64,000 nt of DNA from a virus, in the IMG/VR virus record IMGVR_UViG_3300046516_001816, positions 62,001 through 126,000 of that record, one strand, 5' to 3'. A program made the position numbers and the translations under genes. A model generated the notes under the pieces. The model had not been told where the DNA came from and made no database searches. It was given only the letters and a program-made list of their open reading frames with translations. Each line of letters opens with the position of its first letter. Within the stretch, counting starts at the first letter, position 1. Below are positions 1 through 64,000 of the stretch, one piece after another.

Positions 1-2
1 TG

Positions 3-37
3 TGCCTAGTCATCCCCCCGGGTGACTAGGTCTTTTT
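3..37 (+). terminator. Rho-independent terminator
   Basis: A perfect 8-bp stem, CCTAGTCA at 5-12 and TGACTAGG at 23-30, encloses a C/G-rich loop and is followed by five T at 33-37. It closes a transcript that enters the window from the left. Confidence 0.75.
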
Positions 38-75
38 GCCGGCATGTGGTTGATTAGTATAAAACTTATCGCGTT

Positions 76-87
76 TGTATATGTTAC
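76..87 (+). promoter_or_regulatory. Possible phage promoter (TGTATATGTTAC)
   Basis: The AT-rich string TGTATATGTTAC resembles the phiKZ early promoter core TATATTAC as I remember it, and the TATATCAC motif repeated elsewhere in this window. It sits just before the hairpin-dense region and could start its transcript. A bacterial-like TATAAA at 57-62 is an alternative. Confidence 0.3.
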
Positions 88-387
88 GACGGAGTGCCAT
101 GCTCCGTGTAGGAAGGGTGTTGATGCGTGCTCCTCGGGCTTTTGGTGGCGGGCGCGGGCAGCAACACTAATGGGATCGGCTAAACCCATTTGCTAAGTGT
201 CGAAAGATGACGACAGCGAGAATCTCGTTGGGGAACGAGAAGACGCCAACCAGGAAGGGTTGAAGCTGGTTTCTTTAAAGGTGGTGTGCCAAGGCTTTTC
301 CTTGGGGCATGCGGTGCATCACTGAACACGGGGCTGATCGCGCCCTCGTGAAGGAGAAGCTAAGCTCCCGTTCCTGTTTTTCACGTT

Positions 388-424
388 GGGGAGGGTCTTT
401 CGGGAACCCTCCCCTTCTTTTTTC
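388..424 (+). terminator. Strong terminator ending the hairpin-dense region
   Basis: GGGGAGGGT (388-396) pairs with ACCCTCCCC (406-414) over a short loop, followed by a T-rich tract at 415-423 and then TTTTATGCCGTC. The trailing TATGCCGTC recurs after other hairpins in this window. Confidence 0.75.
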
Positions 425-493
425 CTTTTATGCCGTCTCGCTTATTTTTACCGTCCGGGTGTACCTTATGAGAATAAGACAAGGAGTTCCCCC

Positions 494-2629
494 GTGGCAT
501 TTGACAACCCCTTTGCTTTACAGGCTAATGAATACGTCCGCGATCTGGACGTGTTCAAGCATTACGTGAATCAGACCGTGACGTACCTCGTGAAGATGAC
601 CGGGTGTACGGAAGACGAAGCGAAAGAGTACGTGAAAAAGAACCTCGGTCCCGACGGCAAGTTCCCGTTCAAGGATCCGAAGGTGTGGTATCTCGAGCGC
701 AATGAGCACGGCGATCGGGAAAAGAAAGAAGGCACGCTGGCGCAGTATATCGGTGAGGCGATTCAGAAGGAGCAGTTGATTGCCCCGACCTTCACCACGT
801 ATTTGCCGGTCAAGCAAAAGCAGTCGCTGCTCGCCATGTTCATTGACGCGAACGTGAAGCGACGCAAGGTGGCTAAGCACGCCATGTTCGAAGCCAAGAT
901 GGCGGGTAACGAAGTGCTGCGAATTTTGAAGGATAACGAGCAGACCAATATGAAGCTCTCGAACAATGCTTGTTCGGGCGCGCACGTGTCGGCCTCCACG
1001 CCGCTGTATAACAAGACCGCTCACTCGACGCTGACCTCTAACTGCCGGGTGACCGCAGGCTATGGCTCGGCCAATAACGAGAAGTTCCTGAACGGCAATC
1101 GGCACTATTGGTCGCCGGACATCGTGAAGTACAATATCACCTCGATCATCAACAACACGGACTATGTGGCGATTCGCCATGCGATGGATAAGTTTGACAT
1201 TCGCAATCCGTCGGTCGAAGAAGTGATGGACTGCATCGAGTATTCCACCAAGCTCTACTGGTGGGATAAGCGCCATATGCAGTTGATTCGTCAGTATGTG
1301 GAAACATTGACGCCGATCGAGCGCGCGGCGTTTGTCTACACAGGTGACCTGTACCACCTGATGAAATACAACGACGGCGTGGCCCGTACCTTTATCGAAC
1401 GCTTGTCGTTGCCGGTGAAGGTGGCGCATCCAGAACCGGGTCCGGTGATCAAGAACGCCCACGAGGATCATCTGGCGCTGGCTAAACAGTTGCTGCCTGA
1501 TCTGATGCGCGGCAAGAAGTTGGAAGACATCAAGGGCACGGAAACGGAAGGCATTCTGGCGTCGACCGTGCAGCATGTGGCCGATACCGTGACTGCATAT
1601 GCAGATCTGATCAAAGCGTTTTGGGTCACGAAGAATGTCCCGGCGTCGCTTGCGCGCTTTCCGGAATCCATTCGTCGTTCCGCACTGATGGGTGACACCG
1701 ACTCGACCATCTTTACCGTGCAGGATTGGGTGAGCTGGTACAACAACGGTCGTATTGGGTATGATGATCGTTCGTCGGGGGTGGCAGCTACGATGATCTT
1801 TCTGTCAGCCCAGGCCATCGTGCACTTGCTCGCCCGAATGTCGGCGAACTTTGGCGTGGAAGAAAAGCGGACGTTCCAGACCGCGATGAAGAACGAGTAC
1901 AAGTTTGACGTGTTCGTTCCGACGCAGGTGGCCAAACACTACTATGCGCTGATCGGCTGTCAGGAGGGCAACCTCTACAAGGAGTTTGACACCGAAATCA
2001 AGGGCGTGCATTTGAAGTCGTCGAATGCGCCGCGTGCGGTGATGGCCAAAGCGAAGACGATGATGGTGGAGATCATGAACACCGTCATGCGTGAGGAAAA
2101 GATTTCGATCCATAAGTACCTGAAGGAAGTGGCGGACCTCGAACGCGACATCAAGGACTCGATCCTGTTGCGCTCCAGCTACGAGTACTTCCGTTTAGGA
2201 CAGGTCAAGACGGCCGAGTCGTACACCCTGCCGCCGGAGAAATCGAACTTCGCGCACTACACCTTCTGGAACGAAACGTTTGGTTTGAAGTACGGCCAGA
2301 TGCCCCCGCCACCCTTTGGCACGGTGAAGATCTCCGTGAAACTGGACAGCACGACCAAGGTGCGCAAGTGGCTCGCCAAGATGGAAGACCGGCAACTGGC
2401 CAAAAACATCGAAGAGTGGATGATCAAATTCAATAAGAAAGCGATCACGACCTTCCATGTGCCGGAGCAGGTGATTCAGTCGATTGGGATTCCGCCGGAG
2501 ATCATGAGCGAGATTGATATCCGTAAGATCCAGATCGATACGGTGAACGTCTTTTATTTGATACTTCAAAGTTTAGGAATCTATTGCCAGACTGATAAAA
2601 GTCTTCAGCTGGTGAGCGATTTCTATTAA
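494..2629 (+). CDS. Family B DNA polymerase, C-terminal (polymerase) subunit of a split enzyme
   Basis: Catalytic half of a split replicative DNA polymerase, 711 residues. A GTG at 494 preceded by AAGGAG (481-486) is a better start than the upstream ATG at 386, which lies inside the preceding terminator. Motif C is seen as GDTDS near residues 400-404, giving two metal-binding aspartates. Motif B (K-x3-N-S-x-Y-G) is seen as KLSNNACSG near residue 154, with the usual Tyr replaced by Ser. The exonuclease motifs and motif A are absent here and lie in the minus-strand gene at 41866-43701. The break therefore falls inside the palm, between motifs A and B. A two-gene polymerase is known, as I recall, for related phages such as SPN3US. 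The identification rests on motifs; pairing of the two halves is inference. Confidence 0.85.
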   Translation: MAFDNPFALQANEYVRDLDVFKHYVNQTVTYLVKMTGCTEDEAKEYVKKNLGPDGKFPFKDPKVWYLERNEHGDREKKEGTLAQYIGEAIQKEQLIAPTFTTYLPVKQKQSLLAMFIDANVKRRKVAKHAMFEAKMAGNEVLRILKDNEQTNMKLSNNACSGAHVSASTPLYNKTAHSTLTSNCRVTAGYGSANNEKFLNGNRHYWSPDIVKYNITSIINNTDYVAIRHAMDKFDIRNPSVEEVMDCIEYSTKLYWWDKRHMQLIRQYVETLTPIERAAFVYTGDLYHLMKYNDGVARTFIERLSLPVKVAHPEPGPVIKNAHEDHLALAKQLLPDLMRGKKLEDIKGTETEGILASTVQHVADTVTAYADLIKAFWVTKNVPASLARFPESIRRSALMGDTDSTIFTVQDWVSWYNNGRIGYDDRSSGVAATMIFLSAQAIVHLLARMSANFGVEEKRTFQTAMKNEYKFDVFVPTQVAKHYYALIGCQEGNLYKEFDTEIKGVHLKSSNAPRAVMAKAKTMMVEIMNTVMREEKISIHKYLKEVADLERDIKDSILLRSSYEYFRLGQVKTAESYTLPPEKSNFAHYTFWNETFGLKYGQMPPPPFGTVKISVKLDSTTKVRKWLAKMEDRQLAKNIEEWMIKFNKKAITTFHVPEQVIQSIGIPPEIMSEIDIRKIQIDTVNVFYLILQSLGIYCQTDKSLQLVSDFY

Positions 2630-2647
2630 CACGTATCCGTGACTAAA

Positions 2648-2773
2648 ATGAAGGGAATAAGAAAGCACTATAGTACGGGGGTAGGCGCCATCCTGGTGGT
2701 GTCCTGCGTAACAATCATTGAAGTGGATGCCCATCGGTACATCGCGTATCTTGGCATGAAACGTTTTCGTTGA
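2648..2773 (+). CDS. Possible 41-residue hydrophobic peptide
   Basis: A short open frame fills the gap after the polymerase gene. Its product has a basic N-terminus (MKGIRKHY), a hydrophobic stretch at about residues 11-25 (GVGAILVVSCVTIIEV) and a basic C-terminus, as in a small membrane peptide. There is no strong Shine-Dalgarno sequence ahead of the ATG. Its stop lies next to the GAGGAAG that serves the following small gene. No function can be given, and it may be chance. Confidence 0.3.
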   Translation: MKGIRKHYSTGVGAILVVSCVTIIEVDAHRYIAYLGMKRFR

Positions 2774-2783
2774 GGAAGCAGTG

Positions 2784-2912
2784 ATGCATTGGGTCATTGG
2801 TGGGGGGATTTGGCTGGTTTGTTGCGCGCTGTTTGTCGCACGGTGGGATTGGGGTCGGAATAACCCCGAGCCGAAGTCATGTGCGGAAGGAAAATGTACA
2901 TGCTGCGGTTAA
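2784..2912 (+). CDS. Small membrane protein with Cys-rich tail (42 aa)
   Basis: A GAGGAAG ribosome site lies 5 bases before the ATG. The product starts with a single likely membrane segment (residues 3-19, rich in Gly, Trp, Val and Leu) followed by a polar tail ending CTCCG, with four cysteines in the last ten residues. The tail could bind metal or form disulphides. The gene overlaps the next one by 13 bases, so the pair is probably translated together. Family not recognised; function unknown. Confidence 0.5.
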   Translation: MHWVIGGGIWLVCCALFVARWDWGRNNPEPKSCAEGKCTCCG

Positions 2913-3034
2913 CGCTGACGAAGGTGCCCTTGGACGAACAAAACCGGATGCTCCGTGCCGGCTTTGGGAAAAACAAGGGTGCCTGGTTTGTACGGGTGGA
3001 TCTCTGGTGGGCAGGCTGGCGTCTGACCAAGTAA
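2900..3034 (+). CDS. Conserved-looking small protein (44 aa)
   Basis: ATG at 2900 follows GGAAGGAAAA and begins within the end of the previous gene. The product has a core of the form RAGFGKNKGAWFVRVDLWW followed by a short basic end. This Gly/aromatic pattern is one I associate with small hypothetical proteins in many phages of proteobacteria, which favours a real gene. No function is known to me. A GC hairpin follows directly. Confidence 0.55.
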   Translation: MLRLTLTKVPLDEQNRMLRAGFGKNKGAWFVRVDLWWAGWRLTK

Positions 3035-3035
3035 A

Positions 3036-3063
3036 CGGCATACAGCCCGGGACGAACCCGGGC
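3036..3063 (+). terminator. Palindromic hairpin with CGGCATA arm
   Basis: ACGGCATA comes directly after the stop codon, then GCCCGGG (3045-3051) and CCCGGGC (3057-3063) form a 7-bp stem. There is no T tract, and the hairpin ends 13 bases before the next ATG, so it may attenuate or protect the transcript rather than end it. It belongs to the recurrent intergenic element described in the findings. Confidence 0.4.
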
Positions 3064-3076
3064 CGAGGGAGAAACA

Positions 3077-3478
3077 ATGAAAACTGCGTACGCAATGCGC
3101 AAGCAATTGCCCCACGAGGATCGTCCGATCGAGACGAACAACCTGGAGTCGGGCTGGACGGAAACCTTGATCGCCTTGATCGAACGCGGTCCGGTGGATG
3201 ATGGTGATATCCCGAGCAAGCGTGCACGGGATTCGTTGTTGCATCACGGCTTTGCTTGCAAAGCGATTGTCCATCAGCAAGAAGCAGGGAACCTGGCCAC
3301 GTATCGGGGCCGTGAACTCTACAAGCAACTCGTGGACGCGCCGAGCCTGAAAGAGGCGATTGCCAAGCGACAAGCCAATCCGAACTTCCTGAATGACTTG
3401 TGGAAGTCGCAGCAACCGAAGCCGGCATGTGGTTCGTGCGGCTACACAGCGGATCCGGCCTGCGTGGCCTGCAATTAA
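3077..3478 (+). CDS. Hypothetical protein with C-terminal Cys motif (133 aa)
   Basis: ATG at 3077 follows GAGGGAGAAACA. The 133-residue product is hydrophilic, with a helical middle. It ends in a cysteine cluster (CGSCGYTADPACVAC, about residues 118-132), two CxxC pairs that could bind one zinc ion. The gene runs towards the minus-strand gene ending at 3475 and the two overlap by 4 bases at their 3' ends. I do not recognise a family. A small zinc-ribbon-tailed phage protein is the most that can be said. Confidence 0.65.
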   Translation: MKTAYAMRKQLPHEDRPIETNNLESGWTETLIALIERGPVDDGDIPSKRARDSLLHHGFACKAIVHQQEAGNLATYRGRELYKQLVDAPSLKEAIAKRQANPNFLNDLWKSQQPKPACGSCGYTADPACVACN

Positions 3479-4626
3479 AACAAGTAAGCCGAGCTACGGA
3501 CACCGAGATCATTCTGCGAGGGGTTAGCCTTTCGCAGGATGGCCTCTATGTCCTGTATGACGTCTGCCTGCATATCGGCGGGCATGTGACCTTCGAAGAT
3601 CCGGCTATAACGCCAGCGCTCAAACATGCGATTGAGGTTATTGACTTCCGCCTGATTCTTGGTCGCCGGGGTGACGTGCGCCTGACTCAGGATAAAGTCC
3701 AGCATGGGCAACCGCGCAATCGCCAGACCCCACATCACTTGTCGCGTGGGTGCGACGTCCGGCACGCGCATGGCCTGCTCCATATTCTCACGGGTGGCCG
3801 CGGGAACGCTTTGGAGAATCCCCACGAGATTCTTTTCCTGATGCGCCAGATTCGTGAGCACCTCCTTATACACCGCATTGACTTTCGGAATATAGTCAAT
3901 CAAGGCAAATGGTTGACGCCGCACGCCAATCGGTTCGTTCTTACCCTGCGATAGATTCACGAGCCGGTTAAAGAGGGCCTGATCCAGATGGCTGAACAGC
4001 ATATTCGGTAGCACGTACATATGCACGAACATCTGATCGGTCTTGTCGTTATGCGCCTGCGGCTGATCGTCACTGATCCAGTACGACTGACGGAAACAGT
4101 AATACTGCACCATCAGCAACGGAATGTTAATGGCAATCACGGCGATCCCGGTCTCCGTCGTATTGCGAATGCCATCGGGTAGGTTCAGGTTGAGATCGCT
4201 TTTCGCATGACGGAGAACCCGGACCGGAGTCACATTCTGCCAGTCTTTGCGCGCCTTGTCAAGATCAAAGCTGTCGTTGTGCGCGATGATGATTTCCTGA
4301 CTACCCGGCCCATAGAACACGCCATTAAAGACCTGCCCCTTGGCCAAGGCTGAGGTTAATTTTAACACCGAGGCGAGATCTAGTGAGACGTCATCGGCGA
4401 TGGCGTAGTACCGTTCGAAATCGACGGACGTGGACACGCCGAGATTCTGAATGAGTTTAACTAGCAGGTGCTCGGATTTCACCGCTTGCGGGTTGGCGCG
4501 ATAGTACCGCACGACCTGACCTAAGTTGGCTTGCAGGCCGCGTTTGACATACGGCCACAGAGTGGGGTGCTGGATGCCTTGCTGTGCTCGGGGCTCCAGA
4601 TTGAAAAGCGTATGCATGCTTAGCAT
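3475..4626 (-). CDS. Conserved hypothetical protein, possibly structural (383 aa)
   Basis: A 383-residue protein on the minus strand between plus-strand genes, with good coding character throughout. Two starts are possible, ATG at 4626 or ATG at 4617, neither with a strong ribosome site. The protein shows alternating hydrophobic and polar stretches, no clear membrane segment and no catalytic motif that I can name. The middle (IAVIAINIPLLMVQYY, about residues 170-185) is strongly hydrophobic and beta-like. It could be a virion protein given the genome type, but nothing in the sequence proves this. It converges with the gene at 3077-3478. Confidence 0.6.
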   Translation of the reverse strand: MLSMHTLFNLEPRAQQGIQHPTLWPYVKRGLQANLGQVVRYYRANPQAVKSEHLLVKLIQNLGVSTSVDFERYYAIADDVSLDLASVLKLTSALAKGQVFNGVFYGPGSQEIIIAHNDSFDLDKARKDWQNVTPVRVLRHAKSDLNLNLPDGIRNTTETGIAVIAINIPLLMVQYYCFRQSYWISDDQPQAHNDKTDQMFVHMYVLPNMLFSHLDQALFNRLVNLSQGKNEPIGVRRQPFALIDYIPKVNAVYKEVLTNLAHQEKNLVGILQSVPAATRENMEQAMRVPDVAPTRQVMWGLAIARLPMLDFILSQAHVTPATKNQAEVNNLNRMFERWRYSRIFEGHMPADMQADVIQDIEAILRKANPSQNDLGVRSSAYLF

Positions 4627-4649
4627 CCAGTAATGAAAGGGTCATAAAA

Positions 4650-4817
4650 TTGAAAACAATTGCAGAGTACAACACCTCGCAAGAAGAAATTGAGATGCTC
4701 AAGCGTGAGGCCGTGGAAGCAGAGCCTTGCACCGAGGAACCGGATACGCGTGGTGAGTCGCGCTATAAGCGCGGTCGTCGCTGGTGGGAGCAATCGAAAT
4801 GGGAGCGTCGTCGATGA
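4650..4817 (+). CDS. Small protein with basic WW-containing tail (55 aa), TTG start
   Basis: The frame opens with TTG at 4650, shortly after AAAGGGTC. It encodes an acidic N-terminal part and a strongly basic C-terminus, RGRRWWEQSKWERRR. Its stop overlaps the next start as ATGA (4814-4817), a sign of coupled translation. The tail is of the same type as those of the genes at 5185 and 5400 (basic residues, Gly-basic-basic or Gly-basic, Trp-Trp, acidic residue). No function is known. Confidence 0.55.
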   Translation: MKTIAEYNTSQEEIEMLKREAVEAEPCTEEPDTRGESRYKRGRRWWEQSKWERRR

Positions 4818-5218
4818 GAACATTTCAACAAACCATCGATCAGCTTCTCGACTACGATAAGCTCAAGCCGGGTTGGGGTGGATCGCTGAGTCTGCCGCCG
4901 CGCGCGGGGATGGTGCAATTGGTGGCGTGTTTTGTGAACGGCATTCCGCAGGATCTGCCCCCTCCGAAACCGATGATTTCCTCGAGCGGAGTGATTGGTC
5001 TGTACTGGGACGAGCCGCGCAGTTATATCGACATTGAGTTCCGCTCGCAAGAAGACATCAGTGTCTTTGTGGTGTACGACAAACAGGACAAGACGAAAGA
5101 CCGCTGGTTTCCGCATATGACGGTGCCGGAGTTCACGCACCAGTTTTTTCTTGACCACTTTCAACAACTCAAAGAAGAAGCACCATGCGCAACAGCCGAA
5201 GCCGTCACGCCCACTTAG
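4814..5218 (+). CDS. Hypothetical protein (134 aa)
   Basis: The start at 4814 is chosen because its ATGA overlaps the stop of the preceding small gene and GGGAGCG lies just upstream. An in-frame ATG at 4784 would overlap that gene more. The sequence has the pattern LKPGWGGS ... PP ... FVNGIPQDLPPPKPMISSSGVIGLYWD ending in a beta-rich part, which resembles a family of bacterial and phage hypothetical proteins that I cannot name. It overlaps the next gene by 34 bases. Function unknown. Confidence 0.65.
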   Translation: MRTFQQTIDQLLDYDKLKPGWGGSLSLPPRAGMVQLVACFVNGIPQDLPPPKPMISSSGVIGLYWDEPRSYIDIEFRSQEDISVFVVYDKQDKTKDRWFPHMTVPEFTHQFFLDHFQQLKEEAPCATAEAVTPT

Positions 5219-5418
5219 CCGCGTTGGTGAATCTGATCGCGGTGACCGGCACCGCCAGTCAACACGACGTGGGACTGTATGGCATGGATGAAACGACCAA
5301 CACTATTGGACCCATGAACAACGTCTACGATCCTCGGGCCTTCCAAGGCAATCGTGCCGAACGGCGGGGTCAGCGGAACCGATCGAATAAGCGGGGGAAG
5401 TGGTGGGACAAAAAATAG
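5185..5418 (+). CDS. Small basic protein with WW tail (77 aa)
   Basis: ATG at 5185 follows AAAGAAGAAGCACC and lies within the end of the previous gene. The N-terminal half is neutral. The last 25 residues are very basic and end RGKWWDKK, the second example of a basic WW tail in this cluster. The tail could bind nucleic acid. The next gene starts at 5400, inside the tail codons. The three tails may be recruitment tags or simply related small proteins. Confidence 0.55.
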   Translation: MRNSRSRHAHLAALVNLIAVTGTASQHDVGLYGMDETTNTIGPMNNVYDPRAFQGNRAERRGQRNRSNKRGKWWDKK

Positions 5419-5807
5419 AAGACTTCTTTAATCCGAGCTGGTTGCCGCATCGTACCCCGTCCGGTAAGACCATGATGATCGTCACGCCCAGTGGTCGCGA
5501 CAATGCTGAGTTTATCCGCAAGCTCTATCGCGATCATTATCATCAGCCAGTCTGGGACGAAGTCATTTGGCCGATGACGGCAGTCAGTAATACGCAGCCC
5601 TTAGCGCTCTTCCAAGGCCATGGTACAGCCATGGTGCGCAATCTACTGGAGCTGCATAAACAAACCTTCGTGTCGCCCTATACGTCACCCGAGTGGGTGC
5701 TGCATGATACGGATCCAAGACGCAAGAACAAAATCGCACGCAAGAACCGAGATGGGGTGAAAGCGTCGCAGAATGCCACAGGGAGAAAATGGTGGGAACA
5801 CCGCTAA
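5400..5807 (+). CDS. Hypothetical protein with WW tail (135 aa), GTG start
   Basis: Either GTG at 5400 or GTG at 5403 could start this frame; GCGGGGGAAG just before them serves as ribosome site. The product has a compact N-terminal part (PSWLPHRTPSGKTMMIVTP) and a basic tail ending GRKWWEHR, the third WW tail in a row. It overlaps the previous gene by 19 bases and the next by 19 bases, so all genes from 4650 to 6655 form one overlapping operon. Function unknown. Confidence 0.6.
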   Translation: MVGQKIEDFFNPSWLPHRTPSGKTMMIVTPSGRDNAEFIRKLYRDHYHQPVWDEVIWPMTAVSNTQPLALFQGHGTAMVRNLLELHKQTFVSPYTSPEWVLHDTDPRRKNKIARKNRDGVKASQNATGRKWWEHR

Positions 5808-6655
5808 ACGAATACGGGCAGATTATCGTGCATCAGGTCCCGCAAGCTGTGCTCGAGCATTTTCCGGAAGAACACAGAAAAGACTTTGATCTGCGACCGA
5901 TTGAAATGCTGCCTGAGACGACCGAGGAAACGTACAACGATCGTGTGTATCCGAGAGAAGCATTTCCGGTGGTGCAGGGCAATCAATGTTGGGTGGAGCG
6001 CGTGACACCGCGAGATGCCGTCACCGTGCAGCCACTGATGGATCCCGTGCCCTTGATTTTCTCAATGGGACGTAACACGGGTAAGTCGTTAACGACGGCG
6101 GATATCTTCGATAACATCGTGAGCGATGAGCGTCCCATGGATGCGTTGGAGAACTTCTTCACCGGCTTCTATAAGCGACTCAACGGTACCTTGAATGGAT
6201 ATATGGGCGAAGCCCGGCCGCGCAAGGTAAGCTTTAACTGGGAGCCGGAACTTACGATCATTGGTCGTAAGCGCTTTTGGTTGTATCCGACCTACACCTC
6301 GTTGATTGGTCCCAATGGCAAGGATATCATGCGCGTTTGCGTACCCGCTCGCCGCCGCGCCGGGTTTGCTGCGTACAAGAGCATGAAACGACAGGACCTG
6401 CAAATCCTGAAACCCCCTAAGCCACTGGATTGGTCGTTTGCGCTTTTCGAAGAAGAAGTGCGCAACTGGTACCGACCGGCTTACGGACCGGATGGTCTTA
6501 TCTTGCTGAAGCAACTTCAGCCGGGCCAGCGCGTCACGGTGACCTATTCGTTCGGTACCTTGCGCTTTGTCGATCCGTACAAGGAACGCCCGTCTGAACG
6601 CCGTGCTCGGCTCTCGAGCACGGCCGATTCAAATGGCAAACCAAGGAGGAAGTAA
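5789..6655 (+). CDS. Conserved hypothetical protein (288 aa)
   Basis: The frame opens within the end of the previous gene, after CAGGGAGAAA. The 288-residue product is soluble in appearance and has no motif that I can assign. It contains a short string SMGRNTGKS near residue 92 that resembles a P-loop but lacks the downstream Walker B context, so I do not call an ATPase. The C-terminus is basic and low in complexity. The stop TAA shares its last base with the next ATG (TAATG), suggesting coupled translation. Function unknown. Confidence 0.65.
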   Translation: MVGTPLNEYGQIIVHQVPQAVLEHFPEEHRKDFDLRPIEMLPETTEETYNDRVYPREAFPVVQGNQCWVERVTPRDAVTVQPLMDPVPLIFSMGRNTGKSLTTADIFDNIVSDERPMDALENFFTGFYKRLNGTLNGYMGEARPRKVSFNWEPELTIIGRKRFWLYPTYTSLIGPNGKDIMRVCVPARRRAGFAAYKSMKRQDLQILKPPKPLDWSFALFEEEVRNWYRPAYGPDGLILLKQLQPGQRVTVTYSFGTLRFVDPYKERPSERRARLSSTADSNGKPRRK

Positions 6656-7077
6656 TGGCAGGTGAACTGGTTCTACCGGGTCAGCTTGATTTGATTGCCA
6701 AGATTGACATCGACCGGCATCAACGTAAACACACGGGCTTGCCTGTGTCCTACGCCGCCATTCGTCGTGCCAGGGGATTGCTCGAACTCTTGCCGCAGCG
6801 CATGGCTGCCGCACGGGTCAATGAAGGACAAGACGGCTCGGTAGAATTTACATGGGAGCGTCATGATGAGGTAGTGGACGCTACCTTGCGTTTGTGCGCG
6901 CAACCTCACGGCGGTGTGAAGTACTACTACAAGGTAGGTGGTAGAAACGGCGGTGAGGCAGGGGGCTTTCTGAAACCGGATCAATGGGATACGGAAGTCA
7001 TCGGCATCGTGAGACACGTGGTCGCCGTGCTCACACCCGCGCCCGCACGCACCGGGTCAATTCCGCGATTGGAGTAG
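6655..7077 (+). CDS. Hypothetical protein (140 aa)
   Basis: ATG at 6655 overlaps the previous stop and has an excellent AAGGAGG ribosome site. The 140-residue product mixes a helical N-terminal half (residues 20-50) with a beta-rich middle (VEFTWERHDEVVDATLRLC). No known family is evident. It is the last gene of the overlapping operon, and the gap that follows holds a hairpin and the promoter of the chimallin-like gene. Confidence 0.65.
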   Translation: MAGELVLPGQLDLIAKIDIDRHQRKHTGLPVSYAAIRRARGLLELLPQRMAAARVNEGQDGSVEFTWERHDEVVDATLRLCAQPHGGVKYYYKVGGRNGGEAGGFLKPDQWDTEVIGIVRHVVAVLTPAPARTGSIPRLE

Positions 7078-7153
7078 TTCGAGTAAAAATTTACCGAGAT
7101 ACCCCTATGGTATAGTGAAGAGCACGTCTCTTCATGCCGATCCCATCTGTCTA

Positions 7154-7172
7154 GGGGTCGGAAGGAAACCCC
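7154..7172 (+). terminator. Weak hairpin in the 7078-7329 gap
   Basis: GGGGT (7154-7158) and ACCCC (7168-7172) form a short stem with no T tract. Apart from this, the promoter motif at 7246 and a possible CTATGGTATAG box near 7108, I see nothing in this 250-base gap. Confidence 0.3.
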
Positions 7173-7245
7173 GGTAATTCCCTTGGACAGTTTTGTAGTA
7201 CTCGTTTTGCCCCAAGGACGCTGCGCGATTCAAAGACGAAATAGG

Positions 7246-7255
7246 CATATATCAC
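7246..7255 (+). promoter_or_regulatory. Candidate early promoter CATATATCAC
   Basis: The 10-mer CATATATCAC occurs 75 bases before the chimallin-like gene and again, identical, at 9394-9403 before the RNAP beta' gene. Related copies precede other early-type genes. It is close to the phiKZ early core TATATTAC as I remember it. Confidence 0.5.
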
Positions 7256-7329
7256 CTATCTGACACTAATACGAGAGTGTAGTGTTCGCGCGATCATTAA
7301 CTCTGTTTAAAACTGAAGGAAACGAAATC

Positions 7330-9297
7330 ATGGGCATCAACTCCCCGGAAAACAATCAAGCACAAACGTCGATGGGTCAGGCACTCGGGCGCGCCCAGGA
7401 ACAGGCCGCCGGTTCGAATGCTGGCACGACCCAGCAACAGACGTTTAACCAGCCGCGTGGTCAAGCGGGTCAGGCTCGTCCGCGTCTGGCAGACTTCGGC
7501 CGTGTTTCGCGTGCGGCGTTCAGCCGTAACCCGCAGAGCGACGTCATCACGAAGCTCAGCAACGCGCTCACCGAAATCTACAAGAACGGCGCGCAGATCG
7601 ACAAGTCGTTCGACGTGACGCTGATCCCGATCGACTACAACAACACGCGTACGCTGGTGAAGTCGTGTATCGTCGTCGCGGTTCGCGATCTGCAAAACCC
7701 GGACAACGGCGTCGCGTACCACACGCTCGTGCTGGAAGGCTCGAGCGAGCCGATCCAGAACGACTTCCAGATGATCGGTAACACGAACATCGAAATCACG
7801 AAGGTGACGGGCGACGTGTGGACGCCGGTGTTCCAGGGCGAAGTGCAGGAATGGGTGCAACGCGCATTCCCGGGCAAGAACCTGCTGCCGGTCGACGCAG
7901 AAGTCGTGTACAGCAACTTCGACGTCGAAAACCACAACCGCGTGCATCAGCTCGCGATGAACGCACTGGCCGCTTGCGCGACCGAGCTCGACATCCGTGC
8001 GGGTGGCGTGGACATCGACCTGGGTGCAGTGGACCAGGACAACACGCTGACCGTGCAAATGTCGTTCAACAACGCGCAGACGGAAGACGTCGCAGGCATG
8101 CCGCTGCGTTCGGACATCGTGATCGACTTCCGCGCAGGCGGCCAGCCGATCCCGAATCAGCCGGGCTCCAACACCCGTGTGTCGACGCTGTCGCGCATCT
8201 CGGGCTTCATGGATCTGGTCTGGATGCCGGCGCAGCCGCAGCAGCAAGCGTTCAATCCGTGGGTCGCGCAACAGCAAGTCGCGCCGTCGCCGGACGAGTT
8301 CAAGCGCTACATCCCGCGTTTCGTGATGACCGATCTCGAATCGCAAACGCTGCTCACCACGCGTGCTGAACTCCTGGCACTCGTGACGGCGTTCACGCTG
8401 CGTGAAAACAACGCGTGGGTCGAGTCGTTCCGTCCGTCGCCGGTGCAGGTCGAAGGCGTGGACTGGAAGGACATCGGCGCCGTGGGTATCGAGGCGAACT
8501 TCGATCGCAACCCCAACGGCTTCGGCTCGCGGATCGACACGAAGAGCGACCAGTTCCAACGCGGTCAGAACTCGGCAGCCGACTACCTGATGCGTCTCGT
8601 CGCATCGGTGTTCCAGCCGAAGCTGATGCTGTCGCTCGACATCCCCGAGTGCGGTCCGCAAACGTGGTTCACGTCGGTGTTCGCCGCAGCTGGCGAAACG
8701 CAGAACGCGAACAGCGCGCATGCGACGGAGTTCATCATCAAGGAAGCGGACAAGCTCACGCATGGTCGTTTCCTGAAGCACTTCCCGGCAAACGCGCGCG
8801 TCACGGTCGATGAAAACAACCGCATCTTCAAGGGCTACTGGATCGACCGCAACGGTCACATGCGCAGCCTCGACGAGATCGATTACCTGGCCGTGCTCAA
8901 CATGGTCGGCGATCGCGATCCGGAACTGGCACGCGAATGGTCGGACAGCTTCGCGCTCACGGGCGTGCCGCTCGAGATCCGTCTGGACAAGCGCCGTAAG
9001 ATCATCAACGGCATCCTTGGCCAGAACAACGTGCACATCAAGGGCTTCGCACGCCGTGTCACCTTCGAGCCGGCATTCGTCGACGCGTTGGTCGCAGCAT
9101 GCAAGGAAGTGGGCCTCACGATGCGCACGATCGCACCGTACGCAGAGCTGAACACGTACGAGCGTGGCGTGAATCCGTACGCCGCACAAGCAGCGCTGGA
9201 CGCATCGGGCTACACGTCCGGTCTGTTCAACCGCGGCTTCGCGGGCTCCAACCAGGGCCAGTTCGGCAACCGCGCAGGCTTCTCGCGCTGGGGTTAA
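7330..9297 (+). CDS. chmA: Probable chimallin, phage nucleus shell protein
   Basis: Likely shell protein of the proteinaceous phage nucleus that encloses replicating phage DNA. ATG at 7330 follows GAAGGAAACG. The 655-residue product has a disordered Gln/Gly/Asn-rich N-terminus (about 1-55), a beta-rich domain containing DVTLIPIDYNN and GVAYHTLVLEGSSEP near residues 90-140, a larger mixed domain, and a Gly/Asn/Arg-rich tail (FNRGFAGSNQGQFGNRAGF). Ordered core with flexible ends and about 630-660 residues fits ChmA of 201phi2-1 or phiKZ gp54. It is followed by an RNAP beta' gene, as phiKZ gp54 is by gp55 (from memory). Its codon use is far more biased than its neighbours', consistent with very high expression. 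The main alternative is a capsid protein. Confidence 0.68.
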   Translation: MGINSPENNQAQTSMGQALGRAQEQAAGSNAGTTQQQTFNQPRGQAGQARPRLADFGRVSRAAFSRNPQSDVITKLSNALTEIYKNGAQIDKSFDVTLIPIDYNNTRTLVKSCIVVAVRDLQNPDNGVAYHTLVLEGSSEPIQNDFQMIGNTNIEITKVTGDVWTPVFQGEVQEWVQRAFPGKNLLPVDAEVVYSNFDVENHNRVHQLAMNALAACATELDIRAGGVDIDLGAVDQDNTLTVQMSFNNAQTEDVAGMPLRSDIVIDFRAGGQPIPNQPGSNTRVSTLSRISGFMDLVWMPAQPQQQAFNPWVAQQQVAPSPDEFKRYIPRFVMTDLESQTLLTTRAELLALVTAFTLRENNAWVESFRPSPVQVEGVDWKDIGAVGIEANFDRNPNGFGSRIDTKSDQFQRGQNSAADYLMRLVASVFQPKLMLSLDIPECGPQTWFTSVFAAAGETQNANSAHATEFIIKEADKLTHGRFLKHFPANARVTVDENNRIFKGYWIDRNGHMRSLDEIDYLAVLNMVGDRDPELAREWSDSFALTGVPLEIRLDKRRKIINGILGQNNVHIKGFARRVTFEPAFVDALVAACKEVGLTMRTIAPYAELNTYERGVNPYAAQAALDASGYTSGLFNRGFAGSNQGQFGNRAGFSRWG

Positions 9298-9334
9298 TCG
9301 GTCGCTTGTTGGGACTGAGTAGCTGATCACATAG

Positions 9335-9366
9335 GCGGGGGCCTTCGGGTCCCCGTTTATGACGTC
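9335..9366 (+). terminator. Terminator after the chimallin-like gene
   Basis: CGGGG (9336-9340 region) pairs with CCCCG around a GGCCTTCGGGT loop, followed by TTTATGACGTC and then TTTTCTTTTG. It shows the TATG arm seen at other junctions. Confidence 0.6.
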
Positions 9367-9393
9367 AGCTTTTCTTTTGTATCAGCACTCAGC

Positions 9394-9403
9394 CATATAT
9401 CAC
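9394..9403 (+). promoter_or_regulatory. Candidate early promoter CATATATCAC
   Basis: Second identical copy of the 10-mer, 110 bases before the RNAP beta' gene. It is flanked by CTCAG (9389-9393 region) and CTGAG, making a small inverted repeat around the motif. Confidence 0.5.
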
Positions 9404-9512
9404 TGAGGTGAACAAGATACTCCGTAAAAAACTACAGATCGGGTTCATTTCATGCAGTACCCTCTCAGGACCGAATAAGTAGGACGAATTAAACCAAGGA
9501 AAGGAGAAGTCA

Positions 9513-11048
9513 ATGGGCATTCACATGGAGATCATCAGCCATGATCAGATCTTCGACCAGTATCTCTCCAAAGAGCCAATCATCATCAACGATCTGTCCG
9601 ACATTTCCGAGACGGATCGGGAACGTAACGATCGCCTCATTTTCACGAAGTACGACCTGATTAACTCCGATCTGCTGTCGAACATCCCCTCGTGCGATTG
9701 CGGTAATACGATTGGCGCCGATAAACTGGGCAATGGGAAGGACATCCCGCCCGTGGAGTGTCCGGACTGTCACAAGCCGGTGAAAGAGCTGCATCAGCAA
9801 GACCTCGAGCCCCTGATCTGGTTGCGTGCGCCCATGGGCGTGAAAGCGCTGATCAACCCGATCATCTGGACCATGCTCGCGGGCAAGAACGGGTTCGAGA
9901 AATCGAACTTCGATGTGGTACGCTGGATCTGCGATACGTCGTATAAACCGCAGGCGGTCAAAGAGCCGCCCGTGGTGGACTACATTCGTAAGGCCGGGAT
10001 TCCGCGCGGCTACAACAACTTCGTCGAGAACTTCGACGAGATCATGGACTTCATGTTTAACCTGAAGTTCTACAGCAAGAAGAAGTTGGCCCCCTTGAAG
10101 CAGCTGATCAAGGAGTATCGGCATGCGGTCTTTAGCACGCATTTGCCGCTACCCAACCGCTCCTTGCTGGTGCTGGAAGAAACGAACCACGGCACCTACG
10201 TGGACCCGACTGCACCGATTGCAGTGAATGCGATTCGCATGATGGTGGGCATCGATGGGCCGCTGTCGGTCCATACGCCGCGGGTGAAGGAAAACCGCAC
10301 GATCAAGATGATCATCGAGACGGCGAACTTCTACGACGAGAACAGTCGCACCGTGCTCGCCAAGAAGGAAGGCATCTTCCGTAAGCATATCTTCGGCACC
10401 CGGTCGCACTTCAGCTTCCGCGCCGTGATTTCTTCGCTCACGGATAACCATCGCTACGACGAAATCCACATCCCGTGGGGCATCGGGGTGGCGGTGTTCG
10501 AGCTGCATTTGCAGAACATGCTCAGGCGCCGCGGCTACACTCCGTCGCAAGCCAATGCGTTCTTGGCTGAACATACGCAGAAGTACCATCCGATGTTGGA
10601 TGAGATGTTCAACCTGATCATCAGTCGTTCGCCCATTGGTGGCGGCGTGCCGTGCGTGCTGCAACGTAATCCGTCGCTCGCGCGTTCATCTGCTCAAGCC
10701 ATGTTTATCACGAAGGTGAAGACCGACGTGAACATCCCGACGATCAGTATGTCGATTTTGTCGGTGGTGGGCTTCAATGCGGACTTCGACGGCGATCAGC
10801 TGAACTGCACGTTGTCGCTCGATCACGTGACGGCCAACGATCTGTACCGCCTGGCACCCCACCAGTCGGCTTTCGATCTGAACGCCCCGCGTACCATCTC
10901 GCGCAACCTCTCGAAACCGAAGACGGCGATTGCCACCTTCTCGAACTGGCTGCACTGGGACCAACCTGAGACGCCGGACCCGGCGATCCTGCAACGGATG
11001 AATATGATTCCGGAGTGTGATCCGTACGTGGCCCCGACGATTCATTAA
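9513..11048 (+). CDS. RNA polymerase beta' subunit, N-terminal part (non-virion RNAP, phiKZ gp55-like by position)
   Basis: Carries the metal-binding loop of a multisubunit RNA polymerase. The signature NADFDGD is present at about residues 422-428, with all three catalytic aspartates. The N-terminal zinc region appears as CDCGN near residue 58 and CPDCH near residue 80. The protein has 511 residues, about half of the N-terminal part of bacterial beta', as expected for the split subunits of phiKZ-like phages. The start at 9513 has GGAAAGGAG. Its place after the chimallin-like gene and its early-type promoter point to the non-virion RNAP, which transcribes genes within the phage nucleus. The assignment as beta' is firm; which of the two phage polymerases it belongs to is inference. 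Confidence 0.87.
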   Translation: MGIHMEIISHDQIFDQYLSKEPIIINDLSDISETDRERNDRLIFTKYDLINSDLLSNIPSCDCGNTIGADKLGNGKDIPPVECPDCHKPVKELHQQDLEPLIWLRAPMGVKALINPIIWTMLAGKNGFEKSNFDVVRWICDTSYKPQAVKEPPVVDYIRKAGIPRGYNNFVENFDEIMDFMFNLKFYSKKKLAPLKQLIKEYRHAVFSTHLPLPNRSLLVLEETNHGTYVDPTAPIAVNAIRMMVGIDGPLSVHTPRVKENRTIKMIIETANFYDENSRTVLAKKEGIFRKHIFGTRSHFSFRAVISSLTDNHRYDEIHIPWGIGVAVFELHLQNMLRRRGYTPSQANAFLAEHTQKYHPMLDEMFNLIISRSPIGGGVPCVLQRNPSLARSSAQAMFITKVKTDVNIPTISMSILSVVGFNADFDGDQLNCTLSLDHVTANDLYRLAPHQSAFDLNAPRTISRNLSKPKTAIATFSNWLHWDQPETPDPAILQRMNMIPECDPYVAPTIH

Positions 11049-11072
11049 CGAAGAACAACCAAGGAAATCATC

Positions 11073-11318
11073 ATGGCAGGTGAATATGGTTATGGGCGTG
11101 AGCTCAATGTCGACCACATGACGTTCCCGTCGTCGACCGAAGATGGACCTTTCATCCCTCCGAGTGCGCAACTCAGCTTCAAGCGTTACACGCCGGAAGC
11201 CGTGGAGTTCGGCGCGCGCGACATGCCGCTCAATCTGTACGGCGACAAGGATGACTACAAGCCGTTCGATCCGACGGGTCCTTCCCGTGATGATATCCTC
11301 GACGCATTGAAGAGGTAA
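11073..11318 (+). CDS. 81-residue paralogue of a segment of RNAP beta
   Basis: A complete small gene with its own ribosome site (CCAAGGAAATC). Nearly the whole product aligns by eye with the middle of the RNAP beta C-terminal subunit at 22105-24366: YGRELN with YGRECN, STEDG with TSEDG, FKRY with FKKY, VEFG with VEFG, and PLNLYGD with PLNTYGD, with one short gap. In bacterial beta this segment begins the domain with the Glu-Asp pair near the active site, and ED is kept here. The full-length subunit also has this segment, so this is a duplicated fragment. It may be a remnant, an assembly factor or a decoy. It sits directly after the beta' gene. Confidence 0.75.
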   Translation: MAGEYGYGRELNVDHMTFPSSTEDGPFIPPSAQLSFKRYTPEAVEFGARDMPLNLYGDKDDYKPFDPTGPSRDDILDALKR

Positions 11319-11321
11319 GTC

Positions 11322-11939
11322 ATGGTCATGATTGTCCAAGGCGACACCAATGTGTTCAATGCACTTGTGTATGGAGCGGAGCGTCATCCGAATACCATGC
11401 AGTATTTGCAGAACCAGGCGTCGCAGTTCTCGGGGGCGCTCACCGAGTTCGGGCAAACGTTCATGCAAGGCGCGCAGCAGCTTTACGAGACCTTTAACAG
11501 TTCGGAAGCCATGCGGGCCGCGCGAGCGGCAGTTCGGAAGTTCGATGCAATCTTCTTACCTGATCGCATCCAGATGTTGGAGACGATTGGGAACTTGCAG
11601 CATGCGCCGTTAACCATGCAGCGATACATCATGGCGGAGCCCACCGTACGTCGGTATTTCTTGACGCAGCGCGTGGACGGTTACTCAGATACGTATCAGA
11701 ACGTCTGGGGCAATGACTGGAAAGTCGATCACTACGATTGGCGCCAGATTCATAACGGCGTGATGGAAGAGACGGAAGAAGGCCATGTGATGCATCACTG
11801 GCTGGACGATGTCTTGGAAGGGGATCGGCCGCTGCACTTTGGCGAGAAGGTGGACGCCATTCACAGTGGCGAGTCGGCGGCAGCCTACATCGAACTCGGA
11901 CGGGAAGACCCGACCGATAAGCGTAACAATAAGCTGTAA
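11322..11939 (+). CDS. Hypothetical protein (205 aa)
   Basis: Two starts are possible, ATG at 11322 and ATG at 11328, following GAGGTAAGTC. The product is largely helical, with an N-terminal half rich in Ala, Gln and Phe (TMQYLQNQASQFSGALTEFG) and a C-terminal half rich in His, Asp and Glu (HVMHHWLDDVLEGD). It lies four bases after the beta fragment and is the last gene before a terminator, so it belongs to the same transcript as the RNAP gene. No family recognised. Confidence 0.6.
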   Translation: MVMIVQGDTNVFNALVYGAERHPNTMQYLQNQASQFSGALTEFGQTFMQGAQQLYETFNSSEAMRAARAAVRKFDAIFLPDRIQMLETIGNLQHAPLTMQRYIMAEPTVRRYFLTQRVDGYSDTYQNVWGNDWKVDHYDWRQIHNGVMEETEEGHVMHHWLDDVLEGDRPLHFGEKVDAIHSGESAAAYIELGREDPTDKRNNKL

Positions 11940-11945
11940 CATAAG

Positions 11946-11984
11946 GGAGGGCCGCGCGCCCTCCTTTATGACTTCTCTTTTTTT
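11946..11984 (+). terminator. Terminator with TATG arm
   Basis: GGAGGGC and GCCCTCC form a stem around CGCGC at 11946-11964, followed by TTTATGAC and, a few bases later, a run of eight T (11977-11984). Confidence 0.7.
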
Positions 11985-12035
11985 GTCCTACTCACAGTGG
12001 AATTTTATGTTTAACCTCCAACCTGTGAGTAGAAC

Positions 12036-12479
12036 ATGGCAACTCCTGTACCGACACTGTCGTCCGCTGGTTGGGTGGTCACCCCTGCCCAGAAGGCCGA
12101 CTACCTCATGGCACACTTCTATGAGGCGATGAATAACCAGTCTTACATCTTTCCGGGAGAAGTCTCCAGCATTCAGTATGTGATTGAAAAGAATGCGGGT
12201 GATATCCCGGCAACCTGTCAGGCGATCCAGCAAGTGTTGGAGAAGTACCTGTCGCGTTACTACCCGAATACGACCGTTCAGGTGAGTAGCGATGACACTT
12301 CGGGCAACACCAGCAGCCAGGTGAACCTGACGATTTATATCTCGGCGCTCGAAGCAGGCGAGACGTATGCCTTCACGTCGCTGATCCAGATGGCGAACTC
12401 GAAGTTTGTGAAAGCCATTAACCTTAACAACACCGGCCAATCGGTGGCCGCTTCGGTGGTTCAACAAATTACATCATGA
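12036..12479 (+). CDS. Hypothetical protein (147 aa)
   Basis: First gene of a five-gene overlapping operon (12036-15739). The ATG has only a weak ribosome site (GTGAGTAGAAC). The product has a helical N-terminal half (TPAQKADYLMAHFYEAM) and a beta-rich second half (TVQVSSDD, VNLTIYISALEAGETYAF). Its size and mix of helix and beta recall small tail or baseplate proteins, but no motif proves this. The end overlaps the next start (ATGA at 12476). Confidence 0.6.
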   Translation: MATPVPTLSSAGWVVTPAQKADYLMAHFYEAMNNQSYIFPGEVSSIQYVIEKNAGDIPATCQAIQQVLEKYLSRYYPNTTVQVSSDDTSGNTSSQVNLTIYISALEAGETYAFTSLIQMANSKFVKAINLNNTGQSVAASVVQQITS

Positions 12480-13099
12480 ACGAAGCAGAACAAACCGTAT
12501 ACGAAGACCGCGACGCTCCTCAAGGTCAACGCCGCCTGGATGCCCCGAGCCCGGGTTGGCTCGACTCGGCCATGCGCCGGATCAATGATTCGATTCTTCA
12601 GGTGATCATGCACGAGCAGCATGAGTACCTCGAGAACAAACGCCTGCCGCATACGCTCAAGCAAAGCGATGCGCTGGTGAAGCCGTACCTGCTTAAAGAC
12701 GGACAGGTCATCGTCGCGACCGTGTTTCCGGTGGCGAGCGAACACAACTACGTGTGCTGCTTCACGCCGATCTACGACCGCGGCTACAGCATCTTCGACA
12801 ACGCCAAGATTCCCGAAGACGTCGCCGTGCTGGGCTACAATCTGTTCGTCTACAAGGAAAACGGCCCGCTCGCGGTGAACAACCAGCCGATCCAGATGGC
12901 CGATTATGTGCAGGAAGAACTCTGCCGGATTGCGCGTGAGATGAAGCTGCGCTACAGCCAGTTCGTCTATTTCACGTTGCTCACCCCGCGGGTGGCGGAC
13001 GGCTTTGAAGACCCCCACAACAACTTGGCGAATCTTATTCCGCGGACCCATACTGTGGAAGAGAAGGCTGCCCCGGCTCAGCCGACGCCGATCGACTAA
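12476..13099 (+). CDS. Hypothetical protein (207 aa)
   Basis: The start at 12476 overlaps the previous stop, which implies coupled translation. The 207-residue product has a charged N-terminus, a central beta-rich part (QVIVATVFPVASEHNYVCCF) and a proline-rich end (PAQPTPID). No enzyme motif or membrane segment is apparent. Its place between short proteins and an SbcD-like nuclease in one operon hints at DNA metabolism or packaging, but this is guilt by association. Confidence 0.6.
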   Translation: MNEAEQTVYEDRDAPQGQRRLDAPSPGWLDSAMRRINDSILQVIMHEQHEYLENKRLPHTLKQSDALVKPYLLKDGQVIVATVFPVASEHNYVCCFTPIYDRGYSIFDNAKIPEDVAVLGYNLFVYKENGPLAVNNQPIQMADYVQEELCRIAREMKLRYSQFVYFTLLTPRVADGFEDPHNNLANLIPRTHTVEEKAAPAQPTPID

Positions 13100-13111
13100 G
13101 GAAGACTGAAC

Positions 13112-13741
13112 ATGTTGAGAAGAGGACACGATTGGCGCGCCGCTCATCAGCGCGCGACTCATGGTCGTGACGAAGGCAAAGCGGATTATATTTTGCAGTG
13201 CGCCAGTGCGCTCAGCCAAGTCGCCAATGAAGACGTGGCCCGCTTGCCGGAAGACATCTTTGTGAAGGTGTTCTTGCCGCTGTTTGCCGGCGAAACGCTC
13301 GAGTTCCCCAAGGAAGCAACGATCGCCGGCTGGATCAGCATCGCGGGTTCGCCCTACAAGGAAGTCGACGTCTTCAACAAAGAAACGGGTGCGACCGTGT
13401 TCCGCTGCCCCCCATTGTTTGATTACAATGGTGTGGACCCGGTTCGCAATCTGAAGGATCGTACGCAGCGTCCCATCGCCGATATTGTGCAGATGGCCGA
13501 CAAGCTGATGAACATCCATCCGAACCAAAGCATCGCGTTTCTGCAACGGGAGTTGGGCCAACGGGCCAACAAGATGAACACCGGTGCAAAGCTTATGCCG
13601 AACCTGATCCGCTGGAACGAAGTGTTTGCGCGCTACGGCCGCAAGCCTTTGGTCGAGGGGCTGCCAGGCGGCACGAGCTCTGCTGACCCTCAGCAAGCCC
13701 AATCGGGCCCTGAGCCCGACGCGGAATATGAAGACTTCTAA
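13112..13741 (+). CDS. Hypothetical protein (209 aa)
   Basis: ATG at 13112 follows CTAAGGAAGACTGAAC. The product starts with a basic, His/Arg-rich stretch (MLRRGHDWRAAHQRATHGRDEGK), continues with a compact middle that may be beta-rich (EATIAGWISIAGSPYKEVDVFN), and ends in an acidic, proline-rich tail. The last 14 bases overlap the start of the nuclease gene. No family recognised. Confidence 0.6.
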   Translation: MLRRGHDWRAAHQRATHGRDEGKADYILQCASALSQVANEDVARLPEDIFVKVFLPLFAGETLEFPKEATIAGWISIAGSPYKEVDVFNKETGATVFRCPPLFDYNGVDPVRNLKDRTQRPIADIVQMADKLMNIHPNQSIAFLQRELGQRANKMNTGAKLMPNLIRWNEVFARYGRKPLVEGLPGGTSSADPQQAQSGPEPDAEYEDF

Positions 13742-14849
13742 ACTTAAGCTGGCGAGTGCGAGTGATATCCACCTCGGTGGAAAACGCACGGACACGCGCC
13801 ACATCATCAAGAACTTACGCGCGGCCTTCCCGGATAACGAGGAGACCGCGCAGTTGGACCTCATCTGCTTGGCGGGTGATGTGTTCGACACCTTGTTGAA
13901 CCTGAATGACAATGATTTGATGGAGATCGATCTCTGGGTCGGCTACATGCTGAGGTTGTGTGTCAAGTATGACATCATCCTCTACGTGTTGGAAGGCACA
14001 CCGTCTCACGACTGGTGGCAATCCGCCCGGTTCCTCACCATCAATGAAGTTGCAGGCATTGGCGCTAAACTCCGCTACGTTAAAGACATTTCCGTTGAGT
14101 ACGAACCTGACCTAGACATCTGGGTTGGGTTCGTACCTGACGAAAGTGCCCCGACAACCGACCAAACACTCAGCCAATTCAAAGCCCTGCTCGAAGCCAA
14201 AGGGCAAGATAAAGTCGATGTAATGTTCATGCACGGGCAATTTGAGTATCAATTACCCCCGGTGGTGAAAGCCCCCAAGCATTCCAGTGTCGAGTATTTG
14301 GCCCTGGTGCGATACATTATCTCGATTGGTCATGTGCACGTCTACTCGTCCTACGAGCGGATCTACGCACAGGGTTCGTTTGACCGGCTCAGTCACGGGG
14401 AGGAAGATCCCAAGGGGCATATTCGGGCGACGCTGTATAACACGCCCGACTATGACTACGAAGTGGTGTTTGTGGAAAACGAAGGCGCCAAGAAGTTTGT
14501 CACGGTCTACGTGGGCGACATGCCCGTGGATGACGCACTGATCGTGATTGAGCGCAAGGTGCGGGAACTGCCGTTTGATTCGTCGGTACGGATCGAAGCG
14601 GCGAAGGATCACCCCCTGTTCTCGGACATGGAGTCCTTGATCCGGATGTATCCGATGTTCACGTGGGCGAAAAAGCCCATCGACAAGGAAGAAGAAGAAA
14701 ACGAGCTGGAAGATGATGAAACGGTGTTCGTGCCGATTACCATCAACCGGGACAATATCACGAAGCTCCTCTTGGAACGCCTAGCGTCCCGGGGGCTTCC
14801 TGCGGACATCTTGGCGATCGCGGAGGCAAAGATCAATGAGGTGAAATGA
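13728..14849 (+). CDS. SbcD/Mre11-like metallophosphoesterase nuclease
   Basis: Putative nuclease subunit for processing DNA ends, 373 residues. The start at 13728 is supported because the frame then opens MKTSKLKLASASDIHLG, placing the first metal motif at residues 13-17 as in SbcD. The following motifs are in order: GDVFD (50-54), a GNHD variant GTPSHD (90-95), MHGQFE near 166 and GHVH near 199. A long C-terminal part contains an acidic run (KEEEENELEDDE) and a helical end. No SbcC-like ATPase is next to it, although the genes at 12036-13741 and 14846 are in the same operon. An SbcCD-type nuclease is known in other phiKZ-related phages, where it may act in recombination-dependent replication. 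Confidence 0.82.
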   Translation: MKTSKLKLASASDIHLGGKRTDTRHIIKNLRAAFPDNEETAQLDLICLAGDVFDTLLNLNDNDLMEIDLWVGYMLRLCVKYDIILYVLEGTPSHDWWQSARFLTINEVAGIGAKLRYVKDISVEYEPDLDIWVGFVPDESAPTTDQTLSQFKALLEAKGQDKVDVMFMHGQFEYQLPPVVKAPKHSSVEYLALVRYIISIGHVHVYSSYERIYAQGSFDRLSHGEEDPKGHIRATLYNTPDYDYEVVFVENEGAKKFVTVYVGDMPVDDALIVIERKVRELPFDSSVRIEAAKDHPLFSDMESLIRMYPMFTWAKKPIDKEEEENELEDDETVFVPITINRDNITKLLLERLASRGLPADILAIAEAKINEVK

Positions 14850-15739
14850 TGTTTACGCAGGCGATCTTCAGTGAAGGAACAGATATAATGTTTAAAGAAG
14901 GCATTGCCGAGCGTGCTGTCGGCCAATACCCGCTCTCGATCCCAACGAGCTTGGCAATTGAAAGCGCGAATGGGATCCATCCTGAGATCCCTGTGGAGAC
15001 GCCTCCGATCCTGAAGTTCGACGAACTCTGGATTAATCTGCGCACGCTGCACCGCAACTTTATCGGCTCGCTCGATAAGCTGACCGCAGAGCTGATCGAC
15101 GGCTACGAAGCAGCGGACGTGGTATCTGAGGAGATGGAGCACATCCAGTCCATCATCCAGGAAACCGCGCCCAATTGCCAGGTGCGCTTCTACGTGAGCA
15201 ACTACGCACGCATGGAGCAGACCTACCCGAAGGCCACGATCCGGCGCGATAACACCGTCAAGCAAAAGCATTTCACGCAGACGATGACCGCCTCGATTGC
15301 GAAGCTGCTCAAGGACCACGAGCATCAACCGTACCTGAGTGTTTTCGATCGCAAGCTGAAACACGTGGGGGAGGGCTTTCCGAAAGTCCTGATCGTCACG
15401 CATATCCCTTACGACCTGTTGTCCGCCAAAGCGTTTAAAGAACTCGTGTTGCTGGAATCCCACACGGGCTCGTTTAAGCGTCGGGCCTTGTGGTACACCA
15501 AGTTCTACAATGGCAAGGAACTGGTGCAGATTCCGTTTCGGGAAGACATGCTCCAGATCTTTGGCGACAATGAAACCTTCCACCCGATGGACATTCGTCT
15601 ACGCAAGGAGATCCTCGACATCGCGAATACTTACAACTGGTCTCAGGTCACCACCACCGACCGGATACGGCTCTCACTGGAAAACATGAAGAACCATTGG
15701 GCGCTGGAACAGATCAAACCCCTGCTGAAAAGCGAGTAA
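14846..15739 (+). CDS. Conserved hypothetical protein (297 aa)
   Basis: The start at 14846 (or ATG at 14849) overlaps the stop of the nuclease gene as ATGA, so the two are co-translated. A third in-frame ATG lies at 14888. The middle of the protein contains helical stretches (FDELWINLRTLHRNFIGSLDKLTAELIDG) and a core with VLIVTHIPYDLL near residue 190. Close coupling to an SbcD-like protein suggests a role in the same DNA-processing step. No family recognised. Confidence 0.65.
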   Translation: MMFTQAIFSEGTDIMFKEGIAERAVGQYPLSIPTSLAIESANGIHPEIPVETPPILKFDELWINLRTLHRNFIGSLDKLTAELIDGYEAADVVSEEMEHIQSIIQETAPNCQVRFYVSNYARMEQTYPKATIRRDNTVKQKHFTQTMTASIAKLLKDHEHQPYLSVFDRKLKHVGEGFPKVLIVTHIPYDLLSAKAFKELVLLESHTGSFKRRALWYTKFYNGKELVQIPFREDMLQIFGDNETFHPMDIRLRKEILDIANTYNWSQVTTTDRIRLSLENMKNHWALEQIKPLLKSE

Positions 15740-15742
15740 TAG

Positions 15743-15792
15743 GATAGGGGCAATTTTTACATCCCAGGCCTATTTTCTGCATAGCCCCAATT
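15743..15792 (+). terminator. Possible hairpin after the nuclease operon
   Basis: ATAGGGGC near 15743 can pair with GCCCC near 15784, enclosing TTTTTACATCCCAGG. The stem is short and the loop long, so termination here is uncertain. Confidence 0.3.
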
Positions 15793-15836
15793 AAATTCAG
15801 AAAAGCTACAAACAGCCTGACAATTAAGGAAAAACC

Positions 15837-16643
15837 ATGAGCGATTTTCAACGTGCTCCGCGCAAAAAGAATGCACTGGACAACCGTAAGCTGCATCTGT
15901 CGGCGCCGTGCCCCACGGCCAAAGGCAAGTGGTCCAGCTTCCAAGTGAACGTGTTCACCGCGGAAAAGACCGGCGAACCGAACCCGCGTATCACGGTGTA
16001 CACGCGTGACCCGGAAGATCAGGGCGAGTCGAAGAACTACGGCAAGATCCAGGCCAACCTCGACCCGGTCGTGTTCATGGCGCTGATGGTCAAGCTGCGC
16101 TGGATCATCGAAGGGCGTCCGGGCACGGAAGCCGAGCCGATCAAGGCTGACGGCGAAGACAAGGTGAAGATGGAGAACAAGAACTTCATCTTCCCGGGTG
16201 GCCGCAAGTCGGAAGAACCGGTCGTCGTGTCGGAAATTCACCTCGGCAAGGACGCTGACGGCGTGATCTGGATCTCGGTCACGGCCAAGGATCGTCCGCG
16301 CATCAAGTTCACGTTCGGCCCGAACCAGTTCCACAACCTGTTCCACAAGACGGGTGAACAGTTCAGCAAGGGCGAAGCGTCGCAACTGTGGGCACTCGGC
16401 TGGTGTCGTCTGATGGAAGAGATGATTCCGGAGTTCCTGATCAGCGACTACGTGGACATCCCCTACGATCCGAACGCAGCCAAGGGCGGCGGTGGCGGTG
16501 GCTTCAATCGCGGCGGTGGTGGCGGTGGCGGTTACAACCGCGGTGGCGGCGGTGGTGGCGGCGGCGGTGATCGTCCGTACAACAAGGGCAACATGTCGGG
16601 CACGAACGACACGGCCACGAGTGACGACGACATCCCCTGGTAA
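15837..16643 (+). CDS. SSB-like, Gly-rich single-stranded nucleic-acid-binding protein; ChmC candidate by position
   Basis: The 268-residue product has a beta-rich domain over residues 1-200, a long Gly/Arg/Asn tail of repeated FNRGG-type units (about 216-248) and the acidic tip TSDDDIPW. That tip is almost the DDDIPF end of bacterial SSB, which recruits replication proteins. Both features support single-stranded nucleic-acid binding. Position gives another reading: in phiPA3 the protein directly upstream of the fifth non-virion RNAP subunit is, as I recall, ChmC (gp61), an RNA-binding protein of the phage nucleus. Here the next gene is the gp68-like subunit. Codon use is strongly biased, implying abundance. 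ATG at 15837 follows TTAAGGAAAAACC. Confidence 0.6.
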   Translation: MSDFQRAPRKKNALDNRKLHLSAPCPTAKGKWSSFQVNVFTAEKTGEPNPRITVYTRDPEDQGESKNYGKIQANLDPVVFMALMVKLRWIIEGRPGTEAEPIKADGEDKVKMENKNFIFPGGRKSEEPVVVSEIHLGKDADGVIWISVTAKDRPRIKFTFGPNQFHNLFHKTGEQFSKGEASQLWALGWCRLMEEMIPEFLISDYVDIPYDPNAAKGGGGGGFNRGGGGGGGYNRGGGGGGGGGDRPYNKGNMSGTNDTATSDDDIPW

Positions 16644-16680
16644 GCCGTGTAGTAACATAACGACATAGCAGGTACGGGGT

Positions 16681-16712
16681 AGCCGGGTGCGTGGGGTTCT
16701 TCGCATCCGGCT
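16681..16712 (+). terminator. Hairpin after the SSB/ChmC-like gene
   Basis: AGCCGGGTGCG (16681-16691) pairs with CGCATCCGGCT (16702-16712), an 11-bp stem with one G-T pair. No T tract follows, so it may stabilise the 3' end rather than terminate. Confidence 0.5.
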
Positions 16713-16747
16713 CGTAGGACCAATAACGAATCCAAACCAAACACAGT

Positions 16748-16757
16748 TATATATCAT
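16748..16757 (+). promoter_or_regulatory. Candidate early promoter (TATATATCAT)
   Basis: TATATATCAT lies about 100 bases before the gp68-like gene and matches the TATATCAC/T motif set. Confidence 0.45.
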
Positions 16758-16850
16758 CTCCTAGAGTAGTATCCCCGATCTATTTAGGAGCTGATGTGTA
16801 ATGACCAAGGAAGCAGCACTGATGTACGTTCCTTTTAGGAGGCCGGTAAA

Positions 16851-18419
16851 TTGGAACTGCAAATAAGCAAGATTAGTCTATCCGAGACAAGCCGTTCGGA
16901 AGTGAGTATTCTCCATCGTGGTCAGCAGCTCGACTTCAATGTCTCTGACTACAAAGGGATCATGCGTGATCTCAAGCATGACATCTTCGGCGAAATCAAC
17001 GCCTTCTGGTCCTGGCTACCGTTGCCAGAGCAAGACGCCATCTTTGCGGCTTACCGCGACATCAAAAACGTTTTTCAGGAATACCCCAGCAATGAGCAAC
17101 TGATGCTTCGGTTGTTCGGGCTGGTCGCGAAGCTGGTCAACCTGCACCAGCTCGACAAGATCAAGCACTGGATGGATTTTCACGAGAAGATCTATTACCC
17201 GCCGGATCTGAAGCAAGTGTTCATTCAGCATGAAATGCCGGGCACGGCAGAAGGCACGTACCTCTTCGAGGACTATGCGTGGCTCGTCGGCCTGTCGATC
17301 GTGCTGCGGCCGATGTTTCCGGTGTGGGGCGAATTTATCGCCTACATCAAAGAAGACTTCGGCCCGAACTGGAAAGAGTATTACGCGTTCCAGTTGTTGT
17401 CCCAGTCGTATCTGGCGCACTCGATTCCGATGGAGCGTCTGCGGGTGTATGTGAAATCGATGGTGGCCAGCGAAAAGAAGGTGGACGTGGCCAATTCGGC
17501 GCACATCTTGCATGGCGGCGTGTCGGTGGAAGATTACCCGGAATGGGTGATTGGGCTGGTGTTGGTGCGCAAGCTGATCATCGGGGACGTGAAGGGCATG
17601 GATCCGAAGGCGCATTTGGCCAGCCAGATCTTTAACTTCATCAAGTACAAGACCAAGCCGCGCAGCGATAACGGCTTCTCGGGCATTGTGCGTGAAAAGC
17701 GCCTGGAAGGTCAGGGGCAGGGTGACGAGAATCAGCAGTCGAAGCTCGAAGCCAACAAGGTGAAAGCCCCGGTGTCAGAAGGCCGGATTGCCCCGATCCT
17801 GTACTACGCGCGCGATATGCGTCACGTGGCTTTGCAGATCTGTCCGGATCTTCCGCTCGATATGCTGGAGCAGTCGTTCGAGTCGATCATGCATCGGGGG
17901 TTTGAGATTCATCACAAGCACCAGGCCGTGCTCTTGATGTATATCTTGAAGTACCGCAGCCAGATCAGTCCGCGCTCGATTCACCACTTCATCTTCAATG
18001 CCAAGCGCGAAGCCATGGCAGCTGCGCAAGCCATCTATTGGCATAAGGGCTACTACGAACTGGCGGGTCTCGTCAGTGCCGTGGCACGGCCCAATATCGA
18101 TGAGCATACGGCAGCCGAAGGCGGTCCTCGCCAACGCCTGTCGCAAGCGACCATCGAAGAACTGACGAAGTGGTTCCCCCACCCGCGTCGTCAGGGCGGT
18201 AAACAAAAAGCACAGCGGCTGCCGACCTCGGCCGAAGTGTCCATCGAATTGGTCGATAAAGGGTTGTCGGAACACGCGTGGGTGCTCACTCTTCCCCAGG
18301 AGTGGGTCGGGATTCTGAAACAGAACCCCGGTACCAACGATCGTAGCTATGGTGTACCCGGCAACCTCAAAGTAAAACTCGCGCAACTCGCAATTGCGTT
18401 TGCCTCAAGGAGCTTCTAA
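16851..18419 (+). CDS. Putative non-virion RNAP fifth subunit (phiKZ gp68-like by size and position), TTG start
   Basis: Starts at TTG 16851 behind a strong AGGAGG ribosome site. The 522-residue product is mostly helical, contains a linker-like charged stretch (about residues 285-305, KRLEGQGQGDENQQ) and shows no catalytic motif. In phiKZ the non-virion polymerase has a fifth subunit, gp68, of about this size and without bacterial homologues, needed for promoter recognition. It is encoded a few genes before gp71-73 (beta C-part) and gp74 (beta' C-part). Here the same order is seen: this gene, two more genes, then those two RNAP subunits. Sequence identity to gp68 was not checked. Confidence 0.5.
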   Translation: MELQISKISLSETSRSEVSILHRGQQLDFNVSDYKGIMRDLKHDIFGEINAFWSWLPLPEQDAIFAAYRDIKNVFQEYPSNEQLMLRLFGLVAKLVNLHQLDKIKHWMDFHEKIYYPPDLKQVFIQHEMPGTAEGTYLFEDYAWLVGLSIVLRPMFPVWGEFIAYIKEDFGPNWKEYYAFQLLSQSYLAHSIPMERLRVYVKSMVASEKKVDVANSAHILHGGVSVEDYPEWVIGLVLVRKLIIGDVKGMDPKAHLASQIFNFIKYKTKPRSDNGFSGIVREKRLEGQGQGDENQQSKLEANKVKAPVSEGRIAPILYYARDMRHVALQICPDLPLDMLEQSFESIMHRGFEIHHKHQAVLLMYILKYRSQISPRSIHHFIFNAKREAMAAAQAIYWHKGYYELAGLVSAVARPNIDEHTAAEGGPRQRLSQATIEELTKWFPHPRRQGGKQKAQRLPTSAEVSIELVDKGLSEHAWVLTLPQEWVGILKQNPGTNDRSYGVPGNLKVKLAQLAIAFASRSF

Positions 18420-18421
18420 TA

Positions 18422-19951
18422 ATGTTCGCACAAGCCACCACCCGTATTGGTATCAAGCGTCTGGTTCTGATGGAAACCGGCCGTTACGACACGCAGTTCC
18501 GGCGCCCGTATCAGTATCAAGCCACGGGCCATGCCATCAATGCGCTCACCGAAGCCGTCGGCGGGGCCCAGAAGTTCACCGCGAGTCAGCTCGCGGGGGT
18601 TGCTAACCAGATCGTCGCGCCGTCGGCGCAAGCCGAATCCACCATTCAGATCGGTGGCGTGTCGTGGAATGAACGCCGACTGCGCTTCATGATGGAAGTC
18701 GAGTGCAAGCAGCTGGCCGGCGGCTCGATCATGGTGACGGTGTTGGGTTATACCGACTACCCCGGCGTGATCGTGCATTCGGCCGCGATCGATCCGAACA
18801 TGACGTTCTATATCAACTCGATTGTGAGCGTGCGTCGGACCATCGAAACCACCCCGCTGGGTGCGCAAACGTATTCGAATATCGTCGACAATTCGCACGT
18901 GCTCGTCGATCCGAATTACGGGGGCGTGCACCAGATGAATCCCGCGCACAAAATGCGTCCGGAAGACGTCTATGCGACGATGTCGATGTCGCATCTGGGC
19001 GGGCTCTCTAATGCCGTGGATCTGCGTACCGTGCTCGATCATCAACCGATCGCCTCGAAGCGCAGCAACTCGGTGGCGGCCAGCTACGCCGCGGACATGC
19101 TGAGCGGCTTTACGCGCGCAGCCGTGGATGCGAACTTCGGCATGAACAAGCCGGAAGACATCTTCGAGAATGCCCGTGGCTATACGCAGGAATCGATGCT
19201 CACGATGAATCCGTTCTTCAAGGCGATCACCACCTTCCGTGATGGTTTCGTGTCGAACTTCTTCTCGTGGCGCGATCTGCAAGCGCTCGACCCGAACGTG
19301 GATAACGTGACGGTGGTGACGATGCTGGGCCAAACGCAGATGACCGCGTCGAGCCAACTCACCGCATACGACTGCACGATGGGTGGTGCTGCGCCCTGGG
19401 GTGCCTCGGATCGTCAGACGATGGTCGCGACGATTCTGTCGCAATCGATTCCGTCGTTGATGGCGGACTTCGGTCTCACGGTGGTCGCGTTTGCGACGAC
19501 CAATCGGCGGGTGTTTGCCGATGCGATCAATGCTGCGGGGCCGTTCTCGATGCAAAGCCGGATCTCGACGCGTATTGCCGACATCCAAAGCTTCGCGGAA
19601 TTCGACATGGCGCCGTATATGGATCACTTCGTCGCGAAGTTGGAGAAACTCGTCTTTACCGACGTGTCCTTCAATAACGAAACGGACTTCTATATCGAGA
19701 TGCGGGCCGACATCCTGGGTGAAACCTGGATCAAGCTCTCGCTCGACGGCGGCATGGAGTACACGTTTGTGACGCCAAGCTTTGCCGACGCGCTGATGGC
19801 CCCGGTTGTGACGACCAACAATCAGCTGCACTCGGAACTCTCCTCGGGAATGGAGGCGGTCCTGCATCACGTGGCCGATCACTCGGGCATGGGTTTCTCG
19901 GTCAACAACGGCACTCAGGCAGCACCGGCAAATCTGTTCGGTGTCATCTAA
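18422..19951 (+). CDS. Conserved jumbo-phage protein (509 aa), phiKZ gp69 position
   Basis: ATG at 18422, two bases after the previous stop, with AGGAGCTTCTAATA upstream. The 509-residue product has a mixed alpha/beta pattern with long beta-rich parts (SIMVTVLGYTDYPGVIVH) and no membrane segment or nucleotide-binding motif. Its codons are well adapted, suggesting good expression. In phiPA3 the two proteins at this place (gp63 and gp64, from memory) were found next to the nucleus shell by proximity labelling, so a nucleus-associated role is a reasonable guess. A virion role cannot be excluded. Confidence 0.6.
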   Translation: MFAQATTRIGIKRLVLMETGRYDTQFRRPYQYQATGHAINALTEAVGGAQKFTASQLAGVANQIVAPSAQAESTIQIGGVSWNERRLRFMMEVECKQLAGGSIMVTVLGYTDYPGVIVHSAAIDPNMTFYINSIVSVRRTIETTPLGAQTYSNIVDNSHVLVDPNYGGVHQMNPAHKMRPEDVYATMSMSHLGGLSNAVDLRTVLDHQPIASKRSNSVAASYAADMLSGFTRAAVDANFGMNKPEDIFENARGYTQESMLTMNPFFKAITTFRDGFVSNFFSWRDLQALDPNVDNVTVVTMLGQTQMTASSQLTAYDCTMGGAAPWGASDRQTMVATILSQSIPSLMADFGLTVVAFATTNRRVFADAINAAGPFSMQSRISTRIADIQSFAEFDMAPYMDHFVAKLEKLVFTDVSFNNETDFYIEMRADILGETWIKLSLDGGMEYTFVTPSFADALMAPVVTTNNQLHSELSSGMEAVLHHVADHSGMGFSVNNGTQAAPANLFGVI

Positions 19952-19997
19952 CAATTAAAACAAGGCGGGCTGTGAGACAATTGCAGCCTGAACAAAT

Positions 19998-21587
19998 ATG
20001 GCAATGACTTTGCTCGAGTTGTATAAGAGCATGATGGACACCGCGGGCATGATCGTCACGGAAGACCATCTGGTGTCCGGCGTGGTGCGCACGAAGGAAG
20101 ATGGTAAGCTGCACACCAACATCATGCCGGTGACGATCAAGGGCAAGCGGCTCGCGCTGCCGGCCCAGTCGATCCTGTCGATTCCGGACAAGAGCGGCAT
20201 CGTCGTGTTTCATCCGCTGATGGAACCGGTCGGGCGGGGTGAATCGGAAATCCTCGAGAAGTATCGCAACGCGTTGATGTATCGCCTCAATGACGTGGCG
20301 GCTTCGCAACTCGTGGAACTGACGGTCATCACCGGTGACGTGAACGGGCAATCGACGATGACCCCGGATCAGACGGAATTCCTGATGAAGGTGAAGGGCG
20401 TCGATGACGAGTTTCTCAAGAAGCTCGGCAAGATCCTCAACCAGATGCCGCACGATCAGACCGCGCGCCGTATCGTCACGTTCTTCCTGAAGAAGACCGG
20501 CACGGTCAACGACAAGCGCTACAAGCGTGTGGGCGTGGTGACGTTCCCGCTGTATGAGGAACTGCACAAACCCCCGACGGTCACGGTGATTCCGGCGACC
20601 AAGAAGGGCGAGAAGGACACGAAGAAGACGGAGTACGACGTCTACGGCGTGAAGTGTCGCGTGAAGGATCGCGAACTCCTGATCGCGCTGCTCGAGTATA
20701 TGTTCCCGAACATCGCGGTGCCGGGCGCATACAACAAGGGCAGTGATTCGGATATTGCGGCGAATCTGGATGCCCTGATGCACGCAGCGTTGGGCGTGAT
20801 TGAAGCGCTCAATTCGGTCACGGAAATCTTCGAAGACCGGATCCCGAAGGAAGAGGATCTGTTCATCAACGCGGACTGGAAAGAGACGTTCTTCAATCTG
20901 GACGTGATGCTGAACGCGATTCGCATGGTGCCGATGCAAGCGGGCAATGAAGGCACCACTGCCGACGAACCCGCCGGTCATCAGAAGGTTCAAGCACCCG
21001 TGCCGCACGCGGGACTGCATGTACCGACTCCGCCTGCCTATGCGCCGCCGCCGATTGTTACGGCACCCACGGCACCCACGGCACCGGTGCATCAGCCCAC
21101 CAACGCACCGGTTCAAGCTGCGCCGTCCGCATCTGCGAGCAATGGCACGGCACTCGATAGCTTTTTGGCGCAACGCGAGCAAGAACGTGCGCGTCAGCAG
21201 CAACTCGAACAGGGCTGGAAAGCCGTGACGCATATGGGGTCCGCACCGGTTCCGTCGGTTCAGCCTCCGTACAATCCGGCAGCAGCTTTCATGCCGCCGG
21301 GCGCACAAGGCTATTATCCGCAAGCGCCGATGATGCCGGTGGCGCAACCCGTGCATACGGGTCGTGGGTTGGACTTCGGTAGTGTGCTCGCGACCAATCC
21401 GGCCGTGCTGTACGCGTCGGGCGGTCCGCAAGTGGGGATGATGCAAGGTCAGCCCCAGCCGCAAACGTCACGCTACTTCTCCCAGTTCACGGGGCAGCAG
21501 CCGATGATGCAGCAACCCATGCAACAGCCCATGCAGCAACCGGGCTATTACCCGCAGCAACCGATGGGCTATCAACGCACCATCTAA
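19998..21587 (+). CDS. Conserved jumbo-phage protein with disordered Pro/Gln-rich tail (529 aa), phiKZ gp70 position
   Basis: ATG at 19998 has a weak ribosome site and follows a small hairpin (GGCTG/CAGCC). Residues 1-315 look ordered, with a beta-rich start and a helical part. Residues 316-529 are low-complexity: Pro/Ala/Thr repeats (TAPTAPTAP), then Gln/Met/Pro repeats (QQPMQQPMQQP) and a Tyr-containing end (GYYPQQPMGYQ). Such tails often mediate weak multivalent contacts. The gene sits between the gp68-like and beta C-terminal RNAP genes and may act with the RNAP or with the nucleus. Function unknown. Confidence 0.6.
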   Translation: MAMTLLELYKSMMDTAGMIVTEDHLVSGVVRTKEDGKLHTNIMPVTIKGKRLALPAQSILSIPDKSGIVVFHPLMEPVGRGESEILEKYRNALMYRLNDVAASQLVELTVITGDVNGQSTMTPDQTEFLMKVKGVDDEFLKKLGKILNQMPHDQTARRIVTFFLKKTGTVNDKRYKRVGVVTFPLYEELHKPPTVTVIPATKKGEKDTKKTEYDVYGVKCRVKDRELLIALLEYMFPNIAVPGAYNKGSDSDIAANLDALMHAALGVIEALNSVTEIFEDRIPKEEDLFINADWKETFFNLDVMLNAIRMVPMQAGNEGTTADEPAGHQKVQAPVPHAGLHVPTPPAYAPPPIVTAPTAPTAPVHQPTNAPVQAAPSASASNGTALDSFLAQREQERARQQQLEQGWKAVTHMGSAPVPSVQPPYNPAAAFMPPGAQGYYPQAPMMPVAQPVHTGRGLDFGSVLATNPAVLYASGGPQVGMMQGQPQPQTSRYFSQFTGQQPMMQQPMQQPMQQPGYYPQQPMGYQRTI

Positions 21588-21591
21588 GCTA

Positions 21592-21632
21592 ACGGCATAA
21601 AGGGGCGCCTCTCGGGGCGCCCTTTTCTTTTG
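21592..21632. terminator. Bidirectional terminator between convergent genes
   Basis: ACGGCATAA (21592-21600) precedes the stem GGGCGCC/GGCGCCC (about 21603-21622), followed by TTTTCTTTT. It lies between the plus-strand gene ending at 21587 and the minus-strand gene ending at 21634 and can serve both. Confidence 0.7.
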
Positions 21633-21633
21633 T

Positions 21634-21999
21634 TCAAGACGAGATAATGCTGCTCGTCATATAGGCCGAACGCAGTTGTTCGAGAATCGTGATCGAAGCG
21701 ACCAGCAGTGCACCGGGACCCGGCGGGACAAATTGCTCTGGACCCGTTAGATTGTTCAGGCGCATATTCACCCAATGAAACTGGGGCGCCATATTGATTT
21801 GCTGAAAGTAGCCAAAGAGATCTTTCTCGTTTTCCCACACGTCCTGAGCGGAGACGCTGATGACCTGAGTACTCTGATGCGTGCGTAACCACGCCATATG
21901 GTCTTCGAGCACTTGCCGAAAACCGTCATCATAGTACTCAGCGGGGCCCGGATTAAACATCAAGTTGTTAATCGGGGCGCTACTGGTAGTCGTGGCCAT
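21634..21999 (-). CDS. Hypothetical protein (121 aa)
   Basis: The only minus-strand gene in the 16-33 kb block. On the minus strand AGAGGAACAAC precedes its ATG at 21999. The 121-residue product has an N-terminal low-complexity start (MATTTSSAP), a helical middle (GFRQVLEDHMAWLRTHQ) and a hydrophobic, Pro/Gly-containing end. No family is recognised. It shares its upstream region (22000-22104) with the divergently transcribed RNAP beta gene, so both may be controlled from the inverted repeat there. Confidence 0.6.
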   Translation of the reverse strand: MATTTSSAPINNLMFNPGPAEYYDDGFRQVLEDHMAWLRTHQSTQVISVSAQDVWENEKDLFGYFQQINMAPQFHWVNMRLNNLTGPEQFVPPGPGALLVASITILEQLRSAYMTSSIISS

Positions 22000-22023
22000 G
22001 TTGTTCCTCTAAATAACTTCAGT

Positions 22024-22033
22024 GATATATCAT
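22024..22033 (+). promoter_or_regulatory. Candidate early promoter (GATATATCAT) within an inverted repeat
   Basis: GATATATCAT lies 81 bases before the RNAP beta gene. CTTCAG (22017-22022) and CTGAAG (about 22064-22069) flank it as an inverted repeat, so a related sequence also faces the minus-strand gene at 21634-21999. Confidence 0.45.
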
Positions 22034-22104
22034 CTTCGTAGACGCATTCACAGAATGATGTCGCTGAAGCAAACAATCTGTAACTAAACCAAGGAAACAT
22101 CATC

Positions 22105-24366
22105 ATGCTTGAGACCCATTCGACACCCATCGCCCAAGCTGTACGGCGACGCGGTGTCCTTCGTGATGAACCCAATGAGCTTTCCCCCGAGCTCTTGAAC
22201 GTGTGCGGGATGAATCCCCTCGACCAGCACAACTCCTCGTCTCGAAAGCAGATGTTCGCCTCGCACTTGGGACAGTGCCTGGTGATCAACGGCGCCACCG
22301 AGAAGCGCTTGCAATCGGGCACCGAGCGTGAGTTCGGTAAGTATACGTTTTCGACGAAGATTCCCGTGGGCTGCAAAGTCATCAAGGTGATCAATCGTTA
22401 TCGGGAAACCTGGGGCCAGGATTCGGTCCTGAAAGACAAGAACGACAATCCCGAGACGGTCATCATTTACGAAGACGTGCAGACCAAAGAAGTCGGCTCC
22501 GTGTCGGTGAAACAGTACACGTCGAACCACTCGTATTTCGGCTTCAAGAACAAGATCAACCCGGTGGTCAACCGCGTGCACCAGGACGACCATTTGCCGG
22601 CGGGTACGATCCTCACCAATTCGCCGTCGGTGACGATGACTGAAGGCGAGAGCCCGATCATCAAGTCGTACAACTATGGGCGCGAATGCAATATCGCGTA
22701 CATGAGCCATCCGGCGACGTCTGAAGATGGGATTTTGATTAGCCAGAAGGTGCTGCGCGAGTTCGGGTTCAAGAAGTACGAAACGCGCGTGGTGGAGTTC
22801 GGCAACAAGAGCTTTCCGCTGAACACCTACGGCGACGAGAATGTCTTTAAGGCGTTCCCGGATATTGGCGAGCCGATCCGGCCCGATGGCTTATTGATGG
22901 CGTTTCGTCCGTACGAGAAAACCGATCAGAGCTACGATCGTGAACTGGCCTTGGTCGAGCAATCGATCTATGACCTGATGGAGATCGATCATGTCTTCGA
23001 CAAACTGGTGTATGCAGACGGCCCCGGTGGGCGTGTCGTGGACATCCGTGTGCATCATGACACGAAGGCCACGAATTCGCCGACACCGATCGGCATGGAC
23101 ACGCAAGCCATGCGTTACGATGCTGCGCGTCGCATCTTCTATCAAGACATCGTCGCGGAATGGCGTCGTCTTGAACGAGATCGCCGTGAATCGCTGCGTA
23201 TCACGCCGGAATTCCATCGCCTGGTGGTCGAAGCGTTGGCAGTGGTGCACGAAACGCAAGAGCGCGTGTTCAAGCTTTACCGCAAGGCGCCGCTTGACGA
23301 TTGGCGCATTGAGTTTGTGATCGAGTACGATGTCATTCCGACGATCGGCTTTAAGCTGACCGATAGCGCCGGTGGTAAGGGCGTCATCTGTCATGTGGTG
23401 CCGGACGACTGGATGCCGACGGACGCCGATGGGAATCGTGCGGACATCGTGATGGATCCGAACTCCACGGTTTCCCGGATGAATCTGTCCCGGAAATACG
23501 AGCAGTATATCAACGCGCACAGTCGTGACGTGACCAAACAGATTCGTAGCTGGTTTGGCATCGAAGCGAAAGATCGGGAAATCATCCACAAGGTGCAGAC
23601 GATCGAGCGTCAGAACAAGCCGCTGTTTGATCAGGCTTGGAAGTATCTGATGCGCTACTACGAGATCACCACGCCGATCATGCAGTCGTGGTTTGAAGCG
23701 GGCGGCTATATGAAGACCGCGGCCGAGCATCTGGCCGAGATCATCAAAAACGGGATCAGCCTGTGGAAGCCGACGAACTGTCCGCGCGAGAGCTCGGACA
23801 TCGTGCGCATGCTCGAAGCGGAGTATCCGTCGACCTATGGACCGGTCACCTACGTGGGCAATTCGGGCCGCCGAGTCACGACCAAGGTGAAGGTGCGCAT
23901 TGGCAGCGTGTATATCATCCTGTTGGAGAAGACCGCAGACGATTGGTCCGCGGTGTCCTCCGGTCGCACGCAGCATTACGGCGTGTTGGCGCAAGTGGGC
24001 AACCAGGACAAGTATACGCAGCCGTATCGCAGCCAGCCGATTCGTGCCTTTGGTGAAGCTGAAATCCGGATTGCGGCGTCCTACGCCGGCCAGCGGGTCA
24101 CCGCGGAAATCATGGACCGTAACAACAATCCCGAGACGCACAAGGCGATTGTCGAAGCGATTCTGGATGCGGAGGAACCGAGCAATATCTACAACGCCGT
24201 GGACCGTGCGAAGATCCCGTACGGCGGCTCGAGACCGCTGCAACTCGTTAAGCACATCCTGGCGTGTTACGGCGTGCGGTTTGTGTATACCCCGTACAAC
24301 GCACCGAAGGTCGATTATCGGACCTTGCCGCAGCAGACGGGTCATGCGTCGTTGACCGCGCACTAA
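22105..24366 (+). CDS. RNA polymerase beta subunit, C-terminal part (non-virion RNAP, phiKZ gp71-73-like)
   Basis: Bears the C-terminal half of RNAP beta, 753 residues. Visible landmarks are YGRECNIAYMSHPATSEDG (about residues 191-209), the start of the beta active-site domain with its Glu-Asp pair, and GFKLTDSAGGKGVI followed by DDWMP, DADGNRADIVMDP and SRMNLSRKYEQ near residues 414-470. These match the bacterial sequence around the two active-site lysines and the DENG/DIVLNP/SRMN region. A large segment after residue 500 has no bacterial counterpart that I recognise. ATG at 22105 follows CCAAGGAAACATCATC. The order beta C-part, beta' C-part, helicase is that of phiKZ gp71-73, gp74, gp75 (from memory). 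Confidence 0.85.
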   Translation: MLETHSTPIAQAVRRRGVLRDEPNELSPELLNVCGMNPLDQHNSSSRKQMFASHLGQCLVINGATEKRLQSGTEREFGKYTFSTKIPVGCKVIKVINRYRETWGQDSVLKDKNDNPETVIIYEDVQTKEVGSVSVKQYTSNHSYFGFKNKINPVVNRVHQDDHLPAGTILTNSPSVTMTEGESPIIKSYNYGRECNIAYMSHPATSEDGILISQKVLREFGFKKYETRVVEFGNKSFPLNTYGDENVFKAFPDIGEPIRPDGLLMAFRPYEKTDQSYDRELALVEQSIYDLMEIDHVFDKLVYADGPGGRVVDIRVHHDTKATNSPTPIGMDTQAMRYDAARRIFYQDIVAEWRRLERDRRESLRITPEFHRLVVEALAVVHETQERVFKLYRKAPLDDWRIEFVIEYDVIPTIGFKLTDSAGGKGVICHVVPDDWMPTDADGNRADIVMDPNSTVSRMNLSRKYEQYINAHSRDVTKQIRSWFGIEAKDREIIHKVQTIERQNKPLFDQAWKYLMRYYEITTPIMQSWFEAGGYMKTAAEHLAEIIKNGISLWKPTNCPRESSDIVRMLEAEYPSTYGPVTYVGNSGRRVTTKVKVRIGSVYIILLEKTADDWSAVSSGRTQHYGVLAQVGNQDKYTQPYRSQPIRAFGEAEIRIAASYAGQRVTAEIMDRNNNPETHKAIVEAILDAEEPSNIYNAVDRAKIPYGGSRPLQLVKHILACYGVRFVYTPYNAPKVDYRTLPQQTGHASLTAH

Positions 24367-24375
24367 AAAGAACAA

Positions 24376-24402
24376 AGGGGTGTCAGATGGCCATAGGCAC
24401 CC
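24376..24402 (+). terminator. Hairpin between RNAP subunit genes
   Basis: GGGGTG (24377-24382) pairs with CACCCC (24397-24402), followed by GCGAACAAGGAAAC, which serves the next gene. No T tract, so this may be an attenuator or RNA-processing site. Confidence 0.4.
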
Positions 24403-24417
24403 CGCGAACAAGGAAAC

Positions 24418-26433
24418 ATGATGAAACGATTCTCTGCGAGAACACTGATCGGGATGAGCACCGAGCAGTTGTGGGAAAGTCTCTGGGGCGATTTCATCGT
24501 CGTCTTTGATGACGGTGAGCTCGTCACCAATCACCGAGAAACGATTTACTCGAGCTACGTCTGGGACTTGCTGCGTGAGTTCCCGGCCACGCCCGTACTG
24601 ATGCGTCATCACGTCAGAACGGTGCTCGGTGATAAGCTGCTGGGCTCCAACACCCACCTGGACCTGCTCGGCAACGTGGTGTGGGATGTGGCCGATGCGT
24701 ACGAAAATGATCAGGTGGTCACACAAGACCGCTTGATGAAACGTACGTATGAGATCGTGAACCATATGTACAACGAGCTCACGTATCGCCTCGAAGAATA
24801 TGTGGTGTCGCTTGACATCACCGACTTCGTCGATATGCTGGACCATCCGGGCCTGATCGCGGCCAAGCAACCGCTCTACGACGTCCCCCTGGAAAAGGTG
24901 ACGGACAAGATGATCGGCGAGTGCTACGCGAAGATGGGCGAAGTGATCAAGGCGGACCCCTCGCTGATGGGTAACCCTTTGGCGCGTGCGGCGCGTGCCG
25001 GGACGGTGAAGTTCGATCAGCTGCTGCAATGCGTGGGACCGCGTGGTAAGGTGACCGACATCGACTCGACCCAGTTCGATCAAGTCATCCTGCGCAGCTT
25101 TACCGAAGGCTATCGCAACTTCCGCGATTCGTTGATTGAGTCGCGTTCGGCGGCGAAATCGCTGATCTTCTCGAAGACGCCGCTGCAACAGGCTGAGTAT
25201 TTCTCCCGACGTCTGCAACTGATGTCGATGAATATCCAGCACTTGCATCGCGGCGACTGCGGCACGACGAAGTTCATCGAATGGCCGGTGCGCAAGAAGG
25301 ACCTGAAGCGCCTCGCGGGCAAGTACTATCTGGACGACACGCGCAATCAGCTGCGCGCGATCACGGGGAAGGAAGACCACCTCGTGGGCAAGCGCGTGAA
25401 GTTGCGCTCGGTGATGGGTTGCGCACACCCGGATCCGGTGGGCGTGTGTTCGACGTGTTTCGGCGCACTGGCAAAATCGGTGCCGGACTACACGAATATC
25501 GGCCACATGTGCTGCATGTTGCTCACGGAAAAATCCTCGCAGTCGGTGCTCTCGGTCAAGCACTTGGATAGTTCCGCGACGATCGAGGCGATTGTCCTGG
25601 GTCAGGATGACAAGCTCTTCCTGAAGGTGGGGGTGGATGATAACTCTTATCTGATGGCCGACCAGCTCCGCGGAGTCAAGGTCAAACTTGTCATTGCGGC
25701 TGAATCGATTCCGAACATCAACGACGTCAATGAAGTCGACGACGTGGATAATCTGACGATCAGTCGCTTCTCCGAAATCCAGACGATCGGCATTATCGTC
25801 GAGCAGCAATCGGGCGAGAGAAAAGTTATTGAAGGGCGAGATGTTTTGACAGAAGTTGGTGGTCGGTTGGCCTCACTTACGCATGAGATGTTGCATCATA
25901 TTCGTAAGAACAGCTTCGACCTGAACGCGGAAAACAACTACGTGATTGACATGACGGGTTGGGATTGGAGCAAACCAATCCTCGCGTTGCCGCTTCGCCA
26001 TTTCAATATGTCGGATCACTCCCGTGACATCGCCCGCATGCTCGAATCGTCGGTGCGCATGATGCAGGAACGGGACAAGAAGTTGCGTCCCAACGATGCA
26101 CTCATCCAGTTGTATGAGTTGGTCAACAGCAAGCTCGACGTCAACCTGACGGTGCTCGACGTGGTGTTGTACGAAGCCATGATCGTGTCGGCCGAACACG
26201 GCGACTACAGTTTGCCCAAACCATGGACGGCGGAAGGCTTTGGGGTGATGTCGATGTCGATGTTGCATCGCTCGCTCTCAGCGGCCATGGCGTTCGAGGA
26301 CCATCGGGACACGATTGTGAACCCGGTCAGCTACACGTCCAAGAATCGCCTGGACCATCCGTTCGATGTGTGCATCTGTCCGCAAGAAGTCTTGACAAGC
26401 CAAAACCAACAATACGCGGCCGTCGCTGCGTAA
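24418..26433 (+). CDS. RNA polymerase beta' subunit, C-terminal part (non-virion RNAP, phiKZ gp74-like)
   Basis: 671 residues; ATG at 24418 (or 24421) follows CAAGGAAAC. The trigger-loop region is recognisable in FTEGYRNFRDSLIESRSAAK and the following helix near residues 225-260. The second zinc site of beta' is seen as GDCGT near residue 280 and CAHPDPVGVCSTC near residues 336-348, which matches bacterial CDTDFGVCAHC in spacing. The bridge-helix/trigger-loop module and four zinc ligands place it as the C-terminal partner of the NADFDGD-bearing gene at 9513. Gene order supports the non-virion enzyme. A different beta' C-terminal subunit at 38014 belongs to the second polymerase. Confidence 0.85.
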   Translation: MMKRFSARTLIGMSTEQLWESLWGDFIVVFDDGELVTNHRETIYSSYVWDLLREFPATPVLMRHHVRTVLGDKLLGSNTHLDLLGNVVWDVADAYENDQVVTQDRLMKRTYEIVNHMYNELTYRLEEYVVSLDITDFVDMLDHPGLIAAKQPLYDVPLEKVTDKMIGECYAKMGEVIKADPSLMGNPLARAARAGTVKFDQLLQCVGPRGKVTDIDSTQFDQVILRSFTEGYRNFRDSLIESRSAAKSLIFSKTPLQQAEYFSRRLQLMSMNIQHLHRGDCGTTKFIEWPVRKKDLKRLAGKYYLDDTRNQLRAITGKEDHLVGKRVKLRSVMGCAHPDPVGVCSTCFGALAKSVPDYTNIGHMCCMLLTEKSSQSVLSVKHLDSSATIEAIVLGQDDKLFLKVGVDDNSYLMADQLRGVKVKLVIAAESIPNINDVNEVDDVDNLTISRFSEIQTIGIIVEQQSGERKVIEGRDVLTEVGGRLASLTHEMLHHIRKNSFDLNAENNYVIDMTGWDWSKPILALPLRHFNMSDHSRDIARMLESSVRMMQERDKKLRPNDALIQLYELVNSKLDVNLTVLDVVLYEAMIVSAEHGDYSLPKPWTAEGFGVMSMSMLHRSLSAAMAFEDHRDTIVNPVSYTSKNRLDHPFDVCICPQEVLTSQNQQYAAVAA

Positions 26434-26448
26434 CATAACGAATAGGCG

Positions 26449-26477
26449 GGGGACAGTGGTTGGTGCTGTCCCTGTTT
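26449..26477 (+). terminator. Terminator after RNAP beta' gene
   Basis: GGGACAG (26449-26455) pairs with CTGTCCC (26466-26472), followed by TGTTTTG. Confidence 0.65.
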
Positions 26478-26504
26478 TGACCACACTTATTTTGCGGTGC
26501 ATTG

Positions 26505-28073
26505 ATGGCAGAGCTCTTAATCAAACAGCGATCTCACCACTATGTGTGCTTACCGACGACACCTCTGGCGCGTGAGGTTGTAACGTCTTTTGGTAAGCGC
26601 TTTGTGCATTTTAAACCTGGCCGGTCGGTTAATCCCCGATTCGCCCATCTTCAGCCCCCGCCTAAGCGGTTCGCCTCGGGGTGCACCAAGAAGAATGAGT
26701 TTCGGTTTCATGCGAACACGCTGGCTGACTTTAAACGTCATCTGGAGATGTATCGGGTGGGGCCGAACTTCGCGCAGTTTGAAGAGATTTATCTTCCGGC
26801 TGCCGTGGAAGTCGATCTGCCGGTGCGTGAGTGCAAGCTCGGCACCGACGACAAGATCGAACTCAGGGAGGATGAAAACAACAAGCAGGTCTCCGCTGTC
26901 GAGTATATGACCACGGGTGTACCGCCTGTGACCAAACTCGTTGGCTTGCAAACTGGTAAGGGCAAAGGCATCGTCACGATGTTCTCTCTGTCCCGCATCG
27001 GGCTGCGGCCGCTGGTTGTTGTGCTGCCACGGTATGTCGAGAAGTGGTGCGACGAACTCGTGGAGATTCTGGATATCGACCGCAGTGAGATCATGGTCAT
27101 ACGCAGTGGGAAACATCTGCAAGCGTTGACGGTGATGGCTGCGGCCGGTGAGTTGGAGTCCAAGATCGTGGTGATGGCCAATACCATCTATCGGGACTGG
27201 ATCAAGCTGTATAAGCAGCTCGGCGATGAAACGCTGGACGTGGGCTATTCGTGTTTGCCGGATGAATTGATGGCGAATCTGGGTGCCGGCGTACGCGTGA
27301 TTGACGAGGTGCATCAAGAGTTCCACCAGTGCTTTACGCTGGACCTGTATACAAACTGCATGTACTCGTGGGCCATGTCGGCAACGCTAGAGACGAAGGA
27401 TCCCTTCCTCATGCGCATGTACGACCTGGCCTACCCCGTGCAGGATCGCTTCAAAGGCCCGGCCTACGACAAATACGTCAACTACACCGCGTGGACGTAT
27501 CGCTTTAATGATCCGGACAAAATCCGGTACACCGAGCGGGGATCGACGAGTTACTCGCACAACGTGTTCGAGGAATCTGTCATCAAGCAGCCGAGGGTTC
27601 TGGCCAACTATCTGGATATGCTGAACGTGAATATCCAGGCGAAGTATTTGAGGAACTACGAACCCGGCGAGAAGTTGATTGTCTTCGCTGCCTCCATCGA
27701 GATGTGTACGATCATGACGGAGTACTTGAAACATAAGTATCCTGAAATGGATGTACGTCGCTATGTGGGGGAAGATCCTCGAGAGAACCTCTTCGTGCCC
27801 GACATTCGTGTCAGTACGATTGGGTCCGCTGGTACCGCGCATGATATTCCCAACCTGACTACGGTGATTCTGACGACCGCTATTAATAGCATCGCCGCGA
27901 ATCTCCAAGCGTTTGGTCGCCTGCGTAAGCTCAAATCGGGTAAGACACCCGAGGCGGTGTATTGGACGAACGCAGACAATGAGAAGCATCTGGTGTATCA
28001 CGAAGATAAGGTGCGACTGCTCGATGGGCGGGCGCTGCACCTGATCATGGTACCGGCGCCGCAGTTGGTGTAA
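26505..28073 (+). CDS. SF2 DEAH/DEVH-box helicase (phiKZ gp75-like by position)
   Basis: Putative superfamily 2 helicase or translocase, 522 residues. ATG at 26505 is preferred over TTG at 26502; the ribosome site is weak. Motif I is seen as GLQTGKGKG near residue 147 (a variant Walker A), motif II as DEVH at 267-270, motif III as SAT near 292, and motif VI as QAFGRLRK near 468. The region before motif I (1-140) is extra and may recognise substrate. It follows the RNAP beta' gene, the place of phiKZ gp75. UvsW-like roles in branch migration or in handling R-loops are possible but not shown by sequence. Confidence 0.78.
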   Translation: MAELLIKQRSHHYVCLPTTPLAREVVTSFGKRFVHFKPGRSVNPRFAHLQPPPKRFASGCTKKNEFRFHANTLADFKRHLEMYRVGPNFAQFEEIYLPAAVEVDLPVRECKLGTDDKIELREDENNKQVSAVEYMTTGVPPVTKLVGLQTGKGKGIVTMFSLSRIGLRPLVVVLPRYVEKWCDELVEILDIDRSEIMVIRSGKHLQALTVMAAAGELESKIVVMANTIYRDWIKLYKQLGDETLDVGYSCLPDELMANLGAGVRVIDEVHQEFHQCFTLDLYTNCMYSWAMSATLETKDPFLMRMYDLAYPVQDRFKGPAYDKYVNYTAWTYRFNDPDKIRYTERGSTSYSHNVFEESVIKQPRVLANYLDMLNVNIQAKYLRNYEPGEKLIVFAASIEMCTIMTEYLKHKYPEMDVRRYVGEDPRENLFVPDIRVSTIGSAGTAHDIPNLTTVILTTAINSIAANLQAFGRLRKLKSGKTPEAVYWTNADNEKHLVYHEDKVRLLDGRALHLIMVPAPQLV

Positions 28074-28260
28074 CGTGGGTGTAGGACGGGGTACGGGGGT
28101 ACCCCGGTAGGACGGCAGTAGAGGAAAGAATTTTATATTTATAAAGATTATAACTCGACCATCAAGCCAGCGGATAGGGCTTGGTAGCAGAACAGGTCTT
28201 TTTAGGACAGGAAACTTGAACTCTTCTTAAACTTTAAAACTTCAATGAAGGACGGTACAA
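28074..28260 (+). promoter_or_regulatory. AT-rich intergenic region with possible promoter
   Basis: A palindromic GGGGTAC-G-GGGGTACCCC sequence lies near 28088-28107. An AT-rich box, TTTTATATTTATAAAGATTA, follows near 28132-28151, and the next gene starts at 28261 after GAAGGACGG. I see no gene here. Confidence 0.4.
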
Positions 28261-28713
28261 ATGAACCAGGTAGTGATTAACCGCGTTACGCCCATCGGAA
28301 CAGCTGTCGCAGAAATGCTGTACATGATGATTCATACCGGCGAAGCACTTCGTGGCAACACGACGATCACCCAGCATGCTGAACAATCCGTGCGCATCAC
28401 TCGCTTTAAGATGTGCCTGAATGAGCAGTCTGGCCATTCCAAGCACTACGGCTGTCGTAACGCGTGGGTGTGCGAAACTGACGACGCTCAGTTTCGTTTG
28501 TATCTGACGGATTACGAAGACACTATCGAGTTGTTCAAAACGCATGAAAGTTTCGAGCAAGGGCTGGAGCGCATCGCGCACTACAGCTACTCGCTGCCCG
28601 AGATCTATCAGGCGTGCTTGGATATCTCGTCCTTTCTTCGGGACGAGACGCTACCGGTGCGCAGTGCGGGGTTTGCTGAACAACCTCGCTTTCGCGCCCG
28701 CATCGCGGCTTAA
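28261..28713 (+). CDS. Hypothetical protein (150 aa)
   Basis: ATG at 28261 has a GAAGGACGG ribosome site 6 bases upstream. The 150-residue product is mixed in composition, with single cysteines spread over it (KMCLNEQ, YGCRNAWVCET) and a helical C-terminal half. It is transcribed alone, with its own AT-rich upstream region and a strong terminator after it, which fits an early single-gene unit. No family recognised. Confidence 0.6.
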   Translation: MNQVVINRVTPIGTAVAEMLYMMIHTGEALRGNTTITQHAEQSVRITRFKMCLNEQSGHSKHYGCRNAWVCETDDAQFRLYLTDYEDTIELFKTHESFEQGLERIAHYSYSLPEIYQACLDISSFLRDETLPVRSAGFAEQPRFRARIAA

Positions 28714-28723
28714 GGTGTAGGGG

Positions 28724-28796
28724 AAAGAAGGTCAGTCATATTTGCCAGGCAGGGGTGCTTCCCTTGCCTGGCTTCTATGCCATCGACCTTCTTTTT
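28724..28796 (+). terminator. Nested double hairpin terminator
   Basis: Outer arms AAAGAAGGTC (28724-28733) and GACCTTCTTT (28785-28794) enclose an inner stem GCCAGGCAGGG/CCCTTGCCTGGC (28744-28772), with a T run at the end. CTATGCC in the right arm matches the recurrent TATG element. Confidence 0.75.
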
Positions 28797-28828
28797 TTGC
28801 CCTTTTTGCCCAATGAAAATAATCTCAG

Positions 28829-28840
28829 CAATATATAATC
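28829..28840 (+). promoter_or_regulatory. Candidate early promoter (CAATATATAATC)
   Basis: CTCAGCAATATATAATC lies about 30 bases before the first gene of a small-gene operon. The CTCAGC lead is shared with the copies at 9389 and 32930. Confidence 0.45.
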
Positions 28841-28868
28841 GCCATGAACCCTACTCTAGGAGTGAATC

Positions 28869-29219
28869 ATGGAACAAGACAAAGGCGGTTATCTGTACCC
28901 GTTTGGTCGTTTGGAGCGAAGCAGCCTGGAAGTAGATCGACTGTTCCATACGGACGAACCCGTCACCAAACTGCTGGAACGTTTGGACCGGATCCAAGGT
29001 TACCTCAATCGCTTGATCAAGATGGGTAACGACGGTAGCCGATCCTTGCAGGCGGACTCGGATCTGATCAAGGAAATTCACGATTTGATCGTAGCTCGGG
29101 CCCGGGCGCTGGTGCCGGTGGAAGAAAAGCTGGCGAGCATTCACCCCAGTTTGAAACAGTTGATGACCACGCGGCTGGGTATTTGGGACTGTGATGTGAA
29201 AGGAGACTACAATGTTTAA
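28869..29219 (+). CDS. Hypothetical protein (116 aa)
   Basis: First gene of the small-gene operon; ATG at 28869 follows CTAGGAGTGAATC. The 116-residue product is hydrophilic and mostly helical (LIKMGNDGSRSLQADSDLIKEIHDLIV), without a recognisable motif. It overlaps the next gene by 8 bases. Probably an early protein, given the promoter-like motif just upstream. Function unknown. Confidence 0.6.
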   Translation: MEQDKGGYLYPFGRLERSSLEVDRLFHTDEPVTKLLERLDRIQGYLNRLIKMGNDGSRSLQADSDLIKEIHDLIVARARALVPVEEKLASIHPSLKQLMTTRLGIWDCDVKGDYNV

Positions 29220-29553
29220 TTTGCCGGGTCGGTTGTTGCGTTTGCCGCAAGGGGCGATGTGTGAGAGCGAGGGTCACGCGAATGTGCCTGCCACGCACTG
29301 TATTCAAGGGGAGACGGATAGCTTCGGTTACGAAGAAATCTGTAAGTGCACCCCCTGTTACGAGCAGTATCGTGCGAAAGCCGATGAACCGCAGGATGGC
29401 TACTGTGAGTTTCACAAAGGCGAGGGCACTGATATCCGACCGTTCCGGGATATCGATGAGGGTTTCAGTGGTCCGGTCTACGACGTGTGTCAGTCGTGCC
29501 GCAGGGCGGCGAACAAACGCGTCCAAGAAGAGCTGGACGAATACGGTGACTAA
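29212..29553 (+). CDS. Cys-rich, probably zinc-binding small protein (113 aa)
   Basis: ATG at 29212 follows AAAGGAGACTACA. Cysteines and histidines are arranged as C(17)…H…C(28) and then C-K-C-T-P-C near residue 43, C-E-F-H near 64 and C-Q-S-C near 90, consistent with two zinc sites. The string QGETDSFG recurs, as I remember, in a widespread family of small phage proteins with unknown function. The acidic end (EELDEYGD) is typical of small soluble proteins. Function unknown. Confidence 0.65.
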   Translation: MFNLPGRLLRLPQGAMCESEGHANVPATHCIQGETDSFGYEEICKCTPCYEQYRAKADEPQDGYCEFHKGEGTDIRPFRDIDEGFSGPVYDVCQSCRRAANKRVQEELDEYGD

Positions 29554-29566
29554 TTAGGAGACAGGT

Positions 29567-29959
29567 ATGAACTTGAAGGATATGATGGAAGCCGCCGACG
29601 TGATCAAAGCCGTGATCACCAAAGTGCGGAATCACCCCGATTTTATCGCGACGGTGATCAAGCGTGGCGCTCCCAATCCCAGGACGGGGGCGTATTTGTT
29701 GACGATGTCCTCGGACGGCTGGGAAGACCGTGCCTGGCTCTACAGTGATCTGCAAGCGGAAGTTGACGCGGTGCCAGCACTACTGGAAACGTTAGTCTTT
29801 CCGATGAGCAATGAGGAAAACCTGATGGTATCGCTCGATGCCATCCGGATTCTCAAAGCGCATGGCGTCACGGTGGTCGTGGATATTGATACGGATAGTC
29901 CCCGTCCGTTTGTCGCGTTGGGTGTGTTTGATGTGAGCAAGACCCGGTTGTCTTTCTAA
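29567..29959 (+). CDS. Hypothetical protein (130 aa)
   Basis: ATG at 29567 has a TTAGGAGACAGGT ribosome site. The 130-residue product starts with an amphipathic helix (MNLKDMMEAADVIKAVITKV) and continues with alternating beta strands and helices; a short strand VTVVVDIDTD lies near residue 105. No cysteine cluster, membrane segment or catalytic motif is evident. Same operon as the zinc-binding protein upstream. Confidence 0.6.
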   Translation: MNLKDMMEAADVIKAVITKVRNHPDFIATVIKRGAPNPRTGAYLLTMSSDGWEDRAWLYSDLQAEVDAVPALLETLVFPMSNEENLMVSLDAIRILKAHGVTVVVDIDTDSPRPFVALGVFDVSKTRLSF

Positions 29960-29996
29960 TCCTGATAATAACTACTCTAAACCAAATCAAGGACCG

Positions 29997-30326
29997 ATGA
30001 TGAAAACGTATACTCCGCCGCGCTTTAGTGAAAAGCAACGCATCATTCTCGAGATGCTCGCCGCTGAGCCGATCGAGTCGGAAATGGATTACAACGCCGC
30101 CCGTGCGTATTTCATTGCCATTTCGCTAGCCAAGACTCAGCAGACCAATGAACTGGGTGGGTTCTGGGATTTGATGGACATGCAGTTGATGCTGGCCGTG
30201 GGCAAGCGCCTGGCCCTGTATCGCGGGGTGCCTGAAGCCGTGCGCGGTGGCATCAGTGCCGCGCTGTATCAGGTCGGAGAAATCCATCCGGCCTTAGCCA
30301 CGGTGAAGTCGGAGTTTCTCGAGTAA
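29997..30326 (+). CDS. Small helical protein, tandem paralogue (109 aa)
   Basis: ATG at 29997 (or 30000) follows AAATCAAGGACCG; the leader AATAACTACTCTAAACCAA is repeated exactly before the gene at 33001. The product is all-helical in appearance. The pattern SEKQRIILEMLAAEP ... FWDLMDMQLMLAVGKRL ... IHPAL matches the next gene (SDDQRRVLAMFIDYP ... FWEQKDVDLMSTMSKVL ... VHPEL), so the two are paralogues. Function unknown. Confidence 0.62.
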   Translation: MMKTYTPPRFSEKQRIILEMLAAEPIESEMDYNAARAYFIAISLAKTQQTNELGGFWDLMDMQLMLAVGKRLALYRGVPEAVRGGISAALYQVGEIHPALATVKSEFLE

Positions 30327-30390
30327 AAATCTATCCCGCTCCCTATTAGTATAGGACGATCAGTCCGTACAACAAAAAAGGGAGCGGTTG

Positions 30391-30687
30391 ATGGAACGAC
30401 TACGAATGTCCGACGACCAGCGACGGGTTCTGGCGATGTTCATCGATTATCCGCCCACCGATCGCTTGGGGTTGCAGTGCGCCCTGGAGTACCTGTACGT
30501 CATCAATGACTACATGCGCGACACGCTCGCCGAAGGGTACTTCTGGGAACAGAAAGATGTCGATTTGATGTCAACGATGTCCAAGGTGTTACGCAAGTCC
30601 GCCGTGGCATTTATTGAAGATAAAGTATTCTGGGCACGGTTGGAAACACAACTGGCCCAAGTCCATCCGGAGCTTCGGCCCCGATAA
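30391..30687 (+). CDS. Small helical protein, tandem paralogue (98 aa)
   Basis: ATG at 30391 is preferred over TTG at 30388; GGGAGCGG lies upstream. The 98-residue product is a clear paralogue of the gene at 29997, sharing the QR-x2-L-x-M start, the FW and D-x-x-LM core and the HP end. A promoter-like CCCTATTAGTATAG lies in the gap before it. The gene at 32623 shares the N-terminal pattern more weakly. Function unknown. Confidence 0.62.
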   Translation: MERLRMSDDQRRVLAMFIDYPPTDRLGLQCALEYLYVINDYMRDTLAEGYFWEQKDVDLMSTMSKVLRKSAVAFIEDKVFWARLETQLAQVHPELRPR

Positions 30688-30710
30688 AACTATAAACCGT
30701 AGGCAGAATG

Positions 30711-30740
30711 GGGAGAGCACCGGCTCTCCCTCTATGCCGT
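30711..30740 (+). terminator. Hairpin with TATGCCGT arm
   Basis: GGGAGAGC (30711-30718) pairs with GCTCTCCC (30723-30730), followed by TCTATGCCGTCTAC. Confidence 0.55.
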
Positions 30741-30766
30741 CTACTAAACTAAACCAAGGAAACAAA

Positions 30767-31258
30767 ATGAATAAGCTCTATGAGAAACTGGCAGTCGCGA
30801 TCCTTAACAAATACATTCCCCCGCCTCCGCCAGCACCCAAACCCGTGGATGTCGCGAATGCTCCACGCGACGCCAAAGGGCGTGTGATGGCGATTCGTGC
30901 CTACGGTGAAAGTGAACTCCGTGGTCCGGATCTCTCCCCGCTGATGCCGGCGTCCTTTGTCCAGCGCACTTTCCTCTACGGTTCGCACCACCAACGCGTG
31001 GCCATGAAGCGAGCCTTGGAGTTGTCGGCCAAGAATTTCTATTTGCTGCGTTCTCTATACTTCATGGACGGTGCGTGTCCGTTCGTGTATTACTCGGCAG
31101 AACTGGCGGCGGTGCGTGGTCAGCGTGACGCCACCAAGCTGCGCAAGAAAAAGGAACGCAAGCAGTTCCGCATTGCATTTCAAACGGGTAAGCCGTTGCC
31201 CCAGAAGCGCGACCTTCGTGATTTCAATTACATGCATTTCCTTACAAACCAATCATGA
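30767..31258 (+). CDS. Hypothetical protein (163 aa)
   Basis: The ATG at 30767, preceded by ACTAAACCAAGGAAACAAA, is chosen over an upstream in-frame ATG that overlaps the previous gene and terminator. The N-terminus is an amphipathic helix followed by a proline run (PPPPPAPKPV). The C-terminal third is very basic (KLRKKKERKQFR), suggesting nucleic-acid or nucleoid contact. The stop overlaps the next ATG (ATGA at 31255). Function unknown. Confidence 0.62.
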   Translation: MNKLYEKLAVAILNKYIPPPPPAPKPVDVANAPRDAKGRVMAIRAYGESELRGPDLSPLMPASFVQRTFLYGSHHQRVAMKRALELSAKNFYLLRSLYFMDGACPFVYYSAELAAVRGQRDATKLRKKKERKQFRIAFQTGKPLPQKRDLRDFNYMHFLTNQS

Positions 31259-31836
31259 ACAAAATCGAACAACGCTCAGCCGATTCCCTCCAAGGGTTAT
31301 CCTACATCGAACAGGACATGCGGCTAAAGGATGCGGCGTGGACGGAGTTTCTCGATCAGCTCTTTTCGGATACGGCCAAGAAGTTGCCGTTTACCAAAGA
31401 GAACGTACAGGCCTTGCGTTTTATCACGCACATCACCCCGGGCTTCGAGAACCAAGCCGTGTGTCAGACGCGTAAGATCGCCTCGTATCTGAACACGGTC
31501 AAGTTGCCTGGAACGATCCTCGCGTTTCTGGTGTGCGGCGTAGTGCCGTCGGACGTCGCACCCTCGGTAGCCACGTCTTTCAAGTTGTTCACGGGTGAGC
31601 TCGTCACGCCCGCGCATCCGCAAGTCCGGGATGCCTTCTGGGTGATGCGGCGCTGGCACCGCGCCGAAGAGAATACGGGCCTGGTGGACTGGGTTGAGTT
31701 CTTTGCCTGGTGTCAAGAGAACGACATCGACACGAACTACTTGCGCTATATGTGCGAGCTCACCGCAACCGGTCAGAAGCATGTGTTTGGGGATCTACCC
31801 CTAAAGGAGCTGGTGAAATATGGCCACCACTTCTGA
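31255..31836 (+). CDS. Hypothetical protein (193 aa)
   Basis: The ATG at 31255 overlaps the previous stop. The 193-residue product has a helical pattern with a hydrophobic part around residues 80-95 (PGTILAFLVCGVVPSDVAPS) that is a little short for a membrane span. The C-terminal part contains WVMRRWHRAEE and a Trp/Phe-rich stretch. It overlaps the next gene by 17 bases. No family recognised. Confidence 0.6.
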   Translation: MNKIEQRSADSLQGLSYIEQDMRLKDAAWTEFLDQLFSDTAKKLPFTKENVQALRFITHITPGFENQAVCQTRKIASYLNTVKLPGTILAFLVCGVVPSDVAPSVATSFKLFTGELVTPAHPQVRDAFWVMRRWHRAEENTGLVDWVEFFAWCQENDIDTNYLRYMCELTATGQKHVFGDLPLKELVKYGHHF

Positions 31837-32251
31837 GGAGCGTAAGATCCGCGCAGCACTGATGGCGAGCGACATGAAAGAGCTGACCCAGAAGCATCCG
31901 AAGCTCGTCGAACAGCTGATGAGCGCAGGCTACAAGGTGCGCTTGTGTCGGGACTCCTGGGTGTATGCGAAAGCCGGCCGGGTGTTACACGAGCACACCG
32001 CGTTTCAAAAGCAGGTGATCACGGAGCATAAAGGCTGGAAGCATCACTACGACATCTCTTGTGTGATTATCGACCCGTGCGATATTTTCAATCCAGCCGA
32101 CGTCGGGGTGAGTTTTGTAGTGTCCTACGGGATGGGGAGGGCTACGATGTGTACGTTGGAAAAAGCCTACTCCCATCCTAACATCCCGCTCGAGCAAATC
32201 GAGCAAATGTTCCATCGCGTGTTTGAAGCCACGCAACTTTTAGGAGAGTAG
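31820..32251 (+). CDS. Hypothetical protein (143 aa)
   Basis: ATG at 31820 follows AAAGGAGCTGGTGAAAT, within the end of the previous gene. The 143-residue product has a helical N-terminus and a beta-rich middle (YDISCVIIDPCDIFNPADVGVSFVVSYG), then a helical end. It could be a small regulatory or enzyme-like fold, but no motif is recognised. Third gene of a chain of overlapping genes. Confidence 0.6.
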   Translation: MATTSEERKIRAALMASDMKELTQKHPKLVEQLMSAGYKVRLCRDSWVYAKAGRVLHEHTAFQKQVITEHKGWKHHYDISCVIIDPCDIFNPADVGVSFVVSYGMGRATMCTLEKAYSHPNIPLEQIEQMFHRVFEATQLLGE

Positions 32252-32255
32252 TAAG

Positions 32256-32549
32256 ATGCAAGGCACGAAGACCATCATGGGTATCGGCAAGAGCAGCGTC
32301 CTAAAGGCACTCACCGAGCTCCAGTCGGAGACACGCAGCCCCCTCACCGCTGAAGAACGTGCGCTGTTGGACACGGACTTCGCGTTGGACGCTGACATGC
32401 TCGACGACAAGTACAACCCGAATGGCGATGGTCAGCACCCGGTCTTCTTACGAGAACATTGGCGGGGTCATGTTGCACAGCAGAACACTCTTGCCGGGTA
32501 TTGGCAATGGGTGGAACACAGTCTGAATAAGTATCACGAAATCGCGTAA
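32256..32549 (+). CDS. Small protein of the HPVxR type (97 aa)
   Basis: ATG at 32256 follows TAGGAGAGTAAG. The product contains LTAEERALL, a KY, a Gly/Asp-rich turn, then HPVFLREHW and YWQWVEH. The same order (LTEKQRVQLL, KKY, G-x-HPV-x-x-R-x-x-W, then WVWV) occurs in the gene at 33185, so these two are paralogues. Similar small proteins with an HPV-x-R-x-x-W core are, to my recollection, found in other phages and in some Pseudomonas genomes. Function unknown. Confidence 0.62.
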   Translation: MQGTKTIMGIGKSSVLKALTELQSETRSPLTAEERALLDTDFALDADMLDDKYNPNGDGQHPVFLREHWRGHVAQQNTLAGYWQWVEHSLNKYHEIA

Positions 32550-32554
32550 GGGTG

Positions 32555-32590
32555 TAGCGGCCTGGGAGCAATCCCAGGCCAGTATGCCCT
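32555..32590 (+). terminator. Hairpin with TATG arm
   Basis: GGCCTGGGA (32559-32567) pairs with TCCCAGGCC (32572-32580) over a GCAA loop. Outer arms AAGGG and CCCTT flank it, with GTATGCCC on the right. Confidence 0.6.
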
Positions 32591-32622
32591 TATTCTAACC
32601 TATCCCAACCAAGGAAACTATC

Positions 32623-32919
32623 ATGCCGCAAGTTCTGTCGGAAACCCGTTTACATTTGATCAAGATGATGATCCAGCATCCTCCCCTGTCCAAGGAAGCC
32701 CTGCATGCTGCGTTCTGTGCCTACCAGACCTCGGTGGAAGAAGTGCAGCAGGCGTTGGCCGCTGGCGTATCGGAGGAGGCGCTCAACGAAGAAATGGAAG
32801 CTCTGGCTGAACTCTTCCAGGTGCTGATCCCGCACATTGAGTTGTACGGTCTCGCCATGTTGATGGGTGTTTACAAGCCGGGGACGTTCTCGGTGGAAGG
32901 CAATACCACGCTTCACTAA
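32623..32919 (+). CDS. Small helical acidic protein (98 aa)
   Basis: ATG at 32623 follows CAACCAAGGAAACTATC. The 98-residue product is helical and acidic (EALNEEMEALAELFQVL). Its start, TRLHLIKMMIQHPPLSKEALHAAFCAY, has the same R-x2-L-x2-M-x2-PP arrangement as the paralogues at 29997 and 30391 and may be a distant member. Function unknown. Confidence 0.6.
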   Translation: MPQVLSETRLHLIKMMIQHPPLSKEALHAAFCAYQTSVEEVQQALAAGVSEEALNEEMEALAELFQVLIPHIELYGLAMLMGVYKPGTFSVEGNTTLH

Positions 32920-32934
32920 CGAAAAAGATCTCAG

Positions 32935-32944
32935 CCCTATATAA
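32935..32944 (+). promoter_or_regulatory. Candidate early promoter (CCCTATATAA)
   Basis: CTCAGCCCTATATAACC lies about 60 bases before the small membrane protein gene at 33001 and matches the motif at 9389 and 28826. Confidence 0.45.
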
Positions 32945-33000
32945 CCGCTGTGATCTAAGTAAGATCAATAACTACTCTAAACCAAGTAAGGAGCTTTACC

Positions 33001-33174
33001 ATGAACGATTTCGCTATCAAGAACTACGCATCGAAGAAGAACGGTAACAAGGCTACGATCCGTGGCTTTCTGATCACCTTGATGTTTATCGCTGGTGGTC
33101 TGTCGATCGTCATCGCCGACCACGTTGGTCACACCCTGCAACAAGAACGCGCCGTCGACGTCGCGGCTCGCTAA
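33001..33174 (+). CDS. Small single-span membrane protein (57 aa)
   Basis: ATG at 33001 follows AAGTAAGGAGCTTTACC. The product has a basic N-terminus (NYASKKNGNKATIRG), one hydrophobic segment at about residues 22-39 (GFLITLMFIAGGLSIVIA) and a short polar tail. This is a single membrane span, probably with the N-terminus in the cytoplasm. It has its own promoter-like motif, so it may be made early. A role in host takeover or membrane modification is possible; it is not near the endolysin, so holin activity is not suggested. Confidence 0.62.
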   Translation: MNDFAIKNYASKKNGNKATIRGFLITLMFIAGGLSIVIADHVGHTLQQERAVDVAAR

Positions 33175-33184
33175 GGAGTTTAAG

Positions 33185-33445
33185 ATGCCCACATTGAATG
33201 GGAAAGAGCTAACCGAGAAGCAACGGGTGCAGCTCCTGGCTGATCATAAGCTCGGTGGTGCGGGCGTCCTGAAGAAGTACAAGACGGACCAAGGCGGCGA
33301 GCATCCAGTTCTCACCCGAGCGGCTTGGGAAGAGAATTACCAACGGATGCCGAAGGACAACCCGTTCCGATATAAGCGACCGTATCCCGAATGGGTGTGG
33401 GTGCGTATCGCTTTTGTGGCTAACGCGATTCTGCAAAACGACTAG
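33185..33445 (+). CDS. Small protein of the HPVxR type (86 aa)
   Basis: The ATG at 33185 has AAGGAGTTTAAG and is preferred over an upstream in-frame start inside the preceding gene. The product shares the order LTEKQR ... LL ... KKY ... GGEHPVLTRAAW ... WVWV with the gene at 32256, so the two are paralogues. The C-terminus is hydrophobic (VRIAFVANAILQND). It converges with the macrodomain gene. Function unknown. Confidence 0.62.
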   Translation: MPTLNGKELTEKQRVQLLADHKLGGAGVLKKYKTDQGGEHPVLTRAAWEENYQRMPKDNPFRYKRPYPEWVWVRIAFVANAILQND

Positions 33446-33495
33446 ACGGCATAAGGGGAGGGCGCGAGCCCTCCCTCTATGACGTTACTTCTTTT
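33446..33495. terminator. Bidirectional palindromic terminator
   Basis: ACGGCATAA and TATGACGT arms (33446-33453 and 33478-33485) enclose GGGAGGGC/GCCCTCCC with a GCGA loop. A run of seven T (33492-33498) follows on the plus strand. It lies between convergent genes and overlaps the end of the macrodomain gene. Confidence 0.7.
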
Positions 33496-33949
33496 TTTGG
33501 TTCTTTTCCGGGGACAAACAGATATGAACCGGAATCGGGAGCGGATCCAGATGCTGCATGATCAAGGGATAGACGTATTCCCAACGCAGCCCGCCTTCGC
33601 CACAACCGATCATGGGCATCGCCAAGGAGGTGATACCCAGTTCTTCGTAGCGCTGCGCCAGCCGCGTGAGTCCGCTTTCAATCAATTCCAGTGGAGAGGG
33701 ACGTCGCCAGTGATACTTGGTGGCAAAGAGCAACGTGTACTGACCATTGCCCACGCCCACCATGGAGAGACCTTGATAGTCAAACACGTGGTTCTTACAG
33801 GCAATCTGATACGCCTGATCCAACCCCGGGTAACGGAGCTTAAAGGCTTTCGCCAGTCCTTTCCCCATCGTGCCCACCATATTCACCGGACACACCAGCG
33901 TCTGCGCTGGCGCCGTAAAGATGTCCCGCACCTCCACTGTCTTGATCAT
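33485..33949 (-). CDS. Macrodomain protein, DarG/ADP-ribose-binding type
   Basis: Probable ADP-ribose-binding or ADP-ribosyl-hydrolysing macrodomain, 154 residues, nearly the size of a bare domain. Landmarks are CPVNMVGTMGKGLAKAFK (about residues 20-37), the Asn/Gly-rich ligand loop; ATKYHWRRPSPLELIESGL (about 76-94); and AMPMIGCGEGGLRW (about 110-123). This arrangement is that of the macrodomain of DarG, which removes ADP-ribose from DNA modified by DarT. The start overlaps the previous stop by 4 bases (ATGA at 33949-33946), so it is translated with the operon. A role against host DarTG-like defence is plausible; general ADP-ribose metabolism is the alternative. Confidence 0.75.
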   Translation of the reverse strand: MIKTVEVRDIFTAPAQTLVCPVNMVGTMGKGLAKAFKLRYPGLDQAYQIACKNHVFDYQGLSMVGVGNGQYTLLFATKYHWRRPSPLELIESGLTRLAQRYEELGITSLAMPMIGCGEGGLRWEYVYPLIMQHLDPLPIPVHICLSPEKNQKKK

Positions 33950-34320
33950 TGATCCTCTCCATTCATGCGTTCCACTTCTGCCTGTATGTCGGCCGCTACC
34001 CGAGACGTCTTGGCCTGTTCCTTGGCTGAGAATTCCAGCAGGTAGGTCAGGATGTCCGTGGGCAGCTCCAGGAACTCCACCAGATTCAGTCCCCAGTACT
34101 TCTTGACTTCGCGCTCATGATACTGCCTGATGCGCTCGTATTGCAGCCCGCCCGAACCAATGTCCTCGGCCTCTCGCATGGCGACCAGAGAGAGCGCATC
34201 TGCCTCAGTCTCGTGCGAGTGGTCGTGGATGCCAAAGGTCGTTTCATACACGTCACGCAGCGCGATTTGCAAGTCCGATGAATTTATGATGGGAGAAGCT
34301 AAGTCCATCACGCGTTTCAA
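33946..34320 (-). CDS. Downstream frame of a probable -1 frameshift protein (124 aa from TTG; 158 aa from slip site)
   Basis: The annotatable start, TTG at 34320, lacks a good ribosome site. The same frame stays open upstream, without a stop, to the T7 slip site at 34428-34422 inside the preceding gene. The extra part (PARAEGDPNQPEAVTLVHVARPDF) has normal coding character. It is therefore likely to be made mainly as the C-terminal extension of the 558-residue protein after -1 frameshifting, giving about 702 residues. The domain is helical, with His/Glu-rich HDHSHETEADALS and a charged end. The stop overlaps the macrodomain start. Function unknown. Confidence 0.6.
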   Translation of the reverse strand: MKRVMDLASPIINSSDLQIALRDVYETTFGIHDHSHETEADALSLVAMREAEDIGSGGLQYERIRQYHEREVKKYWGLNLVEFLELPTDILTYLLEFSAKEQAKTSRVAADIQAEVERMNGEDQ

Positions 34321-34376
34321 CGGATTGTCGTCCGCAATATGCGCGCCGAAGTCCGGCCGCGCGACGTGTACTAACG

Positions 34377-36053
34377 TTACAGCCTCTGGCTGATTCGGAT
34401 CGCCTTCTGCTCGAGCAGGGTAAAAAAAGTGTGCTCGACATTCAGCGGCAGCAAGTGCGGGAATTTCGGGAAGCTGTTCTCTTCCTCCTGCACTGCCGCA
34501 GGCGTCGCGATCAGCGCGATCGTCTTGTCGTCGATGAACTTCTGCACCTCATTGAAGAAGGTGCTGCGCAGATCATCGTCACCCGACAGTTCGTTGAGCG
34601 TGCTCTCGATGGTTTCCCGATCGACGATTTCAGCGCGGCCCGCATGGATGGTTTCCACGTAGTGCGTGTACTGACGCATGGACGTAGCCTTGCCTTGCTG
34701 GACAATGAAGTCCGCCCGACGACCATCACCCGGCTCCAGAGCAAACGCTTCGTCCACCGTCTTGGTGATTTCACCAATCCAGTCGTAGCCCGCCTTCACG
34801 TACTCGTCGCCCGAAGGCGCGCGCAGCGTCACCGCGATGTCCTTGGTCAATTGCACCTTACGGGGCTGACCGCGCAGGAAGTCATCCCGATAGCGCTTGA
34901 CCATATCGACCGACATCGAACCGCTCGAGCGATTGCCCATGTGGCTGATCTGACGCGCCGTGAGTGACTTGGTGTCCACCCACAGCAGCTTGCCGACCGA
35001 GAGCTTCTGCTTCAACAGCTTTTGCTCTTTGGTCTTCGGATCCAGATACGGACGCGCGTACTGGAAACCACGCGGCCAGATCGCGCAGGCCAGACCCCAG
35101 AACAGAATCGGCAAGTCCGCCGCCTGAATCATGGAGCGCACCACCACCGGGTCCTTCACTTGCAGCGACGTGTCGTACACATACTGCATGACGAAGTCGA
35201 GAATCCAACCCGTCATGAACGACGACGTATTGGCAAACGCCAAGCCGTTCGTGGTCCGACCGATGACGATCTTCTCGTCCATCATGCGGTTGTTCAGGTT
35301 GATCTGCGCGGTGTCACCCGGCGCCTTGATCGTGACATGAAAACCCGAATGCCACAGCGGCACTTGAATGACGCTACCCAGACCCGCCAAGGCCCGGACT
35401 TGGAGCACCGCCTTCTCGCCCGCGACCTTGCCTTCGCCGACGTTCTTGAAGTTCAATGCCCCCATGTTGATCTTGCCGCGCTCGGACTCGATCGTTTGCA
35501 GCCAGAGCGAACCTTCGCGGTCCACCGTGTCTCGCCACTGATCTTTGTTCGGCGCGATATTGATCGCTTCACGTTGGTAGTCGACCCACTCGCGACCCGA
35601 CTCCGTGCCGGTCAGATCGAGATTGGGCAAGGCTTCCAGCGCTTTTTGCGTACGCTCTTGCGTGTCGGCTTGACCGACCAGGAACACGCCTGCGTCATTC
35701 CACTCGCCTTCGAGCGGGAAGAACACTTCGTGATCCTGACGCACGGTTGTCGACGGCGGCAAGAAGCCGACGCCGGTACCTTCTTCCTCGTCCTCGTCCT
35801 TCTTCTCTTCGTCTGCCGGTGCGGCGACCGGCGCGCTCGGTGCTTGTTCTTCGAGAGCTTCCGCCGGGATCTCATCGAACCCGGCGTCGCTCGGCGTACC
35901 GCTCACGTCCAGCACCAGATCGGTCGTGAGACCGTTGGCGGCTGCCCCGGTTTGCGGTGCGGTTTCTGCGCCGACGGACGTGTTGGTGGCGATCGCGCCC
36001 ACCAGGGCGCTGCTACCATGCGGGTCCATCGGCAGTTCGTTATGTTGAGACAT
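34377..36053 (-). CDS. Large tail/baseplate-assembly-like protein, upstream frame of a likely frameshift pair (558 aa)
   Basis: The 558-residue protein starts with a disordered, acidic N-terminus (about 1-95, ending DEEKKDEDEEEG). The folded part contains WHSGFHVTIKAPGDTAQINLNNRMMDEKIVIGR and TNGLAFANTSSF, a pattern that reminds me of phage proteins linked to baseplate-hub assembly (T4 gp26-type), though I am not certain. It ends VEHTFF followed by 14 more residues after a T7 slip site. Upstream and downstream frames overlapping at a slippery run near the end recall lambda G/GT, the tail assembly chaperones. The gene lies between the 296-residue protein and the macrodomain in one minus-strand operon. 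Confidence 0.65.
   Translation of the reverse strand: MSQHNELPMDPHGSSALVGAIATNTSVGAETAPQTGAAANGLTTDLVLDVSGTPSDAGFDEIPAEALEEQAPSAPVAAPADEEKKDEDEEEGTGVGFLPPSTTVRQDHEVFFPLEGEWNDAGVFLVGQADTQERTQKALEALPNLDLTGTESGREWVDYQREAINIAPNKDQWRDTVDREGSLWLQTIESERGKINMGALNFKNVGEGKVAGEKAVLQVRALAGLGSVIQVPLWHSGFHVTIKAPGDTAQINLNNRMMDEKIVIGRTTNGLAFANTSSFMTGWILDFVMQYVYDTSLQVKDPVVVRSMIQAADLPILFWGLACAIWPRGFQYARPYLDPKTKEQKLLKQKLSVGKLLWVDTKSLTARQISHMGNRSSGSMSVDMVKRYRDDFLRGQPRKVQLTKDIAVTLRAPSGDEYVKAGYDWIGEITKTVDEAFALEPGDGRRADFIVQQGKATSMRQYTHYVETIHAGRAEIVDRETIESTLNELSGDDDLRSTFFNEVQKFIDDKTIALIATPAAVQEEENSFPKFPHLLPLNVEHTFFTLLEQKAIRISQRL
34422..34428 (-). promoter_or_regulatory. Candidate programmed -1 frameshift site (T TTT TTT)
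   Basis: In the frame of the 558-residue gene the codons read ACT TTT TTT ACC, i.e. the fully slippery heptamer T-TTT-TTT. A one-base backward slip continues as TAC CCT GCT and stays open for 158 codons, while the zero frame ends 14 codons later. A downstream pseudoknot was not evaluated. A sequencing error in the T run is the chief alternative. Confidence 0.6.
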
Positions 36054-36079
36054 TGCTAACCTTTTTCTTGTGGTGTCGT

Positions 36080-36970
36080 TCAGGCGCCGTGATGCACGTG
36101 CTTGTGGTGCTCACCGTGATGCGCCTGAACGGGGTTGAGTTCCTCGAGCGGAACGAACCCAGCTTCGTCGATCTGACCCACGACGGACGTTGCGCCACGT
36201 ACCGACCCGGCTTGCTCCAGGAAGGCATCCATGACTTCCGGCTTCGAGGCTTCGAGACCGGCATTGACCGAAGCTTGCAGATTCAGCGTCTTGCCGTCGG
36301 CCACTTCCCGTACTTCGACGTCGGTGATCGTGTTGACGTCGAGTACGCCGGCGTCGAGGTTCTCGACCGGGTTCGCTTCTTGTTGGGCGGCACGGGCTGC
36401 CTGACGACGCAGTTCAGCCTGATTCGTTTGCTCGAGGATGTGCATGATGGTGGGCTTGACGACGCCGTCGTGCTTCGTCATCCACAGTTTGTACTGTTCG
36501 TAGACAGCAAACGAGTGCAGCACGACTTCCGGGTCTTCCGAGCCGCCGGTCTTATCGGCGTGCAGTGCGCGCAGTTGTTGCAGCTCGCCATTCATCTGAA
36601 CGAGGTCCGCTGCGAATTGCTTGATGTTGGCGTCGAACGTCACGGCGTCGTCGATAAAGCCGACGAGTTCCTTGTCGTTGAGCACCTGCGTGACTGCGGT
36701 GTGTTGGAACAGCATGCGGGCACATTCGCGATAGACGCCCATCAGGTCGTCCCAGCACGTGTTGACTTGCTTCTGCTCTTTGGGCACCAGACCCAGGCCT
36801 TGTCCGCATTCAGCCAGAATGCGATCGGCGGCCGTGACCTTGTACCCCCCGTTTTCCGTAGCTTGCATCGGCTGACGACTCACCGGGGAGATGTTCGTGG
36901 TGGTCCCCGTCGCGCGGCGCTTGCCGGCTGCGATGTCGCGTTGGATGCGTGCTGCGCTCTTCTTGGTCAT
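36080..36970 (-). CDS. Conserved hypothetical protein with His-rich tail (296 aa)
   Basis: First gene of the minus-strand operon, 296 residues, 26 bases before the start of the 558-residue protein. It has a basic N-terminus (MTKKSAARIQRDIAAGKRRA), a largely helical body and a histidine-rich C-terminus (HHGEHHKHVHHG), which could bind metal. A helical, abundant-looking protein ahead of a possible frameshift gene would fit a tail-morphogenesis unit. No family recognised. It is transcribed divergently from the gene at 37143. Confidence 0.6.
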   Translation of the reverse strand: MTKKSAARIQRDIAAGKRRATGTTTNISPVSRQPMQATENGGYKVTAADRILAECGQGLGLVPKEQKQVNTCWDDLMGVYRECARMLFQHTAVTQVLNDKELVGFIDDAVTFDANIKQFAADLVQMNGELQQLRALHADKTGGSEDPEVVLHSFAVYEQYKLWMTKHDGVVKPTIMHILEQTNQAELRRQAARAAQQEANPVENLDAGVLDVNTITDVEVREVADGKTLNLQASVNAGLEASKPEVMDAFLEQAGSVRGATSVVGQIDEAGFVPLEELNPVQAHHGEHHKHVHHGA

Positions 36971-37030
36971 GATCTGTTTAACCTGTAAATGTAGTTATCG
37001 ACTTTTATCGATTCATCATTTGACCCGACT

Positions 37031-37042
37031 TGTATATAGTCG
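37031..37042 (+). promoter_or_regulatory. Candidate promoter (TGTATATAGTCG) in a divergent gap
   Basis: TGTATATAGTC resembles the TATATCAC set and sits about 100 bases before the gene at 37143. CGAATC (37041-37046) and GATTCG (37062-37067) form an inverted repeat just downstream. The gap 36971-37142 separates divergent operons. Confidence 0.35.
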
Positions 37043-37142
37043 AATCGAATTCTTCTCACGGATTCGATCATCCGTGTGGCTGACTGTGTCCGCTACAAAA
37101 TGGTCAGATCCGATATTTTGTTACATAAGTGAGACACTATCC

Positions 37143-38021
37143 ATGCTGGACATTCTCCAAACGTATTTAAACGATGCGGCGTCTCCCGATTTTGTCCAGA
37201 TGATTCGGGAAGCGCATGCGGCACTCGATCTCCTTGGTGTCGAGCATTACCAAGATGACTTCGTCCAGATCCTGATGGTCGATAGTGAGCTGGACCAGGG
37301 CGAAACCCTCCAAAACATTTACGCCACAACGCAGGATTGGCTGATCAATGTGATCAAACTGCTGGGGGTGGTCCCGGCTGACGAGATCCGTGTGGAACAC
37401 CTCACGCGCCTGCTCAAGACGGTCCATGCGATCGAACATTTCGAAGATCCCCAGAAGATCCTCGAGAAAGCGACGCTGGAACTTGAACCGGTGGAGCTGC
37501 TGGCGGAGATGCTCTCGGTGGCCGGTGACGCCCCGCCCGAAGAGTGGCTGGTCGATATCCATGACGTCTCCCGGCGCACGATTGCCAAGATCATTGAGCT
37601 CTCCACCGAAGCCCTGGCCTTTAAGGTCCAGCACGGTGAGCAAGATATGTTGCACCGGCAGACCTTGATTGCCACCTACAAGACGTTCAAGAACTTCTTG
37701 CGCGACAAGGCCGTGAAAGCGACGTTGCTGATGGACGACTTCTTCAGCCAAGGCATGGACGTGGGCTTTCCGTTCGTGATCTATTTGAATCTGGTCGGCC
37801 AGCCGATTGCCTCGCTCGGCACTGTTGAGGCGGCAGCCAACCTGATCTCGATGGCACTGATCTCCACCGACGGTCATGCGTCGCCGCGTGAAGTGATCAA
37901 GTTGCACCTCGAACACTATTTCCAGGATCTCGATGCGTTGACCAAGGTCGACATGATGGTAAGCGAGTTGCTCGTTCGCTTCGAGAGCTACAAGACCAGC
38001 GGAGTGAAAATCAATGGATAA
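37143..38021 (+). CDS. Conserved hypothetical protein coupled to virion RNAP subunit (292 aa)
   Basis: ATG at 37143 follows GTGAGACACTATCC; the longer frame from 36891 is rejected because it lies in the divergent intergenic region. The 292-residue product is helical and acidic, with an Asp/Glu-rich middle (EHFEDPQKILEKATLELEPVELL) and no membrane segment. Its stop overlaps the start of the virion RNAP beta' gene by 8 bases. The tight coupling suggests that it is a partner or assembly factor of that polymerase, or a virion protein packaged with it. This is the place of phiKZ gp79, as I remember it. Confidence 0.62.
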   Translation: MLDILQTYLNDAASPDFVQMIREAHAALDLLGVEHYQDDFVQILMVDSELDQGETLQNIYATTQDWLINVIKLLGVVPADEIRVEHLTRLLKTVHAIEHFEDPQKILEKATLELEPVELLAEMLSVAGDAPPEEWLVDIHDVSRRTIAKIIELSTEALAFKVQHGEQDMLHRQTLIATYKTFKNFLRDKAVKATLLMDDFFSQGMDVGFPFVIYLNLVGQPIASLGTVEAAANLISMALISTDGHASPREVIKLHLEHYFQDLDALTKVDMMVSELLVRFESYKTSGVKING

Positions 38022-39345
38022 GCGCGAGTTCTTTCTGAAGGCGATGCACGCAGGGGAGTATAAGCGTCGCGCCTGGGTGATCAGTGCCTTCAGTCTGGTG
38101 AAGGAAATTCCAGACGCCTGGAAAAAGGATCCGTATCCCTACCGGGTGGTACAGACGCCGGCGGGACACTTCTTTATCGATCCGGAGAACGGCCACCAGC
38201 TCACCAAGATCGACGGGGCGTTGGGTGGACTCCCGCCGCTCAGCTTTAAGGATCGGATTGAACTCCATCCCGGTCAGGTCCCCAACGTCTACGAGACAGT
38301 CGAGACGAACTACGGCAATGTGCTGTTTAACTTCACCTGCCTGATCTTCCCGTTTGGCAATCGCGTGAAGTTTCTCACGGGCCGGGTCGATGCGGGTAAG
38401 CTGGAGCAGACGGTCCTGGATCGTACAGTCGATCGCCCGAAGAATCTGAGCCCGGAGCAGCAGCCTGACGGACCGGACGCCAAGCTCTACACGGACGAGT
38501 ATATCAAGTTCTGTGAAGCCATGTTCCATATGGCGGGCTACACCCAGTTGTGCGTGCCGGCCAAATCCGAAAAGGAAATGGTGATGGCGCCGGGCATGAA
38601 AGAGCTGCGCCAGCAGCTGCTCGAAAAGAATAAGGACCGCTTGCATGATCCGGCCGTGATTGCGGCGATCAACAAGGAACTGATCGACTTCGACAAAGCG
38701 TACCTCAAAGACGACTCGGCTGCGGGCTTCTTGGGACCGTCCGCGGGCAAGTCCTACGGCGTGGTGCGCTCCAAGCTCTTTAACATGCACGGCATGGAAA
38801 TGGGGTTTGGCGAAGGCACCAAACCGCAGCTTGTGCAGAACTCCCTCTCGGAAGGTTGGGACATCGAGAAGTTCCCGATCATGATGGACTCGCTGCGCTC
38901 GGGCTCGTACTTCCGGGGCGCAGAAACCATGCTGGGCGGCGAAGCGGTGAAGTGGCTGCTGCGTGCATCGACCAATATGGCGGTCGTCCAAGAAGACTGC
39001 GGTACCAGTCTCGGTCTGCCCATGGAAGTCACCAAGAAGAACCTGTATAAGCTCCCGGGCTTTACGGCGATTCTCGGTCAAGGCGTCACGGAAAAGATCA
39101 AGGATGCCGAGCAAGCGGGTCAGTATCTGGGCAAACAGATCATGCTGCGCAGCCCGATGTTCTGCAAGCTAGACAAAACTGACTATTGCGCGACATGTGT
39201 TGGAGAACGTCTGTCGATTAATCCCACGGCACTGTCCGCGGCGATTTCCGAATACGGCTCGACCTTCATGCTGATTTCGATGAAAAAGATGCACGGCACG
39301 AAGCTCGAGACTCACCGCATGAATTATCAAACTGCACTCTTTTAA
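38014..39345 (+). CDS. RNA polymerase beta' subunit, C-terminal part (virion RNAP, phiKZ gp80-like)
   Basis: A second, distinct beta' C-terminal subunit, 443 residues. The bridge-helix/trigger-loop region is seen as FPIMMDSLRSGSYFRGAETML near residue 290, and the zinc site as EDCGTSLG near 330 and MFCKLDKTDYCATCVGE near residues 385-400. The sequence differs strongly from the subunit at 24418, so a second polymerase is encoded. Position near the phiKZ gp80 place supports the virion-packaged enzyme that starts early transcription. ATG at 38014 overlaps the previous gene. The other virion RNAP subunits are not in this window. Confidence 0.82.
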   Translation: MDKREFFLKAMHAGEYKRRAWVISAFSLVKEIPDAWKKDPYPYRVVQTPAGHFFIDPENGHQLTKIDGALGGLPPLSFKDRIELHPGQVPNVYETVETNYGNVLFNFTCLIFPFGNRVKFLTGRVDAGKLEQTVLDRTVDRPKNLSPEQQPDGPDAKLYTDEYIKFCEAMFHMAGYTQLCVPAKSEKEMVMAPGMKELRQQLLEKNKDRLHDPAVIAAINKELIDFDKAYLKDDSAAGFLGPSAGKSYGVVRSKLFNMHGMEMGFGEGTKPQLVQNSLSEGWDIEKFPIMMDSLRSGSYFRGAETMLGGEAVKWLLRASTNMAVVQEDCGTSLGLPMEVTKKNLYKLPGFTAILGQGVTEKIKDAEQAGQYLGKQIMLRSPMFCKLDKTDYCATCVGERLSINPTALSAAISEYGSTFMLISMKKMHGTKLETHRMNYQTALF

Positions 39346-39357
39346 CCTGGAGTAACA

Positions 39358-40365
39358 ATGAGCGACATCAACGCAAACCAAGAACAACCAGTAGGTGAGC
39401 AGGGAAACGTCCAAGCGCCGCCGTCATCCGACCAGCCCAATTCGAATGCTGGGGACCCGGCGCTGTCGACACCGGCAAACGACGTGAATTCTTCGCCCGC
39501 AACGCAGCAGGACAATTCGTCCACTACGGAGTCGGCGTCGTCCACACCTTCGAACCCCAGTGACCTGGGAAACGCTGTGAGTGGTGCCTCTACCACAACG
39601 GCTGCTTCGGGCACGTCTGCCACGCCTGGTGCTGAGGGAAACGGTACGTCCGCGGTTGGCGCTGGCACGATTTCACCCGCTACCTCGGTGCCCGCCACGG
39701 ACTCGTCCAGCTCCCTGTCTGGTCAGACGAACTCGATCCCCCAAGGGACGCTGGTGAATGGCAATGTGGTGAATACGGCCGCGCCCGTGATCGCGCCCGT
39801 CTCGACGCAGGGCCTCGTGCCCCCGGGCGTGAGCACGGCAGTCACCCCGACACCCGTTGTCCCGGCTGCCCCCGCTGTCAACTTCGTGCAAACCGGCATC
39901 AATGAAGTCGACCAGATTGTCGAGCGCCTGATGAAGGACTGCTCGATCGAGGCCAAGATCGCGATCAACACGATCAAGGACTACGTCGTGAAGATGAAGC
40001 CGGGCAAGATCGTCGCGACCAGCGTCGGCGCGCAAGCACAAGTCTCGTTGTACCAGTCGTTCCTCACCGTGATCAACAACATCGAAGGCAGTGATTTCCG
40101 CCCGGCGATGCAGTCGATTCTGGCCCTCCTGCACGCACACCGTGACGGCGCGTTTCGCGAAACGCACATCTTCCGTTTCGTCGAACACGTGCCGCTTTCG
40201 GCTGAGCACCGCAAGGGTTTCCAGAAGGTCACCACGATCCTCAAGACGCTGGCCAACCCGGCCACCCGGCAAGATCTCGTGCGTCAGATCAACTTCGATC
40301 CGGTGCTGAAGTATGGCGTGACCGAGCGCGGGCGCACCAAGCTCGCGGCGTTCTTCGGTAAGTAA
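39358..40365 (+). CDS. Protein with long Ser/Thr/Asn-rich N-terminus and conserved C-terminal domain (335 aa)
   Basis: ATG at 39358 follows TGGAGTAACA. Residues 1-175 are low in complexity (Ser, Thr, Asn, Gln, Pro, Ala), without charged clusters. Residues 180-335 form a helical domain (INEVDQIVERLMKDCSIEAKIA ... HRDGAFRETHIFRFVEHVPLS ... RGRTKLAAFFGK). I have seen similar C-terminal domains in jumbo phage proteins, but cannot name them. It lies between the virion RNAP subunit and the endolysin. A virion or head-tail role is a guess. Confidence 0.6.
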   Translation: MSDINANQEQPVGEQGNVQAPPSSDQPNSNAGDPALSTPANDVNSSPATQQDNSSTTESASSTPSNPSDLGNAVSGASTTTAASGTSATPGAEGNGTSAVGAGTISPATSVPATDSSSSLSGQTNSIPQGTLVNGNVVNTAAPVIAPVSTQGLVPPGVSTAVTPTPVVPAAPAVNFVQTGINEVDQIVERLMKDCSIEAKIAINTIKDYVVKMKPGKIVATSVGAQAQVSLYQSFLTVINNIEGSDFRPAMQSILALLHAHRDGAFRETHIFRFVEHVPLSAEHRKGFQKVTTILKTLANPATRQDLVRQINFDPVLKYGVTERGRTKLAAFFGK

Positions 40366-40389
40366 AAAGTCACATCTATCCTGTGACCA

Positions 40390-40446
40390 CCCTCAACTCC
40401 AGAGGCCCGTCTCATTGGGTTCTCTGGGGTTGGGGGCTTTACTCCG
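40390..40446 (+). terminator. Long hairpin before the endolysin gene
   Basis: CCTCAACTCCAGAG (40391-40404) can pair with CTCTGGGGTTGGGG (40422-40435), followed by CTTTACTCCGTCAC. Just upstream, GTCAC and GTGAC form another small stem. Confidence 0.55.
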
Positions 40447-40480
40447 TCACGTCACTTTTTGTACACCAGGATAGATAACC

Positions 40481-41308
40481 ATGAGCGCGCTGCCGAGCGG
40501 GACGACCAACGCCCAAGCCAAACTGATTCAACGGGCACTCAACGAAAAAACCGGCCTGAACCTGACTGTCGATGGCAATTTTGGCCCGATGTCGGTGAAC
40601 GCCTTGAAAGCGTACCAACAACTGAACCATCTGCCGCAAACGGGCATCTACGATGCAGCCACTCAGGGGCTCTTGGCGCCCTTCATCGCGCAGAAGTACC
40701 TGACCCTTGCCGACTATCAGCAAGCGGCTCAGGCGCTCTCTCTGGACGTCGCAGCGGTACAAGCAGTCTGCACCGTCGAGACCAGCGGCGCGGGCTTCTT
40801 CAATAACGGCCAATGTACGATTCTTTACGAGCGCCACCAGATGTTTCGCACGCTCGGCACGGTGATGTCGCCCGCTCAGGTGCAGCAACTCTCCGCGCAG
40901 TATCCGAACCTGGTGAACGCAACCCCCGGCGGGTATATCGGCGGCGCCGCTGAGTGGGGTCGTCTCACGCAGATGGAATCGATCCTCACCGGCATGGGTC
41001 TGGACGAAGGCCTGGCGATGCGCTGCTGCTCGTGGGGGTTGTTCCAGATCATGGGCTATTACTACATCCAGTGCGGCTATCCGAGCGTGAAGGAATTCGT
41101 GGCGGCCCTGCAAGTCTCCGAGCACAACCAGTTGCTCGCGTTCGTCGAATACCTCAAGGACATGAACGGCGGCTCGATGCTCACGGCCTTGCGTAACCAT
41201 GATTGGACCGGGTTTGCCAATCAGTACAATGGCCGCAACCAGCACGCCCAGAACAACTACGACGGCAAGATGGCAGCGGCGTATCAGGCGCTCGCCGGTC
41301 ACGCGTAA
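40481..41308 (+). CDS. Endolysin, PG-binding domain plus N-acetylmuramidase (DUF3380 type)
   Basis: Peptidoglycan-degrading lysis enzyme, 275 residues. The N-terminal part (about 10-70: AKLIQRALNEK, DGNFGPMSVNALKAYQQ) is a peptidoglycan-binding domain of the PG_binding_1 kind. The C-terminal part (about 85-275) has the features of the N-acetylmuramidase family of PF11860: VCTVETSGAGFFNNGQCTILYERHQMF, with the likely catalytic Glu in VETSG, and CCSWGLFQIMG. There is no signal peptide or membrane anchor, so a holin is needed; none was found next to it. The ribosome site (GGATAGATAACC) is weak. Binding domain first and catalytic domain second is the usual modular order in phiKZ-type endolysins. 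Confidence 0.87.
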   Translation: MSALPSGTTNAQAKLIQRALNEKTGLNLTVDGNFGPMSVNALKAYQQLNHLPQTGIYDAATQGLLAPFIAQKYLTLADYQQAAQALSLDVAAVQAVCTVETSGAGFFNNGQCTILYERHQMFRTLGTVMSPAQVQQLSAQYPNLVNATPGGYIGGAAEWGRLTQMESILTGMGLDEGLAMRCCSWGLFQIMGYYYIQCGYPSVKEFVAALQVSEHNQLLAFVEYLKDMNGGSMLTALRNHDWTGFANQYNGRNQHAQNNYDGKMAAAYQALAGHA

Positions 41309-41313
41309 GCTTC

Positions 41314-41354
41314 ACGGCATAAAGGCCCGGCTGCGTGCCGGGCTTCTATGCTGT
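41314..41354. terminator. Bidirectional palindromic terminator
   Basis: ACGGCATAAA (41314-41323) and TATGCTGT (41347-41354) flank the stem GCCCGGC/GCCGGGC. It separates the endolysin gene from convergent minus-strand genes. Confidence 0.7.
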
Positions 41355-41358
41355 CTCT

Positions 41359-41604
41359 TTACAGTAGCGCCGCTTGGACGTGCAGCTCCGCCATATACGC
41401 GCGCTCCGCCACCGCGGCTGCCTTGCGGTGAAATTCGGCCTGACTCAGCGTTTTAGTGACGATCGAGTCGCCTTCGTCATCGGGCTGGCCTTTATAGAGT
41501 TCGCGTTGCCGCGCGGCCTTCTGTTGAAAACATTGCTCCTGAGCTCGGTGCCAGAGGGCGAGATCTTGCAGGTCGTTCATCGGTGCATCAGTCATGCTGT
41601 TCAT
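41359..41604 (-). CDS. Small helical protein, paralogue of the upstream gene (81 aa)
   Basis: On the minus strand ATG at 41604 has an AAGGACCCCTT ribosome site. The 81-residue product is helical and has the order L-x-D-x-x-x-WH-x-x-x-Q-x-x-F ... AA-x-R ... LSQ-x-x-FH ... AVAER. The gene just upstream (41588-41866) has the same order, so the two are paralogues. Both follow the DNA polymerase exonuclease subunit in an overlapping operon, so they may be accessory to it. Function unknown. Confidence 0.6.
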   Translation of the reverse strand: MNSMTDAPMNDLQDLALWHRAQEQCFQQKAARQRELYKGQPDDEGDSIVTKTLSQAEFHRKAAAVAERAYMAELHVQAALL

Positions 41605-41866
41605 AAGGGGTCCTTATTTTTTTGGTTAGTTCTGTTTCCAGTACCGCGACAATCCGCTGATGAAAACGCAACTGACTTAGGTCGGCTTTGAGCCGGTTGC
41701 GCTCACTGGTAAAGCCTTTGGGATTGCGCGTCGCCGCCAGCCGTTCGAAACGCTGGACCTGAACCTGATGCCAGTTCCGTACATCGCGCAGCGTCTCCAT
41801 CGGAATCTCGTCACGGAGCGTTTTGGTCATGGGAGCGATCTCCGGTTGGATTTGTTTACGTAACAT
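41588..41866 (-). CDS. Small helical protein, paralogue of the downstream gene (92 aa)
   Basis: Starts at ATG 41866, overlapping the stop of the polymerase gene as ATGA-like TGATG, with GGAG upstream. An alternative start is the internal ATG of METLRDVRNWHQ. The product contains L-x-D-x-x-x-WH-x-x-x-x-x-RFE, AATR and LSQLRFHQRIVAVLE, matching its neighbour. A translationally coupled pair of paralogues after a polymerase gene is unusual. Function unknown. Confidence 0.6.
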   Translation of the reverse strand: MLRKQIQPEIAPMTKTLRDEIPMETLRDVRNWHQVQVQRFERLAATRNPKGFTSERNRLKADLSQLRFHQRIVAVLETELTKKIRTPYEQHD

Positions 41867-43701
41867 CAGTCTCCGGCTTCCACTTCGTCGTTGTCGTAAT
41901 CTTCCTCTTCGTCTTCTTCAAACGGATCGGAACCCAGCGGATCATCCGAGACATCACCCACGATCAGATGCTGATAGACCGGAATCTCCACGACTTGTCC
42001 GCGCTCGGCCGCAAACTCTCGCAGCCACTCGTCCATGCTGGGCATCTTAAAGAGATCCACACAAACTTCGTACGCATTGGTGGCGCCGCCCGACAGGTTG
42101 ATGCCTTGCACGCGTTGCGTCCGGTTGGTGACCCCTTCGATCTTGACCAGCTCCTTCGCGGTGGTTTCTTTCGAGACGTTGAAGGTACACTCGCCATTCG
42201 GATAACTGGCCGAGACATCCAAGTCACCGACGTGGGCCCGGATATTGGTGCGCAGCATGCCGTTTTCTTCAATCACCTGAAGGCCGTTATCGGCGACCAA
42301 GTGCGCCGGCAGCGTCACGATCCAGTTCGACAGCGTCGCGGTAAGATCATCGAGCTCCGTCTTCATCTCCGGTGACGTCGTGCCAATCACGTGCAGGTGA
42401 CCGTCACATTCGTTTTCCATACAGAAGTAATGGAGCTTGTCGACCAGACGGCGCGGCTGCGAGTTGAAGTGACAGAAGTCGGTCCACTCGGCAAACGAGG
42501 GCATGGTGAGTTGCAAGTCCTTGATCTTCTCATCGAGGAGTTCCATTCCCACACAGTCGAACACGTTATACACCACGTATTCAAACTTGAACTCGCTTTG
42601 CATCAGCTTGTGCCAGTCGATGCCGCGCTTATGGTTCGCGCCTTCGAACTTCAGCTTGCGGATCTCGCCCTTGAAGGTCTTCTGGAGAATCGCGTCCAGG
42701 GCATACGACGGATCCTTGCCCTTCTGGGAGCGCAGGTTCCAGTACACGCACATCGCGTCAATGAAGTAGAAGCTCGCCGGACAGAACACCGTATGCCATT
42801 GCGCTTGCGGCGGAATCGGCATGCGCTTGCCCGAGGCCGTCACCTTCATGTTCTGGCCTTGCTTGTAATAGAAGTGCCGGTACTCCAAGGGCACGGTCGG
42901 GTCCGAGAACACATCCTCGTCCTTGTAGCCAGCCCGAGCAATCGCGGCGCGCATCTTGGACAAGTCGAAGTCGATGTTCCAGATCGCCACAAAGTCCGGC
43001 TTCCATTCGTGGGCCTTGTTCATGCAATCCACAACCACGTCAATCTCCCGATCGACGATCTTCAATTCCCACTTGATCTTGCGGTCCGCGTAGACGTCGC
43101 CGATGTACTGGTCGAAAATCTGCTTCATGCGATTTTCAACATCCAGCAAGCCGTCGAAATAACTCTTTTGCACGGCCGTGAACACGCGGTCCCGATACGA
43201 GAGTGTCGCCATGATAATCTCGTTGGTCCCATGCACCACGTCCGTCTCAATATCGAAGGCGGCCACGTCATAGATGGAATTCAGTCCAGGGAACTGATCC
43301 ATGTACGTTTTCTTTAGCACGCACGTCGAGAGGATATCACTGCCGTACAGATACGGGCTGGCTTTGAGTTCTCGGGGATCGCCCCGGTGCCAGGTCATCC
43401 CGAGGGCCTTCTTGATATTCCATTCCATCTCCGACTGCGAGGTCATGAACTTATCCAGCCGGCTGATCTTCTCCCACTCTTTCTTGTCCTTGTGATTCTG
43501 ATAGCCTTTCTTGGTCACCCACACCGGGCGCTTAAAGTTCTTCCAGAGGCGCACATTGGGCTTGGTGGTGCCGTCAGCCATGTGAATTGTTTCTTTCACG
43601 AGATGGTAGTCATCTCGCCCGCCCTTAGGCGGCGGGCAATAGACGGCAAACTTTGCCTGCATGCCAACCACGCCATCGGGGAGTTTCTTTTGCTCTGACA
43701 T
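41866..43701 (-). CDS. Family B DNA polymerase, N-terminal exonuclease subunit with motif A
   Basis: The 3'-5' exonuclease half of the split DNA polymerase. ATG at 43701 (AAAGACGAGAAAACA upstream) is preferred over TTG at 43728, giving 611 residues. Exo I is seen as AFDIETD at about 148-154, Exo II as WNIDFDL near 242-248 and Exo III as YNVFDC near 378-383. Near the C-terminus (495-502) lies DVSASYPN, a match to polymerase motif A (D-x2-SLYPS), giving one of the catalytic aspartates. Motifs B and C are in the plus-strand gene at 494-2629. The acidic C-terminus (EEDEEEDYDNDEVEAGD-like) may help contact partners. Confidence 0.85.
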   Translation of the reverse strand: MSEQKKLPDGVVGMQAKFAVYCPPPKGGRDDYHLVKETIHMADGTTKPNVRLWKNFKRPVWVTKKGYQNHKDKKEWEKISRLDKFMTSQSEMEWNIKKALGMTWHRGDPRELKASPYLYGSDILSTCVLKKTYMDQFPGLNSIYDVAAFDIETDVVHGTNEIIMATLSYRDRVFTAVQKSYFDGLLDVENRMKQIFDQYIGDVYADRKIKWELKIVDREIDVVVDCMNKAHEWKPDFVAIWNIDFDLSKMRAAIARAGYKDEDVFSDPTVPLEYRHFYYKQGQNMKVTASGKRMPIPPQAQWHTVFCPASFYFIDAMCVYWNLRSQKGKDPSYALDAILQKTFKGEIRKLKFEGANHKRGIDWHKLMQSEFKFEYVVYNVFDCVGMELLDEKIKDLQLTMPSFAEWTDFCHFNSQPRRLVDKLHYFCMENECDGHLHVIGTTSPEMKTELDDLTATLSNWIVTLPAHLVADNGLQVIEENGMLRTNIRAHVGDLDVSASYPNGECTFNVSKETTAKELVKIEGVTNRTQRVQGINLSGGATNAYEVCVDLFKMPSMDEWLREFAAERGQVVEIPVYQHLIVGDVSDDPLGSDPFEEDEEEDYDNDEVEAGD

Positions 43702-43823
43702 TGTTTTCTCGTCTTTAAATTGGGGCAAGCCGTAAATCTCTATGAACCACTAGCAGATCCTGGCTGAGTACACAGCATGGGGACTCTAGGTTAGTTTTCA
43801 CATTCTCGAAAAGGATCCCTGCC

Positions 43824-45104
43824 ATGTGGCACAAAAAGACCCCGCTGACCGCGGCGCTGGAGATGATTGACTTCCAGACGAACGGTGCTTTATTCAAGGA
43901 ACTGTGCGCGCTCACGCGCTCGCTCGGCAAGGTCGATGCCAAGACCATGGCCGACCACGACATCGCCCAACAGCTGCCGGCGGTGATCAAACACCACACG
44001 GGTCTGAACGTGCAGGTCTGGTTTGGCGCGCATGATTTCGCCATGGTGGCGCCGCTCGTCAATCAGAACAATCCGCTACTCAATGCGCTCACAATGGAAG
44101 ATCGGGAGTTTATGCCCAATGCGGACGCCGATCAGATTCTGGCGCGCGTGGACAAAGCCCCGATTGGGCGGGTGAGCTTGAAGACGGGGATGGTGTCGGG
44201 CGTGTTCTCAGCGTTCCCCTCCATTCTGACCCTGCCCACCGAAGTGCTGGGCAGCGCACGCTTCACAGCCGAAGAAAAAGCGGCGGTCGTGCTCCATGAG
44301 CTCGGTCACATGTTCTCGTACTTCGAGTTCCTGGCCAACACGCATTCGACCAACCAGATCCTGGCGGCGATTTCGCGCAAGTACGATCAGACGACGAGCG
44401 TGAAGGAACGCGAATACGTCCTCACGAAGATCAAGTCGATGATGCAACTGAACGACTTGAACGCTGAAGCGCTGGCCCAATCCAACGACAAGAAGGTCGT
44501 GCAGATCGTGGTGGTGGCGTCGCTCGTGCGCCAGATCGAATCGGAGCTCGGCTCGAACCTCTACGACATGAATACGTGGGAACAGCTCGCCGATCAGTAC
44601 GCCACACGCCAAGGCGCAGGCCGTCATCTGTTGACCGCCCTCGACAAGATGTACCGCCTGGACAATCACCTCAATTTCCGCAGCACGCCGTCGTTCCTCT
44701 TTATCGAAGCCGTGAAGCTATGCCTGGCTGCGTTCGGTCCGCTCACGATGGGTGCGTCCTGGATCACCTGGTTGGCCATGTGTGGCATGGATGCCTCGGC
44801 CCCCGATGCCGGCTACGATAGCCTGAAGAATCGCTACGGCCGCGTGCGCGATCAGATCGTCGAAGCTCTGAAGGATAAGACACTGAAGCCCGAAGACGTC
44901 GACAGTCTCACGCAAGATCTGGCGGCCATCGATGAGCTGCTCAAGGGTGTGAAGGATCGTCAGCAGCTCTTTGGCTATTTGATCGACTTCCTGAGCCCGT
45001 ACCAACGCAAGCGCATCAGCCAGGAAAAGATGCAGCGCGAACTCGAACGCCTGGCCCACAACGATCTTTTTGTTCACTCGGCGAAGCTCAAGCAGCTGGC
45101 CTAA
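43824..45104 (+). CDS. HEXXH metallopeptidase with membrane segment (426 aa)
   Basis: Putative zinc metallopeptidase. HELGH at residues 158-162 gives two zinc ligands and the catalytic Glu; a candidate third ligand lies in the helix WEQLADQYAT near residues 252-261, in the E-x-x-x-D form of M48-like enzymes. A hydrophobic stretch (about 292-322, ending WITWLAMCGM) could be a membrane span. The C-terminus is helical and charged. ATG at 43824 follows GAAAAGGATCCCTGCC. It is the first gene of a virion-type cluster with an inner-body-like protein, so it may be an ejected protein that acts on the host envelope. Peptidase activity is inferred from motifs. Confidence 0.65.
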   Translation: MWHKKTPLTAALEMIDFQTNGALFKELCALTRSLGKVDAKTMADHDIAQQLPAVIKHHTGLNVQVWFGAHDFAMVAPLVNQNNPLLNALTMEDREFMPNADADQILARVDKAPIGRVSLKTGMVSGVFSAFPSILTLPTEVLGSARFTAEEKAAVVLHELGHMFSYFEFLANTHSTNQILAAISRKYDQTTSVKEREYVLTKIKSMMQLNDLNAEALAQSNDKKVVQIVVVASLVRQIESELGSNLYDMNTWEQLADQYATRQGAGRHLLTALDKMYRLDNHLNFRSTPSFLFIEAVKLCLAAFGPLTMGASWITWLAMCGMDASAPDAGYDSLKNRYGRVRDQIVEALKDKTLKPEDVDSLTQDLAAIDELLKGVKDRQQLFGYLIDFLSPYQRKRISQEKMQRELERLAHNDLFVHSAKLKQLA

Positions 45105-45122
45105 CTTTATTCAGGACTTACC

Positions 45123-45566
45123 ATGAACGTTCGTTTCCTTGACTTCGTGCGCGCCTGCGCTGAATTCGAAGCTGCTCCCGGTGACCGTAGCTGTGTGATC
45201 GCCGCGGGCGTGGCGCTCGCGATTGCCCGTCATCTGCCGCTGCCCTCGGCCCCGGTGGACGCGCCGAGCAACTTCTACAACTTCACCAACCTGCAAGCAG
45301 CGAAGGATCTCGTCGCGCAATTCAACGAGCAGATCGTCTTCAACGTGAAGGAAGCGCTCGAAGAAACCCGCAACAACTGGATGCTGCGCTACAACGCCGC
45401 CCATCCGCCGCGTTTCCCCGTGATCAACCCGGAGATCGGCTACTACGACAACCTGCTCGGCGTCGCGAAGTACGTCGACAAAGAGACGCACTGCTTTAAC
45501 AACCAGTACAAGCTGCCGATCTTCTTGCTCGCGCAGATCGCCACGCAAGTCATCAACGAGTGCTAA
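45123..45566 (+). CDS. Hypothetical protein (147 aa)
   Basis: ATG at 45123 follows TTCAGGACTTACC, and the next gene starts two bases after the stop. The 147-residue product has a short hydrophobic stretch (residues 24-37, CVIAAGVALAIARH) and a helical and aromatic-rich second half (NFYNFTNLQAAKDLVAQFN). Codons are strongly biased. It may be a small virion protein, given its neighbours. No family recognised. Confidence 0.6.
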   Translation: MNVRFLDFVRACAEFEAAPGDRSCVIAAGVALAIARHLPLPSAPVDAPSNFYNFTNLQAAKDLVAQFNEQIVFNVKEALEETRNNWMLRYNAAHPPRFPVINPEIGYYDNLLGVAKYVDKETHCFNNQYKLPIFLLAQIATQVINEC

Positions 45567-45569
45567 GCC

Positions 45570-46955
45570 ATGTGGAACCAGCGCCTGGATGAGTCGCTGG
45601 ACTTCGATGCGGATTGGGAGCTGGTGCCTCAGATCGTGGAAACGGTCGGTACGGGCGCAGCACCTGATCACTCGGAAGAACTCGATGCGTTTGTCTCGTT
45701 GGAGTCGCGCATCGAGGACTTGCTAGTCCTGCGAGAAAGTATTCTGGAAACCTCCGGCATGAGTCAGAGCTTCGCGCTCGAAGCCCAGCGCTTGTGGCCG
45801 GAATTCGATAACAAGAACCCGATCGGTTTTTACACCGTGGCGCCCAGTGCCACGCGCTACGCTGTCGCCATTGAAGAGTTGTCCAGTGGCATCTGGACCC
45901 TGATCGCTGCCGGGATTGCGGCGGTCATCGCCCTCATTGTCAAGTTTATGAAGTGGCTGGGCAAGGGCAAAGAAGAAGATGCGGTGGAGGAGACCAGGAC
46001 CACCATGGAGAAGCTGGAAGACGCCAAGCGACTGCTGGCTGAATGCGATCGCTTGATTGCAGAAGGTCGTGAGCAGATCACGGGCAAGCATGTCTACATG
46101 GATGATGAGCGGCGCCAGGAACACAACACGCTCGATCAGCTGGTGCGCAGCTATATGGCGGATGAAACGCACGGCAAGCGGATCAAAGAGTTCCTCCAGA
46201 CGAAGGATCCGTTCTTCCACGATTTGATCAACCATGGGCCGTACACTAAGGAGATGGCGGGCATGGCTGTCGTCTTCAAGAGCCTTCAGCTGATCCTGCG
46301 TCAGCGCCTGAACGCATTGGAAGCCGTCAGTCAGTTGGACTTGACTGAAGACTCCCTCACGTCGAATATGACGAATGTGAAGACGCTCGCGGCTCTGAAG
46401 GACCCCGTGCAGGTTTCCTACCAGGGCAAGGAGCATACCCTTCAGGAGATCAAGACCAGTGTTTCCATGGTTACGCGCGAAGTGGAAAGCCAGCAGGTAT
46501 CGGGTGATCTTTCATTTGATCATCTGTTCGGATCAATGGCGCAAGCCCTGAGCAATAGCGAAGTGACGGTGGCCTTGAAAGAGCTCACTACCCTCACGCC
46601 GATGATTGACCAGATGCGCCATAAGCTGCAAGCCTTGGAAGCGAAGGCGGGTAGCTTTAAGACCGACGGGAGCCCGGGCAAGCACACGACGATGATCGGC
46701 ACAGATCTGCGCCACGCCATCTTCGTGCTCGGCACGGACCTCTCGGCCTTGCAAGCCTTGACCGCAGAAGTGATGCAGTACCAGCATCGTATTCTGTTCC
46801 TCTCCAACAATGCAGCGTCGTTTGCGGAATCGGTTGCCCAGAAGATCGCCTCGAGTGCGCGCACTGAAGATGGTGCCCACCTGGATAAGTTCCGGGAGAT
46901 CGCCAGGAAGTTGGGTGAGCGTCGCAAAGAACTGCATAGTCTCTACGCCCGCTAA
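45570..46955 (+). CDS. Inner-body-like virion protein with membrane segment (461 aa)
   Basis: ATG at 45570 has a weak ribosome site. Residues 1-90 are acidic and contain VSLESRIEDLLVLRESILE. A hydrophobic segment (about 108-131, GIWTLIAAGIAAVIALIVKFMKWLG) is followed by a long helical region. The arrangement of acidic N-terminus, SLES element, hydrophobic or Trp-rich helix and long helical part resembles the proteins at 54726 and 56280. It also resembles the phiKZ inner-body family (gp93, gp95, gp97, from memory), which are cleaved by the prohead protease after S-x-E. It may be packaged in the head and ejected with the DNA. Confidence 0.6.
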   Translation: MWNQRLDESLDFDADWELVPQIVETVGTGAAPDHSEELDAFVSLESRIEDLLVLRESILETSGMSQSFALEAQRLWPEFDNKNPIGFYTVAPSATRYAVAIEELSSGIWTLIAAGIAAVIALIVKFMKWLGKGKEEDAVEETRTTMEKLEDAKRLLAECDRLIAEGREQITGKHVYMDDERRQEHNTLDQLVRSYMADETHGKRIKEFLQTKDPFFHDLINHGPYTKEMAGMAVVFKSLQLILRQRLNALEAVSQLDLTEDSLTSNMTNVKTLAALKDPVQVSYQGKEHTLQEIKTSVSMVTREVESQQVSGDLSFDHLFGSMAQALSNSEVTVALKELTTLTPMIDQMRHKLQALEAKAGSFKTDGSPGKHTTMIGTDLRHAIFVLGTDLSALQALTAEVMQYQHRILFLSNNAASFAESVAQKIASSARTEDGAHLDKFREIARKLGERRKELHSLYAR

Positions 46956-46999
46956 GCGGCATAGTAGCCCGGGCTTTTGGCCCGGGCCCTTATGCCGTC
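46955..46999. terminator. Bidirectional palindromic terminator
   Basis: GCGGCATA (46955-46962) and TATGCCGTC (46991-46999) flank GCCCGGGC/GCCCGGGC around a TTTTG loop. It separates convergent genes and is the most perfect copy of the recurrent element. Confidence 0.75.
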
Positions 47000-47009
47000 A
47001 GCTTACTGC

Positions 47010-49979
47010 TTACTGCCCTTTGGGGTTGTACACCGCGAACGAGACAGTGACTGCTTCTTGCACGCTGAGCGTACCGTTGGCATTCACGATCAGGTTCTTG
47101 GCAATCCCCAGCTGCGTCGAATCATCCACCAGCTCCACGGTCGACAGGTTGGCGGCACCCCCCAAGCCCGAGAACGTAAAGCTGATGACGTCATTGCCGT
47201 AGACATTGCGCAAGGCCGTGGTGATCATGTCGTTGGAGACCACCGTTTGGGCGATCACCGAACTGATGGTGCTGATCGTCGCTTGCTGGAGTTGCTGCTT
47301 CAGCGTCTCGCTGGCAAACACCGCCTTGCTCACGTAGCAGACCACGTTAAACTGTTGGCCCGCATCCACGTTGTACTTCAAGCCATCCTGCCCGTACACT
47401 TCCACGCTGCCGATATTGGCCACTGGGTAGTAGTAGAGCGACGTTTCTTCCAGCAGCTGTTGATTGAGCGTTTCAAACTGCCCCGTCAACCAGCCCACCA
47501 CCGTAGTGATCAGTTGCGTCATATACGCCGGCGCGACCGTGTCATTGGCAAAGCGGTACGCGGCTTCGATCATCATGATGTCGAGGTTACGCGTGACGCC
47601 GCGCGGGGAGATCGGCACCGGGTTATTCTGTCCATCCAGAATCACATCCCCCACACGGAACTGATAACTCACGCTGCCGTCGGCATTGAGGACTGGATCG
47701 CCCTTCTTGTGCACGATCGTGAACTGCGGTGCCCCATTGACAATGGTAAACTGCTGGCCCGTCGTCGGATCGATCTCGTACACGTCAGCCTGGTAGTAAT
47801 ACGGCACGTCGACCTGGTAGGTCTGGTACTGTACGGTCGAGACAATCGTGCGCGCATTTGCCCAGAGGGTATCCAGGTAATCGCCAAACTTACAGACCAG
47901 CTGCTCGTTGGTGATCCCGCGACTATTGCCCGGCAGCGTAAAGCGACCCAGCATCGTATCGACAGCCGAGGCGACCCACGTCGAGGGCATCGCAGCGGTC
48001 GTGCCATACACCACGTCAAACGTCGTTTCCAACGGCGCGGCGGTTAGCTGACCCGGATTCAGGTTGTACATGAAGAACTTCGTCAGGTACAGATTGCTCG
48101 CCGCATCCACGTTGTAGTTGGTCGACAGATCGAACTGCCATACGCGCTCACCGGTGCTCGTCTTGCCCTGGAGCGTGCCGTTGAGATACGCCCGTGCCGA
48201 CTGACCCGGCGGGATAAACGAGAGCTGACAGAAGAGCGTGTCATCCGAGAGCGCTTGATACGCACTGTTGGACGACGTCGCCAGCGTGAGCTGATAGCCC
48301 GTCGCCGTGGTGACGAACTGATACGTGGCCGTGGAGACGTTGAGCTGCGTGGTGTCATTCTCGCCCACCCAGAGCTTGGTCTCGACCGCCGGGGCATCCA
48401 GGTAGTACGGTCGCAGCGCCAGTTCATTGTTCGTCATATCGACGACGTAATAGAACGGGCTGAAATAGTAGTTCCCCGAATTGATTGCCAGCGCCAAATT
48501 GGTTGGCGACATGGCTTTCAGCTGCGCCAGCACTTCATCACTCACCATCGACACCACACCGTTGATGTTCTGGTAGAGCGCGCGCGGCGTAATCGTCACG
48601 CTGGTCTTGTTATCAATCACCGCACTGTTGGTGACGGCTTCGGCCACCGACATTGCCACGGTTTCAATCGTCGAGCACGCCGCGGTGATCAGTGCGCTAT
48701 CCACCGGCTGGGGCATCGGGCTCGTGGCCAGGTACGCCCGGTTGGTGATATTGTCGACGTTCTTCACCACGCCAAAGCCATCTTGCGCGAGTGTGTCTTG
48801 CAGCTGACTCGGCGTAATCGGCAAGGACTGTGCGCCTACCGAGTTATCAATGACCTGTTGACGCAGTGCGGCAAACGTCTGGGCGGCTTCCCCGCCAATC
48901 ACCACTTGATCCGAGAACGGAATCACGGTCGAGAAGTTCGACAGCGGCGCGGTGAAGATCGTCTTGTCATTCTGATCGATCGGATCGAACGTCGCACTGA
49001 AGGCACTCGCATCGTACTGCGAGAGGTTCATGTTCAGTGGTCCCTGCGTTTCATACACGTCAATGCGCAGGCTCGTGTTGAGCAAACCCGTGCTGGTGTA
49101 GACTTGCGGGACCATTACGTTCAGCTGCGTCACACCCGAGGTCACGTTCGTATCCAGCGTGAGCACCGCGGTTGGGGTCAGCGGATCGTAGATCTCGGTG
49201 GAGTACGTGGTCTGAAGTTCGCGCCAGGTACCCGCGCTCGTCTTGGCGTAGACACGGCAGTAGTAGAACGCGTTCTTCAACGGTACCGTCAGCTGGAACA
49301 TCTTCGAGGGCGAACACGTACCCGTGCGCGTGATGATGTCAAACTGTTGCAGCGGGAATTCCAGATACACCCAGGTCTGGTCGGCGGCCTGGCGATACTC
49401 CCACGTCACTTCGTTGGTGGAGAGCGTTTGCAGCGGAGAGACTTGGCTGGTGTCGTAATTGATCGAGAGTCCACCGTGCGCCATCTGCTGGATCACGATC
49501 GGATACTGCAAGCCAAAGTTCACACCCCCCACCACAAAGTTCGAGTTGCGCGGGATGACCAGCTTCTTCAGCCCCGTGGCCGGATCCACCACCATCTTGT
49601 TGAGCAGCTCATTCTCGCCAAACATCAACGACCAGGTACACTGCGCTGGCGTGGCAAAGCGGTTCGCGTAGTCGGTGTCCGACATATGCGTGTAGAGATC
49701 GGCTTGGGTGAGCGCCGAGACGGGGTACTGCTTGCGCCACAGGGCTTGCACCTTTTGCATAAACGCTGCGGTGTTCACCGCCGACGTTTCGATCGAGTGC
49801 ACATACGGGTTGGTCGGGTCCACGATACTGACCACGCCTCCGGTGACTTCATTCAGATAGTTAAAACCGACTTGCGCAATCCCGGCCGGATGATACTGGT
49901 ATTGCAGGATGTTGTTGATCAGGTCCGTGATCGTGGGCGAACCCGACGGAACGGTCAAGGCTGCGACGCTTGTTGCCAT
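47010..49979 (-). CDS. Large virion protein, probable baseplate component (989 aa)
   Basis: The largest gene in the window, 989 residues, in a minus-strand pair with the gene at 49992. The N-terminal third is beta-rich with Tyr/Trp repeats (AYYCRVYAKTSAGTWREL, typical of fibronectin-like or wedge domains). The C-terminal 250 residues have the features of a baseplate J/gp6-like wedge: TRNLDIMMIEAAYRF, LTTVVGWLTGQFETLNQQ and a beta-rich end (VTVSFAVYNP). Such proteins form the wedge of the myophage baseplate. The role is inferred from size, composition and context. No RGD or enzyme motif seen. Confidence 0.6.
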   Translation of the reverse strand: MATSVAALTVPSGSPTITDLINNILQYQYHPAGIAQVGFNYLNEVTGGVVSIVDPTNPYVHSIETSAVNTAAFMQKVQALWRKQYPVSALTQADLYTHMSDTDYANRFATPAQCTWSLMFGENELLNKMVVDPATGLKKLVIPRNSNFVVGGVNFGLQYPIVIQQMAHGGLSINYDTSQVSPLQTLSTNEVTWEYRQAADQTWVYLEFPLQQFDIITRTGTCSPSKMFQLTVPLKNAFYYCRVYAKTSAGTWRELQTTYSTEIYDPLTPTAVLTLDTNVTSGVTQLNVMVPQVYTSTGLLNTSLRIDVYETQGPLNMNLSQYDASAFSATFDPIDQNDKTIFTAPLSNFSTVIPFSDQVVIGGEAAQTFAALRQQVIDNSVGAQSLPITPSQLQDTLAQDGFGVVKNVDNITNRAYLATSPMPQPVDSALITAACSTIETVAMSVAEAVTNSAVIDNKTSVTITPRALYQNINGVVSMVSDEVLAQLKAMSPTNLALAINSGNYYFSPFYYVVDMTNNELALRPYYLDAPAVETKLWVGENDTTQLNVSTATYQFVTTATGYQLTLATSSNSAYQALSDDTLFCQLSFIPPGQSARAYLNGTLQGKTSTGERVWQFDLSTNYNVDAASNLYLTKFFMYNLNPGQLTAAPLETTFDVVYGTTAAMPSTWVASAVDTMLGRFTLPGNSRGITNEQLVCKFGDYLDTLWANARTIVSTVQYQTYQVDVPYYYQADVYEIDPTTGQQFTIVNGAPQFTIVHKKGDPVLNADGSVSYQFRVGDVILDGQNNPVPISPRGVTRNLDIMMIEAAYRFANDTVAPAYMTQLITTVVGWLTGQFETLNQQLLEETSLYYYPVANIGSVEVYGQDGLKYNVDAGQQFNVVCYVSKAVFASETLKQQLQQATISTISSVIAQTVVSNDMITTALRNVYGNDVISFTFSGLGGAANLSTVELVDDSTQLGIAKNLIVNANGTLSVQEAVTVSFAVYNPKGQ

Positions 49980-49991
49980 GTTATCAAGTCC

Positions 49992-51254
49992 TTATGTATT
50001 CGGAGACGAATCCGGTGCGGTTTGGATCGCCGTGCCTGTCGTTTGCAGTTTCACCGTCGGCTGACTGAAGGCCCGGTTATACACGCTTTCGTTATTGCTC
50101 GAGGCTTGCGGAATCTGTCCGGTTGGCAGCGGAGGCGTAGCCAGTCGATTGGTTTGCGCGGTCACCACCGGAATCAGGGTCTGGTAGGTGCGGTTATCGA
50201 TCCACCATTCGAGCTCCCACGTATCTGGATTGATGCGCGGATAGCCCCGGTTATTAAAGAGCTGCAACGCCGCCATCGGAATCTTCGTGTAGTGCGACTC
50301 GCGCATGCCATCGGCCATCGTGTCGTTAGCGCTACACACCGTTTGGTTGAACGACCACAGCAGAATCGGATCCTGATAGATCGCCCCCTGACAATGAAAC
50401 GGAATCGAGATCTGGTGATTCGCGTCGTTGTAGGGTTTCTCGTTGGTGTAGTCAAACGCGCTGGAGCCGATCGGGGCAGCCGTCGGAAAGGCCGCGCCAC
50501 ACGCGGCGATCTTCTGCACCTTGGTGCGCGTGGGGTCCAACACCAGCCGATAAATACGGGTTTCGTAGTCCTTTTCGTTCTCCACGATCATGTCCGGGTG
50601 CGGCATCATCGTACCCCGGAAGACATGGCTCATGTAGTGCGACCAATAAAAGAACATGGCGGTGATCGGATCGCCCGGAATGTTGCGGAAATTGGCGGTG
50701 ATATCGTATGCCGAAAGGTTTTCCGTCACCCCGTCGACCAGGGAAAACACCTCCTTATGTGTACCTTCTTGAGAGGTGCGATAAGGGACCATCAAGTCCG
50801 GCCACCCCGAAATATTGTTTAGCGTATTCGTCAAGACCGGCAGAAAAGCATTTTGCGGGTCAACGAACGGCGAGGTGATTCCGTACTCGGGACTGCGTGG
50901 ATCGAGGTAACACCGGATAATTCTTTGAAGCGTCTGAGCATTGGTCGTGGTCAAGGGATTAAACAAGCGCACGGCGCGCAGGTTGCCCAAGGCCAGATTC
51001 AGGTTCGGCCGCGTGAAGAACGTCAGGCCATAGTGGTCCTTGTTAATGGGGATCGCATTGGGGGTTTGCCGATGGTTGATCCCGTAGTAGGCGCTAGCGA
51101 TTGCGTTGGTGTTGCGTGTGCCTTGCGGCGTATTCAATAACAAGTTATCCACCGCTTGCGCCGCAGTGGTGTTGGCCTGTGTAAACACATCGGAGACGTC
51201 CAGGGCATTAGCTGTGCCATTGGGATTGTCGGACGATCCGCCATTGATGGTCAT
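49992..51254 (-). CDS. Virion structural protein of phiKZ-like phages (420 aa)
   Basis: 420 residues, 12 bases before the start of the large baseplate-like gene on the minus strand. Its body contains TRPNLNLALGNLRAVRLFNP, DPRSPEYGITSPFVDPQNAFLPVL and NISGWPD, a pattern I associate with virion proteins encoded next to tail genes in phiKZ-like phages. The ends are low-complexity (SSDNPNGTANAL; PDSSPNT). No enzyme motif. Probably a baseplate or tail component, together with its neighbour. Confidence 0.58.
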   Translation of the reverse strand: MTINGGSSDNPNGTANALDVSDVFTQANTTAAQAVDNLLLNTPQGTRNTNAIASAYYGINHRQTPNAIPINKDHYGLTFFTRPNLNLALGNLRAVRLFNPLTTTNAQTLQRIIRCYLDPRSPEYGITSPFVDPQNAFLPVLTNTLNNISGWPDLMVPYRTSQEGTHKEVFSLVDGVTENLSAYDITANFRNIPGDPITAMFFYWSHYMSHVFRGTMMPHPDMIVENEKDYETRIYRLVLDPTRTKVQKIAACGAAFPTAAPIGSSAFDYTNEKPYNDANHQISIPFHCQGAIYQDPILLWSFNQTVCSANDTMADGMRESHYTKIPMAALQLFNNRGYPRINPDTWELEWWIDNRTYQTLIPVVTAQTNRLATPPLPTGQIPQASSNNESVYNRAFSQPTVKLQTTGTAIQTAPDSSPNT

Positions 51255-51292
51255 TTTTAAACCTCTTCTTTGTATAACTAAGGACTAGCGCG

Positions 51293-53035
51293 ATGAGTAC
51301 GATCGGCGAGAAAGTCAGTCATGCGGCAGGCGCGACTGCTGAGTTTATCTTCAATCCTGCTACAGCTGCCCAGGTCGTTGGTCGTGACGCAATCGCCATG
51401 ATCATCGATCGCGCGATGGCGGTGGGCCAGGCCAACAGTTCGTTGGTGGGCTATACGCAAGCGGCGCGCGTGGAACCGTTGTGCCTGGTCGACACGGATG
51501 CATTGTTCGTGGAAGAGCTGCATGACGTGCTGCAATCGATGCAGTCGATTTTTGCAGGTTACTATCTGCAAGCCGTGCAGCTCGATTCGAGCATCGGTCA
51601 CGTCAAGGTCCTCGAGACGCTCCAGAAGTTCAATCCGAACCGCCCCGTGGGTTCGCACATCGGTAGCCTGACCAATGCAGTTGGCCAAACGCTGGGTCAC
51701 GCCATTGGCGTGCGTCAAGCGGGTCACGGCATCGGCCCGGGTGCATTGGGTGACAGCGCATTGGCAAGTGCGGGCGGTCTGGCCGCTGGCATCCATCATC
51801 TCACCGCTGCACAAGAGGCATTCGAAGACGCACTGCCGAGTTACGCATTCGATAGCGTCGCGCTCGAAGCGACCGCGCCCAAGGGTAGCAAACGTCAGAT
51901 CCAAGTCGATCCGGCCTTCGCTGATGACGCCGCGTTCAAGAACTGGAAGCAGCACCGCGAACTCGCTCGCGCCAAGCAGCAGGACCAGCAGCACCGCGAA
52001 CGCGTGAACGATCGTCGGGCCCAGAAGGACGACAAGAAGGAAGAGAAGCGCCTGCGCGAAGAAGACCGGGACCTGCGCCGTGGTCAACTGCAAGAGCAAG
52101 CCAATCGCCAGAAGGCACAGGACGAACGTCAAGCCCAGCTCGATCGCGAACGTGCGGAAGATCGTCGCAAGCAAGACGAGCGCGCGAACAAGCAGGACAA
52201 GCGTCAAGAGACGCAAGAAGACGAACGCAAGCGCAACCAGTCCTGGCAGAACCAGCGTCAGTTGCAACAAGACGCTGAGCGCGAAGCCGATCGTCTGAAG
52301 CAAGAACAACGTGAGCAGGCTGAAGCCGCTTCGAAGGCTGCTGACGACGCTCGCGTGTCGACAAGCTTCGGTTCGGACGCGCTGCGCGAGATCAAAGAAG
52401 CGAGCAATCTGGCTGTGGGCAAGATGCTCCAGCTCGAGATCAAGCACGCGGGTCAAGTCTTCCAGGTGCCCGTGGCCCTGCGGCTCGTGGTGAACACGAT
52501 TCCGAGCGCGCAACTGACTCATATTTTATCGCTCTCCAACGAGATCATCACCGGCAAGGAACGCTTCCATGCCTGGAAAGCGGGTCGTCTGGAGTTCGTG
52601 AAGGATCTGATCTTCTGCCGTGACTTGGTCGATGCCCATCGTCGCAACCTGATGAAGGATGCCGACAGCGTCTACGCACGGGTCGTGAAGAACGAGAGCA
52701 AGAGCTTTGCAGCAGCGATTCTGTCGGGCGTGCCCTCGGTGGCGGCGGCCTCCAACATGATCGTCACCACGACGCACACGATCGAAGAAGTCGAACTGTC
52801 GATGCCCGGCAAGTTCAGCGACTTCCATGCGCGCGAGAAGATCTTCGAGCACACCTCGCTCATGATCGTCGCCGTGATCGACAAGGAATGGAACCGCGTC
52901 ACGTTCTACCACCGCGGCATTGCGGATGCGACCGAAGTGTCGTTCCGTGATCTGAAGGCAGCGGGCAAGGGCAGTGGTCCGGACGTCAGCGACATTCTCA
53001 AGGCTTACACGCTCGGTAACGCACCGCGTCTGTAA
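51293..53035 (+). CDS. Virion-type protein with long charged helix (580 aa)
   Basis: ATG at 51293 follows AACTAAGGACTAGCGCG. Residues 1-200 are Ala/Gly-rich and partly hydrophobic; residues about 205-350 are almost only Arg, Lys, Gln, Glu and Asp (e.g. RREQ/ERAEDRRKQDE), the composition of a long single alpha-helix or coiled coil. The C-terminal part (about 360-580) looks globular. A repeated VALEAT/SVALEA element near residue 190 (DSVALEATAP) may be a protease-site region. It lies among inner-body-like genes, so a head or ejection role is plausible. Function unknown. Confidence 0.58.
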   Translation: MSTIGEKVSHAAGATAEFIFNPATAAQVVGRDAIAMIIDRAMAVGQANSSLVGYTQAARVEPLCLVDTDALFVEELHDVLQSMQSIFAGYYLQAVQLDSSIGHVKVLETLQKFNPNRPVGSHIGSLTNAVGQTLGHAIGVRQAGHGIGPGALGDSALASAGGLAAGIHHLTAAQEAFEDALPSYAFDSVALEATAPKGSKRQIQVDPAFADDAAFKNWKQHRELARAKQQDQQHRERVNDRRAQKDDKKEEKRLREEDRDLRRGQLQEQANRQKAQDERQAQLDRERAEDRRKQDERANKQDKRQETQEDERKRNQSWQNQRQLQQDAEREADRLKQEQREQAEAASKAADDARVSTSFGSDALREIKEASNLAVGKMLQLEIKHAGQVFQVPVALRLVVNTIPSAQLTHILSLSNEIITGKERFHAWKAGRLEFVKDLIFCRDLVDAHRRNLMKDADSVYARVVKNESKSFAAAILSGVPSVAAASNMIVTTTHTIEEVELSMPGKFSDFHAREKIFEHTSLMIVAVIDKEWNRVTFYHRGIADATEVSFRDLKAAGKGSGPDVSDILKAYTLGNAPRL

Positions 53036-53045
53036 TTTCATCATC

Positions 53046-53072
53046 GGCGCTGGGGGTTCGCTCCCAGTGCAT
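53046..53072 (+). terminator. Short hairpin between virion genes
   Basis: GCGCTGGGGG (53047-53056) pairs with CTCCCAGTGC (53062-53071), followed by ATTTCTTTAAGG, the next ribosome site. Confidence 0.45.
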
Positions 53073-53095
53073 TTCTTTAAGGGTTGGTCTTCACC

Positions 53096-53983
53096 ATGAA
53101 GATTGAGAAATACGTCGCCACGCTGATGCCGAGTATCCGGAAGGACAAGGTGCTCGAAGACATCGCGGTGGTGCGCAAGGAGTTGCGCGACGCGACCATT
53201 CCGTCGTATGCGGCGATCATCGGCTTTTTCGGCAAGCGCAAGTGGACGAGCAAGGAAATGCAGTCGTTTGCGCAGACCTTCGCCCGTCTGGTGCATGGTG
53301 GCAATCTGGTGGAAATCATCGGCAAGGGTCTGGATGAAATGGACAAGGCTCTCGATGTCGCCGAAGCCTACATCACCAAGGCCTTCAACGAAGAAACCGT
53401 CAGCGCAGCGATCACGTACAAGAAGGCCGGCGTGCTTCAGTACGTTGACGCCATCGCGTTCCTGACCCGCTACGCCCGTCGTCTGGCTAACTATATGCTG
53501 GTCTGCGAGACGGCGACCGAAGACAGCGACACGAAGCTGGCGGACTCGTTCGCGCCGGCCGAGCTCGCCTATCTCAACGGCAATGCGCTGGTCTTCTGTC
53601 AGGCCTTCAAGGCGATCGCGATTCCGGCGACGGCCGTCGAGAAAGCTATCGAAGCGATGCCCGAGATCGTCGTGAAGGCAGCCGCAGCAGGTGTCGCGGA
53701 AGAGATCCATGGCGCGAAGAAGATCGACGCGTTTGGCATGGGCCTGATCCCGGCCAAGTGGAACTTGTTCTACCACGTCGGCAAAGCGTTCGCCGAGTGG
53801 CAGGTGAGCAACTACAACGCGGCCAAGGAAGAGATGCAGCTCGTGCAGATGCGCAAGCTCTACCTGGAAAAGATCCTCGCGAAGAAGCCGGACGCTGCGC
53901 TGCAAACCGAGATCCAGTACACCGAAGGTCGCCTGCTGAATCTGTCGGCGAAGATCGGCAAGATGGAGGCAGCATATGCCTGA
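53096..53983 (+). CDS. Hypothetical helical virion-type protein (295 aa)
   Basis: ATG at 53096, rather than TTG at 53084, fits the TTAAGGG ribosome site. The 295-residue product is almost entirely helical with abundant Ala (EKAIEAMPEIVVKAAAAGVAEEI) and well-adapted codons. No catalytic motif is apparent. It overlaps the next gene by 8 bases. Position among virion genes and high codon bias suggest an abundant structural or inner-body protein. Function unknown. Confidence 0.58.
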   Translation: MKIEKYVATLMPSIRKDKVLEDIAVVRKELRDATIPSYAAIIGFFGKRKWTSKEMQSFAQTFARLVHGGNLVEIIGKGLDEMDKALDVAEAYITKAFNEETVSAAITYKKAGVLQYVDAIAFLTRYARRLANYMLVCETATEDSDTKLADSFAPAELAYLNGNALVFCQAFKAIAIPATAVEKAIEAMPEIVVKAAAAGVAEEIHGAKKIDAFGMGLIPAKWNLFYHVGKAFAEWQVSNYNAAKEEMQLVQMRKLYLEKILAKKPDAALQTEIQYTEGRLLNLSAKIGKMEAAYA

Positions 53984-54587
53984 CGCCCGTCAAGTGATGG
54001 GCTTCAAGCTGTATCCGCGAGGCTTCGTGGGTGGGGATCTCCCCATCCGGCTCGCGGTGCAACCGAAGCCCTACGAGATCCGCATTCGTGCGCCGATCCG
54101 TGTTGGTGTGATCGAACCGCAGCGTACCACGGTAGATGCGAACCTCGTCATCGAGACGCTCTACTCGCAGTACATCAAGCGCAGCGCTGATACGCAATCC
54201 TTTGAGTTCCGCGAGTCGGTCCTCATTGCTGCGCTGGCCGCCTTCGGTAGCCGGAACTTCTTCACCTGGTATCAAGCTCAGTTGCTCTCGCCCGCCTGTG
54301 GCGAATACCATCTGCGCTTTCTCGGTGATACGTGCCGGTTTCTGATGACGGGTCAACGCGAGATGCGCCTGGAGACGTGGTCGCATCTGCTGAAACCGAC
54401 GGAAGAAGTGGCAACACCGGCCAAGCCTTGCGAAAGCGCGGCGGGGTACTTCTGCCTCGGGGGTCGCGCGATGCCGACGGACCCGCAGCAATTCAATCTG
54501 GTGGAGACGATTCAGCGCTGGGTGTCGCATCCCCAAGGCCTGGAAGATCTCCTCGGCACACTACATCTGCTATTTGGTAACCTGTAA
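53976..54587 (+). CDS. Hypothetical protein (203 aa)
   Basis: ATG at 53976 lies in the end of the previous gene, with ATGGAGGCAGCAT upstream. The 203-residue product begins beta-rich (FKLYPRGFVGGDLPIRLAVQPKPYEIRIRAPIRVGVI) and continues with helices. It contains three cysteines in the second half. It resembles tail-terminator-like or small structural proteins in size only; no family recognised. The gap that follows (54588-54725) has small hairpins and an AATAGTATAG box that may be a promoter of the next gene. Confidence 0.58.
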   Translation: MPDARQVMGFKLYPRGFVGGDLPIRLAVQPKPYEIRIRAPIRVGVIEPQRTTVDANLVIETLYSQYIKRSADTQSFEFRESVLIAALAAFGSRNFFTWYQAQLLSPACGEYHLRFLGDTCRFLMTGQREMRLETWSHLLKPTEEVATPAKPCESAAGYFCLGGRAMPTDPQQFNLVETIQRWVSHPQGLEDLLGTLHLLFGNL

Positions 54588-54725
54588 TTACCAATAGTAT
54601 AGTTGATGCACTTTGCACGTGCGTCAGTGACAAGATCTTGGGCGCTGTGCTCAAACACGGGCCCTAGAGGTACCGCGCGGGTACTTGTAGTTCCATCAAA
54701 AACCTAAGCTTAGGAGTAGTACATC

Positions 54726-56186
54726 ATGCGTCGTCTGCAAGCACGTGGCATTTTCGCCGCTCTGGAAAACGAAGAACTGAACGTTCCCCCGGTCGAAGAA
54801 GCACCGGTCGAACTGCCGAACCACTCGGAATCGGTCGAAGCCGATCTGGCCGATCTGAACGCTGAACACGCCGACATCGCCGAGCACGACGCTCAGATCG
54901 ACGAAGCGGAAGAAACCGTCGAAGCACTCGAAGCGATTCGCGAGCAACTCATCGAAGCCGACAAGGAAGGTGGTCTGAGCCGTTCGGGCGCAGCGATCCT
55001 GAAGATCTCGCTCGAGCACATGTACGGCCGCCTCGGCCTGGCCAGCGACCGTGTCGTGCCGGCGATGGAATCGTTCGGCGGCGCGGCTTCGCGCCAAGAA
55101 TCCACGCAGATCGCGCTGGAAACGATCGGCGAAACGATCAGCAAGGTGTGGGCTGCGATCGTCGAAGCTGCGAAGAAGGCCTGGGAATGGATCAAGGGCT
55201 GGTACAACAAACTGTTCGACACCAACACGAAGGTGACGAACCGTGCGAAGGCACTGAAGGAAGCCGCAGCGAAGCTGGGCACCGACGCGCCGAAGACCAC
55301 CGAAATCCAGAACGAAAGCCTGACGAAGGCGCTGATGCTGACGGAACACGGCGGCTCGGCTGAAGCAGTGCTGTCGGCAGTCGAGAAGTTCGCTGGCGAA
55401 TTCTCGGGCGGCGCAGGCAAGTACTTCGCGAACCTCGAAAAGCTCGCGAACTCGGTCAAGGAAGGCCACGCGGTCGACCTGCGTCCGGAAGAAATGTCGC
55501 TCGGCCTGAAGCACGTCGAAGGCGACGCTGCACGCAAGATCAAGTTGTCGGTCGGCGCAGGCTCGACGGTGTTCGCATCCGACGAACTGCCGGGTGGCAA
55601 GTACTTCGTGTCGGCCTGGTCCGGCAAGACGGAAGGCTCGTTCGCAGGCATGGCTGAAGGTTCGGCTGCGCACAGCGAGAAGGCCCTGCCGGTCGCTGAC
55701 AAGGCTCTCATCGAAAAGATCGCAGAAGCGGTCGAATCGATCAGCGGCAAGGTTGCTTCCACGAAGTCGGATCTCGACGCAGCGGGCAAGGTGCTCGAAG
55801 CGCTGATCGCCTCGGGCGAAGCGCACATGAAGGCAGCTGGCAAGGAACAAGACGAACAGAGCAAGGCTTCGGTCGAACTCGCGCGCGTCTGCCAGAAGCT
55901 GATCACGGGCGCTGCTACGTCGGCGAACAAGTACCTGCTCGACACCTGCCAGTCCATGCTGGCCTGGGGCGAACAGTCGGTGTCGGCCCACACGGGTACG
56001 GCGCTCGGCAACGCTGCTGAGAAGGTCGGCGAGAAGGTCGGTGCTGCTGCTGACGCTGTGAAGGAAAAGGCGGGCGCGGCTGCTGACGCTGTCAAGGGTG
56101 CCGCTGGCGCCGCAGCTGACAAGGTCAAGGGTGCCGTGAACTCGGCAGCCTCGAAGGTCGCTGACAAGACCAAGAAGGCTGAATAA
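54726..56186 (+). CDS. Abundant inner-body-like virion protein with LEA-like tail (486 aa)
   Basis: ATG at 54726 follows CTTAGGAGTAGTACATC. The 486-residue product has an acidic N-terminal propeptide-like region (1-110), then VVPAMESFGG and ALETIGETISKVWAAIVEAAKKAWEW, a Trp-rich amphipathic helix like that of the gene at 56280. The C-terminal 65 residues are Ala/Gly/Lys repeats (AAADAVKEKAGAAADAVKG and the like), resembling the 11-residue repeats of LEA proteins. Codon use is extremely biased, so it is probably very abundant. The phiKZ inner-body family, cleaved after S-x-E, is the closest analogy. Confidence 0.62.
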   Translation: MRRLQARGIFAALENEELNVPPVEEAPVELPNHSESVEADLADLNAEHADIAEHDAQIDEAEETVEALEAIREQLIEADKEGGLSRSGAAILKISLEHMYGRLGLASDRVVPAMESFGGAASRQESTQIALETIGETISKVWAAIVEAAKKAWEWIKGWYNKLFDTNTKVTNRAKALKEAAAKLGTDAPKTTEIQNESLTKALMLTEHGGSAEAVLSAVEKFAGEFSGGAGKYFANLEKLANSVKEGHAVDLRPEEMSLGLKHVEGDAARKIKLSVGAGSTVFASDELPGGKYFVSAWSGKTEGSFAGMAEGSAAHSEKALPVADKALIEKIAEAVESISGKVASTKSDLDAAGKVLEALIASGEAHMKAAGKEQDEQSKASVELARVCQKLITGAATSANKYLLDTCQSMLAWGEQSVSAHTGTALGNAAEKVGEKVGAAADAVKEKAGAAADAVKGAAGAAADKVKGAVNSAASKVADKTKKAE

Positions 56187-56219
56187 GTCTCGCGGTCCTA
56201 ACGCACTCTCGCGTTAACT

Positions 56220-56257
56220 GGGCTACCATGGTCTTCGGGCCGTGGTAGCCCTTTTAT
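56220..56257 (+). terminator. Terminator between inner-body-like genes
   Basis: GGGCTACCATGG (56220-56231) pairs with CCGTGGTAGCCC (56240-56251), followed by TTTTATT. AACGC/GCGTT just before it forms an additional stem. Confidence 0.75.
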
Positions 56258-56279
56258 TCAGTTCAGAAGAGGAAGAACC

Positions 56280-57593
56280 ATGCGTCAAGGTTTATTGGCC
56301 CAACGCGCGGCCCCCCAGCAAGACCCTGTGAGCGTCACGCATCCGGCTGATACCATCACGCTGGAGCAGGCTGCGCTGATCATGGGTGACAAGGCTGAGT
56401 TGATCGGCAGCATCCGTCGTGATCTCGCGGAATCGGAACGTCTCATCCAGTTGTCCGATGCGCTTGAATCGATTGCCGATGTGGCGCGCAGCATTCAAAA
56501 TGCCACGCCCAACGAGCTGCGTTTGCTCGAGCTCTGCGGTCAGCTGGCAGTGGCGGGTAGTGACGTCGAACCGGATCGGATCGTGCCTTCGCTTGAATCG
56601 TTCCTCGAAGGCGAGATCGCCCTCGAAGCGGTGGACGGCATGGTGAGCACGGCCAAGAAGATCTGGGAAGCGGTGCTGATGTTCGTGCGTCGCGTCTGGG
56701 AAAAGATCCGCAACTTCTGGAGCTCGGGTGTCACGATCTCCAAGTACAAGAAGACCATCACGGATCTGAAGGCCGAACTCCAACGCGCGGGTGATGCCCA
56801 TCCCGAGAAGCCGACGTTTGCGGTGTCCGGTGTGTCGCACGGCCTGATGCTCGACATGAGCACGACGGGCAGCTGGGAACATCTGCTCGAAGAACTCAAG
56901 CGTCTGGAAACGGTGGACGATGCGATCTTCAACGACTACTCCAAGTGGGTGTTGGAACGCGGCGCAGAAACCGCCCGTGCCCTGCGTGACTTCGATCCGA
57001 AGACCCCCGAGAAATCGGCGGGCGCCCTGAAGGATCGTCTGATCGGCATGCATCTGCCCGAGTACGGCGATGTCACGACCAAGGCGTTCCTCGGTGGCGG
57101 CAAGATCGAGAACCAGGCGTACGACAAGATGGGTGGGGAAGATCCGGCGATTGCGCTGGAGCGTCTGCGCCTGTCGGGTCTGAAGTACAAGAAGGTGGAA
57201 GTTGCCTCGACGATCGAGCATGGCAAGGATGAGCTGCACGGCATCCCGGCAGGCTCGCACGCTCAGATGGAAGAAGCCCTCACCGGCTGCGAGAAGCTGC
57301 TCGACATGCTCGATGCGTTCTACTCGCACAAGACGGCGGACTTTGACAAGACGGGCAAGGAAATCGAATTGGCGTCCAACGCGGCGACCGAAGCGATGGG
57401 TCGGCTCGACAAGGCCGAGTTTGGCGCGAAGTCGCTCGAGTACTACCGCGTGTTGATTAACTTCAACAAGGCCTTTGCGGACTGGGCGAACGAACCGTTC
57501 CTCTCGATGCAGCATCACACCGAGCGCGTCGTCAACAGCATCGCACAACTCGTGCGCGGCTCGATGACCTGCTACAAAAGTAAGCCTGAATAA
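56280..57593 (+). CDS. Inner-body-like virion protein (437 aa)
   Basis: ATG at 56280 follows GAAGAGGAAGAACC. Residues 1-120 resemble a propeptide region ending IVPSLESFLEGEIALEA; then come KKIWEAVLMFVRRVWEKIRNFW and a helical body. The order PSLES/PAMES, then ALE-A/T, then a Trp-rich helix, is shared with the protein at 54726, so the two are paralogues. In phiKZ the prohead protease cuts after S-x-E in such proteins (from memory), and S-L-E is present. Function: probable head inner body, perhaps ejected. Confidence 0.62.
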   Translation: MRQGLLAQRAAPQQDPVSVTHPADTITLEQAALIMGDKAELIGSIRRDLAESERLIQLSDALESIADVARSIQNATPNELRLLELCGQLAVAGSDVEPDRIVPSLESFLEGEIALEAVDGMVSTAKKIWEAVLMFVRRVWEKIRNFWSSGVTISKYKKTITDLKAELQRAGDAHPEKPTFAVSGVSHGLMLDMSTTGSWEHLLEELKRLETVDDAIFNDYSKWVLERGAETARALRDFDPKTPEKSAGALKDRLIGMHLPEYGDVTTKAFLGGGKIENQAYDKMGGEDPAIALERLRLSGLKYKKVEVASTIEHGKDELHGIPAGSHAQMEEALTGCEKLLDMLDAFYSHKTADFDKTGKEIELASNAATEAMGRLDKAEFGAKSLEYYRVLINFNKAFADWANEPFLSMQHHTERVVNSIAQLVRGSMTCYKSKPE

Positions 57594-57600
57594 GGCCTAA

Positions 57601-57636
57601 ACATAGGGGCGGGGCTTCGGCCTCGCCTTTATGCCG
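57601..57636 (+). terminator. Hairpin with TTATGCCG arm
   Basis: GGCGGGGC (57607-57614) pairs with GCCTCGCC (57619-57626) over a TTCG loop, followed by TTTATGCCG. CATA lies in the left arm. Confidence 0.65.
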
Positions 57637-57678
57637 CTGGTTCGCGCGATTTTATGTATCAGTCTTAGAGAGACCATC

Positions 57679-59229
57679 ATGCCAACCCTCGTGTTACCTG
57701 TGCCGGAAACTTACGACAGCGTCACGCGTCCGGTGATTTACGATGTAACGCGTAAGCTCTTCAAGTGGACGGGCTTGCACGAGAACACGCCGATCATGTA
57801 CATGTCGCCCAATGGCGCGACCATGCAACCGGGCAGCACGCTGCTGCACAATCCCGAAGACAGTGACTTGGCCTTTGATGACCAGGTGACTGTAGAAGTC
57901 GAAGAAGACACCGAGATGGATCGTATCCTCTCGACCGCCGTGGTCCAACCCGAGAACCTGTTTGTGTTCAATGATCCACGGGTGGAAACCGTGATGAAGC
58001 CGGCGTACTCGTCGACGCAGATCAGTATCAATTTCAAGTTTCGTGCGATCGACGAAGTGAAGGCCAAGCGCTGGCGCGATCAGATCCGCATGCGCATGAG
58101 CCAGATGCGCGACCTGGTGATGCTGGACCTGCGCTACTCGTATCAAGTCCCCGGTCAAGCCATGCACATCCTGGAGGAGATTCATCGCCTGATGGAAAAC
58201 GTGGCGGGCTACGGCGAGTCGTTTGCGCAGTGGTTTAAGAATGGCTCCAGTCCCACGATGAGCGTGGTGTCGAACTTCTCGGGCACGCAAAAGCAACCCG
58301 CGATCAGCGAGCATCAGGGTGAGATCGTCGGGTACTGGGACTTCGAAGGCGAACCGGAAAAGGGCAACAAAGAAGACGAAGGCGAAACCTGGACCGTATC
58401 GTTCTCGTTTAAGTTCAAATACGACAAGCCGCTCTCGGTGGTGTTGCAGTATCCGCAGGTGATCCATAACCAGGTCATCAAGTACAAAGACACCAAGCTG
58501 CCGCATAACCCGAATCAGATCCAGAAGAACTTTACGCTCTCCAAGTACTTCTTCGATCACTTCGATCGCACGCGTGCGTTGGATCGCGCCGGCTTTACCG
58601 GCAACCAAGGTATCATGCTGCCGGCCTGGGACGAATTCTTACCCGACCATCTGCCGCCGTACTATCTGAAGATCTTGAGTGGCATGACCACGCTCGATCT
58701 GAGTGCCGGGGGCAACCCGCGCCTGCTGATGAATCTGGATCAGCTCTCAGAAGGTTGGTTCATGGATGACGCGATGAAAGCGTTTATCATCGGCGAAGCG
58801 CCGTATATGACCCAGCAGTTTCAGTCGGTGTTCACCTGCAATCTGTATATGGGCAAGTTCCTGCGCCCCGATGGCTCGATTGTGGTGGACTCGAATTTGA
58901 ACGTGAGCACCACCTTCAATCCCAATCCGCGTGCGCGCTGGCATGTGCTCTTTGGTCTGTGCTGGAACTGGAGTGTGCTCAGCCCCGACGCCATTACGCG
59001 TCTGCGCATGAACTATCCGATTCTGGCTCGCCTGATCCAGGCACTGTGGCCGTGGTGGAAGTACGATATCAAGACCATCAGTCGCACGGGGCCCGGCGCG
59101 AACATCGTCACCAAGGGTTCGATGGACGGCCTTTTGGGGATGAACCCGACATTGATCAAGAAGGTCCAGTTTAACACTGTGGCCTCGTTCTATATTCAAG
59201 CCATGGAGCCCACCAATGCCGCTGGTTGA
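57679..59229 (+). CDS. Virion structural protein (516 aa)
   Basis: The start at ATG 57679 (GAGAGACCATC upstream) is favoured over an upstream start lying in the terminator. The 516-residue product has a mixed fold with beta-rich and aromatic stretches (KFKYDKPLSVVLQYPQVI, RWHVLFGLCWNWSVLSP) and a helical segment near residue 150. It is conserved in phiKZ-like phages as a virion protein as far as I recall. It overlaps the next gene by 14 bases. First gene of a tail/baseplate run. No enzyme motif. Confidence 0.6.
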   Translation: MPTLVLPVPETYDSVTRPVIYDVTRKLFKWTGLHENTPIMYMSPNGATMQPGSTLLHNPEDSDLAFDDQVTVEVEEDTEMDRILSTAVVQPENLFVFNDPRVETVMKPAYSSTQISINFKFRAIDEVKAKRWRDQIRMRMSQMRDLVMLDLRYSYQVPGQAMHILEEIHRLMENVAGYGESFAQWFKNGSSPTMSVVSNFSGTQKQPAISEHQGEIVGYWDFEGEPEKGNKEDEGETWTVSFSFKFKYDKPLSVVLQYPQVIHNQVIKYKDTKLPHNPNQIQKNFTLSKYFFDHFDRTRALDRAGFTGNQGIMLPAWDEFLPDHLPPYYLKILSGMTTLDLSAGGNPRLLMNLDQLSEGWFMDDAMKAFIIGEAPYMTQQFQSVFTCNLYMGKFLRPDGSIVVDSNLNVSTTFNPNPRARWHVLFGLCWNWSVLSPDAITRLRMNYPILARLIQALWPWWKYDIKTISRTGPGANIVTKGSMDGLLGMNPTLIKKVQFNTVASFYIQAMEPTNAAG

Positions 59230-60571
59230 TACCGCTACGGCGCCGCCGATGCCGCGGCCCAATACGATCCGCATCACGGATCCGCACTACAAGGGCATTT
59301 GCGTCGATACGCGCTACGTACCGACCACGGACCTCCTGACTCACGTCGAAGGGGCTGCTTGGACGGTGGACTACTACTCGCAGATCCTGGATGAAGATAA
59401 CGGGATTGCGGGTCAGTCGGTGAACAAACCCGCCCAGTTGCAGCAGTACTGGCGCGTGAAGCAGATGGAGTTGAAGGTCACCAGTCCGCTGGTACCGATG
59501 CAGGACCCCGCCACCAAGAAGATGTCGTACAAGGGTGGGGCTAACGTCTACCCGGTGCTGATCCCGAATCAGGGCGACATGTTTATCGCCCAGCTCGACG
59601 ACGGTCGCTACGCGATCTTCATGATCACGAGCTCGGAGCGCAAGTCCTTCTATAAGGACTCGGTCTTTGCGATCGAGTACCAGATGCAGGACTACGCGGT
59701 GCCCGAACGCACGCGCGATCTGGAAACGAAAACGATCCGGACCTACGAGTACGTCAAGGACTATCTGCAAGCGGGTCAGAACCCGTTGATTGAAGCCGCG
59801 GAGTGGCAGAACCTGGCGAAGCTTCATCAGCGGTACGACTCGATCTTGCAAACGTACACCAAGCAGTTCTTTAGCCGGGAGTTCATGACGTTCCTGGTGC
59901 CGGGGCAGCCGTACGCCACCTACGACGCCTGGCTCACCAAAGCGATGCCGTCTTTGTTCGGTGCGGACACCACGCCGGAACTCTTGAACCTGACCGTGCT
60001 CGACTGTGACGACCAGGAATCGATGCGCGTGCCCACGCTCTGGGACATGCTGCTTCAGAAAGATCCGGCGATGCTGAAGTTCATCAACCGGCAGCAAGGG
60101 CTGGTGTGGGTGAATCGCTTTACCCGCAACCCGATGCTCAACGGCATTCGCTGGTCAGGCATTGCACAAGTCGTGTTCCCTTTGAACCCGGAGCTCAGCC
60201 CGGATCAGGAACTGCGCGGCCTGGCCCCGATGACGGACTCAGCCTTGGTAGAAGTGGCCTCGCGCCCGGGTGCGCTCGCTGATTTGATTGCCAAAGTCGA
60301 TTTGGAGGGCTTGCCGTATAGCAAGGCGCCGCTGATTCACCCGGTCCTCGTCGACGACTACTACGTGCTCTCCCAAGCCTTCTACACGGGCGATACGGCC
60401 AGCATGAGTCAGCTCGAATTGCTCGTGCTGGATTACTTGGCCGGTAACGCACTCAATCATCAAACGCTCTTCGCTTTCTGCGACACGTGGCACGGCTGGC
60501 CGCGCTTGGCCATGTACTACTACACGCCGATCGTGCTGCTGTTGATCAACGCGGCGATGCGACGAGCATAA
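59216..60571 (+). CDS. Virion structural protein (451 aa)
   Basis: ATG at 59216 overlaps the end of the previous gene. The 451-residue product starts with a short proline-rich piece, then a domain with HYKGICVDTRYVPTTDLLTHVEGAAWTVDYYSQIL and DEDNGIAGQS, a pattern seen in virion proteins of many myophages, to my knowledge, although I cannot give its name. The C-terminus is helical and hydrophobic (MYYYTPIVLLLINAAMRRA). Likely a baseplate or tail component, as it lies in an overlapping tail gene run. Confidence 0.6.
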   Translation: MPLVDTATAPPMPRPNTIRITDPHYKGICVDTRYVPTTDLLTHVEGAAWTVDYYSQILDEDNGIAGQSVNKPAQLQQYWRVKQMELKVTSPLVPMQDPATKKMSYKGGANVYPVLIPNQGDMFIAQLDDGRYAIFMITSSERKSFYKDSVFAIEYQMQDYAVPERTRDLETKTIRTYEYVKDYLQAGQNPLIEAAEWQNLAKLHQRYDSILQTYTKQFFSREFMTFLVPGQPYATYDAWLTKAMPSLFGADTTPELLNLTVLDCDDQESMRVPTLWDMLLQKDPAMLKFINRQQGLVWVNRFTRNPMLNGIRWSGIAQVVFPLNPELSPDQELRGLAPMTDSALVEVASRPGALADLIAKVDLEGLPYSKAPLIHPVLVDDYYVLSQAFYTGDTASMSQLELLVLDYLAGNALNHQTLFAFCDTWHGWPRLAMYYYTPIVLLLINAAMRRA

Positions 60572-60587
60572 ACCAACGAGGTTCGTT

Positions 60588-61280
60588 ATGAAGCAACGCA
60601 TGAAACCCACTAACCCGGTTGTCGTCCCTCGAGCCAGTAGTTGGGTGCCGCCTGAGAAACGGGATACGGCTTGGTGGCTCTTCCACGAGTTGTTTCACTG
60701 CCGAGCCCAACGCATCCAGCTGATGTCAATGGATGAGATGCGCGAGTACGGGACGCCGACCTCTGGCGACCCTGACTTCGATGCCCAGATGCGCAATGAA
60801 CGCGTGGACGTAATGCTCACGATCGCTGGCCCCAACAGCATGATGCATTACTGGGACCAGGGCATTACCATTGGGGTGGTCAATGAAAAGGACACCAAGC
60901 GCATTTATGAGATGATCGCCAATCACCTCGATGCCTGGCGTCACCACCTCACCACCGATCTGAACAACCGGGGTGCCCCGCTCGACGAACTGATCAAGCT
61001 CGATAAGTTTGCCAGTGTGGTGTACGCCCATGCCAAGTTCCATTTCCCGAAAGACTTTGTCGACTCGATCCTGGCGCGGCAAGTCACCCAGTCGCGGGTG
61101 TCGCGGGCGAACCTCAACGCCGCCTACGAGCCAAAGCCGATCAAGGTCAACGAGGAAACTGGCGAGGAACAAATCGATCATGCCAAGGTTATCGCCGAAC
61201 AGTATCCGGATCGGGTCAGTATGGCCGATGCCTTTAAGCGTGGTCAGAATAGCGGTGGCGTGAGCAACCGCTGGAGATAA
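60588..61280 (+). CDS. Hypothetical tail-cluster protein (230 aa)
   Basis: ATG at 60588 follows AACGAGGTTCGTT. The 230-residue product contains DTAWWLFHELFHCRAQRIQ near residue 30; HELFH has the HEXXH form, but the context (no third ligand that I can see) is insufficient to call a peptidase. Residues 150-230 are charged and polar. It sits nine bases before the next gene. Possibly a tail assembly protein; no family recognised. Confidence 0.58.
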   Translation: MKQRMKPTNPVVVPRASSWVPPEKRDTAWWLFHELFHCRAQRIQLMSMDEMREYGTPTSGDPDFDAQMRNERVDVMLTIAGPNSMMHYWDQGITIGVVNEKDTKRIYEMIANHLDAWRHHLTTDLNNRGAPLDELIKLDKFASVVYAHAKFHFPKDFVDSILARQVTQSRVSRANLNAAYEPKPIKVNEETGEEQIDHAKVIAEQYPDRVSMADAFKRGQNSGGVSNRWR

Positions 61281-61289
61281 GGAGGTCGT

Positions 61290-62669
61290 GTGGAATTTGA
61301 ACAATCGGCCTTGATGTTTGAAGTGAACCAGATTCTGAATGGTGGCGCCAAGCCCGTGCAGTATAACTTGAGCGCCGAGATTCTGGTGAATACCACGGGG
61401 AGCGTGACGAGTCCGCTGAAGATTTTGAGCGTGGACTTAAAGCGCAATTACCTCGATGAGTATTCGGATGTCTTGATTGTGGAGATGGCCATTCCTGCGG
61501 GTCAGTATGCTTCGCTGATCTACCCGTATAAAAACAATCTGGACATTTCGCTGACCTACACGCCACTGAATGAAACCGGCGACGCCACCAACACGGCTTT
61601 AGCGCCGAAGTCGGAAACGTTTACGGCTACGCTCGTGGATACGGGGTCGCCGATCATGGAACAAAACGGCTTTAATACCCCGACCGCATACAACCTGGAC
61701 TTGGCGAACATCGTGAACGTCAAGTTCCAGTTGGTCAATAAAGCGCTCGAGCAGATGCGCATGATTGAAGTCGGGCAGATCTTTCGGGGCGCCACCGTCG
61801 ATGACGTGATCAAGACGGTGCTCACGAATGCATCGCAAGCCACCAGTGTCGATGGGCAGCGTACCGTCCAGGGCGTCACGATGCACAAGTCGTCCAACCA
61901 GACGCCGCGTGAGCACATTGTGATTCCCCACGGCGTGAAGCTCGTGGACGTGCCGCAGTATATCCAGAAGTATTGTGGAGGAGTCTACAATGCAGGCATG
62001 GGCTACTATTTGCAAGGCAATCAGTGGCATGTCTATCCGGCGTTGGACACCACGCGCTTTAACCAAAGCGAGACCACCCTTACGCTCATTAATCTCCCGC
62101 AGAACAAGTTCTCAAATGTTGAGAGGACTTATCGCGTCTCAGGTGGAAACCTGGTGGTGATGGCGACTGGTAATGTGAAGTTCCGCGACCCGAGCAATCA
62201 GCATCAGCTGAACGCCGGTAACGGGATTCGCTTTTCCGATGCCAGTAAGTTCATGGGCGGGTTTGTCGATGTGCTGAAAAATAAAGCACTCGCCTCACGG
62301 GGTGGCAATAACAATGAGTTCGTGGGCTTTCAGCGACCCAATGGCAATAACAATGTGTCGCGCTCCACGAACCCTATTACGTCCAATTCCCTGGAAGAGT
62401 ATTCCAAGGTTGCGCGGGCGATGGGCTCGGTGATTCAATTGGAGTGGCAGCATTCCAATCCCGATCTGATTACGCCCGGCTTGCCGACCGAGATTCTGTA
62501 TATGGATCACGACACGATTCAGCAGCTCTCGGGTGTCGTGGTGGGCGTCCATCATTACACACATCTCATGGGGCAGGGCTTCTCGGCCATGCGGTATGGC
62601 ACCGTCAGTACCATCGCTGTGTTTATCCAGCCTGCCGATCAATCCGGTTCTACCAATAGCACACCTTAA
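61290..62669 (+). CDS. Probable baseplate hub or tail protein (459 aa), GTG start
   Basis: GTG at 61290 has an excellent AAGGAGG ribosome site and is the best start. The 459-residue product is beta-rich (LIVEMAIPAGQYASLIYP, DISLTYTPL) with a segment HGVKLVDVPQYIQKYCGGVYNAGMGYYLQ near residue 210 and QWHVYPALDT after it. This style, a beta-rich protein with a small helical insertion that precedes QxxxxPxL, is typical of myophage hub proteins (gp27/gpD-like). The assignment is by general resemblance only. Confidence 0.5.
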   Translation: MEFEQSALMFEVNQILNGGAKPVQYNLSAEILVNTTGSVTSPLKILSVDLKRNYLDEYSDVLIVEMAIPAGQYASLIYPYKNNLDISLTYTPLNETGDATNTALAPKSETFTATLVDTGSPIMEQNGFNTPTAYNLDLANIVNVKFQLVNKALEQMRMIEVGQIFRGATVDDVIKTVLTNASQATSVDGQRTVQGVTMHKSSNQTPREHIVIPHGVKLVDVPQYIQKYCGGVYNAGMGYYLQGNQWHVYPALDTTRFNQSETTLTLINLPQNKFSNVERTYRVSGGNLVVMATGNVKFRDPSNQHQLNAGNGIRFSDASKFMGGFVDVLKNKALASRGGNNNEFVGFQRPNGNNNVSRSTNPITSNSLEEYSKVARAMGSVIQLEWQHSNPDLITPGLPTEILYMDHDTIQQLSGVVVGVHHYTHLMGQGFSAMRYGTVSTIAVFIQPADQSGSTNSTP

Positions 62670-62680
62670 GTGGAGTCAAT

Positions 62681-63244
62681 ATGTCTCTCGATTTGACCAA
62701 GAGCGCAGCAGAGATTTTGCTGCAACAGATCAACGCTGATCTCGGCACCAGCTTCACGGCCGACCAAGTCACGTTCGGCCCCGTGATGAAGAATATGGAC
62801 GCGGACTCCGGCACGTTCGAAGCCGCCGTGCAAATCACGGGTGTGCCGGGCGTGGGTCCGAATGGTACCGTCGTCTACAAGTACAACCGTATCGATCTGT
62901 CGTCGATCTTCAACGGCGCCAACAGTTCCTACAGCGTGGACGGCGGCATCACCTACGCGCAGCTGCTCGCGAATATCAACGCTGCGATCGGCACGAACAT
63001 GTCGCTCTCGACGTTGCCGGATAACGACACGAACCAGCTTTACGTGCAAGGCGACGTTACGCCCACGCGCAAGATGCCGTTCCCGGCTCCGGGCAAGACG
63101 AGCGTGCAGTTCATTCTGACCGCCGATCCGAACTCGCTGATCTATAAGGGTGAAGCGATGCTCACCGCAGTGACCGCCAAGCAAAGCCTCGCGTCGTATT
63201 TCACAGCACCGTCGACGGGTCTGGCCTACACGGCGCCGGCCTAA
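62681..63244 (+). CDS. Tail-cluster protein with YNRID motif, paralogue A (187 aa)
   Basis: ATG at 62681 follows AGTGGAGTCAAT. The 187-residue product begins LDLTKSAAEILLQQINADLGTSFTADQV and contains VVYKYNRIDLSSIF near residue 65. The next gene starts with the matching LDFTQPAASVLLAQINYDN and contains EYFKYNRIDIATV, so they are paralogues. Similar pairs occur, I believe, in tail regions of other jumbo phages. Probably structural. Confidence 0.6.
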   Translation: MSLDLTKSAAEILLQQINADLGTSFTADQVTFGPVMKNMDADSGTFEAAVQITGVPGVGPNGTVVYKYNRIDLSSIFNGANSSYSVDGGITYAQLLANINAAIGTNMSLSTLPDNDTNQLYVQGDVTPTRKMPFPAPGKTSVQFILTADPNSLIYKGEAMLTAVTAKQSLASYFTAPSTGLAYTAPA

Positions 63245-63254
63245 GGAGTAAGCA

Positions 63255-63701
63255 ATGTCGCTCGCCCTAGACTTTACTCAGCCTGCGGCGAGCGTGCTGC
63301 TCGCCCAGATCAATTACGATAACGCCACGCAGATCACCCCGGACCAGTACCGGATTGATGAAGTCGCGGCGCTCTCGGATGGCTCGGGCTATAACACGAT
63401 TGTCTTTGTGTCCGGCACCCAGGGTGCGCAGTTCGAAGGCCAGGAGTACTTCAAGTACAACCGCATTGATATTGCGACGGTGCCGGGTGCGCGGACCAAG
63501 GTCTTCAATCGAGGTGCCGCGGTGCTGCTCTCGGACCTGTTGCCGCAGATTAATGCCGCGTGGTCCCTGAACCTCACCAAAGCGGACATCGTCAATGGCG
63601 TGTTGCCCGCCAGCCTCGATGGCAATCCCGTGGCGTTCTATATGCAGATGGCGCCCGGTGCAGTGTTGTGGAATAACCAAGTCGAAATCGGGATCCAGTA
63701 A
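63255..63701 (+). CDS. Tail-cluster protein with YNRID motif, paralogue B (148 aa)
   Basis: ATG at 63255 follows AAGGAGTAAGCA. The 148-residue product shares the N-terminal LL-x-QIN pattern, the KYNRID motif and the LLPQINAAW/LLANINAAI segment with the gene just upstream. It is 39 residues shorter, mainly at the C-terminus. Its stop overlaps the next start (TAATG). Probably a tail or baseplate component. Confidence 0.6.
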   Translation: MSLALDFTQPAASVLLAQINYDNATQITPDQYRIDEVAALSDGSGYNTIVFVSGTQGAQFEGQEYFKYNRIDIATVPGARTKVFNRGAAVLLSDLLPQINAAWSLNLTKADIVNGVLPASLDGNPVAFYMQMAPGAVLWNNQVEIGIQ

Positions 63702-63838
63702 TGGAAGCAGAAGACGTTGAGGAGACAGCCCCACTTAAAAAGCATTGGACGGACGGATTGATCCGCTGCTGGTGGTGCATGCATTGGAAAGAAAAAGACG
63801 CGGTGTGTTGCGACCCTAGAGAGAAAGCGAACTTATAA
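63701..63838 (+). CDS. Small Cys/Trp-rich protein (45 aa)
   Basis: The ATG at 63701 shares a base with the previous stop. The 45-residue product contains RCWWCMHWKEKDAVCCDPR, with C-x2-C and CC pairs that could bind one zinc ion. It ends at TAA, which overlaps the next start (63838). Overlaps on both sides favour a real gene. Function unknown. Confidence 0.55.
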   Translation: MEAEDVEETAPLKKHWTDGLIRCWWCMHWKEKDAVCCDPREKANL

Positions 63839-64000
63839 TGAAAGCAAACGAAACCAGCATCAAGTTTAAATATGCCCTGTCCGCCGCCCTCGCCAATCCG
63901 GGTCATGACTATCCGGAAGACTTCGAACACGAGAACGGCATGTACATGAGCGTCTGTATTCGGACCGATTGTCGCCAGAAGTTTACCGGGGGCAAGTATC
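63838..64000 (+). CDS. 5' part of a gene cut by the window end
   Basis: ATG at 63838 overlaps the stop of the small Cys-rich gene. The visible 54 residues (MKANETSIKFKYALSAALANP, then EDFEHENGMYMSVCIRTDC) show no recognised motif. The frame is open at the end of the window. Confidence 0.5.
   Translation, partial: MKANETSIKFKYALSAALANPGHDYPEDFEHENGMYMSVCIRTDCRQKFTGGKY

Follow-up and report, generated by a model that had tools for sequence, protein, structure and literature searches.

Why does a phage that encodes an intact beta C-terminal subunit of its non-virion RNA polymerase (nvRNAP) carry a second, free-standing copy of one short piece of it? The question is raised by an 81-residue gene, here called mini-beta, in the window, a stretch of 64,000 nucleotides (positions 62,001 to 126,000) of the virus record IMGVR_UViG_3300046516_001816. 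The record is that of a 285-kb (284,983 bp) chimallin-encoding jumbo phage. Because it encodes chimallin, the phage nucleus shell protein (7282–9297, plus strand; PF25677, E 3e-43; phrog_4795), the phage is of the nucleus-forming Chimalliviridae kind (PMC10299810). On the same strand, chimallin is followed by the nvRNAP beta' N-terminal subunit (beta'-N; 9513–11048), a PhiKZ gp55 homologue that contains NADFDGDQ (phrog_2987, E 5e-147; PF00623), by mini-beta (11073–11318), and by a PhiKZ gp59-like phrog_3254 gene (11322–11939), which forms the right flank of the slot occupied by mini-beta. The order of chimallin, beta'-N and phrog_3254 is the same as in PhiPA3 and FLC9. Farther along the plus strand are the genes of the intact nvRNAP beta C-terminal subunit (22105–24366), a homologue of PhiKZ gp71-73 (phrog_3295, E 7e-221; PDB 7ogp_C, E 2e-133), and of the nvRNAP beta' C-terminal subunit (24418–26433), a homologue of PhiKZ gp74 (phrog_3015, E 4e-191). 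Positions 15837–16643 of the window encode a 268-aa protein with a glycine-rich tail that ends in TSDDDIPW and resembles the acidic tip of single-stranded DNA-binding protein. A link between the Avs5 trigger JADA and the mini-beta locus was examined and rejected, as JADA is the PhiKZ gp124 orthologue, has more than 700 residues, and is not the adjoining gene (PMC12931631).

The preliminary description had placed an open reading frame of 81 residues at 11073–11318, directly behind the beta'-N gene and with its own ribosome site, and it is found there. The frame runs from an ATG at 11073 to a TAA at 11316–11318, begins 24 nt after the stop of beta'-N, ends 3 nt before the phrog_3254 gene, and is the same frame as that of beta'-N. 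A ribosome-binding site, AAGGA (11061–11065, plus strand), is located 7 nt before the ATG. The codon usage is genome-like in its own frame only, with an index of 0.62 versus 0.33 and 0.26 in the other frames; windows of the adjoining genes have indices of 0.48–0.89.

Mini-beta is homologous to its own phage's beta C-terminal subunit. Its residues 5–80 (nt 11085–11312) match beta residues 189–268, which are encoded at 22669–22908 on the plus strand. BLASTP against the product of 22105–24366 gives 33 identities over 80 positions (41%), 62.4 bits, and an E value of 2e-17. A profile built from beta only scores mini-beta at 65.0 bits, and none of the 1,000 shuffled control proteins exceeds 3.9 bits. 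The PHROGs match is phrog_3295, RNA polymerase beta (E 4e-10), so that the profile check proposed in the preliminary description yields a significant match. The alignment including mini-beta matches the PDB profiles 7ogp_C and 7s00_C. A Pfam search gave no match for mini-beta, and none was found in plasmids. The strings YGRE, EDG, VEFG and PLN-x-YGD, which had been pointed out by eye, are collinear with those of beta in the BLASTP alignment. The alignment does cover most of the length of mini-beta, but where one short gap had been described there are three, one of two residues after the EDG motif and two of one residue each near the C-terminus. The Glu-Asp pair is retained, as E23-D24-G25 in the window mini-beta and within SEDG in the version of a sister phage described below. 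We take the EDG motif to be the counterpart of E. coli beta E813-D814, beside the beta' catalytic aspartates. A search of the whole 284,983-bp record with full-length beta hits the intact beta gene, mini-beta, and nothing else, and no such second place was found in the 74 public phage records matched by query P0001 at E ≤ 1.

The small gene is neither a full-length subunit nor one part of a split one. It spans beta residues 189–268 only; the GGKG region (beta residues 423–426) is absent, and so are the catalytic lysines (K386/K394 of gp71-73). PhiKZ gp71-73 (PDB 7OGP, phrog_3295) is homologous over gp71 residues 165–241, including the EDG motif and LN-x-YGD, but has about 700–750 aa, whereas mini-beta lacks the catalytic lysines, the flap, and all else, and is encoded beside an intact copy. 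Split RNAP genes of jumbo phages (PhiKZ gp71/gp73, intron-interrupted; relatives G003, G005, and G007) likewise have beta pieces as separate ORFs. In contrast to mini-beta, those pieces jointly replace one subunit and break at residue 423–425. Mini-beta is a diverged duplicate of residues 189–268, and the intact gene at 22105–24366 retains the segment and has a full-length phrog_3295 match. Hence, mini-beta is a paralogue rather than a missing piece, as had been proposed. In G003, G005, and G007 (L020, L021, L023–L026), the beta split at 423–425 lies just before the catalytic GKG motif.

About 55 related phage records came from scans that used beta'-N, the phrog_3254 protein, and beta as queries, and the whole-record search with the segment profile covered 58 records; an additional clade-specific scan of IMG/VR found no further close relatives. 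The nearest relatives form one clade, which includes contigs (L075 and L076, 286 and 284 kb) within two Paraburkholderia isolate assemblies. These assemblies suggest the host group, and perhaps reflect a carrier state. The window phage (G000) and G001 (IMGVR_UViG_3300043754_000129) are sisters with a support of 100/100 both in a tree of beta'-N, beta, chimallin, and the phrog_3254 protein and in a larger tree of beta'-N plus beta. G001 has a 50-aa ORF, METIPMENPQVSEDGLLLDPKVLEKFNFKKYNPHAIEFGTTQFPLNVYGG, in the same slot and on the same strand (L003:6546-6698). It is preceded by CCAAGGA, the context in which the AAGGA of the window gene also stands, and like mini-beta it represents the beta segment, has the same frame relative to beta'-N, and retains EDG, EFG, and PLN-x-YG. 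The core common to the two minis comprises EDG, FK-Y, EFG, and PLN-Y-G. Unlike the window mini-beta, the G001 version has neither the YGRE part nor the tail after YG, lacking the first ~15 and the last ~24 residues, which counts against the explanation favoured below.

The other eight members of the clade (G041–G048), searched as whole contigs, have full beta only and no mini. In their slot, G041 and G045 have an unrelated 213-aa gene, G042 has a 10-codon ORF, and G043, G044, and G046 have no gene; the slot of FLC9 is a 14-nt spacer. The 213-aa gene (L075:6545-7186) has no database relatives and a similar ribosome-site context. More distant relatives have many unrelated ORFs at this place, for example a GIY-YIG-like endonuclease ORF in G002 (L004 7929-8636), and the slot is therefore a hotspot for accessory genes. 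The beta'-N gene of G002 is itself interrupted, exactly at NADFDGD, by an intron-like insert (L004:6261-7590) that carries an HNH-like ORF (6571-7566). Conservation of the small gene next to beta', which the preliminary description had proposed to test, holds in the sister phage but in neither the eight other clade members nor FLC9. The presence of the mini in only two of ten clade members counts against the favoured explanation. An erratic presence with frame breaks had been named as a possible refutation; the presence is indeed patchy, but no frame break occurs in either copy.

Because the mini is shared by two sister phages in one slot and absent from the eight other clade members, the simplest history, and a very probable one, is a single insertion in the common ancestor of G000 and G001. 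The dS between the two phages is 1.1–1.4 for all genes compared, which is near saturation. The mini core has a dN/dS of about 0.46, compared with 0.11 for the corresponding part of beta and 0.21 for beta'-N. That part of beta is thus under a constraint about four times as strong as the mini, which again counts against the favoured explanation. About 20 of the 45 residues of the mini core are identical. In neutral simulations assuming a single duplication, the mean is 5.3–7.9 identical residues of 45, both frames stay open in 11–20%, and at least 20 identical residues are reached in 0 of 120,000. With a single origin, neutral drift therefore cannot explain the shared protein core, and the mini has been kept under moderate purifying selection. 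If there was one insertion, these simulations accordingly speak against the suggestion that the gene is a remnant, taken to mean a neutral fossil. Near-neutral decay would account for the data if each mini had arisen separately and recently from the beta of its own phage. In a tree of the short segment, AU tests reject neither the grouping of mini with mini nor that of mini with its own beta. Prolines at beta columns 214 and 227 are present in the two minis but in no other row of the count, and so have the look of shared derived states. Altogether three residues (Pro, Pro, Ala) are common to the minis but not to their betas. As about 17 columns changed in both copies, these may be shared by chance, and we do not use them as proof.

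The same beta segment, free or attached, recurs in two phages that are distant relatives. In G037, a 54-aa ORF (L069:5676-5840) that directly follows the phrog_3254 gene scores 28–30 bits with the beta-only profile; in it PDG replaces EDG, and the similarity continues upstream of the ATG. G020 has a 310-aa protein beside PhuZ (L137:1757-2689, minus strand), which contains the segment at residues 207–280 (G020:C1:116352-116567; 52.5 bits with the same profile). Unlike in mini-beta, the segment is here the C-terminal part of an unrelated protein, and G019, a close relative of G020, has a 171-aa version of this PhuZ neighbour without the segment. G050 is perhaps a third such relative; its 438-aa protein (L199:715-2031) has no PHROG match and matches the segment partially (EYKYGVELNMNMSAMPQVQEDEIFINQ) at 15.7 bits. 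A beta'-like HFSFR motif in the 438-aa protein was dismissed, its 3.3 bits being at chance level (shuffles up to 5.4). All copies in G037, G020, and G050 are additional to an intact beta. A portable module is a conceivable but quite unlikely reading, in which chimalliviruses would reuse the segment, on its own or joined to other proteins like the PhuZ neighbour, for docking to the polymerase or holding an assembly intermediate. If so, a part of the polymerase would have been turned into a trans-acting regulator.

Given its retention in the same spot of a related virus, mini-beta probably does something, and we conjecture that its most likely action is to touch the polymerase during assembly. 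Our leading account, which we put somewhat short of an even chance, is that a retained partial duplication binds beta'-N as a placeholder or competitor. It draws on the homology, the genome-like codon usage, the gene's own ribosome site, the tight operon, the same slot in G001, the neutrality rejected under a single duplication, and the recurrence elsewhere. The beta segment around EDG, copied as a free-standing gene, would have been inserted once into the accessory slot between the beta'-N and phrog_3254 genes. Mini-beta would share an operon with beta'-N and be produced 11 kb upstream of beta. It may then bind beta'-N on the surface close to the NADFDGD catalytic loop, which the beta segment would cover once the enzyme is complete; by holding that place for a time or competing for it, mini-beta might tune the assembly or activity of nvRNAP. 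Both AlphaFold models, made along the lines of the check proposed in the preliminary description, are of low confidence. Mini-beta alone (20 rows) has a pLDDT of 59 and a pTM of 0.20. In an in-frame fusion of beta'-N and mini, the mini part has a pLDDT below 50 and no confident placement. As part of a larger domain, mini-beta may require its partner in order to fold, and the models therefore speak neither for nor against docking. A Foldseek search of the PDB with the mini-beta model returned nothing at E ≤ 0.001. A MAFFT alignment was dropped, as it misaligned the free beta segments onto beta'-N.

The main rival to a bound placeholder or competitor is a relic, a beta fragment that illegitimate recombination brought into an insertion hotspot, where it is slowly decaying, functionless or trivially functional, for instance in keeping translation coupled to the next gene. 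This we consider only a little less likely than the leading account. It accords with a slot that in relatives holds unrelated genes or the GIY-YIG-like endonuclease ORF, with the patchy presence among relatives, and with the different lengths of the G000 and G001 copies. The dN/dS of about 0.5–0.7 between each mini and its own beta would also fit near-neutral decay, provided that the origins were separate and recent. It agrees less well with the occurrence of the gene in the same slot of two sister phages only, with frames that are intact despite near-saturated synonymous divergence, and with the maintained codon usage and ribosome site; under a single origin the neutral model is rejected. Mini-beta might instead be a docking or decoy piece for another partner, such as a sigma-like subunit (gp68 homologue), a host factor, or a polymerase-recognising defence protein. 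The attachment of the segment to an unrelated protein in G020 suggests a portable binding piece, but no partner is known, and we regard this reading as unlikely.

The remaining two alternatives concern how the gene is read or how it came into the record. Read-through of the stop codon would add mini-beta as a tail to the C-terminus of a minor part of the beta'-N molecules. In both phages (window 9513-11315; L003:5001-6695) the mini is in the beta'-N frame, and the 24- and 18-nt spacers contain no further stop; yet a shared frame in both would arise by chance alone in one case of nine, each copy starts with an ATG behind a good ribosome site, and the stop is TAA in both. TAA is usually the tightest stop, and read-through appears highly improbable. 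As the record is a metagenome-derived contig, an error of assembly or contamination could have made an extra copy, but this origin is refuted: the copy is just 41% identical to beta, and a second phage, whose contig was assembled independently, has it at the same place. The probability left to such an artefact is negligible.

The observation of a second, partial beta is confirmed, an unusual feature for a phage enzyme whose kind has been well studied. The evidence from sequence favours retention of mini-beta, and the roles set out above are conjectures. Kept in two phages, directly behind beta'-N, is a separate copy of the beta surface that is expected to face the beta' catalytic loop, and mini-beta is a simple inhibitor or chaperone candidate for the reconstituted PhiKZ enzyme. 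Even as a relic, it would show that polymerase fragments can be captured by an accessory slot within the conserved chimallin/RNAP block. How phage nvRNAP subunits assemble and stay together without alpha has been stated as an open question (PMC7598289). For these four- or five-piece enzymes, mini-beta, if functional, would be a direct handle on alpha-less assembly.
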